DNA of 64,000 bases from contig JAKULF010000011.1 in assembly GCA_022661535.1 (NCBI GenBank), positions 2,108,001-2,172,000 of the forward strand. The letters run 5' to 3'. Under the pieces are notes generated by a model. It saw only the letters and a list, made by a program, of their open reading frames with translations, had not been told where the DNA came from and made no database searches. Made by a program: the position numbers and the translations under genes. Of the stretch, positions 1 through 64,000 are shown one piece after another (position 1 is the stretch's first letter; every line of letters starts with the position of its first letter). This DNA is from Eutypa lata. Lineage: Eukaryota > Ascomycota > Sordariomycetes > Xylariales > Diatrypaceae.

Positions 1-1807
1 ACCTAGCCCCCCGCCCCGCAAGCGCACTAGCCCTAGCAAGCTTCGCATTCCTCGCCTGATCCCACTCTCTCCCCGTGGCCCCATCCCCGCCGCCGCGCCG
101 CGCCTTCTGCTCCTCCTTGAGGGTGCGCGCCTTCTCGCGGGGGTCGATCACGATCAGCTCGTCCTCGGCCTTCTTGCGGTACGTCAGGTCCTTGCCGAGC
201 TTATCGGCCGCGAAGCTGAGGCGGTGCGTGATCCAGTCTTCGTCCTCTTCATCTTCCGCTTTCTTCTTCTTCTGCTCGTCCGTGTCTTCTTCTGCCCATG
301 ACCGACAGCTCTGGCAGTTCGCGATGAAGTGCAGGTCGCAGAGCTCTGCTTCGTCGTCGTCTTCTGCTCCTCCGGCGGCGGCGGCGGCGGCGGTGGTGGT
401 TGTTGTAGGGGCTGCTTCGTCTGGCTGCTGATCTTGCTGCCGTGAGTTCTCCTCCCCCTCGTCTGCTTCTACTGGTGCTGCCCCTGACGTGTGTTTAGAA
501 GAAGAAGGGTTACTCCGTGACGGCGCTTTCGAAGCCGACTCAACCAGTTTAGAGCGGAATGCCTCGAACATCGAGAAGTCCGCGTTCGACATCGCGCCCT
601 CCCCATCGCGCCGCCGCTTGCGGCCCCGCGTCGAGTTCTCGGGTATGAGCTGCTCGAGCGCCGTTTTCTTGACTTCCTTGGCCGGCTGGCCCTCTTCGTA
701 GACCGTCCGCTTCATCGATGCCTTGAGCGCTGCTATCTCTTCGTTTGCGCGCTCTAGGGCGGACTTCTTCGGCCGCTCTGGTTCCGGTTCCGGTTCTGGT
801 GATGACTCTTCGTACATTGGGTTCGGAACCTCCCTTGACTGCTGTGGAGGATGACGAGGAGGCGGAGATGGGGGTCTTGTTGCTTCTGGTTTAGTTTTAG
901 ATACAGTCGGCTCATGCGCCGGAATCGACTTCTTGACTGCTTTGTCTTGCACCTTTTTAACACTGCTGCTCTTCGGAGGCTTCACCGTAGGTGCTGCTGC
1001 TGATGATTCTTCATCCTCCTCCACCATGACTATCCTCGTGTCAAACTTAGCCTTCTTAATCACCGGCGCATCGTCGTCGCCGCCGCCCTCCTCATCCCCA
1101 AAGCTCAGTAATTTCTTGCCACCAGCCTTTGGCTTCTTCTTCTTCTGGGGCTTGGAAGACACCACCTGCTGTTGGCTCCGCGCCGCCACCCTCTCCCTTT
1201 TCTTCATGTCCTCGAAGGGGTTGACCAGAACCTCAACCCCGGTGATCTTGATCGGGTACACAGGGCGTTCGCTCCCCTCAGCTACCTCGGCCTCCCCCAT
1301 GCGCGCCAGGTTGTAGATCGTATCGCCGACGACGCGGCCAAACATGGTATTCTTGCCGTCGAGCTCCGGCGCTTTGTCGAGCGTGAAGAAGAACTGACTC
1401 CCATTCGTGTCGGGCTTGCTCTCGTTCGCCATGCCCAGCAACCCCCTCCGGTTGAACTTCAGCCGGGAGTGTGCCTCGTCCTTGAAGTTGACGCCCATCG
1501 GACCGGCGTTCTTCCCGCGCCGCTGGTCCATCGGCCAGGGGTCGAGGTCGCCGCCGTACGCGCCGCCATCGTAGATCGACTCGCCGCCGTTGCCCGTGCC
1601 GGTCGGGTCGCCGCCCTGGAGGATGAAGCCGGGAACCAGCCGGTGGAAGATCGTGTCGTCGTAGTAGCCGTCGAGGCACAGCTGCAGGAAGTTCCGCGAG
1701 GCCAAGGGCGTCTGCTTCGCGAAGAGCTCGACCGAGAGGTCGCCGAGCGTCGTGTGCAGGATCAGGGAAGCTGTCGGTTGCGGCTCGAGGTTGTAGATCG
1801 AGGACAT
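1..1807 (-). CDS. CWC27: CWC27-like peptidyl-prolyl isomerase, spliceosome-associated cyclophilin (3' end outside window)
   Basis: One uninterrupted minus-strand frame runs from the ATG at 1807 to the left edge, about 602 codons without a stop, so the C-terminus is just outside. Residues 1-170 form a cyclophilin domain: it opens MSSIYNLEPQPTASLILHTT and contains FHRLVPGFILQGGDPTG and a GSQFFFTL stretch. After it come Lys/Glu/Ala-rich disordered segments (PKKKKKPKAGGKK type), then a conserved C-terminal region with a CDLHFIANCQSC motif and a basic tail. This order of cyclophilin followed by a long charged tail is that of CWC27, a component of activated spliceosomes in the nucleus. CWC27 cyclophilins generally have weak or no isomerase activity, which I infer here only from the family. 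The fungal protein is somewhat longer than the human one. There is no intron. The upstream ATG in another frame was not used because the cyclophilin homology starts at 1807. Confidence 0.93.
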   Translation of the reverse strand, partial: MSSIYNLEPQPTASLILHTTLGDLSVELFAKQTPLASRNFLQLCLDGYYDDTIFHRLVPGFILQGGDPTGTGNGGESIYDGGAYGGDLDPWPMDQRRGKNAGPMGVNFKDEAHSRLKFNRRGLLGMANESKPDTNGSQFFFTLDKAPELDGKNTMFGRVVGDTIYNLARMGEAEVAEGSERPVYPIKITGVEVLVNPFEDMKKRERVAARSQQQVVSSKPQKKKKPKAGGKKLLSFGDEEGGGDDDAPVIKKAKFDTRIVMVEEDEESSAAAPTVKPPKSSSVKKVQDKAVKKSIPAHEPTVSKTKPEATRPPSPPPRHPPQQSREVPNPMYEESSPEPEPEPERPKKSALERANEEIAALKASMKRTVYEEGQPAKEVKKTALEQLIPENSTRGRKRRRDGEGAMSNADFSMFEAFRSKLVESASKAPSRSNPSSSKHTSGAAPVEADEGEENSRQQDQQPDEAAPTTTTTAAAAAAGGAEDDDEAELCDLHFIANCQSCRSWAEEDTDEQKKKKAEDEEDEDWITHRLSFAADKLGKDLTYRKKAEDELIVIDPREKARTLKEEQKARRGGGDGATGREWDQARNAKLARASALAGRGAR

Positions 1808-2477
1808 TCTGTCTGTCTGTCGTCGGCGGCCGCGCCTTCACGCTTTCGGGCTCTCTAGTATACGAAATTCGATGGTGAGGTAGGCAGGTAGGCAGGATGT
1901 GAGTCGGAGATGGTGTATTGAAGTGAATTGCTTGTAGTTGGATGGTTGATGTTTCTTTCGTATGGATGTTAAGTAGCAAGGAAGCTATTGTAGCTTGCAC
2001 CCGGATGTCGATCAATTTCTTATCTTATCTCCATACTTGAGGTCCACAGCCAAGACAACTTAATTAAGTACATGTTCACGAAGATCAAGCAACGTCAAGT
2101 TTACACTGAAAAGAGGCAATACACGAAGGGAGGAAATAGAGGGTTTCTATTGGACTGCTTTGCTATTCGATCGACCATTTTTGCGATGTTTCCTTAAGAG
2201 TTCTAACTACCTAGCCCATAGAGTATGTGCCACTAACGTAACGAGATATGGTATAATTGAAACACCAAAGCACCCGAACCAACCCCTAACTGCGAAGTAT
2301 AAGCCGCATCATACAAACTGAGAAAAGGAATAACGCTTATAAGAAAGCTATGCTAATTGTATCTCGCCGCTCTGGGTGTCTTTCGAAGCTATTGGAAAGG
2401 AGGTATGCAGTTCTGTGATGCACGCAAGAAGGAAAACCACCCCCTAAGATTAGCTACATTCTTTCGCTTCGGTCTGT
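1808..2477. other. Intergenic: CWC27 promoter side and 3' side of the next gene
   Basis: No gene is visible on either strand. The right part is the 3' untranslated side of the next minus-strand gene and the left part the promoter and leader of CWC27. Confidence 0.6.
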
Positions 2478-4135
2478 TTAGTGAGGACTCCTCCTGGAAT
2501 TCCTACTAACACGATGGCCCTTATTATCAACGTGAGCATCCCATCCCTCCCCTAGGCTCGTAGAGAGCTCTTCTGTTAGTCGCCGTCTCTTGGCAGCCTG
2601 GCTCTCTTGTTTTTGGGTAGTCTGGTCTCCATCGGGAGGTGCAGTGGCACAAGATTCCTGGGTATGAGCCTGGGTATGAGCCTGGGTCTGAGTCTGAGTC
2701 TGGGTCTGAGTCTGGGTTTGGGTTTGGGTTTGGGGCTCATCCTCGTTGGGCCGCTTCTTTGGACGCTCGGTCGTATGTCGGGGACGCTCTCGATGCCCGT
2801 GGCGCTCGACTTCCGCGGTAGGTGCCTTGCGTGCTCCCTTGGTCTTAGATGTTCGCACCGGGGGAGGATCCGTGAATTTCTTAAATTCCGGCAAGCCCTC
2901 GTCTTTGTTCTTAACAAAACTGAACGGCTGGCTGCGCATCTGTCTGATGAATTCCTTGCCCTTCTCGAGTTCCTTCCACTTGCCGTTTCTCTCCATCTTC
3001 TTCTTCTCAAGATAGCGCATGGCAGCCAAAATATAGCGGTTGTGTTCCTCGACTGGTGCGTTCTCGTCCGGCGGCTTCTCGTATCCGATGGCTGTGCACA
3101 TCTCTTGCTCCTGCTGCTTGGAGCCTAAATTGCACTCGAACCGACTCTTCATCTTTGAGCGATTGGTGACTCGTGGGCTTTGGGTGTTAGGGTCGGCTGG
3201 GGTTGAGTATTGGACGCTTTCTTCTCCTGGTTTTATGAGCTCTTTCTGAAGCCGGACCCTATTCGAGCGGCGGAGAGGAGCTATAGGTGCCGAGGGATTT
3301 AAGACACACTCTTGCGCTTCTTGCTTGCCTTGTATTGCTTCTCCTTTGCTATCACCTGCTGATCCTGGTCGTAAGTCCCAATGGTGTTGAGCGAGTTGGC
3401 TTGCTTGGACTCCAGGCTGATATCCTTGGCCATGCGAATGTTCGAATCTAAGAGAAATATTAGCTTTCGAGGAGAGGCCTAGCTAGTATCTAGTTGTGCG
3501 AGTAATATGTACTAACACATGATGCAAACTGAATATTCTCTTAGATGTATCGAGGTAAAGGCTTACATTCTCTGACGTTGATTTGACTGCTCGGATAAAA
3601 ACTCTAGCCGTGAGTTCGTCGAATGTCCATTTACTGGGAATTGTAAAGACGGTTGCTGGTAGAAGGAGTTGTGACCGATACTGCCCGTGTGTTCAAAGCA
3701 GTGACCAACTGGGGACTTGGAGCTTGCTGGAATGGTGCTATGGCTGGAATGGCCTTCCTGGAAAGCACTTTCCTCACATCGTTTATTGTTTGCCCCTTCC
3801 TCGTTCCAACCATTACTCATCATGACCAGGATTTCCGCAGCTTCCATAACTTCAGGATCTACGTCCGCGTAAATGTCTTGTGATACATCGTCCATTGTAC
3901 GTGGAGCAAGGGGCGGATTAGAGTTGAGTAACGAGCTAGCCAGACCTTTTTGACTAGACTGTACTTGGTCGCGAAGATTATCAGATTGTGAGTGGGAGAG
4001 ATCTGGGCTGTGGAGGTCGGTGTGCGCTGATAGTGATGGTCCAGCATTATTTGTAGTTGCTTGTATTTGATAGCTTGTGGGAAGAAATGACTGATCTTCG
4101 GGGCTATCATCTCTGAGAAGTATTTTGATATCCAT
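2478..4135 (-). CDS. Hypothetical protein, two exons, low-complexity with Gln-Thr repeat
   Basis: Not recognised. My model is complement(join(2478..3447,3567..4135)), 512 aa. Exon 1 starts at a real ATG (MDIKILLRDDSPEDQSF) and ends at a GTAAGC donor. The 119-nt intron has a GCTAAT branch and a TTAG acceptor, and it joins in frame to a 970-nt open exon. The first exon has an acidic patch (DVDPEVMEAAEIL). The second has a charged helical segment near residues 320-370 (ILAAMRYLEKKKMERNGKW), a tract of about ten Gln-Thr dipeptides encoded by an imperfect hexamer repeat near 2665-2735, and an Arg-rich tail. Alternative: another frame after the intron gives a short basic ending that stops near 3300, and the 224-aa ORF starting at 3152 would then be a separate gene. 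I prefer one gene because the frame stays open for about 98 codons upstream of that ATG. Basic, disordered composition suggests a nuclear protein, but that is inference only. Confidence 0.55.
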
Positions 4136-4780
4136 ATTGTCTATCGATGTCTAGACGGATGCTGGCTAGTAAGTTATTGCTGAAGAAGCGAAGCAACTAG
4201 TGTGCGCGATTGCCTTTGTTGATCTATGCGACCGCTGCGAAATTTTGATGGAAAACTGCAAGTATGCGCATGCTCTAGCTAAATAGAGAGGTCCCTTTCG
4301 CTGCTTCTTGAAAAGCTTAGAATCTAGACAAGATTTTCGTGCGCCTTCAACGATCGAGTTAGCAGTAGAGATAAGAAGACGGTTGTGGTTGAATAAATGG
4401 TCGGTTCTGCCTTGTTAATCAAGTATTTGACGTTGTCGAAGAATTAGATTTATGTCCAAAAGCTGGGGAAGAGAGCAGGAGATGAAATTCAACTGAAGAA
4501 TAAAACAATAGTGCAAACCTTACGGGGTGAGGTCAGATGTTGCGAGGCATCAACTCAGACCTCGAGGCACTGAAGTTTGAGAGAGCCCAGCGTCTGAGCG
4601 CTGATAGAATGCTAGCGAACAAACAAACCTTTCTCAAGGATACTTACTTGGGCAATCTAGCAACGAGTTCTCTTCTTATTTATAAGTTGAACTTGGGATA
4701 ACGGCAAATGCAAGTATTTAGATGAGCTTAAAGGAAACCTTAATCGTTTGGAGGGAAAGTTTTGCCTCCAAATTTACTTT
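4136..4780. other. Intergenic between deoxyhypusine synthase and the hypothetical gene
   Basis: I see nothing coding here. It must hold the promoter of the minus-strand hypothetical gene and the 3' end of the deoxyhypusine synthase transcript. Confidence 0.6.
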
Positions 4781-5975
4781 TTATTGATCTTTAGCAAAAG
4801 TGCTAGCTACGATGAACGGGAAGCATGCGGACGCTTCGAGATAAACCTGCAGCAAGGTTAGATTAGTTATTCAGACATAAGAGCGACAAGTAGAGAAAAG
4901 GGAGAATGTGCAAACCTTCACATGATCTGCTCCTGCCTTAATCTTTCCCCAAGAGACTGCTTCGTCAGGTCGTGCTCCCGCATCACTGCCATCAAACTCC
5001 TGCGCCGTGTTGATATACACAGCCGACTCTGCGCCATTTCTCATCAAACAGGCATTTGCGATATGGTGCTTGATCACCCCGCCCCCCAAAATGATCATAC
5101 CAGCACGCCTTGCCCGGACCGCGATGGTGTTTATTTTACGGATGTCCTCGACAATATCGATTTTCAGTTGCTTCGGCGACGCCTTGAACGTGTGGAAGTA
5201 AAGCATGTCACCCAAGCTTCCATCTGTCAGTGCTGGGCAGAAAACTGGGATGTCATTCTTATATGCCCAGTAGTACACCGATTTCTCGTTGTTGATTTCT
5301 TTACCTAGTCGATGTATGACCTTAGAGGGCGTCCAGTTGATCTCGTTCTCTGTGCCCTTGCTTGCCTCCTGTTCTTCCAACATCTTGTCCAGTATCGGCA
5401 TCACCCAATCCTCGAAAGCGCAATAATTCGCATTGGGTACCATGAGGTTTCCTATGCGGTTGAGGCCTTTTGACCTGAGTTCTGCGCCAGGTGCACTGAA
5501 CGATGACATATAGGTGTCCCCAAGGCACTTGATGAAATCCTCCTCGATGCCCCCAGCTGTTGTGACAATGCACGACACGTGCTTATGCTCTACAAGGTAC
5601 CGGAAAATTCCTCGGAGCCCGGATGAGATCATATTGGACGTGTATCCAAGAAAGATGGTAGTCTTGTCACCCGTCTCGGGATCTTGCCATGACCGCTTTT
5701 ACTGCTGTCAGTTGTCGTACATGATGATCAAAAACCCTTCATTTGCTAACCATGTCATTGATGATTCGAACCGCCTCGCCTATGGAAGTGGCTTGGAATC
5801 CCATGCGACTCATGCGTTGGATCACATCGTCGACGGTAATCTGTTTCCCCTTAAATTCATTGAAGTCGATCTCCTCCACTTTCTGCGCCCCTTGCGGGAG
5901 TTCCACGGATGGAACTAAGACGGCATTTGTCGCCTCAGAGGGGGGCAAGTTGGAATTTGAATTGGAGCTCGTCAT
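4781..5975 (-). CDS. DYS1: Deoxyhypusine synthase
   Basis: Model complement(join(4781..4846,4916..5695,5751..5975)), 356 aa, the family's usual length. The enzyme is NAD-dependent and transfers the aminobutyl group of spermidine to one lysine of eIF5A, the first step of hypusine formation in the cytosol. Exon 1 carries the conserved [24 protein letters not shown] N-terminus. Exon 2 carries [37 protein letters not shown], and the active-site segment [11 protein letters not shown] with the lysine that forms the enzyme intermediate. Exon 3 encodes only the last 21 residues ([20 protein letters not shown]), which match the family C-terminus. The introns are 55 nt (phase 0, unusual AAAAG acceptor) and 69 nt (phase 0). 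All junctions are forced by family sequence, so the gene looks intact. Confidence 0.96.
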
Positions 5976-8277
5976 GATCCTAATTCCGTCCCAAAGTTAA
6001 ACGGGGCACGTTTGTATAGAATAGGATGAGCTGGTAAATTGTTAATATTTAGGAATGAAGTATGTAGCGCTGAAGAATTGTACAAAGAGTGGGTTGCTAT
6101 GCAAATAGGGAAGCTACTAGAAGATAGGAAATAACTTTAGAAGGCTTAACTACATTAAGAGACACAATAATGTACTGCAAATGAATTCGAATATAGTAGA
6201 ACTACATGTATAACTATGGATATCTAACTACATGTCACGATTTTACCATTAGGATAAATATATGACATCATATACTAGGCTTGTATCAAACTTAGAGATC
6301 AACACTTATTTTTTTGTCGTCTGATTCTTGATATGCTGTTTGTCGTATTGTACAGGAGGGGTATGCTTCGATAACTTCATGCGCCGATTTCAGTGGTTTG
6401 AAACTGACGCACCTCTAAAAAAATCCTTGCTCTTGCTGGGGGCCCGGGAGCTGATCTCGACAGCTCGAAACAAGCGTTACACGCCACCCTAACGCCAATA
6501 AGCGCCTTGCCGTGCGTGCCACGAAGACTACTGATACCCACTTGCATGTTTAGACAGCTTAAGCCTTAAGAGGAATAGCGTTGTCTCTACCAGATATCAG
6601 ATCTTCAATGTTTAATTGTAGATTACTTGAGATGCGCCCACACATAGCAGACATAGTCAATGTAGGCTTTATTGCAAGAATTGTAATAAACTGTACTTCT
6701 TTCAGCGATTTCACCAGGATTTAATGAGATGTTCAGAAAGAAGGGAAAAAACAGAAATGAATGAGGAAGTTTGCACAAGAGGCTCAGGCATACATCTGAG
6801 GTACAGAATTTTAGAAGCCGAATAGTTAGGTATGTACCTAGACATTCAAACTTAAAAAGATGGCACAGCATAATTCTAAGCTAAGCGTTACCTAGTAGTT
6901 ATTGACCCATAATAGTGTTCCTGCCTCTTCCATGGCCATGTCAGGCTGTCAGGGGTTGCTGGGCTTGTGACCAGCTCAATTTAACTACTTCAACTGTAGG
7001 TACTTATGCAATACATGTGCGCCCAATTTGAATTGGACAGTCAGTTGAGTGTTCAAGTTTGTTATTTTTCTTACTCACGCTCACAGCTTACTTTTGCAAA
7101 CTGCTTTTTCGGTGGGTTCGTAACCTGCAGTACAGGATATGTATTCGTTTAATACTTTGCTTCGGCCCCAAATTCTTCACTTGAAGCAACGATGCTCAAT
7201 CCGATTGTTGATTAGGTATATACTAAGTATTGTAGGTATCCACGTATGTAGTTTGCTTGCAAATCTACCTAAGTTATGTATGTATTTATTAGTCTCTACT
7301 AGGCAGCTAGGGCAGGCAATAGCCCGAGGTTACATACATAGCGGATGAGAGGATGAAATGCAGAAATGCAGCCTTTCATCTCCAATGGACGCAGGGTCCA
7401 TAGCTGAGTACATACAATACATCATGTGGGTGCATGGACATGTATGTAATGTATGTACAGTACCCATAGCACTAGTGGTGCCTGTACCGATGCTTGGCTT
7501 TCACTGTTCAGGCCTTGAATCCAAGTCGGGTTAAGCGCCGGCGAAACAACAGTTCGGGCTGTTTTCAAGACCTGCAATTTCAGCCTCTACACCTCCTACC
7601 ATCTTCACCTCCATCGCGTACATGGGAGGCCGACCTATTAACATAAAGCGAATCGGAGAGATTTATCAAATCATCATCGCGAACAATAGAGGTGTCGGTA
7701 ACGCTTTTTAGAGCTTAGCATACGATTCTTCGCTTGTTACGCTGAACCACCATTATTTTTTCTCTTCCTTCCTTTTTTTCCTTCCTTCGGTCTGGATTAC
7801 TTATCTGTATTAAAGTTGGATCCGGTTCACGATCCAAACAAGTCCGAGCACGAGCACGAGCAAGGGCCACGCTATCACAACTCAACCTTGAGAATCTCCC
7901 ATCGCCAAATATATTGTTTGATATACGCAAAGTGATGAATGAGCCTCATGAGAGTTTACGCAAATAAACTTGAATAAATAACTAACAGGCTGGATGTGCC
8001 TAATCTGCAATGTAAGCTCAAGGTTTTGTTTTCTCTAATTGTCCTATCACTCCATGATACGTCTGACCGTCGCGGTTCCTACGACTTTACCTGCGACATA
8101 GAACTGCAGCTGTGTACAACTCGATATCGATCCTTGTAGCCTTTGATATAACTCTGAAAGTCTGTTTGATCACCGGCTCAAATCTGGCAAGTGCCGTGGT
8201 CGATATCTTGAACCAGAGAACCTTCGCGAACGACTACTACTAGCGCTGTAATATACTCATAGAAAACTTTTATCTAG
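5976..8277. other. Intergenic between divergent deoxyhypusine synthase and SNT1-like genes
   Basis: About 2.3 kb, AT-rich, with only short unconvincing ORFs. It must contain the promoters of both divergent genes and, on the right, the undetermined 5' exon or exons of the SNT1-like gene. One possible first exon is a short ATG segment at 7994-8011 followed by a GTAAGC donor, but this is not secure. Confidence 0.5.
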
Positions 8278-8296
8278 GGCGTCCCGTTATACGCAG

Positions 8297-11200
8297 TCAC
8301 GATATGATGGTGACTCACGCCGTTCACGATCGCGGGACCGCTCCCCGGACCGGCGGTCACTCTATAGTGATGGGGGACCGCGGCGTTCCTCAGCCGAATC
8401 CCGATCAAATAACTCGGCAGCTTTTCAGTCAAACCGAGATGGGTTTCGCGACATACCCCGGGACATACCCCGAGACACTCCCAGGGGGCCGAAGGCCCTA
8501 CTTGACCCTCCTAGTGGACCTCGAGGCGGCTACTCAGGCGATTTTCGTGGTCGGGGACGTGGAAGAGGTAGAGGCTGGCGAGATGATAGTCGGGATCGCG
8601 GAAGAGACCGGGACATCGACTTCAGAGATAGGAGGGACCCGCCATATCGAGATGAACGCAGTCGAGAACGTGATCGTGGGGATTGGAGAGACCGAGATCG
8701 AGACAGCTTCAGAGGCCGTCGTCCGTCCCCTCGGGGTCGATCACCTATTGGACGGGATTTCCGAGATTCAAGAGATTTGAGAGACGCACCCTTAGGTGTC
8801 GATGCTGAACGTGCTCGCCGGGGCTCAAGAGACGGCCCGCTCTCCGCTGGATCATCCTCGTCTGACCCCCCCTTCGGGCCTTCGTCATATCGCGGCGGTT
8901 ATAGTGGCCGCGGCCGTGGTAGGGGTCGAGGAGACTGGGATAGGGGCCGTGGGCGCCCTTTCTATGACGACCGTGACAGGTACGGGCCTCCCCCTAGGGC
9001 TCGCTCTCAAGAGGGGCGATATCGGGATCGGGATGATCGTGACCGAGAACGTGATAACCGGTATTTCGATGGAGATGCCCGCCCGCGGGACCCAAGAGAT
9101 GATCGCGATGTTCGTGACCGCGAAAGTCGTCCCAAATCCGAGAGAACATCACATGAGCCCCCACAGATAAAGAAGGATGTCTCGCCACCCCCTGTGGCGC
9201 CTGCAGCGCCATCATTTGGATCTGTCCCTAATCGAGCTACGTCATCAATCGACATCGGTTCTGCGATAGGCAAAGCACCCCCTACGGGACCCAGAGCATT
9301 AAAAGAGGATCGGCCGGCTCCTCCTACTCCTTCCCCGATCATGGAGACGAGACTACCACCTACGGGACCGTCGAAACCGGCCTTCCCCGAAGGTAGCCCT
9401 CCCATCCCATCTGGTCCACGTGCCCAGCGTACGGGCCCGTCTAGTAAACAGTGGATCAATCCTGCTCTTAAGAATCGGGTGCCAGAATCCCCTAAACCCA
9501 ATAGGTCTCAAAGTCTCGCCCAGCCTCAGTCTACTGCTTTCCGAGCCGAGAGCGCTCAACCCGAGCGGCAGGTGGATATTGACAGAAGACCGCGTAGTAG
9601 CGACGCTAGGGCGGATCCGCAAACCCCTTCTATACATGGATTCCGTGAACGGCAACCTTCTGACTCCGGGCAGGAGTTCGCCAAAAATCGTAGACCTCGC
9701 TCTGCAGGGTCACCTTTCGAGAAGAAACAGAAATCAGATGTTATCCCAGATACTATTGGGGTTGAGAGTGCTACAGGGAATCCAATCCAAGGTGCTGTCG
9801 ATAGTCATGAGCAAGCTCAGGATGATCACATGGTAGATAAAGATGTCTCGATGATAGCTGACGAAGTAAAGGCCAAGATCCAATCTCACACGATTAATGT
9901 GCCTATCATTCGTGTCTCGCTACCTCGAAAGCAGCCTAAACAAACACTCATGGACCAGTCCTCCGAATCTGATGACGACGAAGAGTTTGGCGAGGAAATC
10001 GAGTCCGAAATGTGGGAGGCGGAGGCAAAACTCAAACAGTTTGATGGGATTAAACCGGCTGTGCCTATAGATGCTATCGCGAGGCATGCAAGAATTTCTC
10101 TAGATGCAGTCACAAGGATTCTCAACGAGCCGGAAGGGTTAGAAAATATGGTAGGCCCTGTCCCGGACGCCGCCGAGGCCTCCGAAGCACCGAAAGTAGC
10201 TACCGAATCGCAACCTGAGCAAACACCGAAGGATGGGAATGTCGTACATAAGAACGAAGAGGGAACAAGCGCATCTAACGCAGCCTTACCGACCATTTCA
10301 GAGCCGACGCCAGCGCCTTCAGCCGTTCCGACTGTCTTGCCAACCACGATTTTAGCTGATACTGATGCTGATGCGGATGCAGATGCGGATGCTGATGCAG
10401 ATGCTGATGCAGATGCTGATGCCGACGCTGATGCCGACGCTGATGCCGATGCCGACGAGGATGCCGACGCCGATGCTGACGAGCACATGGAAGAGATATC
10501 TACTATAGCGCCACCCATTGATGAGAAGCCAAAGGTTGCCGATGGAGACGTGGTGATGGAAGATGCTCCCGACACCAAGCAACGTGATTCTGCTGTTTTA
10601 GCCCCAACAGCACAGGCCAACGAAATAGCAACCTCGCAGAAACAATCTCCTTCTCCTGATAATGAACCACCGCTTTTGAAGCGGGCGAGTAGGGGCGGTT
10701 CCAGCCCACCATCGGGAGAAGATGATGATGAGACCGAGATTGAAGATGTTGTGGACCTTCCTGGCCTTGATATCGTCCGTACGCACAGGGCAACACCACC
10801 GATGGAGAGTCTACCTGATTTTGACGAAAAGCCGTGGTTCGAAGACGTCGATTTTGTTAAATCTTTGGACGTGCCTCGGTTGGATTTACACAATTTCATC
10901 ATAAAAAAACTGGAGAGCGAGGTACAGGTTTTATTGACGGAGCAGACGCAATCCAGAAAGATATATTCTGGTAATTATGAGGAATATCTACGATTCACAT
11001 TATCAGATGACCCGCTTGCTGTGAAAAGCCGGGAAAAGTTTTCATGTATGCCGAGTGTGGTAGAGTCGAGTTCGCAGAAACCTGGGTTTCATGTTGAGCC
11101 AAAGCCAGAATCGACTAGACGAAGTCGATATGCTTCAGAGCGCGATTTGGAGAGAATCCTCGAAGAATCCCGACGGGTCGAGGATGAAAAAAGAGAACGA

Positions 11201-14200
11201 CAACTCCGAGCAGAAAAGGAAAAATATCGGACGGAAAAAGAAGCCATACTACCTGAGCAATATCAGACAGCACAAGAGATGGAAAATGAATTCTACACTG
11301 ATGTGAATGGTTTTATCAAGCCTGAGAAGGTTGTGGCAGCTTGGGAAGTCTTGCCTCCTGTTGACAATTTCACCGAGGAGGAATATGGCATATTTGAGAA
11401 GGCTTACCTGGAGTTTCCTAAACAGTGGGGGAAGGTATCAGACCCGCTTCCAAGCAGAGACTTCGGAACTAGTATTCAATTCTATTATCTCAAGAAGGAA
11501 AAGGAAGAACTCAATCTCAAGGAGAAGCTTAAGAAGCGGCCAAGGCAACGTAAGAAGGGTCGAGGCAAGCAGAGATCTAGCGCTCTTGTCTCAGAGCTCG
11601 GCAACGGGGATAATGAGAATGAGGAAAACCAGGAAACGGGCGAGGGAGGCGAGCGCCGAAGACCCCGTCGGGCTGCTGCACCCACCTTCAACTCAGAAGC
11701 TACCCCAGCTACTGACGGGGAAGGGGCCACGCCAACTGGAACTCCCGGACGCAGAGGTGGTACTAAGGGAGATGGAACTGAGAAACCCGAGCGTAAACGT
11801 CGAGGCCGCCAGGCTGCGAAGGACAGAGAGCCAAAGCAGCCACGGGTTACCCCAGCTCTTGCTGCTGCGCCGCCCACAGGGAAAGGGAACAGGTCTCGTT
11901 CGAGCTCCAGAGCTCAAGGTCCAGACTGGGTAGCTCAACAGCAGCAGCCACACGAGGTTCCTCGCCCTATGACACATCCTGAACTAGCTCCAAGTGGTGT
12001 GTCCATGCCTCCAGCTACTATGCAAACGTCATTTCCTCAAAGCCAGCCGCCTCTGGTCAGCCCAGAAAGAGTTGTGACATCTGCTCCTTCTAGCTCACTG
12101 TTGGACGTTATGGCACCTCCGCCACTGCGTCCAGATCCCTTGCAACAACCTCCTGTCACAATGATTGACCTCAACCAGACAGGAGGTTCAGACCGCAAGT
12201 CTGGCACGCAACCGTCGAGTTACTGGAGTGTGCCAGAGGCGACAGAATTCCCAGCACTGCTTCGGTCTTTTGGCAGCGATTGGGCAGCTATTGCCTCTCA
12301 TATGCGAACAAAGACAGCCGTCATGGTAAGTGACTCATGGATGACTATAGATTGCACTACTAATTTCTTCTTAATACAGGTCAAGAACTACTATGCCCGC
12401 CGTAAGGATGCGGGGACAGGTTGGGAAGCGATCGTGAACGAGGCTGATGCTAAGAAAGCCCGTGGGGAAAAGAGGCCGGCGCCTCCCACACCCAATATTT
12501 CTGGAATTAAGAAACGCTATGAGACTTCGGGCAATCGGCCAATTGCGGCTGCAGACACAATCATGGAAGATGCTGCTCCGCCACAACCAGAGCAAACGAC
12601 AATATCTGGCCGCTTCAATGTGCCCATATCACCTGGACCCCAGCTTCCGCGAATTCACCCAGCCCACCCACAATTCGAACCGTCCCACAGGCACTCGCCA
12701 GCTCAGAGTCATGCCCCTAGTTTAGCGACGTCGCAACCTCCTTCTCAGCCAGTCAGCCAAGTATCATCCCCAAGCACTCGACCGATGAGACCACCTTTCT
12801 CGTTCGTCCCTGAAAGAGAAAGGGATAGTATGTTGCAACCTCGAAGTCGCACCCCATTGGGGCAAAAGCCTGTACCGTCTGTACAGCCCATGCCGGCAAC
12901 GTCTGAGCCCCCGGCGAGACGTCCATTACCTACTTCACAAATGGATGCGCAGGTTGACCGGCAAAGAGCGGAAATAAAGGCAGTAAAAGAACAGTCAGAG
13001 CGTCCACAGGTATTGCGCGTTAAGCAGGAGCCAGATATGATTCGCCAATATGACTTTACATCCCAGTCTCAGGCTCAACCCGGACGTATCGTTATGTCCC
13101 GTGGAGATCCGGTGCCGCTCACACGACCCCCCGAACCTCCACGCACGGTAGCCCCTGCTCCTCAGGCTCCCTACGCTGCCCTGCAACAACAATCCGGTAG
13201 AGGCCTCCTTAGCGATACGCATCCATCGCCACCCGCACTCCCACGATCTATTCAGTCAAGCAGGCCGACATCTGCTGCAAGGGGCCCTATAGAACGTTAC
13301 AGCACTCCACCGCTGCAGCCAACACCACCCAGCACCGCCCCCACCCCTTCGCGTCCAGCAGAACGCAAGACTTCGAATTTGATGGCACTCCTGAATGACG
13401 AGCCTCCACCTGCTCCTAAGAGAGTGGTCGATGTGTCATCAGCGACTAAACCATCTTCAACTCCACCGCCACTAGTAAACAATATGCCTCGCAGTGGTCC
13501 AACTGCACCCCCACCTCCGCCAACTCATATCAGACGAGACCCCGAGCCTCAACCATACAGTTATGGTCACACTCGAAACCTCTCTGGCGCCCCGTCTGCT
13601 ATGCCTCCATTAAAACCTTATGCTACGGCTTCGCCACAGTCTCAACCGTTGAATGCACCAAGGCATATGCCTATAGAAAGTGCTGCAGACCGGGACTACT
13701 TCAGTGGTTCAAGATCCCGTGCATTCTCTGCCCATCAACCTCCTACGAACTCGCCTCAAAGCGCCCATCATCCCTACTCTTCTCCGGGACAATCCGTGCA
13801 GATGCCGTATCAACCACAGACTTCTTACCCATATGGTCCGCAGTCTCAGCCGCCAAGTGCTGGGTCTCCTCCCCCTCAATACTCGAATCACCAACCAACT
13901 TCCAGAGTACATGAGCCACAGCCAAGCCGTGATCCTGGGTGGCCCAGTGCCCATCAAAGCCATGGGCTTCAACAGCAACACCAACAACAGCAAGGGGGTT
14001 GGGGACCACCGCACCCATCTCAACAACCGAAGCCTACGCAACCGCCGACGCAATCAGCTTGGGCTGCACAACACGCGCCGACCCCGAAGCCCCCACCGCC
14101 TAGCAGCTCCGTCCCACCTCAGCCATCGTGGTCTGCACCGCCGCCACCTCGAGGCCACGACCCTATGGCGCTCCGAGACGTCCGTGATGTCTTCCCTCCG

Positions 14201-14515
14201 CACAGGATACAACCTCCCCTGCAGCCCCAGTACGCACCTAGCTCGCGAGCTCCCGAAGCTCCGCCCCCACAAGCACCAGCCGGATATGCTCGATACTCGG
14301 TCACCCCCGGGCCCGGACGAGATCCCCGAGATCCCCGAGATCCCCGAGGCGATCCGCGAGATCTCCGAGGCGATCCGCGCGGCGACCCTCGCGATTACGG
14401 CCACCACCCTAGGAGCCACACGCCGGTCAGCGCTTATGATGCGAGAGGGCCCTACCCTCCAGCCCCGCCCAGGCAGGACATTCGCGATGTCCAGGAGGCG
14501 CAGCTGCGGGAGCAG

Positions 14516-14548
<33 letters not shown>

Positions 14549-14632
14549 TCCCTCCTACAGCCGCAGCTAAGACCGCCGCAGGATAGACAGTACTACGAAC
14601 GGCCGCCGCCGTCTAATCAATACGGTCGATGA
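8297..14632 (+). CDS. SNT1: SNT1-like SANT-domain corepressor subunit (5' exon unresolved)
   Basis: A very large protein (over 2,000 aa) with two SANT/Myb-like domains. The first lies near 11364-11505 (NFTEEEYGIFEKAYLEFPKQ), the second near 12218-12415 (YWSVPEATEFPALLRSFGSD ... VKNYYARRKD). This architecture is that of SNT1, the NCoR/SMRT-like subunit of the Set3 histone deacetylase complex, acting in the nucleus on chromatin. The N-terminus is Arg/Asp/Gly-rich (RGRGRGRG and RDRD runs), the middle holds an Asp-Ala repeat and a Lys/Arg-rich segment after SANT1, and the C-terminal third is Pro/Gln-rich with a poly-Gln run near 14515. A 54-nt GTAAGT...ACAG intron at 12326-12379 interrupts SANT2 in phase 0. 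The frame is open back to about 8250 but has no ATG, so a 5' exon must be spliced on. Plausible acceptors end at 8277 or 8296, and the start given is the latter. Confidence 0.82.
10355..10482 (+). repeat. Hexanucleotide GATGCN repeat encoding an Asp-Ala tract in the SNT1-like gene
   Basis: About twenty imperfect copies of GATGCN encode alternating Asp-Ala, ending in an acidic Glu-containing stretch. Third-position variation (GCT/GCG/GCA/GCC) shows an older, drifting repeat that still keeps the protein pattern. Confidence 0.9.
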
Positions 14633-16350
14633 TAATCAGGAGAACTATTTTTATTGCATGAGAAGCAAAATTTTGCTGATGGTGCTTGAGGGGTGTGGCA
14701 TATCTTCGCTAGATTTGTTTGACTCGTGGAGAAATGAATGATATTTCTCATTGCTAGTTACGGTGGTACACTACGAAAATGAGACTAGAGGGACGCATCA
14801 GCTGTTATCATCATCATCATCATCATCAGGACGGCATCATTTTGTTCGAATATGCCAAGGAGAGCTTGGCTGGCGTTTGTTTGTTTATTTGCTCCGAGGG
14901 AGGGAGACTTTTGCCATTATGAGATACATACCTAGCTCTTTTTATCAGCAGAGGGGAAAATAGGGAGAGGATGGATTGGTCTGATTTAGCACATTCTTGC
15001 GGGCGTTTTCTTTTTTAAAAAATTCCGATTCATTCTTGCGGACAGGGTTACTTGATGCTTGCTCCTTCATGATGAATGAATAATTTCTACCTGGAGTGGT
15101 ATTACGCTACCTACCTACCTACCTACCTAACCTACCTATGTATCAGCAGATAACTCGGCTAATAGCTGGCTGGTTGGGTTGCTGCTCAATTCTGCATGTG
15201 CATACCTACCTAGATAGATGGATGGATGGATGGATGAGCTCGATGTAAGATTATGAAAGAACAGACAGATAAAAGAATGGGATGAACCGGTGTAATAAGA
15301 CCGGGCTGAAGGAGCATATGCATGAACTGGATGCTATGTGATGATGACGACTAGGAACATAACATCGATGTCACAAGTATGGAGGTGATATCGCATAATA
15401 TCGTAACTGAAAGAAAGGGAGAGAGAGTATTTAGTGTTGTGTAAGCGCGCGTTACGTTTGGTGACCTCTTATCTGGAAAGTAGGTGGTGGAAATATGTCT
15501 TAGATGATACCTTCACATATTACCAGTGGAATACTAATTGCTTAATAATAGTTCAATGTTAGCCAGTTAGTTTCTTTTTTATTAAAAAAAATCATACAAC
15601 TTATAATAATAGCTGATGCACACTGAATCAATTTGATGATGTGGGCAATTGATCTGGTTGTTGAATTCTCTAAGTACCTAAGTACCTACGGTGGGGCCCA
15701 CAAGCCAGCCCTGCCAGCCCTGCCAGCTAAGAACCATGCAATCACGTGACGGTCCCACAATAGTTATCTTAAGGTTTCGGCCCGTAAAGGTTATCTGAGC
15801 CCCGCGCAAATCACGTGATTATTTTCACCAACTATGCGACGAATGCACCACCCGCAACAATTTCTTATAAGCATTCAGCGCTGAAGCGACCTGACCTGGT
15901 GGGTAACTTGTATTATGAATAATATGATCGGCCTACATGTAGTTTGTATATATAGTGTAAGCTTTGCCTAGGTTGTTAAAGAAAATTGCTGGCAATGATA
16001 ATGCTCTATCGCCATACGTAGGGATATAGATCAGTTCGATGCTCTAGAATGATGATTCTTAGGGGCTTGAAATGGTGCCTTGTTATCAGTAATCTGTCTA
16101 CTCGACGCTTGGTGCTAGCAGGTTTAGACGGCTGCTTGCTTGGTGGTATGTGTTGGTTGGTTTCCTTGAATACACTCTGAACATGATGTGACAGCTTTCT
16201 CTCAGTACCCATCTGCTTGCAATACGCATTCAAGTTTCAAGTAACTAAGGCAAGAGTGGGGCCTCTCTCATCCCCTCTTTAGCCGAGACCCCGCACCATT
16301 GACATTATAATCGTGTATAACCGGCAAACCCTCCAACAACAACAAACATC
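14633..16350. other. Intergenic, microsatellite-rich
   Basis: No gene seen. It contains an (ATC)n run near 14808-14827, a CTAC tetramer run near 15109-15135, a GATG run near 15220 and two TCACGTGA palindromes at 15742 and 15811. Its right end is the upstream flank of the tRNA gene. Confidence 0.6.
15742..15818. promoter_or_regulatory. Pair of TCACGTGA (E-box) palindromes
   Basis: Perfect TCACGTGA palindromes occur at 15742-15749 and 15811-15818. CACGTG is the core bound by bHLH factors such as Cbf1 and SREBP-type proteins. The target gene is unclear: the nearest transcript is the tRNA gene about 530 bp to the right. Confidence 0.35.
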
Positions 16351-16555
16351 GGTCAGATGCCCGAGCGGTTAGTTTACAATCCCCAGTTTCTTTCTACATC
16401 ATGCTAATCTCTACTAGGTCATGGGGCGCGGTTCGTTAGTACTTTCTACCCTGAAAATGATGAGGAATACCATACTAACCAACCTATTAGAGGATGTACT
16501 ATCCAAAAACTTCCGCGTAGAGCAATCTTCGTGGGTTCGAATCCCACTCTGATCA
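16351..16555 (+). tRNA. tRNA-Leu(CAG) with one canonical intron plus two GT-AG insertions
   Basis: The ends form a standard tRNA: acceptor stem GGTCAGA (16351-16357) pairs with TCTGATC (16548-16554, one G-T wobble), followed by discriminator A. The T-arm is GTGGG-TTCGAAT-CCCAC (16531-16547). The variable arm AGA-GCAA-TCT (16519-16528) is the long type II arm of Leu or Ser tRNAs. Removing 16372-16417 (GTTTAC...GCTAAT...CTACTAG, 46 nt) and 16435-16490 (GTTAGT...TACTAAC...TATTAG, 56 nt) leaves D-stem CCC/GGG, anticodon stem CGCGG/CCGCG and loop TTCAGG-T, that is anticodon CAG. The loop is interrupted at the normal 37/38 position by an 18-nt intron (16494-16511), whose GGAT/ATCC hairpin is the usual anticodon-intron pairing. 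The mature RNA would be 85 nt. A T7 run at about 16570 is a Pol III terminator. The D-loop (14 nt) is slightly long, so the first insertion's edges are less certain. Confidence 0.8.
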
Positions 16556-18034
16556 CACAAGATCCTTACTTTTTTTGTAATACTTCTTTCACTTTATCAA
16601 GTAGCGATTTTATTTTCTCCCAGTCTTATAGGGATGTGCTATGCTTTTGCGATGACCATGTAGGTCCTAGGTGCGAGATTTCTAAGTTTCTGTTTAGGTC
16701 AGCCATCTGAACCAATCAAATCATTCATATTTTTCAATGCTTAGGTGGTTTTTAAGGGATCTTCAATCACCAACTTCAATTTCAGTCAGTTCAGTCAATA
16801 AGATTTTTGTGATTCTTCTGGCTGTGCAACAAGTGTAGGTTTCTTGCACCTGTGCGGATAGTTTCTCCCAGCACTTGGCAGCCGGGCCGTCAGACTTGCG
16901 ACGGCCCGCTCACCACATACCCTACGTATCACCACCGCGCTGTCAGTCACCCTCTAGTTGTTGCCACTTAGTTGTCACCACCTAGCTATAAGACGTAACC
17001 ATTATTTACTTGGTTACATGATTTAAAGATATAGAAACTTTAAAACCCGTGTAAATAGCATCATCACTCACATTAAGGGGAAAGACGGTTCTACAGCACC
17101 AGCACGGCCACACAATACTCTTCATCTCCTCTATGCAATGCGACTGTTATTAGTTATATATATATGTGCTCTGGTCATATCTTGGGTGAAATGAGTACAT
17201 ATTCATATTGCGGCATGAGTTGCAGGGACTATTGACTTCCGTCGTCTTCTATACTACCTGGGCATCTTGAGACTCAAACCATAGATTTGCGTAGGCTTTA
17301 ATCATTTATTACAGTGGTATACAACAATTAATCAATCAGCAGAACAAGATTTATTCTACTAAATATACATACTACTTCTTAATGATAACAAGCTTAACTC
17401 CTATATTGGGAGTAGGTAACCTATTAGACCATAGTGTGATATTTCAGTGATATTTTTCGAAACCCCAGAATCTCTTATATGCGTAACACTTGTTACATTA
17501 TCTCGTGAGCTTATTTCCATAGGTTAGTAATTACCTATATCTGACATTGTTTTAGATGATAGATAATACCTATAGCACAAGGAAGGCACCGGAGCCCAAG
17601 TATTCTTTTCATTTCATATCTTCACGCTCAGCGAAATACATAAGGTTCATAAATGTATGTGTAATGTATATATCAAATTCCATTCAAAATGCCCGTTTGT
17701 GCCCTTTCTAATGCCCGTCACCTAAAACACGAGGCTAACTCCTGGACTTTAATATCAATTAATGATTCACGAGGCCATCTACTTCCTCTCATGACCACCA
17801 ATTCCACCCATAGGGTTTAGGCCATAGACACCAAGTCTTTTAGGAAAGAAATGTAAACCAGAACATAGTACATAACTCCGAAAGCAAGTAAATCACTAAG
17901 GCTAGTGCTTTATTGTTCAAGAGCATGCCCAAGTTGTAAGAAGCAGGAAAAGGGGATTGATAGTTGTGACAAAGCCCATCAAATTCGCAAAGGCGTAATG
18001 CACTCGCTTATTCTAGGTCTTCTCTATGCCTGAT
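16556..18034. other. Intergenic after the tRNA gene
   Basis: It starts with the Pol III oligo-T terminator near 16570. The remaining 1.4 kb shows no convincing coding frame or RNA gene. It also holds the 3' side of the minus-strand Zn2Cys6 gene. Confidence 0.55.
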
Positions 18035-19242
18035 TTAAACCTTTTGGTCTCGAACTAGGTCCGTCCATCAGTAAACCAGACACACATACACAGAGACGCA
18101 GAGAGAGGGGAGAGAGGAGTCTCAACAAAAAGAAAGATATGATGTATGACAGAGTTCTGGAGAAGAAGAAGAAAGAACACCTACTATAATTCAACACCGC
18201 AAGAGGATCCTCTGCAGCACGGACGCGGCGCAGGACCTCGCGGGCCTCGGTCTCGGGCATCTCGCCGAGGAGGCGGTACAGATGGCGGAGGCGGTCGTTC
18301 TCGCGCTCGAGGTCAGCGTTGCGCTTGTCGAGGCGGATGGCGCGAGCGCGACCGCTCTGCTGCATTTGGTTATGTATGAGCTGACCGCGAAAAAAAAATA
18401 AAAATAAAAAACAAAAAACAAAAGAGAGATAGAAAGAAAGAAAAAAACAAGAGTGGGAGAGAGGAGATGGATGAAGCGGACAAGAGCTTGGACAGGGTTG
18501 GATGCTGATGAAATATCTTTTTTTTATGATAATGATGATGATTGCTCGCCCTCACCCAAGCCAATTAGGTAAGTAAACTTTCTTACCTCGCCCGTATATT
18601 TGCACTCGCCCCCTGCGCCGCGATACCCACAAGAACCGCAGCAGGGCTTCGCGCCATCGCACTGCAAGCAACATTTGAAAAACGTGAGTAAAGTAACTAT
18701 TTCCCCTTCCTAGATAGATAAAATACTTTACTGAGTGTATGGGAGTTTATTAGATGGATGTAAGGGCTTTTGCTCCCAAACCAGCATACCCCCTTTTTTA
18801 GTGGTTCGTTCGGGGAAACGACCAAGGGGGGCTGAATAACTCTGGAAATTTTACATACTTTGCACTTGCGCTTGCGGCAGGGGTCGCAGGCGACCGCCGT
18901 GTTGTTATTATTATTCCCGTTGCCGTTGCCATTGTGACCGCTTGTATTACTTCGCGCGCTGCCACCACCGTTGCCGCCGCGCTTCGAGAGCCGGGCCGGT
19001 GATGATAATGGGGAAGAAAGTGATAATATGGGGGAGGAGATAGAAGTGGAAGAAGAACTCCCCCCTGGTTGCCAATGATGGCTCCGTGGGAGTAGCGGTG
19101 GAGGTACTGCTAGTGGAGATCCGTCACTACCGCTACGATGGTGGCGGGCCGCTATTGCAACTGCTTCGCCCGGCGCAAACGGGGGCGGCGGACGGATGTC
19201 CGGAGCCACGGGAGCTAGTGTGCGGAGGCGCCTCTCCATCAT
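18035..19242 (-). CDS. Short Zn2Cys6 transcription factor
   Basis: Model complement(join(18035..18054,18185..18380,18587..18661,18859..19242)), 224 aa. The zinc cluster is split by an intron: exon 1 ends ACDPCRKRKCK and exon 2 starts CDGAKPCCGSCGYRGAGGEC. Together they give C-X2-C-X6-C-X6-C-X2-C-X8-C, a complete Gal4-type binuclear cluster. The next exon encodes a leucine/charged coiled-coil dimerisation segment (NADLERENDRLRHLYRLLGE), as is usual just after such clusters. The N-terminus is Ser/Pro/Gly/Asn-rich. The last exon adds only IRDQKV and a stop and is the least certain part; its acceptor was chosen for phase and because it continues the AEDPLAVL motif sensibly. No fungal-specific middle homology domain is present, so this would be a short DNA-binding protein or a truncated one. 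Location: nucleus. Target genes unknown. Confidence 0.72.
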
Positions 19243-22200
19243 TGGGTAATGAGCATGCTTAAAAACTGGGCCGTATATAAGGAGTTTCTTACAGTACTTT
19301 TTTTCAGAATGGATTGAAGATGTCGCTTTTACATTAACACGGCATGAAATTGCCTATCCAGGAAGAGATAAATATGGAGAAAAGGAGAGAGGAGAAGGTG
19401 GGTGGCGAAGAAAGAGAGACGATCGAATACGACAAAGAGGCCTGGCCATGGTATGTATTATGTATTTCAGTCGACTACCTACCAGCCCTACTTAATAGGC
19501 TACATACATAGGTATTAAATAAACAGGTTAACAAAATGGGGAAAGGAATTCGTGAATAAGCTAGCCAGCCGGGGCCAAAAAAAAAAAGGAGTAGCAATCA
19601 ATCAATCAATCATGCACAAACAAGCAGCATCTCTCATATTGACGACCAGCTCTCGTCACCCACTACAGGTGTCTAGCAAGAAAAGCGTTAAAAGGGCTCC
19701 AAATATGCTACGGGCTGGGAGCCTGGGACTCGCCCTCGCCCAATTGGAGGCCCTGGTTGCACGGGATTAGGTCCGCGGATGGATCCCTTGGTTACATCAG
19801 GTCAGCGCTGTGATAAGCCCTCTCGTATCGAATTGAGCACAGAAACCCGCTGGTAAGGTAAACTACCGACTACCTACATAACATACCTGGTACGCTAGGA
19901 AGCTTAAAATACCTACTTAATAGACATGCTAAGTAATGAGGCCGCAGGTCCGGTCGGGTGAAAGGTGGGCATTTTATATCTGATGCCAGCACCACCACGG
20001 AACAGCTTGGCAATACTTCGTAGTAATGACGATGAAAGGTTATGTAGGCGGACATAACTTCCATGTCATTCTTGTATTAAGTGGGTGAGCATCGCGATCT
20101 GATCGCAATCTTTTGAACAGTCTATGTTATCCTCAGAATATATTACCTGTCATACTTAGTAAGCTTCTCAAGACTTGACCGGTCATAAATTCATATAATA
20201 TACTCGCATGAAGTGATTCTGACCAAACACGGGCGTCCGCACCTGCGTCTATGTAAAGTGAACCAAGCCATCACGGTGACAGGGCAGGGCTCGCTTGGTT
20301 TATTTCACAAATGCAGCGTTTTTTGCAAATGTTTAGTTTTGGTTCAAAGTGGGCCGCCGAGTCTTTATTATTATGTTGGTGTATGCATACGTAGGTACGC
20401 CTCAACTACGTCGGTGCAACGTCATTATATCGCTTTCGGACGAGAGGATTGTTTGCCAGCAACCATAACACAAATAGACCCCAGTCTCGTCCAAGCTCAG
20501 GAGGGTAGTTTCTCTGGTTCACCTTATGTAATCAAGTCGTTACCAAAGTCGTTGATGCATTTTCCCCTCTAGGGGAATTTACAGAAGTTGCTTACTTCTA
20601 TTAACATATTTTTGTAATTCGAATAATCACTTGTTGTATTATTGAATATGGAATAATACTTAATTCCTATTTAATAGGCAGTCATTATTCGAATTTAGGT
20701 ATTTATGTATGTCATCTAATTTACAACGACCTGGAAACAAGAAGTACGTAGGGCAGGTTATTAACAGCAGCATTGTATGAAGGAGAGAAGTATCATGTGA
20801 CTGCTAGGGGAATGGGACGGCGTATTTTATTCTTACATCTTGTCGCCGTCGTCATTGCAGCTGCCGCTACCTTAACTGCCTTTGAGAGCGATAATAAACG
20901 GCCCATTGCCGTCATCGCTGTCGTTGCCGTCGTCGCCGCCGTCGCCGCCGTCGCCACTGCCGCCACTGCTACTGCCATCTCGACTACTTCTAAGAGCGAT
21001 AACAACAGGCTCGCTGCCGCTATCGTCGCTACCTCCAGTGCCGTGACGCTACTCTCGGAGGTGTGGCCCTGCTTATGTATTAGTGTATATAAGTCGAGAC
21101 AACGGGTATAGTACAGTGATGTGATTAATCAACTTACCGTCTCGGCAGCGTGGAGCATATCGACGGCGCGCCCTGTGTCCCAGTGAAGTTCCGCGAAGGA
21201 GCGGTTCTTCTTCTTGCTCTTCTTGTTCTTCCTCTTTTTTCGTTTATATGACATGTCAGCATCCACTCGCGTGATAACAGGACAACAAGCAATAAATGGC
21301 CTCTAACCTGAACGCCGCTCGAAGGCCCGCCGCTGGTACCGCTATCAACGTAAAACGTTTCGTGGTTGTTTTTGATTATAATTGGGGGAGTCCTGTTATA
21401 CCACTTGTTAGTCCATCGTCATTATTTAATCAGCTATGTGTGTTTTTAGGAAGATTCAGTTAAGAGAAAGGGATATGTCAATAGGGAGTAGGTATATGTT
21501 GGTAGGGAATAATGCCAAATAAAAGATACAAGTTGAAATGACTAGGTCTCCGTTCCAAGGTGGTAGAGACGAGATGGAGCGGGAGAGGTAACGTGCAAAA
21601 GTGCGTCCTGGAAACAAGCCAGTGGCACTGAAACTTGTTGATGCTAAAATGAAAAAGAAGTCTTGAGTTGAGGTGAAATATGTATTGATAGGTCGGTAGG
21701 ACCAACGAAAGTAAGAGGCTACATAACTCTTATGGTAAGATACAATGGTATGATCGACATGCTGCTCTAGGACCAATACGTTGGGCGAAGCTATTCAATA
21801 CAGCGTATAAATGTGCATCAACAAGGTAATAAAGTATGCTTACATTTTGGGTGAGTTTCCAAGTTCTGGCATTTCAAACTCGAAGCGACCTGTGGGCGTT
21901 GAGACCAATAGTGGCATTGAAAAGAAGGTGAAGTCTAGCGAGGCCCTTGAACAGCCCAAATTGTCCTTGACAGTCTCTTTCTCTTCAGACTCGTAACAGT
22001 GGCATTTAGAATAATGACGACAATAATTCAACGCTGGTGGTTTCGTACACGGTAGAACTAGAGTACACGTAGTCGTGATGCGATATATGAACACGAGAGG
22101 TTGAAAGGTCAGACTCCCAACTTTTGAATGGCTGTAGGACTATTGCTCCCTCTATCTAGTATCCAGGAAAGAACATTCTTATTTCATGATGGTGCTTCCC

Positions 22201-25200
22201 CCCATAGAGATTGGAAGGGGCGGCCCGAGCCAACCAAGCTAGGTAATCAGAATCAACGTTGGGTGCGAGATATGACATATCTGGTACTATAGGAACCTAG
22301 CTGGAAGGGAGGGGCATCTCTTTCAATTTCTAGTAAACGTAATTTTTACATTGCTTGTGGAAGGAACTTGCAGGATATGGTCCATCATGGAGTTGGATAT
22401 AATAGCGTCATGACCGTCTCATCACCTTGCCACCTTGTCAAGACCTCAACAACCACTAACCTACGTACATACATGCCTTACATACTATAAAATCTCTACT
22501 TCGTGTAAGTTGGTAGGCATATAACCTAAATATGAATCTATTTATAGATATCTACACCTTGATAATATATTATCACCTCTTTTGGGCCGAGTAGTGGATA
22601 TTTATAGTATTATGTTCTACTTATTTTGACAAAAGATTTCATTTAAGGACTTACTACAGACTTGACTGTTGCTTGCCTCTTATTGCATGCTCTCTGGTAC
22701 CTCTGTATATGCCTAGATAGCTAGTTAATGTATTGGTCTTTGTGGTTTAGTGAGCGGTTGGTTTTCCAATTGGCCAGTGAAGGGGTTTATGTTTCGGGGC
22801 TTTAATTCTAACTCTTCAACGACATTGGACAATGAAAACGGTAGTGAGACACCGAGGAGTCTACCTTCGGATACGATAGTCCGAAGTTTGTTTGTACTCT
22901 TTTATGAGACAACGCCTAATTCTTTCCTACGGAAAGTAAATGTAGCCTTTCAGGCCCACATATCTCTGTGATTTTAATGTCTGGGATAATTTTAAGTTAG
23001 CTGCTAACGTAGGCGGCCCTTTTTGCCACAGTATATCAATGAAATGTGCCTGCTCTGCCCCCGCAATAGGGGGGTTGGACGGCTCTAACAGGAAGGGGCT
23101 ATTTGGAGCCATAGTTAGGACCGACCTATGTAGTAAGTTCTCTACTAATGACTAGTTCCAGTCGTTGTCGCTAATTTGTCCAAGTCTTGACTTTTGGTGC
23201 GTTCTAGGATTTGAATAAGAATATGGTTATAGGGGGTGTAAGCTAGGTCTAGCGCTTACAGGTTCTCCCCTTAGACTAGTTCACTTACATAGGAATTGAG
23301 GAACTTGTGAGGCATCTGACGTATTATATATATATGATCTCGCAACCTAGAAAGATTGTTCTTGTGTCGTATGTAGGTGCTGGCTCAGATCGAGTTGAGA
23401 TATAAGCCTACTAAAGGTGCACGTTGTTGAATGATTGGTCGGTAGGCGATCTTGAATCCTGTAGTCTTGCTTTGCGTGCTTCGAGCCCTTGTCTGGCCTG
23501 TGCGACTCATGAACGCAATCCATTGGCTCAATAAGATCATTGACAGAACATGTCATTGGCCCGAAATCTTAAGACATATGTAAGTAATCAAAGCTCCATT
23601 GGGCCGTCATATCAATTTAATTTATACAGCCACGCGGCGTGGTTTTCTGGACACGGCCCGCCGTGGTATCGCTTCGGAACCTTTCCCCGTATCTGCTATC
23701 ACCCGTGTCAGAAATAAGCTTGACGTCCAACGGTAGGGCTCCCGGCAATCAGGGGTGCGTCCCGCCATGAACAACGGGCGACTTTGGTTGCAAACCTCCC
23801 GAATATGTACCCATGAGTACGGGACTAGGAGACAATGTCTTCGGCCATGGTGGATCAATTTGAAGGTTTCGCAATCGTTAGTCGAAATTTCGGTGAAGCA
23901 ATGACCATTGTGTGAACATTCCTAAGCGAGCTCGACATTGCAAACCCCCATGACTCGCACCTCTCACAAGTTCGAGATAAGGAACGTGGGCACCAGAAGA
24001 GATAGCAAATGATTTTTTAAAACTATGTATGAGCCTAATGCGAACTTCGGCCACGTATCATGGGATTGTTGAGTCTGTCTAGCGGTCAAGAAGTTTGCGC
24101 ATCTGCACATGGAGTAAAAAATCTTGTCCGTTTAAATATTAGCACACCGTTCGTTAGAATTTTATTTTGGGTTTTGCAGGGCAATCCCGGGAGAATTGGT
24201 TTTTTATTACAAGAAGACATGCTTTTCCTTGAGTCGCTCAAAGCGACTGTAACCTCTTCATAATCGCATATCATCCAGGAACGTGTGGATGATAAACCAC
24301 TTACCTACCTCTAGGTATGTGATTTTCGTAGGGCTTGACAAAGATAAGAGTCCCCTTTGGGAGGAGGCGCTTGACAGTCCGATCTCCGCATGTGTCGGAT
24401 ATTTGCCAAGTAAATATAAGGTAACCAAAGGCTTCCAGGACGTCCACCGCGTGCGCAGGTACATAAGCCGTTACTACATTGGGCATCGTCTTTAGGTAAG
24501 TGCTGTTCAATATATCCATCCATATGTCAACTTATTAAATCTATCGAGATCTGGGTTTTTAGGTATGAGACCACAAGCAGATAAGTAAGTACCTTAGGAA
24601 CAAGTCAGTGAGGGCACACTTGTGTTACGTTACAGCATTTATGATTTTCTTACTTATAATGCAGTATATTCGCTGATAAAGCTCCTTACCTACATCCATA
24701 GACGTCAACTTACATCCCCATAGGTCAAAGATTCAGCAAGATATCAACGTTGAATATCACGTAACTACTCACTTACAACTCACTTACATACATGTATGTA
24801 TAGCTATAGTTATCTGCTCAGCTGACATTGAACTCCTAACATCGGCCTGGTCATTTTATACGTTTTCGTAGTGAACTTGTGGAGTGGGTGACGTTCTTAA
24901 CCCCACCAAAGCTAAAGTTTTGCTGGATTGTATGTATGTATGTACATGTTAGTGAGTGGGCTAGGCTATGGTTCTAAGGTACCTGCCTAGACAAGCCCAG
25001 GGGTGTTGTTGCCCAGGTTGTTGGGTTCTTGCGCTCAGTCGTCAATTGGGCTGGGCTGGCTGGGCTGGGCTTGCTGGCCCGCATTCAAATTCCAGGTGGA
25101 CTGGGGGATTTCCGCCACCAATTCGAATTCGACCTTTTCATTTGTTACCTCTGCCTTAACCCACACATACACTTACCACATAATACGTAGCCTACAGAAG

Positions 25201-25647
25201 CAGAGAAGATAACAAAAACCATTTGATCCTGACTGTCCCCTTAATGTTCATCTGTATTGGATTCTCTTATTATAATACCTAACTAGTACGTAGCCTCTAG
25301 TACCTTATTGCTTATGTATGTGGAAAGACGACGATCTATCTATCTTCCTATCTTACTACGTAGGAACTAGACTACATTCTCCTGTGCTAATTTCTTATAA
25401 TTACTATTTTACCTAGCTCTAGTTACCAGAGAGCAGTCAGATAACCAGATCAGAGCAGATCAAAACCAAACGAAACAAGTCGAGAGACGATAATCAATAA
25501 CCCCACGCCCACTACACGTCTACGACCGACTCCCACCCACGCCACCACCACTACCACCGCGTTCTAAAGCTTGCATTGCATTCATTCCCTGCGAATCATT
25601 CCTCCATCACTCCTACATTGTCATGGTATTCGTCCAATGTTCACCTC
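19243..25647. other. Long gene-poor spacer with weak coding traces
   Basis: 6.4 kb with no gene I can support firmly. It includes a GCC/GTC-rich low-complexity stretch (20840-21010). Several minus-strand segments read like exons: around 21844-22140, ending in a GTAAGC donor; 21138-21254, encoding a Lys-rich start and ending in a GTAAGT donor; and 22930-23112. I could not join them into one convincing gene. The right end is the KCS1 promoter and leader. Confidence 0.45.
20880..22140 (-). other. Possible multi-exon or decayed gene on the minus strand
   Basis: A segment at 21844-22140 reads openly (including GRFEFEMPELGNSP) and ends at a GTAAGC donor. A TTTTCATTTTAG acceptor near 21660 leads into another open stretch in the compatible phase. 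Further on, 21138-21254 starts MSYKRKKRKNKKSKKK and ends at GTAAGT, and 20880-21050 gives a Gly/Asp/Asn-rich frame with a repeated IAL motif (PVVIALRSS, PFIIALKGS). No family was recognised and no complete start-to-stop model was found, so treat this as a hint only. Confidence 0.22.
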
Positions 25648-25667
25648 ATGTCCGATCAGTCTCATGA
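25623..25667 (+). promoter_or_regulatory. Upstream ORF overlapping the KCS1 start codon
   Basis: An ATG at 25623 opens a 14-codon frame that ends in TGA at 25665-25667, overlapping the KCS1 ATG (25648) in another frame. If it lies in the mature leader, ribosomes starting there could not reinitiate at the main start without moving back, so it could lower KCS1 translation. Confidence 0.4.
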
Positions 25668-28600
25668 AGAGGGAAATGCCGCACCAGCTGCTGCCGTCGC
25701 CGTCGCTACTACCGCTGCCAATGCGACCGCGCCCTCTCCTGCATTGGTGAGCTCTACTGCTGTCCTGCTAGACCCAACTTTGCCCACCACCTCCCAGAAT
25801 GTGGTGGAAGGGGGTGATGCTGGGAGCCCGATGAGTGCCACTGCTACCACTGGGACCGTCACTGATAACCCATCCTCTGAAGCTGTCACTCTGACTGGCT
25901 CACCGTCCAAGCCCCCATCCCCGTCCATATCTGCGCCTCCGGTTTCGTCCTTGGACCTCCCTGCACCGATACATGCGTATCTCTCGTCATCTTCCACAGA
26001 AGTGGTACCGTCAGATGCAGATACATGCAGAAGTACTGCCCCTGACGCCAATGTACCTTCCCTCCCTCTAGCCCCAGCAGCACCCACTACTGGTGCCAGC
26101 GATAACCACCAACACCACCACAACCATGTCGATCCGAGCAATAAGAAGTCCCGGCCACCACTGGTCAATCATAGATCCAGTGGTGCGTCGCTACTAACCC
26201 AAGCTCTTGCTTCTGCCAGAGGCATTCCTTCATCCCAAATCGCCCAGCAAGAACAGCGCGGTCATGAACAGAAGCCCGCGCAGCCCAACGAGCCAACCCA
26301 AACCTATCGCGCCAGCAATAACACGATTGGAGCGAGTGCTACGCCCACGACAGTAACACGACATGATGACTTCATTAGGCAGACTGGCGGTAGCTCCGTG
26401 ACGCCGACGAGCTTTTCCTTACCTACTGAGGCAGTTACGACAGAAGCTTTGTTGTCTCAGTCTCCCCCCGAATTGCGTCTCGAGACAGATACCCCAACTA
26501 CACCCGCCCCTATGTCGGATATTCTACATGAAACTTCGTTGCTCGCGAGTCCCCGAGACTTCGCTAGGACGTTTATGAATGGGGGGCGGTCGTTAGAGCG
26601 TACGGTGAGAGAGATGAAACCATCTCAACCAGGCGGTTCCGAAATATCAGCGGGAAATATCAAAGATAGTTCCATTTCCCACCCAGTTAGCGGCCAAGGA
26701 AACATTCCTTATACAATTGATAAGCGCGAACCGCTTCCCGACTCGATTGCTCAAAGTAGACCGCGACATGCTGAACGCACCGTGTCAATGGGTCTCGAGA
26801 AGGCGTGGTCTATTGATACTGGTGATGTTATCGGCATTCACGATGGACAAGGTCAGGTGGAGAAGTCTATCACTGAAGTTTTGGCAGGTATGGAACCTAC
26901 TCGCAGTCGAAAAGCAAGTCACAGTCTGCGGTTCTTCAAAGAAGCTCTTCCGAACGAAAAGGGCAAACGCAAGGATGGGCGCTCGGGAGGTCACCAGGGA
27001 GAGAAATTACCACCAACAAATGAAACGTTGTCAGATGTTCTTACCCAAACTCCTCATGAAGACCAACACCCTCGGCCCTCACCTGCGTTGCCAACGCCAA
27101 GAAAGGACCTCCCCTCTCCTTCCCCCATTACGAACGGCCAGTCTTTACCTCTGAGAACCTCTGATACGGCCTCTACTGCTAACCGGATCTTGGGACCGGA
27201 CTACTTTAGTCTTTCGAAGCATCGGAGGGAGAACGTCAAATCCCCGAATAAGGGAGACACCGGTTTAGAGACACCTTCAATCAAACTAGTGACGGATAAG
27301 GTCCGACGCGATTTGCTGCCTGATGCTCTAGCATCCATTGATGAAAACTTGCAGCTTCGCAGGGCGTCGGTTGATAGTACCGAGATTAGAGAGCAACCCG
27401 AGACGGGCGAGGACTCTTCCGAAGAGAAAATATCCTCTGCGGTATTCCTGCCACACCAGGGTTTGGAAGGACCTCAAGACATCGTGGATAGCCCACCTCC
27501 AAGCTTCCTTGGTCATCATGCTCTGCCTCGGCGGTCTACTAAAGAGAATTTCCATCCTTGGTTAGTCAAAGCAGATGGGCAGGGAACGGAATCTGAAGGG
27601 GAGAAGAAAGAAAATGATATCATCAACCATAATGTTGATCCTATCCAGAAAGTCAGAAGTTTCCCGCCGGATGTCGGCGATGAGTGTGCTATAGAAGAAG
27701 AAGTTGAATCATCTCGAAGACCTGGTTATTCTTCCCAGATGTCTTCCCGCCCGATTTCCCAATATTACGATGAAATTGTCCATGACCATCAATATGAGCC
27801 TGAGACCCCCCTTGAGGCAATCGAACTTATTCCCTATAAGCATCAGGTAGGAGGTCATACAACTCTATGGAGATTTTCCAAGAGAGCTGTCTGCAAGCAA
27901 CTAAATAATCGAGAAAATGAGTTCTATGAGAATATTGAAAGATATCATCGTGATCTCCTACCATTCTTGCCAAGGTGTGTAAACCGCAAACCTGCCTCGC
28001 TGCTTAGTATTATACCCCCTTTGCGGTCTTTGTGCGAAGATCGCGCTGTATATCCAACGTGTGCTAACTACCTACAGGTATATTGGCGTTCTTAACGTGA
28101 CTTTCCAAAAGCAGCCGCGGCGTCGGTCGACAGCCAAGAAAGACGAGGTCCCCGTATTAGACCATCAGCAAGTTGGTCAAGATACTCGCTCTAATAGTCA
28201 GGATGGGAACGACGAGAAGCGTGCCGAGCAAACACCGAAAAAGACGGGCGATGAAGGACAGAACCATCGACGTATGATTAGCCAATCTATGCAGTCAGGT
28301 CATGTCTCAAGACCAACGGTTACCTTCGTCGACAACCGACATATCCTACCACGGAGCTTCCTACAACCGGGGGCGGCATCTGACCGTTCTAGGAGTAAGT
28401 CTGATGTTGGCAGCGAACAGTACGAAGCTGGAAATTACTCGCAAAATCTAGGTAACGGCGCGCCTCTACGTCGGCCTAAATTAGAGGAGCGGCATGCAAA
28501 CAGCTGGGGAGCAACCACAGTCAACAAGCGACTTCGAAATGAAGTATTCAATGATGCTTTTTTGAAACAACCTGTTACTGTGCAACGACACCAACGACCG

Positions 28601-30034
28601 GCCTCCCATTCGCGATCAATACCTCATCGCGCCATACAGCTAGAGCCAAGACCTGCTAGTGCTTATGGTTCTGCAAACGGTGGAAATCCGATCGAACAAC
28701 CCGCGGAACCAGAGAGGAAGGCGGACCCTGAGAAAACAATGCCGCCGCAGTTTGCACAGACTCAAAGCGACCTTGGTCCGAAAAATGCCTTCTTGAATAT
28801 AGAAGCTCTTGACAATGTTAAGGATATCACTGGTAGTAGTGCCCCGGAGCCTGAGACGCTCGCAGGGCAATTCCCCCCGCGGCAACGTCGGAAGCGGCGC
28901 TATTCCGGTAGTGGTCTCCGTCGGAAACCTCTAGATGTCAACCATTCCGACGGGAACTACATGTATCAGTCGCGGGGCAATTTGCAATTTTTTGAGGATG
29001 CCGATGACGCCAGTTACGCAGCGGAAGGTGAGGCGTCGCAAGCCGCACCACCGTTACCTGATGCACAATCTGGGAATAATCAAAGCCAAGAGTCTTCTGC
29101 ACCAGGAACCTTGACAATGCCTTCTATACCGCAATCTGGTTTCTCGTCCGTGGTAACATCAGGACTACCAAGCCCAGCGATAGAGGGGAGGAAAATACCC
29201 CGGCCGAACAACCCCAAGGAGGCTCGAGCCCAGCAAGGCTCAAGGGTAGAATACTTTCTGTTACTGGAAGATTTGACATCTGGCATGAAACGACCTTGCA
29301 TCATGGATCTGAAGATGGGCACTCGACAGTACGGCGTCGAAGCCAGCGCCAAGAAACGAGAATCACAGCGGCGCAAGTGCGCATCGACCACTTCGCGAGA
29401 TCTGGGTGTTAGAGTCTGTGGACTACAAGCTTGGGATGCGAAGTCCCAAACTTATATTTTCAAAGATAAATACTGGGGCCGGGATCTCAAAGCCGGCGAC
29501 GAATTCCAGAGGGCACTAACATTGTTCCTCTACGACGGCGTTGATTACAGTAGCGTTCTTCGACACATACCGACTATCCTCCAGAAGCTAAACCAGCTTG
29601 AGACTACAATACGGCGTCTTCGAGGGTATCGATTCTATGCCGCTAGTCTTCTCATGTTTTACGATGGCGACACCTCCGACGACGAATACGACTCAACCAT
29701 AGATGATTCTACTACGGATTTTCCGACGGACACAGAAGATTCCCCCGATACACGACGGCGGAAGCATAAAAAGAGGGAGATCGACTTCAAAATGGCAGAT
29801 TTTGCCAATAGCGTGACACCGGGTGAGCTTGCGGCAGGCAAACCATGCCCACCGAAGTATCCAGACCAAGCCGATAGTGGGTTCCTCCGTGGCCTCCGGA
29901 CGCTCAAGAAATACTTTCTCCAGATACAACGAGATGTGCGAGATGAGCTAGGACTTGTAACCCAACATAGACACCACTCAAGGGACTTGAATGATATGGG
30001 CGAGAATGACGAGGAGCTCTTAGTAAGCGATTAA
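25648..30034 (+). CDS. KCS1: Inositol hexakisphosphate kinase (Kcs1-type)
   Basis: Model join(25648..27974,28078..30034), 1,427 aa. The enzyme phosphorylates IP6 (and IP5) to inositol pyrophosphates, which act in phosphate sensing, vacuole function and stress responses. The kinase domain begins at the end of exon 1 (IELIPYKHQVGGHTTLWRFS) and continues across a 103-nt intron (GTGTGT donor, GCTAAC branch, CTACAG acceptor) into YIGVLNVTFQ. The family hallmark P-x3-D-x-K-x-G is present as PCIMDLKMGTRQYG near 29293. The C-terminal SSLL-type motif appears as YAASLLMFYDGD, with an acidic Asp/Ser insertion after it. The first 700 residues are disordered and Ser/Thr/Pro-rich, as in other fungal Kcs1 proteins. 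The start is the first in-frame ATG; an out-of-frame ATG lies 25 nt upstream. Confidence 0.94.
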
Positions 30035-31996
30035 TAAGACAGAGAACAAGGTCTGATCTTCAGACCCTGTTACATGCGAACCATCTACACACTACGACCA
30101 GCTATTGATATGTGAGGCGCGAAAAAGATTCTCGGAAAATGGCTATCAAAAGGAAGGGGGAAGAGGAGGCGGGGCCTCTTTTCATCCGGGACAGATTTTT
30201 TTTGGGTTGTTTCTTCCAAGTCACAGAGCTCGGGTCGACCGATATTGGCGTAACTAGAGATGGCGAAGGGAGAGGCGCATTTTTCAAGGGGCCTTTACTT
30301 TTTTTTCTTCGTATGTTTCACGGGCTACATCAGTCTCAGGAAAGAAAAAAACTGTCGGGCTGGGATTCCTCGGTTGCTAGGTTTTTATCTTTTGGGTCAA
30401 GGCACGGGATTTCTTTTCCCTTTCTCATCAACATACCCCTCGCATGTTTTTGGGCGTCAAAAGAGTTTGATTTACTATTGTCGTTATTCCTATTATTATT
30501 ATGCCTTGATCATGATACCTACCGTACGGGGCTGATGGTTGCTTTGGTCTGTTTGCTTGGTCTGGACTTGGTTTCTTCTTCTTATTTTATCCTTTCTTGG
30601 TAGGAGGGGAGGAAGATGACGTGAAGAAGAGGAGGTGGCAGTTGAAGGGGGATAACAAGAGAGATATCTAGGTTAGAGAACTTCGTTGCTAGCACCAATC
30701 TGCGATTAGGGGAAGGGGAAGGGGAAGGGAAGGGGGACTGGGACGGACTAGGCTACGTTAGATAATGCCATACTGAAGGGAGTAAGTAGCATTGTTAGTT
30801 AACTAGCTAGTTAGTATCAGCTTTGAAGATACGATGATGATGCCTTGCTGATTACGTGAGTGGGGATGTTGTCGGGTGGTGGTGATGGTGGTGGTGGTTG
30901 TTTATTATTACTTATTGGCTAGGAGTTTGTTTTTCTTTTCTTTTCTTACCATGAACCAGAACGAGATTGAAATAAAATGTTTTTAAAAAGATAAAAGTTG
31001 ATTGCTTGCTTGCTTATGCTTGTTGTTGGGTACGTGAGATGATATCAAGCAGGTAGATAGTATTTAAGCCGCCTCGCTTGCATACTTATATTATATAGGT
31101 AAAGCTTTAATGGCGAACCAAGTAAGCATAAGTGTATTTATGTGTTCTCGACACTACTACGTACTGGTAGGTCATGATGATGGAGGGATGTATTGGTTCA
31201 TCCCTCTAGAATGTAAAACTTGAAAATGTTCTTGTCAAGGCCGTATCACTGACTCCTTCCAAGGACTTAACTATTTCAAGGTATGTGCTAGTTACTCTAG
31301 AAAGAAGCGTGTAAATATATATTATCATAGGTACCTAGTTGTCAATGCCCCTTATGTTCCTGCTTCAGTTCCTGCTTTAGTTCGTGCATGTCTCGTTAAT
31401 GTCTCACTTTGGAAGTATGTATGATACCCAATCTTTGCCCTTCCATCCCGGCATCCATCCATACCTACACACTTCATAAATGGAATAGGTGACAAGGTAC
31501 ATATGTAGTTAGGGGTGTGGACAGGGAAGCAGGGGGCCCGGGGGAGGGGGAGGGGGCGTGTCCGCTAGGCTCTAGCTATGTACGTACATAGTGGGTGGGG
31601 CTGACCCCTACTTGAGCTACTGTAGGGCTGAGTGGGACAGGGTGGCAGCTTCTTTATGTTCTTTATTACGACGTCAATTTCTTAGTCGCAAAATCACATG
31701 GGCACATGGGGTAGGAGGACCAAGCAAACATTTCGAGGTAGTTTCAAGTAGGTAATTGTCTAACACAACTCCCAACTAGATGACCTGCTTGTTACCTTCT
31801 CGTAATACAGTAGTAACCGGGCTACCCAACTTCGAGAACACAGTACCCTCTCGCTAATTTCTTCTCTTTTCGAGAAGATAAGAAATGTGAAAAACCTCGC
31901 CCCTCTCGGCTCACCCCGAAAACAACCACCACCGCCCATCACCACCACCACTACCACCACAACGACAAACATAACGAAGAACGTAACGAAGAAAAG
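30035..31996. other. Intergenic between KCS1 and ALG2
   Basis: No gene is supported. It contains purine-rich GGGGAA repeats near 30710-30740 and G-rich runs near 31530-31560. The right end is the ALG2 promoter, with a CCACCA-rich leader just before the ATG. Confidence 0.6.
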
Positions 31997-33777
31997 ATGG
32001 CTGAAAAGAAACCCGCCGAGTACAACAAGAGCGACGGCTTCACCAAGAAGACCATAGTCTTCCTGCACCCGGACCTGGGAATTGGCGGAGCTGAGAGACT
32101 CGTCGTCGATGCCGCTGTCGGCCTTCAGAACCGCGGCAACAAGGTCGTCATCTTCACAAGCCATTGCGATCCTAAGCATTGCTTTGACGAAGCTCGTGAT
32201 GGTACGTTCATTTCCCTGTGTGCTTTCCATCAAGTCCAGCTTCCGTCCCACCACCCCCTCCTCCCCCTCCTTCCTTGGCCCATACAATCCTGTTGTCTAC
32301 CCCTCAATCGATCCTGTCTTAGACACACCTTCCTGTTCATGTCATATCGATGATGACTGCGGTATCGAACAATACTCTAACACACACCCCTCAACGAATA
32401 GGAACCCTCGACGTCCGCGTCCGCGGCAACACGGTGATCCCGCCCTCGATCTTCGGCCGGTTCAGCATCCTTTGTGCGATCCTGCGCCAACTCCACCTCC
32501 TCCTACAAATCTATGCGACCTCCGAGATGCACGCCCTGCAACCCGACGCCTTCTTCGTCGACCAGCTGAGCGCCGGCCTACCCCTCCTACGACTGCTCCT
32601 CTCTCTTATGGCCACCGCCCCATCGTCATCATCATCGTCCTCGACCACCAAAACAACAGCACAAGCCCGCATCTTCTTCTACACCCACTACCCGGACCTC
32701 CTGCTCGCCCGCGGCCGCGACCGCTGGTGGAAGCGCGCCTACCGCGTGCCGTTCGACGCGCTCGAGCACCGGAGCATGGGCTTCGCCGACGCCGTCGCCG
32801 TCAACTCGAACTTCACGCGCTCCGTCGTCGCGCGCACCTGGCCTGACCTCGCGCGCCGCAAGGACCTGCTGACCGTGTATCCGTGCGTCGACACCGATGT
32901 TTCTTCTTCCGCCTCCACCAAAACCGACGCCGACGAAGACGAAAAGCCCCTCTGGAACGGAAAGCCGTTCCTCCTGAGTATCAACCGCTTCGAGCGCAAG
33001 AAGGACATCGCGCTGGCGATCCGCGCGTTCGCGGGCTTATCCGCACAGCAGCGCCAGAGCCAGGGCCAGGGCGGCGCGGCACGCCTCGTCGTGGCCGGCG
33101 GCTACGATGCCCGCGTTGCCGAGAATGTCGGGTACCACAAGGAGCTGGAAGCGCTGGCCGAGGCGCAAGGCCTCAGCTCGCGCACGGCGCGGACGACGAC
33201 CACGGCGCTCTTCGAGGTCCCCGACGACATCGACGTGGTGTTCCTGCTGAGCGTGCCCAACGCCCTGAAGGAGGCCCTGCTCCGCGACGCGCGCCTCCTC
33301 GTCTACACCCCCGCCGGCGAGCACTTCGGCATCGTGCCCCTCGAGGCGATGCTGCGCGGCGTTCCGGTCCTGGCGGCGGACTCGGGCGGGCCCGTCGAGA
33401 CGGTCGTGGAAGGGGAGACGGGGTGGTTGCGGGATCCGACCCGTGTGGAGCTGTGGACCGAAGTCATGGATCTGGTCCTCAATCGAATGTCCGTGGTAGA
33501 CTTCCACCGCATGCGTACTGCGGGGGTCAAGAGGGTCAAAGACGGCTTCGGCCAGGATCAGATGGCGCTGAGACTTGATGGGATCTTCGAGGAGTTGTTG
33601 CACGGTAACAAGAGTGATGAAGGGCAGGCGGAGGCCGTCTTGTTCCTGCTGCTTGCTGTGGGCAGCGTGCTGGTCGCGGCTGTCGCGGCTGCGGTCGCGG
33701 CTGCTTGGGTGCTGCTTGTGCCCTTCCTGGCTGGGAAGAGTGGGGAGCAGGAAGAGGTTGTTTGGGCTGAGGCCTGA
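31997..33777 (+). CDS. ALG2: ALG2 alpha-1,3/1,6-mannosyltransferase
   Basis: Model join(31997..32201,32402..33777), 526 aa. ALG2 adds the second and third mannoses (alpha-1,3 and alpha-1,6) to the dolichol-linked oligosaccharide on the cytosolic face of the ER, using GDP-mannose. The N-terminus has the GT-B donor start IVFLHPDLGIGGAERLVVDA. The C-terminal half has LLSINRFERKKDIALAIRAF and the GT4 E-X7-E element GEHFGIVPLEAMLRGVPVLA. A hydrophobic C-terminal stretch near residues 495-520 (Ala/Val/Leu-rich) can anchor it in the membrane. The 200-nt intron has a GTACGT donor, CTCTAAC branch and AATAG acceptor (phase 1) and restores DGTLDVRVRGNT across the junction. Asp/Ser-rich low-complexity insertions near 32620 and 32900 make it longer than yeast Alg2. 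Coding GC is high, as in the chorismate synthase and lipoate ligase genes. Confidence 0.95.
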
Positions 33778-34893
33778 GTTGAGTTGAGTTGAGTTGAGTG
33801 ATCGTGGAGGTGAGAAAGTCAAGGTGATAAATCGTGTTAGGAATGCAGGTTGGAGTTTTGTTGACTTCTTTTTCTTTCATACATATGGATGTACCAATGT
33901 ACGGATGTATGTACGTAGGTACGTACAGTTACGATCAACAGTTGGTTCATACAGTTACGATGAACAACTGGTTCGTACAGTCACGATGGACAAATGGCTC
34001 GTACAGTTACGATGGACAAATGGCTTACTAGTGGGCAAGTGAGCAAAGCAAATCAAGCAAGAAAGCAAGCAAGAAAATGAGTGTGAAGGGTGTTGTGAGG
34101 AAGAGAGGAGGGAGGACGTGCTAGCATGTCAGTGTAAGATGCGTTGAGTTTTTGTTCTTGTTTTTTGCTGTTGCTAGATAGAGAGAGCTAGAAAGGAAGA
34201 AAAGATACCCGGTTGCGTTCATCGTTCTTTGCCTTGCCTTAGTTTGGTTTTTCTGTTCACCTCGTTTTGTTTCGTTGGGTCTTTTTTTTCGTGCGATTTC
34301 GTTGGGCTATTTATTGTTACGCTGTCTCCGCTATGCATGTCAACATCTGACTCACGATGATGTTGCTCGTGTGTGCTGGGATAACCATCCGGCCTATTGT
34401 TTCTAGCTATTTAGCCTATCAGTGATCGTGACTGCTCGCTTGGTGGGATAAGCGGCTTGGGTTGCTATGTTGAAGGACCCCCCTGCGGCAGGGGCGATGT
34501 GTACGTCTAGCCCTACTGCCTAACTAATCACCTAGCACTGTATTGTACAGAAGATGTAGTTTTACAATAGGTGTGAATTTGTATGTGTAGAGTGATCTCT
34601 TTTCGTTTTTCATTAACTTTATATTGCTCAAACTCGGCCATTGTGACTAGAACCTGACGTTCGGGCTGGCTCAGATATCAACATCAGGGCATGTCTACTA
34701 ACACCTTTTGTCTTGCATAAAATATGTATTTGGTTTTCCTAGCGTTAACTTTTGTACTTGGGTTAACGAAGGGCATTATTGTCACGCTATTTAGATAGTC
34801 AGATTATGAGAACCAAACAAGTATGAGAAGAGAATAAAGCAAATCGTATTGTGACATCGTATTTGAATATCGAGGCTATTCCCCAACAGAAAA
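33778..34893. other. Intergenic downstream of ALG2
   Basis: It begins with a GTTGA pentamer run at the ALG2 stop, then carries a 26-bp tandem repeat (33925-34028). No coding region is supported in the rest. Confidence 0.6.
33925..34028. repeat. 26-bp tandem repeat, four copies
   Basis: Four head-to-tail units begin at 33925, 33951, 33977 and 34003. Each starts ACAGT(T/C)ACGAT and has a variable ACAA-TGG-T second half. Copies 3 and 4 are the most alike, which suggests growth from the right end. Confidence 0.9.
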
Positions 34894-35019
34894 CTAGAAT
34901 ATCCCACAACACCATATACTGTACTCCTGATTCTTCCGGGGCTTCTTCTTCACGGGCTTCTTCTCCAGGACCTTCTTCTCCAGCTCCTTGACTCTTTTCT
35001 TTTCCTTTTGCTCCAGCTC
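34894..35019 (-). pseudogene. In-frame coiled-coil continuation after the TAG stop
   Basis: Directly after the TAG at 35020-35022 the frame stays open for 41 codons, starting ELEQKEKKRVKELEKK and ending in a Cys-containing tail before the next TAG at 34894. It continues the Glu/Lys/Leu heptad pattern of the preceding gene, so it is probably the severed C-terminus of that protein. Confidence 0.5.
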
Positions 35020-35531
35020 CTAGACTGTCCTCTCTAGCCCCCTGATTATATCCTCCATTCTTTCCTCCAGCACCTCTAAGCGCTCCGTCTCACGCCTCCT
35101 AGATTCCCGGAGCCTCTTGTTTCTCTCCTTCTTCTCGTCCTTTTCACACACCACCGCCTCGTACAGCTCACCGAACCGCTCGCTAGCCTCCGTCAGCTGG
35201 GTCTCGATCCGGGACAACTTGTTGTTTACCATGTCGACCCGATTGTCCATCATGGCGAGTTGGTCTACATATCTGTAACCGTCGAAGCGGTTGCCCATTA
35301 AACTTGTGTCACCGACGTAGCGCGGGTTCCAGCCGTCGCTGCAGGTCCCCTTGCGCTAGGCGTGAGGGAGAGGTGTGTTAGATTAACTTTGTTCTTTTCT
35401 CTTTTCTCTTTTCTTTTCTGTTCTTTTGGTGAGGACACAAACTGTTGATTGACTTACGTTATCATCAAGATTGATACCTCCTCCGGGTCTAGGACGAAGG
35501 GGGGGTTCTCGTACTTAGGGCGGTCGTCCAT
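35020..35531 (-). CDS. Small coiled-coil protein, MMDNRV family (paralogue of the gene at 42.6 kb), possibly truncated
   Basis: Model complement(join(35020..35355,35478..35531)), 129 aa. Exon 1 encodes MDDRPKYENPPFVLDPEE. A 122-nt phase-0 intron (GTATCA donor, CCTAG acceptor) leads into RKGTCSDGWNPRYVGDTSLM. The segment MGNRF-Y-DQLAMMDNRVDMV matches MGDRF-Y-DGLAMMDNRVQMV of the plus-strand gene at 42.6 kb. RYVGDTSLM also aligns with RYIAGTGTM there, so the two are paralogues and the coding region starts upstream of that Met. The rest is a strongly charged coiled coil. The TAG stop at 35020 is followed in the same frame by 41 more open coiled-coil codons to 34894, so the present stop may be a recent nonsense mutation. 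Function unknown. A (GTA)n microsatellite lies in the leader (about 35688-35741). Confidence 0.55.
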
Positions 35532-36751
35532 TTGATGTGAATGAGGTTTTGGTTGTGGTTGTACGTTCCGGTGAACTTGGTTGTATTGATAGTCTTCGGG
35601 TTGAAATTGTGTATAGAATGAGACAGAGGGTAATGTGATGCTGGGGAAATGATGTAAGGATATTGAATCCCTATGAAGGTGAGTAGTAGTAGTAGTAGTA
35701 TTAGTAGTAGTAGTAGTAGTATTAGTAGTAGTAGTAGTAGTATTTGACGCCGGTGGCAAAGCTGCAGCAAAAGCAACTCTCAACTTTCACCTCCCTTAAA
35801 GTACTTTAGGCATATCCTACTCAGTATATACATACCTATCTAACGACTCTTGTCTGAAGACGCATCACCTGGCAGGCCTCATCAAAACCTTGTCGACGGT
35901 TTGACTAACATCTTCCTTACGGCTCGCTAAAAAGATAATTCTTGGTTATTACTTAAGCAACAAAGTTCAACGGTGTCGCCGCTCACGTTAGTCTTTCGAA
36001 AGGACATGAGGCTTTCTCCCCCTATATACGCACATTTCCCTATCCCTTCCTTCCGTCTGATAACGTCCGTTCATCTCGATCTGTCCGTCTTTGCCATCGT
36101 CGATACGAACCAAGGTTTATTCCGTCTACCCAAGTATCGCGAAACGGACGACATCCGCAGATAGGTAACGATGCACGTCGGTACGAAGCTCATCGATTAT
36201 TAAGTTTTTACTAAACCGAAGCCTTAGTAAACTGGAAACGCCAGATAAAAGTAAATACTTTCGACCGTAAGATGATTAACCGCGACAACCTTCTATAGCG
36301 CTACGTCAGAGTATGATACTAAAGGAAACCAATGATAATCCGGTCATAATGAATCCGGCGAAAGGAGTTAAGAAAGGAAATATACGTAAATAAGTAATAG
36401 GTAAGGTAGTGGAAATAGATATCGCTAATCTAACGTATAGGTACATGTCATTAAGTTATAGGAAATGTAGAGCCTAGATTATTGAAATACATATGTTACA
36501 GTAGTATTTCATATGCTCTCATGGCGTTAGGCCGACGGGAAGGTGGTAGTTGTCGGGTACTATGATCTATTAAGTGAAAAGGGGGAAGGGTAGAGTGATT
36601 CCGGACCCCCTTTACCCGTAGCTTGCTATCGACCATCCTACACATGAAGCATGAACTGGAGGTATGAAACGTGAATCCGTAACGGAGATTTTATGTTAGC
36701 ACTTCTTTTGATATATACCGAGTAGGGGTTGGAAGAGGGGTTGTGATCAAC
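35532..36751. other. Spacer between the coiled-coil gene and the GMC fragment
   Basis: (GTA)n microsatellite near 35688-35741, then about 1 kb with no convincing ORF. Codon-like but heavily stopped sequence around 35980-36360 could be a decayed element. I could not identify it. Confidence 0.45.
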
Positions 36752-37102
36752 CTACATTGCTGCCGCTTTCGTCCTCGGGTCTAGATACTCATCGGCAGCA
36801 TCGGGGCTCAGCGGTGCGAATCTGTTGGGTGGTATTTTGATTGCAATGATCTCGCGGCTTAAGACGGTCTTATCACCCGTTGTCATAGATGCCACGCTAC
36901 GTAGCGATGTACGCCATACGTACCTGTCGACTTCTGTGTCGAAGTAGCTGGGATCAATAATAGGTGACTCAGCCGGATTCTTAAATGTAATAGATATTGT
37001 TCCGCGAGACGCAGACTTCATGCCCATCATGACAGAAATGATATGGGTGTCGTCCGTTTCGAGCGGAGGGGTAACAATATACATAAAGAAATTTTCCATC
37101 AT
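36752..37102 (-). pseudogene. GMC oxidoreductase C-terminal fragment
   Basis: The 116-aa minus-strand ORF resembles the start of the GMC oxidoreductase C-terminal domain: IVTPPLETDDTHIISVMMGM, then SRGTISITFKNPAESPIIDP with the typical pattern SRG-(I/V)-(S/T)-P-x3-P-(I/V)-(I/L)-(D/N)-P, then TEVDRYVWRTSLRSV. There is no FAD-binding N-terminal domain nearby, and the frame stops before the final His/Asn active-site region and the GTCSMG-type motif. It is therefore a truncated relic, sitting 104 bp downstream of the alpha-galactosidase stop on the same strand. Family assignment is by motif memory only. Confidence 0.5.
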
Positions 37103-37205
37103 GGCAAAGTTGCATCTTAGGGGATAATTGCCAATAGTGGATTATGGTGGTCATAGACACTTGGTTCATAAGATCCCCAAAACTTCTCTTAGTTACCATC
37201 ATTCA

Positions 37206-38825
37206 TTAAATACTCTTTTGAAAGAGCAACACTGCAGTGTCATGACTTCCAACCGTCACGGTCACCCCCTCCTGAAACTCCCCCAGCTCCTCACCAGTCC
37301 AAACATCGATAGCTTTAAAAGCGCCGTCGCTCTTCAAGCTCGGGATCTCATTGAAATCCGCCGTCATGTTCCGGCTTTCGCCTAGCGTATTCATGATCAA
37401 GACTAGGGTTCCGTTCTGACTTTCTCCGGACCAGTACTCGGCCGGGTTCGTCATATTCCACGTCCAGTCCGGGTTGACGCCCCACTTGTACGGCTTGGCC
37501 GCTGCTCCGTAGACGGGATCCTGGTTGAACGCCAGCAGATAGGGGTTCAGGAGTATATCGATATTCTCCTGGCTTAGTTTCTGTAGGTCGGTGCCGATGA
37601 GCAACGGACTCTTCATGGCCGCCCATAGCGCGAAGTGCGTTCGGGTCTCGGCCTGCGTAATGTTATCGCTTCCGACTTCTAACATGTCTGCGTCGTTGTG
37701 GCCCCAGAAATCCACGTCGTTCAGAATGAAGGAGTTCACATTTAGGATTTGCAGTATCCAATCGAACCGGGCTGCTCCTATGTTAGTCCGTCCTGATAGG
37801 AAAAAGAAGGTTGTGGTACTGACGCCCGATATCTGTACTCATCCGCCACTGCGTAACTGGAGTCAGTAATTCCCCTCTGTATATATTTTATCGAGGTGTG
37901 TGAGTTGTTCAGGGATTATTTCCTCTCGAATATGTCCGTTATAGTAACTTCAAGCATCGAAGCTGGCCACAAATATAAAAAGAATAATCCCAGAAACTGC
38001 TTACCGAACTTCCCGTAGCATTACCCCACTGTTGCACTCCGGCATATCCCCAGTCACACATACTATACAGTATCGTCCTATTCTGCGCAAGAAGTGCGTC
38101 ACGCATTATCTCATAACGTTTCGCAGTGTTCAACGTTGAGAAATCGGTATCCTCCGGACAATAATGCGTATCCTCATCATCGACACACGTCCCATTGTTG
38201 TAAGGGCGTGCCGTATAATAGCTACACGCTTCGCAAGAATCCGTCCAGTTGCTTGGAACGTTGCAATTGTCGTATTTCAGGTCTATTACCAATAGTTAGG
38301 AATTATCTCGCAGAATACTTGGTCAGGGTGCCGACATACAGTCAATGCCCCAAGCGGCAAAGGTAGCTGCATCGATGCTTTCGTACCCGATGCTTGCAGG
38401 ATAACCAGCACAGGTCATGGTGCCCGCACTGCTGTATATTCCAAGCTTCAAGCCTAAATCGTGTATTTTCTCGGCCAGACCGGATATCCCGTCCGGAAAC
38501 CTTTCCGGGTCCGGAATGATCTGTTGCGTCTCGCTATCACGGCTGTCCTGGACAGACCAACAATCGTCGATGTTGACATACTCGTATCCCGCATCCTAGA
38601 TATCCGTCAGTAAGGAACTCTAGTCTTGATGAGTATGCTCATACATGCCTTAAATCCAAGGTCTACCATAGCGTTCGCGGTATCAAGGAAACTGCTCTCG
38701 TCGATCTCGCATCCGTATGCATTCCAGGAGCTCCAACCTAGAGCGGGGAGTCTTCCCACACCGTCTGGTAAGATCAGAGCACCCGCTCCAGCACATAGGA
38801 GGGAGACGTATTTGAGCGAATTCAT
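37206..38825 (-). CDS. Secreted alpha-galactosidase, GH27
   Basis: Model complement(join(37206..37771,37824..37848,38005..38282,38340..38595,38649..38825)), 433 aa. It hydrolyses terminal alpha-1,6-galactose from galactomannan and raffinose-type sugars outside the cell. Residues 1-25 look like a signal peptide ([18 protein letters not shown]). Then come [23 protein letters not shown], the nucleophile motif WGIDYLKYDNCN (built across intron 2), [14 protein letters not shown], and the acid/base motif NDADMLEVG. The C-terminal part holds [13 protein letters not shown] and a beta-domain ending AVLLFQKSI. Introns: 53 nt with a GC donor (AAG-GCATGT, TACTGAC branch), 57 nt, 156 nt and 52 nt. A 25-nt micro-exon (WRMSTDIG) sits between the last two. 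All junctions keep frame and family sequence, so the gene appears functional. Several N-glycosylation sites (NGT, NMT, NIT) fit secretion. Confidence 0.92.
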
Positions 38826-40503
38826 AGTGACTTAGTTCCTATAAAATAGGGATCATACCATGTTCAATCATTCATGAACAGATCTTGCCGCTCCGCCCTT
38901 TTTATTCTCGTACTGGATGAACTCCCGGCAAGACATTGATTGGCGGGGTTTTATTATCCCACTATCCCCGATATGACCCCCGTAGGTACTTATCCTATCA
39001 GTGTTCTCGTATGATATCACCAAGTTGGGAAATATGCTACGAATATGTAGATATGAACATTTCGTAGATGAGATAAATATATAAGAGAAGCTTTTATTAT
39101 ATTAGTATTGCAAAGTTTAGTACTTGTTTCTCAGTTCTTCAACTAGTACATCCAGAGAATTCTAGGTTATACCTTCAACTCATTTTACTCCTACGATGTT
39201 GACTATATTTACAACTATTCGCCTAGGGCAAATATTCCTCGTCTCCTAATTATTCCTAGCAATTGATAGAAAGGGCAAGGAAGATATATATTAAGCTAAT
39301 AACCTGGACGTAAGTTTTGGCCTGCATGATTGTCTTACATTATATCTTTTGGGAGTCTACTCACTAGGTTTGTTTCTTGGCGTGAACCTTTGTGACCTTC
39401 CTATTTCGTATTTGCTAACGTTAGGTACTACCTTTAACGACGCACACAAATTCGCAGACGAGTTGTTTCTACAGAAGGATACTGAGTGGACAACTTTCAT
39501 TCATCTCTCAAGATATGCCACAATATCAGGACCCTAGTCTAAGAGATGGAGTAACTCCACCACCTAGGTGGATATAAGGGTGGGATCACCTCCTTCTTCC
39601 CTAGAGCTATAGCAGACTGAATACGAGGGGAATTCTGAAGCGATAAGATATCACAAAGCCCTTAGAACGACAGGAAGCGGAAGAAGAAGACTTCCCGGGC
39701 AGTGCGAGATATTAGTCATGACCTACCAGAAGCGTGATATCTGATCGAGATGTCATCAAATATTGCAGATACAAAAGCTTATTCCCAGCCTCCCGCCCCC
39801 CTTGCATATACTCATTCATATTTACTTACTGTATAGTCCCCTGTACTGACGAAAGTCTAAATGTGTATGTAACAGCGAGTTACTCACAACAAATTCTATA
39901 ACCCATACAATGCAGATGTCCCAACTAGATAGCCCCTTCGGGGGGAAATTAAAAAAAGATAGGATGGCAAGGCATATAGATGTAAATGTGGTATAACTAC
40001 AGCCTAAACATATTAAGATTATCGTCAACTCTTCAGCCTCTTGTCTGCAATATTTTCAGAGGTTAGCTATCTGTATAGAGATAAAATATAAAAGAAGCAC
40101 AGTGAAATTGAAGCTGCTGCAATTATCGAGAGCGTTTTTGAGTCCTTTACTAATATATGACATTGATGTCAACTTAATAGAAAACCTAGGAGTCTGTTTA
40201 TTCATTCTAACACATGAACGTAGGATCACTCAATTTATATACGACCGATTACAAAGCCAGTGGCCTGATATTCCCTATCCAGTCTCTGCATTTACCGACT
40301 AGTCTTTCGGTGCCAGTTTTGTGTTAACATCGCAACTAGTGTATATGCCCCATTCAACTCATTTAACGATGACAGCAAGACTTGGTGAAGTATTGGAATA
40401 TTATGGGATGTATTTCCGTCTTGTTTGCCGTTTCTACTTGGTGTTCTAAATATCTAGCCTATTGATATTATAGCTAATCCTGAGTCCCCCCTTTCGAAGT
40501 TCA
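38826..40503. other. AT-rich spacer upstream of the alpha-galactosidase
   Basis: About 1.7 kb containing the alpha-galactosidase promoter at its left end. Short ORFs only, none supported. Confidence 0.55.
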
Positions 40504-40974
40504 TTAGTGAATTGAATTATAGGATTCTGTCAGAATGCAGGTGTATGTCAGGTATTGCCAGGAAGCTTGGTTGCTGTATTCGTTTCCTAGGTTAGGAACT
40601 TCTACTTGGATAGTCGAAATGGGCCAGGTTGCAGCCTTGCCATAGATACAATAGGGACTCATTGTTCCCTTATTGTCTACTATTGTCTTTTTAGGAAACG
40701 ATGCATCCGCTTTGCCACCAATACTTCCTATTATTCTAGCTGCTGACAAATTCTGGTTATCTGGTTGCCATGGTAAAGTTCCTTTCGACGTGATGAGCTA
40801 AGCATAACGTTTTCCTATTTATTACTGTGATAAAAAGACTTACAGTGGCAGTAATAGCTCCAAGGAAAAACGAAAAGAAGATACTGTATTTTCTTAACCT
40901 CTTAAATCTCTTAAAATTCGAAATCTGGTATGCTCGAAACACAAATTGGACTATCACCAAACGTTACATTCCAT
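40504..40974 (-). CDS. Small secreted protein candidate
   Basis: Model complement(join(40504..40797,40844..40883,40958..40974)), 116 aa. The spliced N-terminus MECNVCIFFSFFLGAITAT is a good signal peptide: hydrophobic core followed by small residues. It is followed by a 97-residue, Trp/Tyr/Asn-containing mature part (for example LPWQPDNQNLS, MSPYCIYGKAATWPISTIQ) with two cysteines. Intron 2 is clear (GTAAGT donor, GCTTAG acceptor, 46 nt, phase 0). Intron 1 (74 nt, GTGATA donor, ATACAG acceptor) is weaker, but it joins in frame exactly at the signal peptide. No family was recognised. Size, secretion signal and position in the accessory region are effector-like, but that is inference. Confidence 0.42.
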
Positions 40975-41463
40975 GTTGAATGCATTTGATCTGAGCAAAT
41001 ACGAAGCCATTGCAGGCAGGAAGCATATGATGAATACGTTTTAAAGTAGGATAATCAAATAGAATAATCAGATAACATGATTATTCAAATTCCCTGCTTT
41101 GGGCCCAACTCTTAAATGACACCTGAGGTACGTCTACCTGATACCTGAGGTACGTCTACTTGATTCCTGATGCCTTGGGAAAGTACTGACCCCTTACAAA
41201 TTTTTACCCGACATGCACATTTTATTATTGAACAAAATTAAAAAAATATCAACCAATTAGGGTTACAAGGTACATCAATAGGTAGATAGGTAGCTTGTTG
41301 ATTCTTTAATCTGCACATACAACCCATTTGCATTTCAAATCACTTCCATCTAAATCAGTAACCTCCCACATACTTATTTCTGCAGACCTACTTCTACACA
41401 TCTGCTTCCACTTCAACTTCAACTTCCATCGCAACTCCTTCTGTGGTCTGCAATATCATCTGG

Positions 41464-41499
<36 letters not shown>

Positions 41500-41800
41500 G
41501 ATCTACATCCTTCCTTAAATCTCTCGTCTGCATCCGTCACCAATCACCAATCTCCTAGGTAAACAACTGATTAACTCAACGCTTGACCTTTGTTTATTTT
41601 GATCTGTAATAATTTCTTGCTTCTATTTTCCAACCCACTCCTCTTCCTCGCACTTCACAAACCTTCTATTTTTATTCACACCTACCCTATGCCTACCAAT
41701 TCTACATGCAACCTCCATCTATTAATTGCTGAGACTAACGACGCTCATCAACATCAGCCCACCCACACCTAGAACTGAAACTTACTTGTCTCAATTCGTG
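40975..41800. other. Spacer with (ATT)n microsatellite
   Basis: No coding region supported. It holds an ATT trinucleotide run near 41468-41494 and a repeated CCTGAGGTACGTCTAC unit at about 41122-41160. The right part is probably the promoter and leader of the plus-strand coiled-coil gene. Confidence 0.5.
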
Positions 41801-43091
41801 ATGGAGGGTACTTGGGAGGAAGCTCCTGATCCATCTAGCCCGGTAAGTCCGTCAGTTGTCCAGCCTTTTCTTCCTTTCACGACAACAGCTCTGCCTGCCA
41901 ATCACCTCAGCCGCCCCATGAAACGGCTGCAAAATGAAGGGGCCGTCTCGGGGGTTTCCATCAGACTCGTGCTCAGGCATGCGCGGCTACCAGACTCTTC
42001 AGCCAACTCCGCCTACTCTGTGTTGGGGGGTAGCCTGCCCTTGAGTGTTGATGGCGCCCTTGAGACGGTTGCGGTGTGTCCTGACCAAGGTGCACCAAAT
42101 AATGAGCCATCTCTGAACAGCCAGCCACAGTGGGTCTGAGCATAGACGGAGTTGGGGCGCTGAGGTTAGTGGCTCGAGTACAACAAAGCAATGTTACAGG
42201 TCGGCTCCCGTCGTTTCCTCTGAGGGGCGGGTTGCTTGCGGATTGCGTTAATGCCTTCTGAGTGCTCTGTAAGCGCGGTTTTCGCAATGCTTATGGGGTA
42301 TGGGCTCCGGTCCGGCTCGGCAAGTTGGGATTGCATTACTTAACGGCGCCTCGTTCTGCGTGCGAGGGTACAGCTGGCATTGCCTCGGGTATCCTGATGC
42401 GGGGGCTGTTGGTCTATAGGATGTTTAAGTATCGGCTTACACAGTAGGGTTCTCTTTACTGACTGGACTTTAAGACACGCCAGGACTTCGACAGTTCGCC
42501 CAACAACAGCTCCGAGAGCCTCATGAACTTGGACCATGTGAGTCACTACTACTACTCGAGACAAATTTTTTTATTTCACTGAGCTGACGCACCCCTAAGC
42601 ACAACCATGTCCGTAGACGCAGCTGCCGATACATCGCCGGTACGGGCACAATGGGCGACCGATTCACCCCCTACCGAGCCCAGGATGGTTTAGCTATGAT
42701 GGACAACCGGGTTCAGATGGTTGGAGATCAGGTCCAGGTGGTTGGACAAGCCATCCTCAAAGCAATGAATGAGCTGAGATACCTAAAGAGCACAGTTCGG
42801 AACAACACGAACAAACTAGAGGAGATCCTGAATGGGTTGAAGGAAAAACGCGAGAGGGACGATGTCATCGATCATTTCATCGACCATTTCATGACTGAGT
42901 GGAAGAAGAGAGATGAAAAGGACGATGCTATCGACCAGATCATGCAGGTGCTGAAGAAGAGGGAAGAGAAGAACAAACCCATCGACCAGATCGTAGAAGC
43001 GTTGAAGGCTCAGACAGACTTTCTGGTCCTTGCCATCAAGGTTTTTCTCGGCATCACCATCTGTCGTGCCATACGTATGCTATGGAGTTAG
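41801..43091 (+). CDS. Coiled-coil protein with C-terminal hydrophobic segment, MMDNRV family
   Basis: Exon 3 (42600-43091) is the secure part. It encodes MGDRFTPYRAQDGLAMMDNR, paralogous to the minus-strand gene at 35 kb, then a coiled coil with two imperfect repeats (IDHFMTEWKKRDEKDDAIDQ and IMQVLKKREEKNKPIDQIVE) and a hydrophobic C-terminus (FLVLAIKVFLGITICRAIRM) that could be a tail anchor. The homology starts before the Met, at RYIAGTGTM, so upstream exons are needed. My model joins 41801..41842 (MEGTWEEAPDPSSP, perfect GTAAGT donor), 42475..42537 (ending at GTGAGT) and 42600..43091, all phase 0, for 198 aa. The first intron would be unusually long (632 nt) and contains a GC-rich island. 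The intron before exon 3 (GCTGAC branch, CTAAG acceptor) is good. Function unknown. Confidence 0.52.
41910..42470. other. GC-rich island inside the proposed first intron
   Basis: About 550 bp clearly more GC-rich than its flanks, open in several frames, but with no recognisable protein. It may be an inserted sequence (SINE-like or another element) or part of an unrecognised exon. No terminal repeats were found by eye. Confidence 0.3.
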
Positions 43092-43973
43092 GTGTCTTCG
43101 CCAAGGGGGCAACGCTTAGATAGAGGGGTGGGCGTCAAACGTGCAGAGCATCGAGTCACGAAGCAAATTCGTGTTAGGGAAACCCTCGTGATCAGGGCAA
43201 CAGAGTATAATAACATCTATGTAGTTCTCTCCCGCTCTTTGGTCTTTATGTAAAATATTTTAAGGCAATCAACCGGACGAATGATAGTGTTGAAGGTGAT
43301 ATGCAGGGCTTAACGAAGCCAATAAATCTTGAAATCCTTCTTGGTAGACTAGAAGCCATCAACAACGAGTTGTTGTCAACAACTTAACCAAGCCAACAGA
43401 TATCACCATAATTATGGCATTGATTACAAGACCCTTAGGCGGCAGATATATGACTTCTAAAAAACCCCAATTACAAGAGCAGTCCTCTGACACCTAGTGT
43501 AGCAGTATTAGCATCTGGGTCTAAGGTTGAACATCAAGTTAATATATACGTGTTAGCAGGTGGGGTAACAATATTGTGGCCTAAGTGATGGTTGCCATGG
43601 GGGATGGTTTCTTTAAGGAAAAGTGAATGCCTGAGGGCCCTAAGGCTGCAGATTGTATGCTAATGGGCTGCTCTGCAGCCATTTGCACCTAGACGCTTAC
43701 ATACCTACACCATCAGATCATAGAGACAGACATAGAGAATCAACACCCGATTATTGCATTGCACTCCAGAAGCTGACAATACGTGTTGGTATTTATATGT
43801 ATTTCATATATCATTTCCGAGTGACTTCTTTTTGGAACCGGTTAAGATTGAAATTGAACGATCGCAATCTTCTAGCCTTAGCCAGCTTTGCTTATCAGAC
43901 ATACCTTGTAACCGTAAAGCCACCGCGTGAAAGAAAGAAAGAAAGAAAGAAAGCGAAGAAATGTCCCTAGAAT
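43092..43973. other. Spacer with (GAAA)n run
   Basis: No gene seen. A GAAA tetramer run sits at about 43929-43953, directly at the 3' side of the DUF6594-type gene. Confidence 0.55.
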
Positions 43974-44779
43974 TTACTCAGGCCCTGCGTTCAATCCAAC
44001 AAAGACAACCAACACAGCCGCATACGCGGCAGTACTCGACAGCACCTCGATATCTTTGTCGAGGACAGAAGCCATCATCAGCCCGAAAGCCGCTACAAAT
44101 GCCGTGGTTGAGATCAATCCCGTATAGACGTCGTTGCGTAGAACCATGAGCCACATGGGGCCAATTAGGAACGCTGCACCGACTGTAGCGACAAACACCC
44201 GGCGCCAGAAACGTCTTCTCCTGATATCACTCCGTATACCTCCAATGGGTATGTATTCTTCTCGTTCCCAGTGGAACGTAGGGGTAAGTTCCATCCCTTC
44301 TCTATCCTGCAATTCGCTGTCCAGCAATTTGCGGTCTACCTTCCGCTTTCCACTGACAAGGAAGGGATCTCGAGGCAATGTGACGCGCTTCTCCATATAA
44401 TCATATTCCTGTAACGCCTGAACTGTCATATGTTAGTTAAACCATTTTACCGGGAACATCTGCCATATCAAGAGACTAGTTTAAATTGACGCTTACTATA
44501 TGTAGTCAGGTTAGATTCCCAACTCCATGCATCAAAGTCCCTGTTTGGCGTTTGTTGCTGCGAGCCTCCTGGTACTTGATTATGAATGCCTATCGCAGTC
44601 TTCACTAGTTGACATTGTAGCCTTTGCAGCCGCATTCTTTGTAGTTCTACTAGATGAATTTGGTAACTCTCTTCAGCACCCCGATTCCAGAAATTCCAAA
44701 CCCGATCTACTAAGTTTTTTTGATGGTGGGCAATTATCCATGAAACATTGTTAATGTTGGGTTGGTCTTGGGTAGCCAT
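43974..44779 (-). CDS. DUF6594-type membrane protein
   Basis: Model complement(join(43974..44422,44497..44779)), 243 aa. The N-terminal half is helical (LVELQRMRLQRLQCQLVKTA), as in DUF6594 proteins, where a long coiled helix precedes a Tyr/Asp-rich segment (QALQEYDYMEKRVTLPRDPF). The C-terminal third has three closely spaced hydrophobic helices (VFVATVGAAFLIGPMWLMVL, ISTTAFVAAFGLMMASVL, TAAYAAVLVVFVGLN). The last carries the family's characteristic AYAAVLVVFVG ending. The 74-nt intron (GTAAGC donor, GACAG acceptor, phase 1) keeps frame. An alternative start 21 nt upstream exists. These proteins are numerous in filamentous fungi, often in variable regions; their role is unknown. Location: probably an internal or plasma membrane, from the helices. 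Confidence 0.8.
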
Positions 44780-45224
44780 TTTTGAGTTGGCATTGCACAT
44801 ATTAAAGGTTTGAAAGAAGCAACCCTTGAATCCAGCTAGATATCTCAGTCTTAAAAATAGCACTTGATACGCAGGCAGGTTAGTATTGGGATAGTATCGA
44901 GGTAGTATCAACTATCTGTAACTATCCACGTCAGAAGGTTCGAGAACTGCATGCGAACCTGCAAGACTAGTATGCATCTACCTATCAACAAACAACACGT
45001 ATATGCATTATCTCGCAACATAGACTGATGATACGGGTACTGCTCCCGGATAGAACAAATCCAATGTACCCCGCACGGAGTTGCGAAATACCAATTCTTA
45101 ACGAAATACATGTTGCCCTCTTATAACCTACATACTAACCATAAAAGCTTAAGCGAACAAGCTCTGGGAATTTACAGGATTCAACCTATTTATCAAAAAT
45201 CGTGCTAGGACATCTAGACGCAGC
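44780..45224. other. Intergenic between divergent DUF6594 and hypothetical genes
   Basis: Shared upstream region of the two divergent genes. I see nothing else in it. Confidence 0.6.
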
Positions 45225-45836
45225 ATGGCGCCTGATCCTACTCGAGAGTATCGACTGATTGTACACATTGGACTTGAAAACATCCAAATACAATTCCAGC
45301 ACGAGTCCCAGGCGCAAAGCTATGTAAACTTGGTAGCAGGTACAGAAGATCATGTTGGGACCAAAGTGTCTATACCCATCCCGACACACCTGAAACATAT
45401 TGAACTTCACGACAACAAGTTTCAGTTTGTGTTTGGCCAACCCGGGAATGCCCAAAAATGGCACGATCAAACCCGATTGACGACTTACGAAAACCAAAGT
45501 GTATGGCTTGGGAGTGATTGGAGCACAAGTCGGTTTGGCGAAGATCACAGATTGACATCAGGAGCCCCCTCTGATGCAGGACCATCAGTAGAACACAATG
45601 ATCCAGGAACCAACCCCATAAGAAGAATTACCACAGCGTTACGTTCAATAACCAATGACTTCAGCCGGCATAGACGTCCTTCCACTCAAAGGCCACCATC
45701 AAGAACGAACTCAACCCGGCGTAGACGCCCTTCCGCTCAGGGGCCACCATCAGGAACAGCCTCAAACCGGCGTAGACGTCGTTCCTCGCCAGAAAAAGGA
45801 GTTCAAAGAGAACACCTCTACATCGTGAGATCCTGA
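45225..45836 (+). CDS. Hypothetical protein with basic C-terminal repeats
   Basis: An intronless 203-aa ORF from a true ATG (MAPDPTREYRLIVHIGLEN). The first 100 residues look like a compact beta-rich domain (KVSIPIPTHLKHIELHDNKF). The C-terminus consists of a 17-residue repeat, RHRRPSTQRPPSRTNST then RRRRPSAQGPPSGTASN then a partial third copy, encoded by 51-bp direct repeats starting at 45666, 45717 and 45768. Not recognised. The last few codons, and about 70 nt beyond the stop, resemble the EILNGLK region of the coiled-coil gene at 42.6 kb in a shifted frame, so the 3' end may once have continued into such a sequence. The basic repeats suggest nucleic-acid or acidic-partner binding, by composition only. 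Confidence 0.55.
   Translation: MAPDPTREYRLIVHIGLENIQIQFQHESQAQSYVNLVAGTEDHVGTKVSIPIPTHLKHIELHDNKFQFVFGQPGNAQKWHDQTRLTTYENQSVWLGSDWSTSRFGEDHRLTSGAPSDAGPSVEHNDPGTNPIRRITTALRSITNDFSRHRRPSTQRPPSRTNSTRRRRPSAQGPPSGTASNRRRRRSSPEKGVQREHLYIVRS
45666..45790 (+). repeat. 51-bp direct repeat in the hypothetical gene
   Basis: Two full copies (from 45666 and 45717) and a partial third (from 45768) begin CGGC(A/G)TAGACG. They encode Arg-Arg-Pro-Ser-rich 17-residue units. Confidence 0.85.
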
Positions 45837-47572
45837 ACGGTCTGAAAAGAAAATGAGGAGATTGAACAGTTCATTGCAGCCTCAGTGCGAACCAGAATGA
45901 ACCCAAATAGAACAAGGGAAAGAAAATGCCAGGTGACTACCGTTATATTGGGATGAAGGAGTGACGATGTGATGACATAGCATCTAATGGTGCTCTAGGG
46001 GGTGATGATCGTATAGGTAGTAAGCTGTCCCCCTCGAATTGAGGGATAGCAGGTTTCAGACTAGCGGTCAATATATTCTATACTACGTATGTGGTTCCTA
46101 CACTCTAATCAATCCTAAAAACTGACGGAACAGTAATGTTACGGCGCTTGCTAGTCACGTTTGTATGTATCCAGATATCCCATTACAAGCTGCAGGGCTA
46201 CAAGCTTTGATCAGTTGCATCCTTTTGTAGGGCAGAGCTGGTGAAGTAATTAGTGAATTGGACCGTCGTGATAGGCAATGATAAATCCTCAATAAGGCTT
46301 AATAGCTAAGGATAAACTGAAAGAGCATACATATAGTTATAGCTATTTCGGGACTTTTATTCAGTCAATATATTTGTTGTAATGGCAGGTTGGCTGGGCT
46401 TCTAATTATGTAGTCCTAGTCGAATAGGGGTTTATGCTGGAGAAGCATCGCAGGACTGATAAGAGCAGCAGGGGTAATTAGTCACGTTGGTAATATCGGA
46501 GAGTCCTCTGAATGAACAAGTTGCATTACAAGCTATTGGTATATCTGGACTATTTAAAGGGGGATAATGAGTATCTACATACTAAATTAAGCGCTTGTTC
46601 CGGTGCTGGAATGTATGGTTTCTGTTGGCTCGAAGAGAAATCCTATAGATCTATCACGTGATCGAGTAATCGTTTCTCCTTCAGGTGAAGGAACCCTTTT
46701 TGGTGTTATCGAGTGGAGATATACCTTTTGGTAGGGGCCTTATGGCCTGTATTACAGGCCATAACATATCCAACGTCAGAAATCGCCGGCTTCGGCGGGA
46801 TGTGCGTCTCTCGGAGATACGTAGGAGCCGTATAAGCATACTCAATATTGAGGAGAAGCGTGTGTTGTGTGAGATTTGCTGACAAGGGTGGCTGGTTATC
46901 TGCTTGCATAATGATAGGTAAATGCTGGAAGAACACCGAGTAAATAAGTAAGCGGTCGGAAGGGGAAAGGGCAAGGATTTGCGGATCATTCGCTATTTGC
47001 ATATTTTGAGAGAAGGGAATCCGACTTGTTAGAGGTTGACGGGTATGGTTGGCAGAATGGATATATGAATGTTCCCGGATGTAAAATCTTGATATAACAC
47101 GGAGAAGGTTCGTTTGCGACGTAGTATGGGACAAACTGTTGTCAACATAATTGATGCAAACGTCTTGGTATTCTATCCTAGATACCTATACGCCAATTGG
47201 GCTTTGAGTGTTGCAGATAAGCAACAGGTAACAAGATACCGTATAATCCGAATAGTCACTTGTTTTATTAACGAGGCAAAATATTATTGAAACCGTGTTA
47301 ATATTGAAGGATGCCATTTAATTTGGACTGAAATCCGACCTGCTGATGGGGAAGAAACGTCTGGAACCGACCATAGTTAAGGAACTACATAAGATAGCGT
47401 ACATATCAGATTTTAAATAAAGTACAGTATGCTGGGTATCTAATGTAAGTTGTCTATGATGTAAATATGTATAAATATATGCGTACAGCCTCTATCTACA
47501 CCGTCCCCGGTCAAGCATGGCTTCAACTCTTCATCCCTAGATGGGCTTGTCATGTCATGAAAGACCCAAACT
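45837..47572. other. Spacer with a near-perfect hairpin and weak ORFs
   Basis: It contains a 25-nt palindrome (46740-46764) and a TCACGTGA site at 46654. A minus-strand frame around 46706-47002 is open for about 98 codons but shows no family features. No gene can be supported. Confidence 0.45.
46740..46764. repeat. 12-bp inverted repeat with a 1-nt centre
   Basis: TTATGGCCTGTA and TACAGGCCATAA are exact reverse complements separated by a single T. There are no flanking T-runs to make it a clear terminator. Confidence 0.9.
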
Positions 47573-49111
47573 TTACTCCTTTACCTCCACACTACCACCA
47601 GCACCTAATAGCCCATTCAACCACCTCCCAATGTGCTCATCGCCGACCTTCGGCCTCCAGTCAGGGACCTCGTGAAGATAAGTCGAGACCAGAGACTCGG
47701 GCAGGCCATCGCCGGACACGGCGGTGATCTGGCCGTGGCGCACTGTCATCTCCGTGCGGAAGTCCCGTGGAAGATAGTCTGGCAAGGCCGGGCGCGGCCG
47801 TGGGTCGTCGACCGTCGGCTGCGTGGAGAGCGTGAACTGTGGTGTTTGGGTGTAGAGCCAATCCTTCGTCTGTATGAGAGGATTGAGTCAGTAAGGGTCA
47901 TTATAAGGGGTGGATGTTGAAAGATAATTAGTAGGGGAAGGTGCTGAGCATTCGTTATTTCTTTGGGTAGGGGATTGAGGTTGGGTGGTAAGATGTATGA
48001 TGACCGAACGTTGTTTTTAAAAGTAGATAATAGGAGACGCGGAGAGAGAGAGAGAGAGAAAATCAAAGAAAAACAGAGATGCATCCAGAAAGCATACCCT
48101 AAGCTCCTCGTACCCCCTCACCAGCTCGGGGATCTCCAACGCTTCGCTTGCGCCGACAAATTCTGGCCGCACGTCCGTGGCGCCAAGCCCCCCGTACAGC
48201 GCCTGGAACTCGCCCACGACCGCCTGCTGGAACCGCAGCGGCGCGACCCCCACATTCCGGATGGGCGACCGCACGCTCGCCACGCCCCGCGCCTTGATGT
48301 ACGGCTCGGCGGGGGAGCGCAGGAGCCGCCCCACCACGGAGCCCAAGTTCGGCGACGTCAGGAGGCACGTGCCGTGGTGCAGGGCGCGCTTTCGCGTCAG
48401 CTTGTACGCCGAGCCTGAGATTTTGAATGTCTGCGTTCGTGTCACGTCGCTGCTACTGCTACTACTAGCATTGGCGTCTGCGGTGGGTCCGAGTGTGGGT
48501 CTAGGTGCGCCGTCTATCACGATGTCGTGACGTTCGTTGACGCGCGCCGTGGTCGCCCCGAGCCCTCGCAAGCCCCGCACTACCATCTCGGCGTGCTTGT
48601 TGCGGTCGAAGTCGGCGGGTGGACACAGCACGCTGTAATTCAAGTTGCCGAGGTCGTGGAAGACGGCACCGCCGCCGGAGCGGCGACGGACAAGGTCCAC
48701 AACCCCACCGTCACCAAGTGTCATGTTCCCCTTGCCAACCTCTGTGAAGCTGACCTCATCGCTTACGGCCTTGCCCGGCGGTGGCGGCGCCTGACGAACT
48801 AGACCCAGGTTCACCTCGAGCCAGGGGTTTTGATTGCGGCCGATGACGACGCACGGCCGGTTCGTGTACAGGAAGAGCACAACGGAATCCGGGGGTGATT
48901 TCTCCAGGAGATAATGCTCTACGGAAAGGTTTAGATAGGGGTCAGGACTCCGCGATATGTACATCTGGACCCTGTTTTGGGGCTCCGAGACGGAAGCTGA
49001 AGAGAACTCTTGCCTGGCCGGTGAAGATGAGAAGGGTCGCGGGCATGACGAGAATGACGGCGGCTTTGAGTGTGCGGGCCACGCTGCTCTGCGAGCCGGT
49101 AGCCGAAACAT
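47573..49111 (-). CDS. AIM22: Mitochondrial lipoate-protein ligase (LplA/Aim22 type)
   Basis: Model complement(join(47573..47869,48098..49111)), 436 aa. It attaches lipoate to E2 subunits and the glycine-cleavage H protein in mitochondria. The first 35 residues are Arg/Ser/Pro-rich without acidic residues, a mitochondrial targeting sequence. Family motifs follow: YISRSPDPYLNLSVEHYLLE, VVIGRNQNPWLEVN, the lipoyl/adenylate-binding RRRSGGGAVFHDLGNLNYS, and KISGSAYKLTRKRALHHGT with the catalytic lysine. A 228-nt intron (GTATGC donor, ATACAG acceptor, phase 0) joins ELR to TKDWLYTQTP, and the C-terminal accessory domain ends at SVEVKE. An Ala/Ser insertion near residue 215 (about 48460) is low complexity. 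Coding GC is high. The gene appears intact. Confidence 0.93.
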
Positions 49112-49762
49112 TGCCCCTTCCTCACCAGATTACTATTGATACATAAGAAAGTAATTATAGAAAATCATCCCGTCATCTTGACATGTTGGGAAAAGAGTAA
49201 GTATCGTTATTCAAGATAATAGATAGACAGATAGATAGATAGGTACCGTGGCCTACGGAAGGGACGATATAAGAATGTTGAGATGCACGGATGAGTTTGA
49301 ACGTCAGCCTTGCATTAAAAGATATTCTAGATATGCAACTAAAAGCTAGTCTAAAACTCGGGAAGATATGCCATTGGCGGGGTGCTCCCCACCTTAGTAC
49401 TAGTACTTACCATTCTCCCTCCTATCTGCAGGATTTGCAGGGCTGGCAGGGGGGGTTCGAACCGACCGCGGGGCCTAAAATCGGAGGAGAGCTTACTTAC
49501 TAGACTAGACCCCCACTATTGAATCATTTCTCGACAATTTCAAATGCGAGATAGATCAAAGGAAAAGTCGTCTTACTCGTCTTACTCTTACATCCGTGAC
49601 TCACAACGACGAGCGGTATAATTGACTGATAACCGGTTCACCAAACCCGTCCTGGGAGAGAGAATATACTGTTCTACTTGTTGTAACTAGACTTACCTGA
49701 AGTAGGTGAATCAATCATTTATAAAAGTTGAACTCTACATATCTAAGGTAGGAAGAGGCAAG
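49112..49762. other. Divergent promoter region, lipoate ligase / chorismate synthase
   Basis: About 650 bp between divergent starts. It contains a TAGA/GATA run near 49220-49242. A GGTTCGAACC palindrome near 49456 looks like a tRNA B box, but no tRNA folds around it. Confidence 0.55.
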
Positions 49763-51081
49763 ATGTCGACGTTCGGCAAAGTATTCAGAGTCACCACGTA
49801 TGTTCCAAACGACACTACAGATATCTACCTCTCCTCCTCATGTCTCGTGCTAATATAATACCATAATAACACAGCTACGGCGAGTCACATTGCCGATCAG
49901 TAGGATGCATCGTCGACGGCTGCCCCCCGGGCATGGAGCTCACCGAAGACGACATACAACCGCAGATGACGCGCCGCAGGCCGGGCCAGTCCAACATCAC
50001 GACGCCGCGTAACGAGAAGGACAGGGTCATGATCCAGTCCGGCACCGAGTTCGGCGTCACGCTCGGCACCCCCATCGGGCTCATCGTGCAGAACGAGGAC
50101 CAGCGGCCCAAGGACTACGGGAACAGCACCATGGACCTCTACCCGCGCCCCAGCCACGCCGACTGGACGTACCTCGAGAAGTACGGCGTGAAGGCGAGCA
50201 GCGGCGGCGGCCGCAGCTCGGCGCGCGAGACCATCGGCCGCGTCGCCGCCGGCGCCATCGCCGAGAAGTACCTGAAGCTGGCGTACGGGGTGGAGATCAC
50301 GGCGTTCGTGGCGTCGGTCGGCGCCGTGCACCTGTTCCCGCCGACGGCGGAGCACCCGTCGCCGAGCCAGAACCCGGACTTCATCCGGCTGGTCGACACC
50401 ATCGACCGGGAGACGGTGGACCGGTTCCTGCCCGTGCGCTGCCCCAGCGAGGCCGTGTCCCGCCAGATGGCGGACTACATCGCCGGCTTCAAGGCCCGCG
50501 ACGACAGCATCGGCGGCACCGTCACCTGCGTGATCCGGAACCTGCCGAGCGGCCTCGGCGAGCCCTGCTTCGACAAGCTCGAGGCCGAGCTCGCCCACGC
50601 CATGCTGAGCATCCCGGCCACGAAGGGCTTCGAGTTCGGGTCCGGCTTCGGCGGGTGCGAGGTCCCCGGCTCGATCCACAATGATCCCTTCGTCAGGGCT
50701 CCCGGCGGCGATGCAGATGCCAAGAACCACGGCCTTCCCCGGTCGAAGCTGACGACTAAGACGAACAACTCGGGTGGCGTCCAGGGCGGCATCTCTAATG
50801 GCGCCCCTGTCTACTTCCGCACTGCCTTCAAGCCCCCTGCGACTATCAGCCAGGCGCAGACGACTGCTACGTACGATGGGTCGTCCGAGGGTGTGCTGGC
50901 CGCGAAGGGGCGCCACGACCCCTGCGTTGTGCCCCGCGCAGTTCCAATCGTCGAGGCTATGGCCGCGCTGGTCGTCATGGACGCCCTGATGCAACAGATG
51001 GCGAGGCATGAGGCGCGGAGACACCTCCCGCCGCTGAGGCAGACAGTGCCAACGGAGGGACATGGCGTTGCTGCGAATTAG
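49763..51081 (+). CDS. ARO2: Chorismate synthase
   Basis: Model join(49763..49797,49875..51081), 413 aa. It converts EPSP to chorismate, the last shikimate-pathway step, with reduced FMN; fungal forms usually also carry NADPH:FMN reductase activity. Exon 1 ([11 protein letters not shown]) is only 35 nt. The 77-nt intron (GTATGT donor, ACACAG acceptor) splits the TTYGESHC motif, the first family signature. Further motifs are [39 protein letters not shown] and [14 protein letters not shown] with the flavin-binding residues. The C-terminal helix holds [20 protein letters not shown] long antisense ORF opposite it is a GC-driven shadow. Length and motifs are complete. Location: cytosol. Confidence 0.97.
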
Positions 51082-52101
51082 AAATCAGGATAAGGGTCTA
51101 AAATAACAGGGTTAGAGTTACAAGGAGTTATTTACTGGCTGTGAATAAAATTAGATATGGGTGTACATGCAATGTTCAATATCTAGACATATGGCTGGCA
51201 TAAGAAATTGACAGGTAGTACGATGATGATTTCAAGGAAACCCGCATTTTCAACACGCTTCGTCTTAATAAAATCATCACATGGATTTAGCCTCAGTCAA
51301 CCTGGGCAGCCAACATTTCGGAGTACCTTGAAGTTGTTCAATGTTCAGGTTGACCCCATGTATAAAATCTAAGTTACCCGTTGAAGATTAGCGTAGTGCA
51401 TTGTGTTGTCTTCCTAAACACGACCTAACTTATCAAAAGATTACTTAGCCACTACAACCCGAAGGCAACATGACACTATTCTATAGTTCTATAACTGGCC
51501 ACCACCACCCCCTATCTGCTTACCTACCCATCTAGCTACATCCACACTTCCATGTATACACCTAGATATATATAATACGCATACAACCTAACACAGGCGA
51601 CAAACTATATAAATCTATCATCAGGCGCTACCTGAAACAAAAGAAAATCAACGCCAGCTTACTTACAGATCGGCTTACGCACCCATCTCACGATAGCTAG
51701 TTAATCTCTGAAGTCATATGACATACATCCACTTGTCGTTAACTCTGTCTTTACTATATAATAAGTGTTTAGACACGTACCTATAGTACCAGAAGCAAAA
51801 ACGACATGTAAATAAACGCGACCAGAACAAACAAGCAAACATACGTCGCGATAAAGAAAGATTCAAATCCATACATATTGTATTGTATGTTACACGCTTA
51901 TGATAACTTCTCTTTCCTACGTATAGACAAAACGTGTTGTTCTGCTCGCATACCCATACCATCCCACATTGCGTGAGGGAACACTGATTGATGGCAACCA
52001 ACTACGTAAGTAGGTAGTTATAGTTACCTCCTTAGAACCTGACACTCTGATTAACCCTCAGCCCCTTTCCTCTTCTTCACCTCCCCTTCTCATCGATCCA
52101 C
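51082..52101. other. Intergenic between convergent chorismate synthase and VPS11
   Basis: 3' flanks of two convergent genes, AT-rich, with no gene visible. Confidence 0.65.
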
Positions 52102-55100
52102 CTACTCAGCCAAAGGATTAACATTCATAACCCCCTGCCCAAACCACTGCGCAACAGTCTTAAACCTATCCTCACCACCGCCCGGTCCCCCGCCACCACC
52201 CTTCTTCCCTCCAACACCACCACCCGCGCCGCTCTTCTCCAGCGCATCCTTGAACAAATCATGTCTATCGGCCCTCTCCTCCTGGCTCCTCTTGATAGCC
52301 CTAACAGCCGCGTTCTGGGGAGCGCAAACGGGACACTCGACTCCGACGCCATCGCTCCCTCTTGAACCCATCCCCCCACCTCCTACTCCTCCTACCACAT
52401 CAGCATCCCCAGTAGTTTTCAAGCACCTCTGATGAAAGCTATGCTTGCAGAGAAAATGCACGGCGGGCAGGTCGAGGGGCGCTCCACAGCCGGGGCAGCG
52501 CTGGGCCTGGAACACGGCGGGCTTGGACGCCAGATCGGCCAGGTCGCGGCGCTTCTGCTCCGTCTCCCGGCGGAACGACGTGATCTGGCGGCGGTTGGTG
52601 GCGATCTCGCGGCGCTCGCGGGCGATGGTCTCGGCGAGGTAGGGCTTTACCATGCCCATAGTGGCGACCGAGACCGATGACACTTTCGTCGTCCCAGCAC
52701 CGCCACTTCCACCTGCACTTCCATTCACGGCCCCCATATTCACATTCACATTTCCGTTTACTGCCCCAGGCCCCCTGTCCTCGTTGCTATTATTACCACC
52801 ACCACCGGCACCACCACCCCCCAACGTCTGAATGACCTGCAACGGAGCCATCAAGCCATCCTCGTCGATACGCCGCAGGATGTTGGCGAGCTCGTCGGGC
52901 CCGGCCTCGTCCAGGACGCGAGCGTCGGACGTCAGGTACGCTAGGGCGGCCGGGTAAAGCTGGGGCTCGCGGGCGCCGTATTTGCGGAGGGCCTTAATAG
53001 CGCCACGGGTGTCGCGGGCGGCAGTGTAGGAGCGGAAGATATCGAAGAGGAGGCCGGCTTGCTCCTTGACGAGGGTGGTGCCGTCGCGGAAGTCCGAGAG
53101 GTGGGAGAGCAGGAGGACGCTGGAGTCCTCAATAGGTGCCGCCGCTGCTGCTGCCGCCTTGTCGCCGCCGCCGAGACGACCCTCGATGAGCTGTCGGGCC
53201 TTCTGCTCCCACTCCTCTGCGTCTACTACGCCGCCTTTCTTCTCGCTCGCCTTGTGCAGGTACATCTCGAAGAGCGTCGTGTATAGGTCGGCTTTGTCGG
53301 AGTCCTTGAGCGAGCCCTCTTCCAGGCAGGCCTCGAGGAAGACGATGAATTCATCGGCGTGGTCTATGAAGGAGGAGAAGGCAGACCGTGGTGCAGGAGG
53401 TGTGTATTTCGACTCGGCATAGGTATCGGGTTCTATTAGGGTATTTGCGTCGCCGATTGTTTGTTGGGTGTTTCCTTGGGTGGTTGGTGTTGCAACCGTA
53501 GAGGTGTTCATGTATGGCAAAGGGAGGAGGTTCGTGAGGTTCTGCACAGCACTCGCAGCAGCTGCTAGACTGCCTCCGGCCGCTGCCGGGGTTTCTTCTG
53601 TCTGTTTTAAGTGGATTCTAGGCTTGTATTTCCCGGTGTAATAATCGATGAAGAGGCGCGTCGTAGCTTTGGGACAATTTTCTAGTAGAACCCTTGCGTA
53701 TTTCATCAGACAATTATATGCCTAACAAACAATAATGTTAGTTACATAACTATACATAAAGCAGCAAGGGTTTACTTACTGTCTCAGAGTCCAAATGCCA
53801 AATGAAGTCGAGGGCTTCAGCATATTGCTTCGAGTCTTCGATCAGTATATCCACAACTAACTCATTTTCACCATGTTTCGTTGCAAGATAGGCCGCCTGC
53901 TCAAAGTAGCCGCCTTGCCTGCACATGGTGATCGCAGTGTCCAAGTCGAACTTGAGATCACCCGGCGACTTAATAAACTTTTCGAGTTTCTCGACATCTT
54001 TTAATTTGGCATAACAGTTCAGTAGTAATGTAGTGTGGTCGGCGGTAGCTTTATGATGTTCGTGTAGCTCCTCTAGATACTCGATGAGGTTATGTATCCT
54101 CTGAGTATCAAGGAACTGTCTATCTGTTAGGGACAAAAGCATACTTGGATGTTAGCCGACTTACTTTGCGAATAACCTGTGAAGGTTCTGTGTTGTTGAT
54201 AGCCTTGATGTATTGAGACATCGCATTATCATAATCGCCTTTCTGATATAAGTGGTCACCGTACTTTCGGTAAATGACGTTTTGTTGCTGCACATCTAAG
54301 CCAGATTTCTGGGCGAGGTTGAGTGCGAGTGGGTAGAGATTGCGTTGGTATAGCAGTTCGAGCCTCTGCTGCAGCGTCTTCTCGTGAAATCGATTAACCT
54401 AGCATCATGTAAGTACATCATAACGAGTTGTCATTGCATAAGTGCATCGTATGTACCTTGCCATCTTGCATCAAGATATACAAGTCGCCCCATATCTGGA
54501 ACAGGCCTTTTACTGGTGAAATCAGAGATTCAGAGTGGACTACTATCTGCAGAGTTGGATCCACCATGGTAAACGTGGAGGCGCTGAATAGAGATTCCGC
54601 AGTGGAACCCCCAAACCGCCTTTGTAGGTTGTCGGTACTTCCATTTCTTGACGAGGTAGGTGGTGCGATGAGTGCCACGTAGTCCCTGTATATCGAGACA
54701 AAACTAGTCGCTCCATCGTTGGCAAAGCAGGGTCCTCTCCCATCTAGGGTATAATAGTACACAGCATCATCCCGGGCGACGATAATGTCGCCCGTTCTCT
54801 TGTTGAGGGTCATGCAGCCTGCTGCACATCCTGCATCCTCGACTGTTCTTGGGGGTTGTCCCTGACCTTTCCCGGATATTACTAGCTTCAGAAGCTTTGA
54901 TGTTGTAGCCACGAATAATGTCGTTAGCTTCTGTATCGAGTCGATGACGAGTTCAACACCTGTTACTGGCTCTTCCGACTCATATACAACGCGCTGTCTT
55001 GTTCCTCGATCGTGTATAAGGTCGCCTCGGATGACTGTGACTGCTCCATTGGCGAAACCGACGGCAATTTGGGATAAGTCGTCGAGGGCTGCGAAGGCGG

Positions 55101-55698
55101 AAATCTAATACTATTAGCACCTTGAATATACCAGAAAGCATATCCTATCTCGTAGTTTTAACTTACAGGGAATTGTTTCCGACCGTTATGTATGTTTAGA
55201 GTACTTAAGCAAGTAGGCAGTCCCGTCTTCTTGACGGGCTTATCCAACGCCCAAACCTTCAGAACCGGCTCGTTGCTTAAATCTTCCTATGTTCCCATCA
55301 GCACTCTGCTCAATAAGCCGTGTTTAATCCACAACCTGACCAACATACCGAAACTGTAACTAGCAAGCTCGTGCCTTCGACTTGGCGCATATGTGTGATG
55401 CGACCGGTCTCGTGAGCATGGAAGCTACGCAAGACCTTCCAGCTAGGGCCGACGATGCGAACGTAGCCGTCATCGCTACCGAGGAATAGACTGTCGGAAC
55501 CGGAGCAGACACTGGATATCTCGTTGTTCTCGAAGAAGGCGCGCGTTTCGTCGTCACCGAGCTTGACATGGCCGACCTCGAAGAAGTCGAATGCTTTCCA
55601 CTATAGAGATGAGATGAGTGAATCTCGAGTTAGCGGGTTTCATAGAGCATTGGAAGGACCATAATTAGAATCAAATGACGTACCAAAAGCAAAGCCAT
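52102..55698 (-). CDS. VPS11: VPS11 (PEP5), HOPS/CORVET core subunit with RING finger
   Basis: Model complement(join(52102..53721,53780..54115,54165..54398,54457..55104,55167..55286,55349..55600,55684..55698)), 1,074 aa. VPS11 is a class C core subunit of the HOPS and CORVET tethering complexes on endosomes and vacuoles. The N-terminus MALLLWKAFDFFEVGHVKL and the beta-propeller region (SGSDSLFLGSDDGYVRIVGP) match the family. The middle is a helical clathrin-repeat solenoid (ELLYQRNLYPLALNLAQKSG, YGDHLYQKGDYDNAMSQYI). The C-terminus has a RING-like zinc finger, CPGCGAPLDLPAVHFLCKHS then HQRCL and a closing CPVC. Gly/Asn-rich insertions near 52680-52810 and 52140-52230 make it longer than the yeast protein. 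Exon 1 encodes only five residues, and all six introns are phase 0. All joins are supported by family sequence. Confidence 0.94.
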
Positions 55699-56313
55699 GG
55701 TTTTCGGCTCGAGTAAACGCTGTCGTTACTTCGTGGGCATCAGTTCGATAGACATTCCTCACCGTATCGCCGGTGTTGATTTGGTGATAAACGGAAGCCT
55801 GGGACGTCACTGGTGGAGCTTGGGGTAGCTTGGACGGGACTTGGGATAGCGAAGCTCAAGCTCATGCATCGTAGTGGGATCTGTGGCTGTGCATGCCACT
55901 ACTTATGTAACTGGCTAACTAGACTAACTTACTGTGGCTTAGTGGTGTAATACTTCTTGCCACTTCACGACTTTCAATCTACATACAAATATATATTCCA
56001 TAGAGCAGTCATTAGCTGTTACCATTACTATGTAGGTGTGGTTATATATACGCATGCGTAGCTATTTTATATTGAACAGGGCATCTTCGTTAGAATAAGA
56101 CACTAGATAATGTACTTGACCAGGACATATTCCTCGCAAACGCAAAGTGGTATCAAACTTAACATATTCGAAAGGTTAATACTAATCACATGTTTGGCAC
56201 GTGTTAATTGATGTGGAATTGATGTGGTTATAATAATCTTTGATTCATGCAGGCAAATAAGTTATAGTGCCGAGCTTGATGACTATGTAAAGTGGTAATT
56301 GAAGAATGCCTAG
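55699..56313. other. Intergenic, VPS11 promoter side
   Basis: It holds the promoter of VPS11 (at its left) and the 3' flank of the broken paralogue. No other feature seen. Confidence 0.6.
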
Positions 56314-57208
56314 TTACCAGCTCAGAGGCTGGGACTCGTTATCCTCTTCCGTAATATCAACCATAGCTGAAGGCAAACCGCCAAACATAATATAGTGCTC
56401 TCTCCAATACGTCCACCGTTCTTTAGTAAGCGGCAGCGCCTCCTTGCCGTCGCTATAGCCTTGAGAGGCAGCGTACATCGGGCCACATTTGTATAACCTT
56501 CGAGCCGTCCTGCCATTTCGGATGCGGTCCAGGATAATATGCTGGTACACCTTGAGCCACATAGTTATCCCCCATACCAGGATGGCAGTGAATGCATGGT
56601 TGGGGTCAAGGACCCTATGTTCCAAGGCGGTACACATGACGTTAACGAAGGCCCCGTCGTCTGGGATGATCTAATTCGCGCATAGACGAGAGGCGAAGTC
56701 GTTGTAGTTCATGTACATCTGCAGCGTCGTGATGTGGCTTTCGTTGTTGTCGTTCGATACACACAGCCATTGCTTCATGGCTTTGATTTGAGCTATGATT
56801 TGAACCTCATTTATCATTAGACGCCGAACCACTGTCCACAATGGGAATTGTGTGTGTGTGTGTGATATTATGGATGACGACAGTGGTGATAGTAATAGGC
56901 AAGAACTTACAGCCACAATCTTCCAACGCCTTTGACATCCACCTTACCAGTTCAAAAGGACGTCTGCGATGGAGAACGACTTGGCCGAAAAAAGATATCA
57001 ATCGGATCTTCGCTGGGAGCCAATGCCAATTCTTGGCCATGTACTAGAAGATTCCTTCTCTGATGGCATAAGCGTGTGCCTGAGGACTCAATTTATCGAG
57101 AACGTCGAAAAATGCAGTGATCTCCACCTCGTAATTCTTCCCGACTCCATAAACAACATTCATAAGGACTCCGATCAATTCCAGGTCGTCCGCAGCGGAA
57201 GAAGTCAT
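56314..57208 (-). pseudogene. Broken copy A of the tandem DUF3632-like family
   Basis: Aligned with copy B, the frame complement(join(56314..56792,56911..57208)) is complete in length (259 codons) and keeps the shared phase-1 intron (118 nt, GTAAGT donor, ATAG acceptor). It has two in-frame TAG stops. The first, at 57044-57046, replaces the Trp of copy B's GVFWYITVNWHRF (here GIF-stop-YMAKNWHW). The second, at 56671-56673, lies between FASRLCAN and IIPDDGAFV, where copy B reads FAARFCGKRIIDEDGFF. The C-terminal motif is still present as YKCGPMYAAS followed by RWTYWREHYIMFGG. The rest is barely degraded, so loss of function looks recent. The first stop is one transition away from TGG. Confidence 0.75.
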
Positions 57209-58313
57209 CTTAGAATATGATTCCCGCTTGTACATGCAGGTATGTTCTGGGTCTCGGTATGTCTAGTCGCTCTAAAAGATACGCATCTTAAAAAGTAAAT
57301 GCGTGTAAGTGTATAATGCTGTGTCTTTCTTACAAAATACTGTTATGAATCAACACATTTATGGTATTGATTACCTACTTACCTAAGGTAGGTAGGTACT
57401 CAAGCACCTATCAATCGCCAACAGTAGCCGGTTCCGAAGTTGACAATATTCCAAGCCTCCTTCCAGATAGGAAAAGCTAATATGATTCATAGCTCCCTTT
57501 ATAGTCATGTGCCACATGCTACTTAAGCGACGGCAGGTGCCAGCCTGATGAACCAGGATTACATTCTTACGTAAAGATACCTATATACTGTATAGAACTG
57601 TCGAATCGATGACCACCTGTATTAAAGGATAGGAAGACTGACTATGAATCATATCGTTGGGAATGAGGTATTATGGCAATACCTAACTATATATTCTAAA
57701 TACCTACATGCATATTAACAAAAGGTTTACTATTTTGGCCGTGATTAGTCCCTACAAATATGCTAACATACCCCTACATAGCCATTATTTCACCTTAATT
57801 GTTGGTCCGACTCTTTTTTACACTAAAGTACGGCTAAACCTGCTTCTCTTACACCATTTGATATGTTACGGTCTAGTATGTTTGACTTGGAATACGCATG
57901 CTACGCTCTCATGATGTTCTCTCTAATATGGCTTATAATCCCAATAAATAGGAACTACGTCCATTTACTTATACAGTAGCCGAGCAATATTTCTATTTAT
58001 CTCTCTACCTCTATAGGTAGTCACCCTATCTTGTCGGACTACACGAACGTCAATTCCCAAAAGGACCAAAATCCAGCTAAACCAGTTACCACTCCGTGCT
58101 CAAAATCTCATACCCCAGAAACGCAATTAAATCAGCTGGAGAATAAAGTAATTACCAACCACCTTCCCCGCCTCCAGCTCTCAAGTATCAACAACCAAAA
58201 CAGCCAAATTAATCTGTCCACAATTCCCCAGCACTTCACCGAGGTAGAGAGTGGACTCACAAGCCACAATAGGGTTCAGGAATAGGGAGTCGGAAGCAGA
58301 TGTTTCGTAGGGC
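57209..58313. other. Spacer between copies A and B
   Basis: 1.1 kb, AT-rich. A plus-strand frame at 58031-58285 is open for 84 codons but starts at TTG and has no recognisable features. It contains an AGGTAGGTAGGT run near 57385. Confidence 0.45.
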
Positions 58314-59159
58314 CTAGTCGAATTTCTCCATGGAGTCGGCCGAACCGCCGAGCTCGATGAATCGATTATACCACCAGTTCCACCGTGCCATGTCGAGTGG
58401 TGCCTCCCTATTGCCACCTACGCAAGCGGCATAGAGCGGACCGCACGTGTAAGACCTTCGAGTCGTTTCGTTGAGCATGATGCGGTCTCGAATAATATTA
58501 TGGTACAGGTTGAGCCACTCGGTGACTACGAGGACCAGGGAAGCATATTCGTGACGGGGCCATTTGTCACTGTGCTCTAAAGCGATGACCATGTTCAGGA
58601 CGAAGAAGCCATCCTCATCAATAATCCTTTTCCCGCAGAAACGAGCCGCGAAAGCGTTGAAGTTCTTGTGGAGGTCCAACTTAGTGAGGGGCTGGGGGTT
58701 GTCCTCGTTATCATCCGTCACATCTGGATATTCGGGTAGTTGGAGTATATAAGCTGTAGGTGGTTGAATAGAGATCTCCATGTTAGAAAACAAGTCAAAC
58801 CCCAAAAGGGAGAAGGGAGGGGGCTCATAAGGGGTGATGGCAGAGTATAGAAGAAGAGACTTACAGCTGCACGAGTTTAGACCTGACGCTAACATGTCTT
58901 TCATATTATCAACAGGACAAGAACGATGGTTGAGGACATGGCCAAAGAATTCCACCACTTGGTCCGGATTGGGGAACCGATGCCAATTCACAGTGATGTA
59001 CCAGAAAACACCTTCTTTAAAGACATATAATTTATGCTCTTCCGGAATTGTTTCAACGATATTAATAAACCTTGTTTGCTGCCCCTGAATGCCATGCATA
59101 GCGACAGTCAAGATGGTTTCATTCATGTTTTCAACAGCGCACAGGATCTCGGTAGCCAT
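58314..59159 (-). CDS. DUF3632-like protein, copy B
   Basis: Model complement(join(58314..58753,58865..59159)), 244 aa. The start is MATEILCAVENMNETIL. The N-terminal half has YVFKEGVFWYITVNWHRFPN. The second half has DLHKNFNAFAARFCGKRII, then EWLNLYHNIIRDRI and the family signature YTCGPLYAAC plus MARWNWWYNRFIELGG. The N-AFAARL and RW-x-W-x2-RF pattern matches fungal DUF3632 proteins as I remember them; the role of that family is unknown. The intron (111 nt, GTAAGT donor, CTACAG acceptor, phase 1) is a multiple of three without stops, so an unspliced message would still be open. It is the left-most apparently intact gene of the array and the closest relative of broken copy A. Confidence 0.75.
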   Translation of the reverse strand: MATEILCAVENMNETILTVAMHGIQGQQTRFINIVETIPEEHKLYVFKEGVFWYITVNWHRFPNPDQVVEFFGHVLNHRSCPVDNMKDMLASGLNSCSCKSLLLYSAITPYEPPPFSLLGFDLFSNMEISIQPPTAYILQLPEYPDVTDDNEDNPQPLTKLDLHKNFNAFAARFCGKRIIDEDGFFVLNMVIALEHSDKWPRHEYASLVLVVTEWLNLYHNIIRDRIMLNETTRRSYTCGPLYAACVGGNREAPLDMARWNWWYNRFIELGGSADSMEKFD

Positions 59160-60083
59160 TCTGGGGTATAATTCTTACCTATGCGGACAGGTGGGTATTG
59201 TGTATGTCTAGCCGTTTAGGAAAAATTAAGTTCTTCTTTTAAGGATATATGCACGGGTTATATAGGTATGAAGCCTAGTAATACAACAACAAGAATGATT
59301 CCCCTAATGACATCCTTGTGTAGCTATGTGAGTCATGTTAATATATCGTAAAATGGCCATTAGCCAATGCCTTTGTCTGAGATTAACTCCTAGATAGAAT
59401 GTTTTCCTCGGCCAAACAAAGCCGGCCTGACGTTGTTAGTGCCACAATGGGTTCTATTTAGGCCAGGAAAAATGGTGTATGATTCATAGTTCCTTCTTTC
59501 GTAGCGATGTATTGCTTGTGTAAACAACATAGAAATTCCAGTCTAACTCACTATCAATACCAGACATGCTCCAAGCAAATTTATCGTCTCCCGATTCGCC
59601 CCCCCAGCTGTAAGGATAATGAAGAGTCTACCATCTTGTCCATTCCACATTTATATACACATTGTGAAACCCTGATGACTGTTCCATAGCTCTAGAAAGC
59701 TTAAATGTATTAGGAACGTAAGTTTGAAGTGTCTGCTATTATCTATGTACCTCTGGTTTAACAACACATTACAAACGTCTGAATGTCTATGTATGAAGCA
59801 ATTTCCTCCTGTTTGACCTAGTCGCCCCAAGCCACTGCTTTGCCATACTTGCCAAACCACCTAACTCTCCACACAGACACAGATATACACACACAAGTAC
59901 ACACCACCGGCTTTATACAATGTTTAATATTTCAGAACCTACTCACTAGACTACTGCACCACCGCCACCGTAATCACGAGCACAAATATACGCGAGCAGG
60001 AAAGAAAGCAACAGCGTGTATTGAATCTATCTATCTCTCTCCATATAGTGGTGGGGCTAGCCCTTAATCCTGACTATCCTTTT
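59160..60083. other. Spacer between copies B and C
   Basis: No supported gene. It contains the copy B promoter on the left and the 3' flank of copy C on the right. Confidence 0.5.
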
Positions 60084-60969
60084 CTAGCTGTGTACGAACT
60101 TAATCAATGAGTGAGGAGTTACGGCTTGGGGATAAGTGATAGTAGCAGCGGTAGCGATAGTGACAGCCTCAGGAAATGAGATCTTTCTCATCCTTTCCGC
60201 CTCCTTTACGTGCTTCTCCGAGCCCTTGGTCCTCGCAAGTTTCATCCGGCGATCGCACCAGAAATTCCAGCGACAAGGTTTGAGCTCACACTGTTTTTCG
60301 TTTTTCGAATATAGATCACCGGCGAGGTACCGGTCGTTGGTGGTCCTCTGTCTCCTGACACGCTCCCTAAGCTTATACCCATACTTCTGGAGCCAGATCT
60401 CAATGATATCGAGCCAGTAGGGCACCTCGCGAGCGGGTCTTTCGACCTCAAGACCCCCGGCCATTGCGTTCATGAAGAAGAAGACATCGTTATCGTTGTA
60501 CAGGAGACCGTGGTCCCAGAGAGCGCAAGTGAACGAATGGAAGTTGACGAGCTTGTCCATGTCTGACTTGGCGGAAGTGAATGACGCTGGTGAGAAATCG
60601 GTTAGTACGCATTTAATAACCGGGGATGGAGAATGGAAAGATGAAATATATACATAAACCACAAACGTAGCGCGACAAAGCCATAGTTAAATCAAAGGAA
60701 AACCGGTAGGATAGGTAGCTAAGTTCCTCGATGAGACTTAGAATATTCTCTGGTCGCTCAAGGGTGCTGAAGTTCACCGTCATGAAATCAAAGATTACCC
60801 AAAGGGCTTTGGGACGAGTACTCGGGTAGTCTCGGAGCGCAGACAGAATGCCAGGGGCAGCGGCCACAGGGTTGCCGTTGGACATCAAGATTGACCTGAT
60901 TTGGTTCAGAATCTGCGTATCCAAGCCTCCGACGTCTTTGGAAAGAGGTGTAGAAGAGGCTTCGGACAT
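60084..60969 (-). CDS. DUF3632-like protein, copy C
   Basis: Model complement(join(60084..60586,60660..60969)), 270 aa. It starts MSEASSTPLSKDVGGLDTQI. The N-terminal half matches the other copies (ALWVIFDFMTVNFSTLERPE). Exon 2 has DMDKLVNFHSFTCALWDHG, paralleling DKLVLLSNFHSFASMLWDNN of copy E, then VFFFMNAMAGGLEVERPARE and CRWNFWCDRRMKLAR. The usual CGPLYA motif is changed to LAGDLYSKN. The 73-nt intron has a GTTTAT donor, a perfect TACTAAC branch and a CACCAG acceptor, in the same phase 1 position as in copies A, B and D. The C-terminal tail (ITYPQAVTPHSLIKFV) has no counterpart in the others. Function unknown. Confidence 0.75.
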
Positions 60970-62175
60970 GATGGTCGGTTTCGCGTGTATAATCTCTTTA
61001 AAGGTGTCTTTTCAGCAACTGCTTGTCATCAGAGAAGTTCAGGAGCATGAGCCTACATCCTACTAAGGGGTTCTTGGTGAACTATATGTATGTGGAAAGG
61101 AAGCCGTGGAATGTTGTTGTCCTACACCACGTACCTACGTAACATTTTACTTTCCGCAACAATAGTAACTACAGATTAATAGTTTAGATTTTCCGTGTGT
61201 ATCGTCATTTATTATCAGAATATACTTCAAGACGAGTTGTTTTGTCTGCATTCTGAAGCTGGTGAGCCTATGGTGAAGCTCATACGGGTGCTTTCTTGGC
61301 TTTCTTGGCTTTCCTTTTTTCTTTTTTTCTTTTTTTGCTGATGTTAATATAGTATAATCATGTAGATATACAAACACCGCCAAATGCCAGGGGCTTAGAT
61401 ATGATGACCCCTGACTCATCGAAGCACAGTCACACGGGTACAGATGTAAACGCGCACACAAATATAATATTCAGATATGTAGACCTTATTACGTGGAATG
61501 GGTAAATGTAGCAAATCTTATTATGTACTACTAGTTAAATAGATGGGATGCTTTCAAATAGTCTTAGAAGTGGCATAACATACACAACAGCTAGATATTT
61601 TGTCAGACCATATTGAATAATACACGACAAAGGTAAATCGTCTAAGCCTTATCCTGCCTTTGTATATCTGGTTATTTTGACTGGTAGATAAGGTTTGAAT
61701 TTAAATCCAAGATTTAATCTAAAACACAAAAAAGGATAGCATAGGTAAAAGGTTATAAGACAAGTCATATCACTAGCTAATAGCAGAGTGCCCTGAAATA
61801 CACACAAAGGCAAACATGGACAGAATATGAAAAGGTTGAAATCATAAGTAAAATAACCAATTATAGATATATCTAGCTGCTGACAACAAGCATACTGCAA
61901 TATCTACCTGTCTGCCTGGTGAATTCCCTGTATAACATCCAACTATCCCCCAAAAGCCCAAAAGAAGAATAAGATCTACTAAACCACAAGAGTCATTCTT
62001 TTCCATACAGCTATCCATCCACACATAGAAATAAATCAACATCCTACCCTTATTTGCCTAGCTTCGCAACCAGGGGCTCGGTTTGACTGGCAATTACCGT
62101 CACCCTTGGAGTGATGAGTCGAGTTAGTCGGAAAATGATTATAAAATCAACACCAGACAACTGCAGGCAGGGCCC
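60970..62175. other. Spacer between copies C and D
   Basis: 1.2 kb, AT-rich, with only short ORFs. It includes a CTTT/CTTTTTTT pyrimidine tract near 61290-61340. No gene supported. Confidence 0.5.
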
Positions 62176-63112
62176 TCAATTGGTATGGATCTTGGCCAGT
62201 CTCCTAGAGGGCTCTATGAACTCTGGAAGCCCGTCCTGCGCCAGTTCCTGCGCCAGTGCGGCATATCGGTCGCACCACCAGTTCCAGCGGTTGGCGTCGA
62301 CGGGGAGATTGGTGACACCTTCCGGGATATAGCCAAACATCATGAAGGCATATATCGAGCCGCATGGGTGGTCCCGGGGCGTAGTGCGTCCGTTCTTGAC
62401 GCGGCTCCGAAAGTCGGCAGCTCGCTTGTCCTCGAGCCAGGTTTTGACCTTGTCGAGCCTGTAGCCTATTTCGAACGCGGGATCCTCCGTCTCGAAGGCG
62501 GTGACCAGGGCGTCGAAGAAAAAACGATCGCTACTCAGGAGGTTGTCGTCCCAGAGGACTTGCGCGGCGATAGAGTGCGCATTGACGAGCAGGCAATCTT
62601 TGTCTATACCAGCCCCTTGAGTTGGCTTTACCTCGGTCTCGTCATTCATCCCGCCGATTCGTGCTAGACGGATAGTGAGTTGCAATCAAGAGTAAAACTG
62701 ACAAATCGAGAAGCCAAAACAGCACCAGACATGATAGAAACTCATTAGTGGGTAGAGGAGCTAGAGGGAGCCTACCGATACAGTAATCCAAAGCCGGCAT
62801 CCATTTGTCCCCATCGATGCGCTCATTGCTCGAAATCTGCTGGACAAGCCACCTCACCCGGTCTGGCTTGGCGAACCTATCCCAGTTCACGACAATGAAC
62901 CACAAAATATGCTCCGCGATAAACGAAGGCCGGTAATCCTCTTGAACTCTTGCGAAAACAGCTGAAAACGCTGTGGAGGCATTTGATAAATCACCCTCGT
63001 GCGAGATTGATTGGATGATCCGCGCAGCATCATCAGCGGCTTGCCTGAGGTCAACGGCGGCTTGCCCGAGGTCAACGGCGGCTTGCCCGAGGGCAGCGGG
63101 TTGTGAAGACAT
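62176..63112 (-). CDS. DUF3632-like protein, copy D
   Basis: Model complement(join(62176..62663,62776..63112)), 274 aa from MSSQPAALGQAAVDL; an in-frame ATG at 63154 would add 14 residues. The N-terminus carries a short tandem repeat (LGQAAVDLGQAAVDLRQAAD) encoded by about 21-bp direct repeats at 63040-63100. Next is HILWFIVVNWDRFAKPDRVR, the same block as FWYITVNWHRF in copy B. Exon 2 has CLLVNAHSIAAQVLWDDN, RFFFDALVTAFETEDPAFEI, DHPCGSIYAFMM and ANRWNWWCDRYAALAQEL. The intron (112 nt, GTAGGC donor, GTCTAG acceptor) is at the shared phase-1 site. It is closest to copy E. Function unknown. Confidence 0.78.
63041..63100 (-). repeat. 21-bp direct repeats in copy D
   Basis: Two to three head-to-tail copies of a GGCTTGCCCGAGGTCAACGGC-like unit (plus-strand orientation) encode the LGQAAVD repeat near the N-terminus of copy D. 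Confidence 0.75.
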
Positions 63113-63489
63113 GATGGTTTGCGTGTGGGGATGCTTGCTTAGATTTTCTATCACGGCAGTAGCAGCCGATACTTTATGAAGAAGGAGAAAAAGAGTTTAG
63201 ATATTGCTAAAGTTAGGTGGTGTAGTATATATACTATGCGTGAGGCCATGGAATGCCACCATGGTGATACAGGGGTAACAAGCCGAGTGATTCATATCAA
63301 TGCCCTTGTGTAACGTAATTATGTTTTGGGGAATCTAGCAATTACCACGCCTTGACCTAAAATGACATAATCTCCTTTGTCTACGCCTATGACGAATCCA
63401 CGACCATTAATCGAGTACTATACCATTCCAGCCAAGATTCACCGGGGCGTAAAGCAAACTTATCCACTACCACTACCTACTCCCGTTTT
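63113..63489. other. Spacer between copies D and E
   Basis: Short spacer with the copy D promoter. Nothing else seen. Confidence 0.6.
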
Positions 63490-64000
63490 TCATTCTTCCA
63501 TTTTAATAGTGATTGTGGTTTCACGATTAGTAAATAGGGGTGAGGGCTGCTCGATGGGGAGCTTCTCATTCTCCGTCCCTTCAGCCTGCAACACGTACTC
63601 GGAAATCTCCCACTCCCGCGCCAGTTTCACATATCGAGCAAGCCACCAGTTCCAGCGTCTCGCGTCGACCACGCCACTTAGGGTACCGACGTCTTGGCCC
63701 ATCACTTGAGAGTATAGCGGACCACACGGGTAGGGCTCGATCTTGGGGGTGGTGTCAGTGCCAGTGCCAGTGGCAGCGGCGTTGCTGTTGTTTGCGATCT
63801 GGCCTCTTAATTTTCCAAAGCGGTCCTTCTCGGCCCAGAATCCGATGCGGTGGAGATAGGAGCCCACCTCGCAGGGTGGGTGGTCTGTTTCGAAGGCGTT
63901 GACCAGGGCTTTGACAACGAAGCGGTCGTGGTCAATAAAATTGTTATCCCAGAGCATGCTTGCAAACGAGTGGAAGTTGCTGAGCAGAACCAGCTTGTCT
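63490..64000 (-). CDS. DUF3632-like protein, copy E (5' part outside window)
   Basis: The minus-strand frame from the right edge to the stop at 63490 is open for about 170 codons and corresponds to exon 2 of the family: DKLVLLSNFHSFASMLWDNN, FVVKALVNAFETDHPPCEVG, YPCGPLYSQVMG and ARRWNWWLARYVKLAREW. An Asn/Thr/Gly insertion (NNSNAAATGTGTDTTPK) precedes the CGPLY motif, and the C-terminal tail is acidic. The first exon and the shared intron must lie to the right of this window, so the array continues there. Confidence 0.75.
   Translation of the reverse strand, partial: DKLVLLSNFHSFASMLWDNNFIDHDRFVVKALVNAFETDHPPCEVGSYLHRIGFWAEKDRFGKLRGQIANNSNAAATGTGTDTTPKIEPYPCGPLYSQVMGQDVGTLSGVVDARRWNWWLARYVKLAREWEISEYVLQAEGTENEKLPIEQPSPLFTNRETTITIKMEE

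Follow-up and report, generated by a model that had tools for sequence, protein, structure and literature searches.

Additional GT-AG introns of spliceosomal type in tRNA genes of Eutypa lata, one of them within a leucine anticodon

Results

A tRNA-Leu(CAG) gene with three introns

The window analysed here, a 64,000-nucleotide stretch of an Eutypa lata contig, carries at 16351-16555 of its plus strand a tRNA-Leu(CAG) gene that is interrupted by two GT-AG introns and, in addition, by an ordinary 18-nt intron at 37/38. The window lies on contig 7, at 2108001-2172000, and its chorismate synthase is 100% identical, across the 393 residues of the query, to a protein assigned to Eutypa lata UCREL1, with Diatrype, Monosporascus, Hypoxylon and Daldinia as the next named matches. 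The features of the locus are as follows:

16303..16345, plus strand: upstream region with the TATA-like stretches TTATAAT and GTATAA and a CAACAACAA stretch, compared by eye and of presumed role
16351..16367, plus strand: exon 1 (nt 1-18), holding most of box A, TGCCCGAGCGG (16358-16368)
16368..16417, plus strand: intron 1, of spliceosomal type, in the D-loop at 18/19; 50 nt, GTTAGT...GCTAAT...TACTAG, putative branch A at about 16407
16418..16434, plus strand: exon 2, 17 nt, the last base of which is C34 of the anticodon
16435..16490, plus strand: intron 2, of spliceosomal type, in the anticodon at 34/35; 56 nt, GTTAGT...TACTAAC...TATTAG, putative branch A at about 16478
16491..16493, plus strand: exon 3a, A35 G36 G37
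16494..16511, plus strand: canonical tRNA intron at 37/38, 18 nt, as called by ARAGORN on the spliced sequence
16512..16555, plus strand: exon 3b, with box B, GGTTCGAATCC (16534-16544), through the discriminator A73
16570..16576, plus strand: T7 run, Pol III terminator-like, 14 nt past the gene end

In the raw window, ARAGORN calls no tRNA and no Rfam model matches at gathering score, the loosest ARAGORN setting giving a false Gly call. Once both segments are deleted, ARAGORN returns tRNA-Leu(cag) with an 18-nt intron at 37/38. This bears out a sequence-only reading of the same DNA, which had proposed that a tRNA emerges when two GT-AG segments are removed, that its canonical intron sits at 37/38 and that a T run follows the gene. 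The boundaries which that reading gave to segment 2, separating C34 from A35-G36, are kept, and an intron occupies the same site in a second copy of the gene on contig 5. Segment 1 had been placed at 16372-16417; its 3' end holds, and its 5' end is moved 4 nt upstream to 16368 because the intron of the contig 5 copy opens with GTAAGT there, the D-loop thereby becoming 10 nt long.

We also looked for a better fold through other boundaries, another point raised by that reading, by removing the 25 GT-AG segments (35-90 nt) of the gene singly and as 92 disjoint pairs. Single removals gave one ARAGORN call (Cys) and pairs gave eight, two of which are Leu(CAG) and differ solely by the start of intron 1 (16368 versus 16372). 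The remaining six pair calls (Ile, Asp, Ala, Gly and Thr twice) are unsuited to the long variable arm and were rejected, as was a tRNA-Thr(CGT) with a single long intron at 37/38, which would set the anticodon CGT on a type II body. Among the GT-AG boundaries tried, the type II body suits only Leu(CAG). As for the internal promoter, the G that ends box A belongs to intron 1, as its opening base, and stands in for G19, so that box A is still readable with the intron present; box B is intact, and the longest internal T run of the gene is 3.

A second interrupted copy and an intact Leu(CAG) gene

A search of the whole genome (54.5 Mb, 29 contigs) with 28 bases around box B, allowing up to 3 mismatches, found six places: the window gene, a Leu(CAG) gene on contig 5 (pattern match 532984-533011, minus strand), three Leu(AAG) genes and an intact Leu(CAG) gene, L006, which has only a 38-nt canonical intron. 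The contig 5 gene carries both extra introns at the same sites as the window gene. The two interrupted copies are identical at 81/81 mature bases, and their spliceosomal-type introns differ by 15 substitutions in 106 aligned bases together with 14 gap columns (6 substitutions and the 14 gap columns in intron 1, 9 substitutions in 56 bases in intron 2); the contrast between 0/81 and 15/106 substitutions has a Fisher p of 1.7e-4. The 300-base flanks of the copies align no better than controls, with scores of -8 and 8 versus up to 2 and 41 among 40 control pairings each. Selection thus appears to have held the spliced Leu(CAG) product constant while the introns drifted. Since the intact L006 exists, the window gene may be dispensable. 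CAG with a box B no more than 50 bases downstream occurs 30 times in the genome (reversed-pattern control 11), and among these matches ARAGORN names only one as Leu(CAG), L052, which is the same gene as L006.

Interrupted genes for six isoacceptors

Pattern searches of the genome bring the interrupted tRNA genes to at least 10, with 12 introns and 6 isoacceptors; these counts depend on the box B pattern and are therefore lower bounds, as genes with an unusual box B would be missed. Eight of the genes, beyond the two Leu(CAG), came from two kinds of search. The branch motif combined with YAG and box B gave 23, 32 and 23 matches in three distance ranges (reversed-pattern controls 7, 14 and 16), and the anticodon loop combined with box B gave 33 for Lys(CTT) (control 24), 36 for Leu(UAG) (control 19), 24 for Arg(CCT) (control 14) and 3 for Lys(TTT) (control 6). 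Flanks were examined for 18 places, the remaining rows being judged from the matched text alone, in some cases only 80 letters. The interrupted genes are:

Leu(CAG), two copies: introns at 18/19 and 34/35
Leu(UAG), L098: D-loop intron at 18/19, a site shared with Leu(CAG) intron 1
Lys(CTT), four copies (L087, L088, L089, L097): one intron at 30/31
Lys(TTT), L109: one intron at 30/31, as in Lys(CTT)
Arg(CCT), L099: intron at 19/20
Ala(AGC), L090: intron at 15/16

After splicing, all 10 genes give the expected isotype and a cloverleaf, and each also has a canonical intron at 37/38, of 8-30 nt. Unspliced, and with introns of up to 60 nt allowed, ARAGORN passes over 3 of the 10, assigns 5 to a wrong isotype and reads 2 (L088 and L109) as Lys with a 54-55-nt intron upstream of the anticodon, outcomes that change with the settings.

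The four Lys(CTT) copies are identical at 73/73 exon bases in all 6 pairs, their introns differing per pair by 5-12 substitutions and 5-12 gap columns. For Arg(CCT) and Ala(AGC), intron-free paralogs were found: L108 matches the spliced L099 at 72/73 bases (base 1 differs) and L100 matches the spliced L090 at 72/72. The splice points of the Arg and Ala genes are thus fixed independently, within one or two sliding positions, and both inserts prove to be GT-AG with CTAAY 12 bases before the end.

Some ARAGORN names were not followed. L100, called Lys(ctt), was taken as Ala(AGC) since the spliced L090 matches it throughout, and L039, called Lys(ctt) as well, was taken as Ala(CGC) by eye. L061 (Leu(tag)), L110 (Leu(aag)) and L103 (Arg(cct)) were set aside as odd tRNA-like sequences because they combine a short variable arm with a leucine anticodon or lack a clear anticodon loop; if L061 or L103 were real, there would be one more copy of Leu(UAG) or Arg(CCT). 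L061 and L110 belong, with L111 and C10:5824108-5824164 (matched text), to a tRNA-like family with a short variable arm, acceptor pairing at 6/7 and leucine-type anticodon loops (TAG, AAG, CAG), in which some 46 nt of conserved sequence stand at the 37/38 place (GTAGGGCAGCTTG.GTCC...AGCAATAAGTCC); its members are either real tRNAs or a Pol III-derived repeat. L102 and L103 are related to each other, with D arms, no clear anticodon loop and one acceptor mismatch each (by eye), ARAGORN giving Arg(cct) with odd geometry for L103 and no call for L102. The branch-motif search also brought up three similar repeats with D-arm-like words and box B, seen as matched text only (C1:163025-163123, C7:2493180-2493275 and C9:2028770-2028867).

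The lysine and Leu(UAG) genes

All five Lys genes found by the anticodon-loop searches, four Lys(CTT) and one nuclear Lys(TTT), are interrupted, and so is the one well-formed nuclear Leu(UAG) gene found. A genome-wide search for the intact Lys(CTT) junction, with up to 3 mismatches, found none; its three matches comprise two on the small contig 19, which is taken as mitochondrial, and one without a surrounding tRNA (by eye). The short contigs C3, C19, C23 and C25 hold repeated organelle-type tRNA clusters, some of them multi-copy with equal scores, as if mitochondrial sequence had been assembled more than once. In the reading frames of three window genes, the lysine codons AAG and AAA are used 70 and 39 times.

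All five Lys genes (L087, L088, L089, L097 and L109) share a leader hairpin that takes in tRNA bases 1-2 and a trailer whose hairpin engages the 3' strand of the acceptor; their T run starts at a distance of 45-47 nt from the gene end. Across the 4 distinct rows, none of the 14 trailer pairs is broken where neither letter is missing; a two-sided change occurs in only 1 pair, and 159/500 shuffles are equally good. Hairpin-like trailers are also seen by eye in the Ala(AGC) genes L033, L090 and L100, with or without the extra intron. A role of the Lys hairpins in delaying folding is therefore no more than conceivable, as intact Ala(AGC) genes also appear by eye to carry such hairpins in their trailers.

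Could the interrupted loci be tRNA pseudogenes with chance insertions, the work being done by intact genes elsewhere? The sequence-only reading had taken an intact Leu(CAG) elsewhere, combined with a lack of spliced reads from this locus, as the mark of a pseudogene; an intact gene does exist in L006, as do the intact Arg(CCT) and Ala(AGC) paralogs. The pseudogene reading nevertheless does not fit, because exons are identical while introns diverge, because every Lys gene found is interrupted, and because splice-site and branch motifs recur in the inserts at almost uniform distances, and we regard it as very improbable. Ala(AGC) L090, seen in one copy, ends its intron in AAG, has a disturbed box A and may be a pseudogene.

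Class of the extra introns

The 12 tRNA introns measure 50-71 nt and all start with GT and end with AG (11 YAG and 1 AAG). Their 5' ends are GTTAGT in three cases, GTAAGT and GTACGA in two each, and GTAAAT, GTAATT, GTATGT, GTACGT and GTCAGT in one each, among which GTAATT, GTACGA and GTAAAT are weak sites that count against a spliceosomal reading. A YTRAY branch motif is present in 12/12, its A lying 10-14 nt before the end in 11; in the Lys intron of L087 the branch A lies at 16 by a looser motif or at 12 by CTAAC. For comparison, six mRNA introns from three window genes (VPS11, an SNT1-like gene and chorismate synthase), with inferred boundaries, measure 41-77 nt, start with GTAAGT in 4/6 and have YTRAY in 5/6 at 9-28 bases before the end, with none in the sixth. 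By this small control, the tRNA introns are similar in length to mRNA introns of the genome; their branch spacing is tighter than in the six mRNA introns, which counts against the spliceosomal reading. Group I and group II introns were rejected on these lengths and on the lack of any hit to an Rfam model at gathering score within the window, the catalytic core of either needing far more than 71 nt.

The extra introns sit at 15/16, 18/19, 19/20, 30/31 and 34/35, all away from the canonical 37/38. Their removal as bulge-helix-bulge introns would have a precedent in archaea, where noncanonical tRNA introns exist according to the passages of PMC8450103 that deal with them. In both copies, Leu(CAG) intron 2 can form 7/7 bulge-helix-bulge-like pairs one base out of register, which counts in favour of such removal and against the spliceosome; the best scores of the other introns, shifts allowed, are 3-6 of 7. 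Archaeal enzymes cut after the second bulge base, and the shifted motif, cut in this way, would yield the anticodon CGG. The motif consists of a central helix of 4 bp flanked by two bulges of 3 nt each. At the actual junctions, 0/12 introns form all 4 central pairs (range 0-3), and bulge-helix-bulge removal leaves the GT-AG ends and the branch motifs unexplained, so that we give it very little credence.

TTTT is absent from the first 7 introns (P 0.004 by composition shuffles, for introns related by descent), and 28/33 intron-like control segments also go without it; the Leu(UAG) intron contains one TTTT, which counts against. The missing internal TTTT thus carries little weight as support. 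Between tRNA families, the introns resemble each other with a mean z of 2.9 (54 pairs) versus 2.1 to mRNA introns (72 pairs), and a mobile-intron origin is not claimed because the similarity between families is little clearer than that to mRNA introns.

An apparent intron in the U6 gene

U6 is a Pol III transcript in other eukaryotes, and its snRNA gene can contain mRNA-type introns in fungi such as S. pombe. In this genome, the Rfam U6 model matches L107 (C1:1131445-1134557, minus strand) at 64.7 bits as a continuous stretch with a poor 5' third. By eye, a 5' exon lies upstream (...GAAACGATACAG), followed by GTTAGT...TTCTAAC...AAACAG (55 nt) and then by AGAAGATTAGCATGG; the 5' part of this U6 is misaligned by the model. 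The U6 of this genome thus seems to carry a 55-nt mRNA-type intron between ACAG and AGA, within the ACAGAGA box.

This bears on the polymerase that reads the interrupted tRNA genes. If they were read mainly by Pol II within longer transcripts that were spliced there, the tRNA being processed from the spliced RNA, the access of the spliceosome would be accounted for. However, box B is present in 10/10 of the genes and box A in 9/10 (by eye), a T run of at least 6 follows 9/10 (none is seen in the 27 nt downstream of the Ala gene), the upstream TATA/CAA stretches resemble those of intact tRNA genes (by eye), and the U6 of the same genome, transcribed by Pol III in other organisms, likewise appears to contain an mRNA-type intron. 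We therefore consider transcription mainly by Pol II most unlikely.

Discussion

The anatomy described for the window gene recurs in 10 genes, in which exons are conserved and introns diverge. It is highly probable, in our opinion, that these are working nuclear tRNA genes and that the spliceosome takes the extra introns out of Pol III precursors before the endonuclease removes the intron at 37/38. The spliceosomal reading already made from the window sequence is strengthened by the second copy, the five further isoacceptors, the intron-free paralogs and the apparent U6 intron; that Pol III transcribes the genes, that the spliceosome removes the introns and that it acts before the endonuclease is what we infer from these sequences.

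Under the proposed mechanism, Pol III would transcribe the genes from the internal boxes A and B, giving a precursor with one or two short introns of the U2 type; the nuclear spliceosome would recognise these by intron definition. Their removal would restore the D-loop, the stem of the anticodon arm or the anticodon as such, and only after this could the tRNA endonuclease recognise and remove the ordinary intron at 37/38. Because the Leu(CAG) anticodon forms only after intron 2 has left, and because the endonuclease reads the pairing between anticodon and intron, the spliceosome would have to act first. The yeast tRNA endonuclease acts outside the nucleus, and an extranuclear endonuclease would enforce the same order here.

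A stronger proposal, which we hold to be probable with less assurance than the mechanism itself, is that the spliceosome is required for tRNA production as a second tRNA splicing pathway. All of the Lys and Leu(UAG) supply, part of the Leu(CAG) and Arg(CCU) supply and possibly part of the Ala(AGC) supply would then pass through the spliceosome and afterwards through the endonuclease, and splicing capacity would directly limit the decoding of AAG and AAA.

Nuclear tRNA splicing is, in its textbook form, the work of an endonuclease and a ligase. The canonical introns at 37/38 are of this kind and are present in all 10 genes, whereas the extra introns lie elsewhere in the tRNA, measure 50-71 nt and have GT-AG ends and branch motifs. 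The introns of fungal U6 genes are likewise short GT-AG introns with a branch motif in a Pol III gene, but the hosts described here are tRNAs of several isoacceptors, with an endonuclease-type intron in the same transcript. Algal ectopic tRNA introns can be several per gene, some of them outside 37/38, and are of the bulge-helix-bulge kind.

Spliceosomal introns of lichen and other ascomycete rDNA, which yeast removed from Pol I transcripts according to PMC8527467, resemble the tRNA introns in their ectopic position within a structural RNA that a polymerase other than Pol II transcribes; they differ in that the host is a Pol I ribosomal RNA, with no interplay with the tRNA endonuclease. Archaeal noncanonical tRNA introns, as treated in the tRNAscan-SE 2.0 paper (PMC8450103), can also be several per gene, some of them outside 37/38, and the order of their removal may matter, but they form the bulge-helix-bulge that is absent at the junctions here. 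In the passages of that paper on noncanonical introns these are treated as archaeal, and the string 'spliceosom' is absent from its text. Among the matches listed, by title and abstract opening, from an open-access library of published papers with few subscription titles, we found no report of spliceosomal introns in tRNA genes. Spliceosomal introns in non-mRNA genes are known, from U6 and rDNA, and a tRNA host that needs a second splicing machine appears to be new. Viral and prokaryote collections scanned with exact pieces yielded 0 matches, as expected.

If the introns are spliced as proposed, the spliceosome of this fungus handles Pol III tRNA precursors, including that of Leu(CAG) with its 17-nt internal exon, and a single RNA passes in turn through two unrelated splicing machines, the one rebuilding the anticodon that the other needs. 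If this is true, tRNA finders can miss or misname such genes. Because Arg(CCT) and Ala(AGC) each have paralogs that carry the intron and paralogs that lack it, the gain of an intron by a structural RNA could, moreover, be tested directly.
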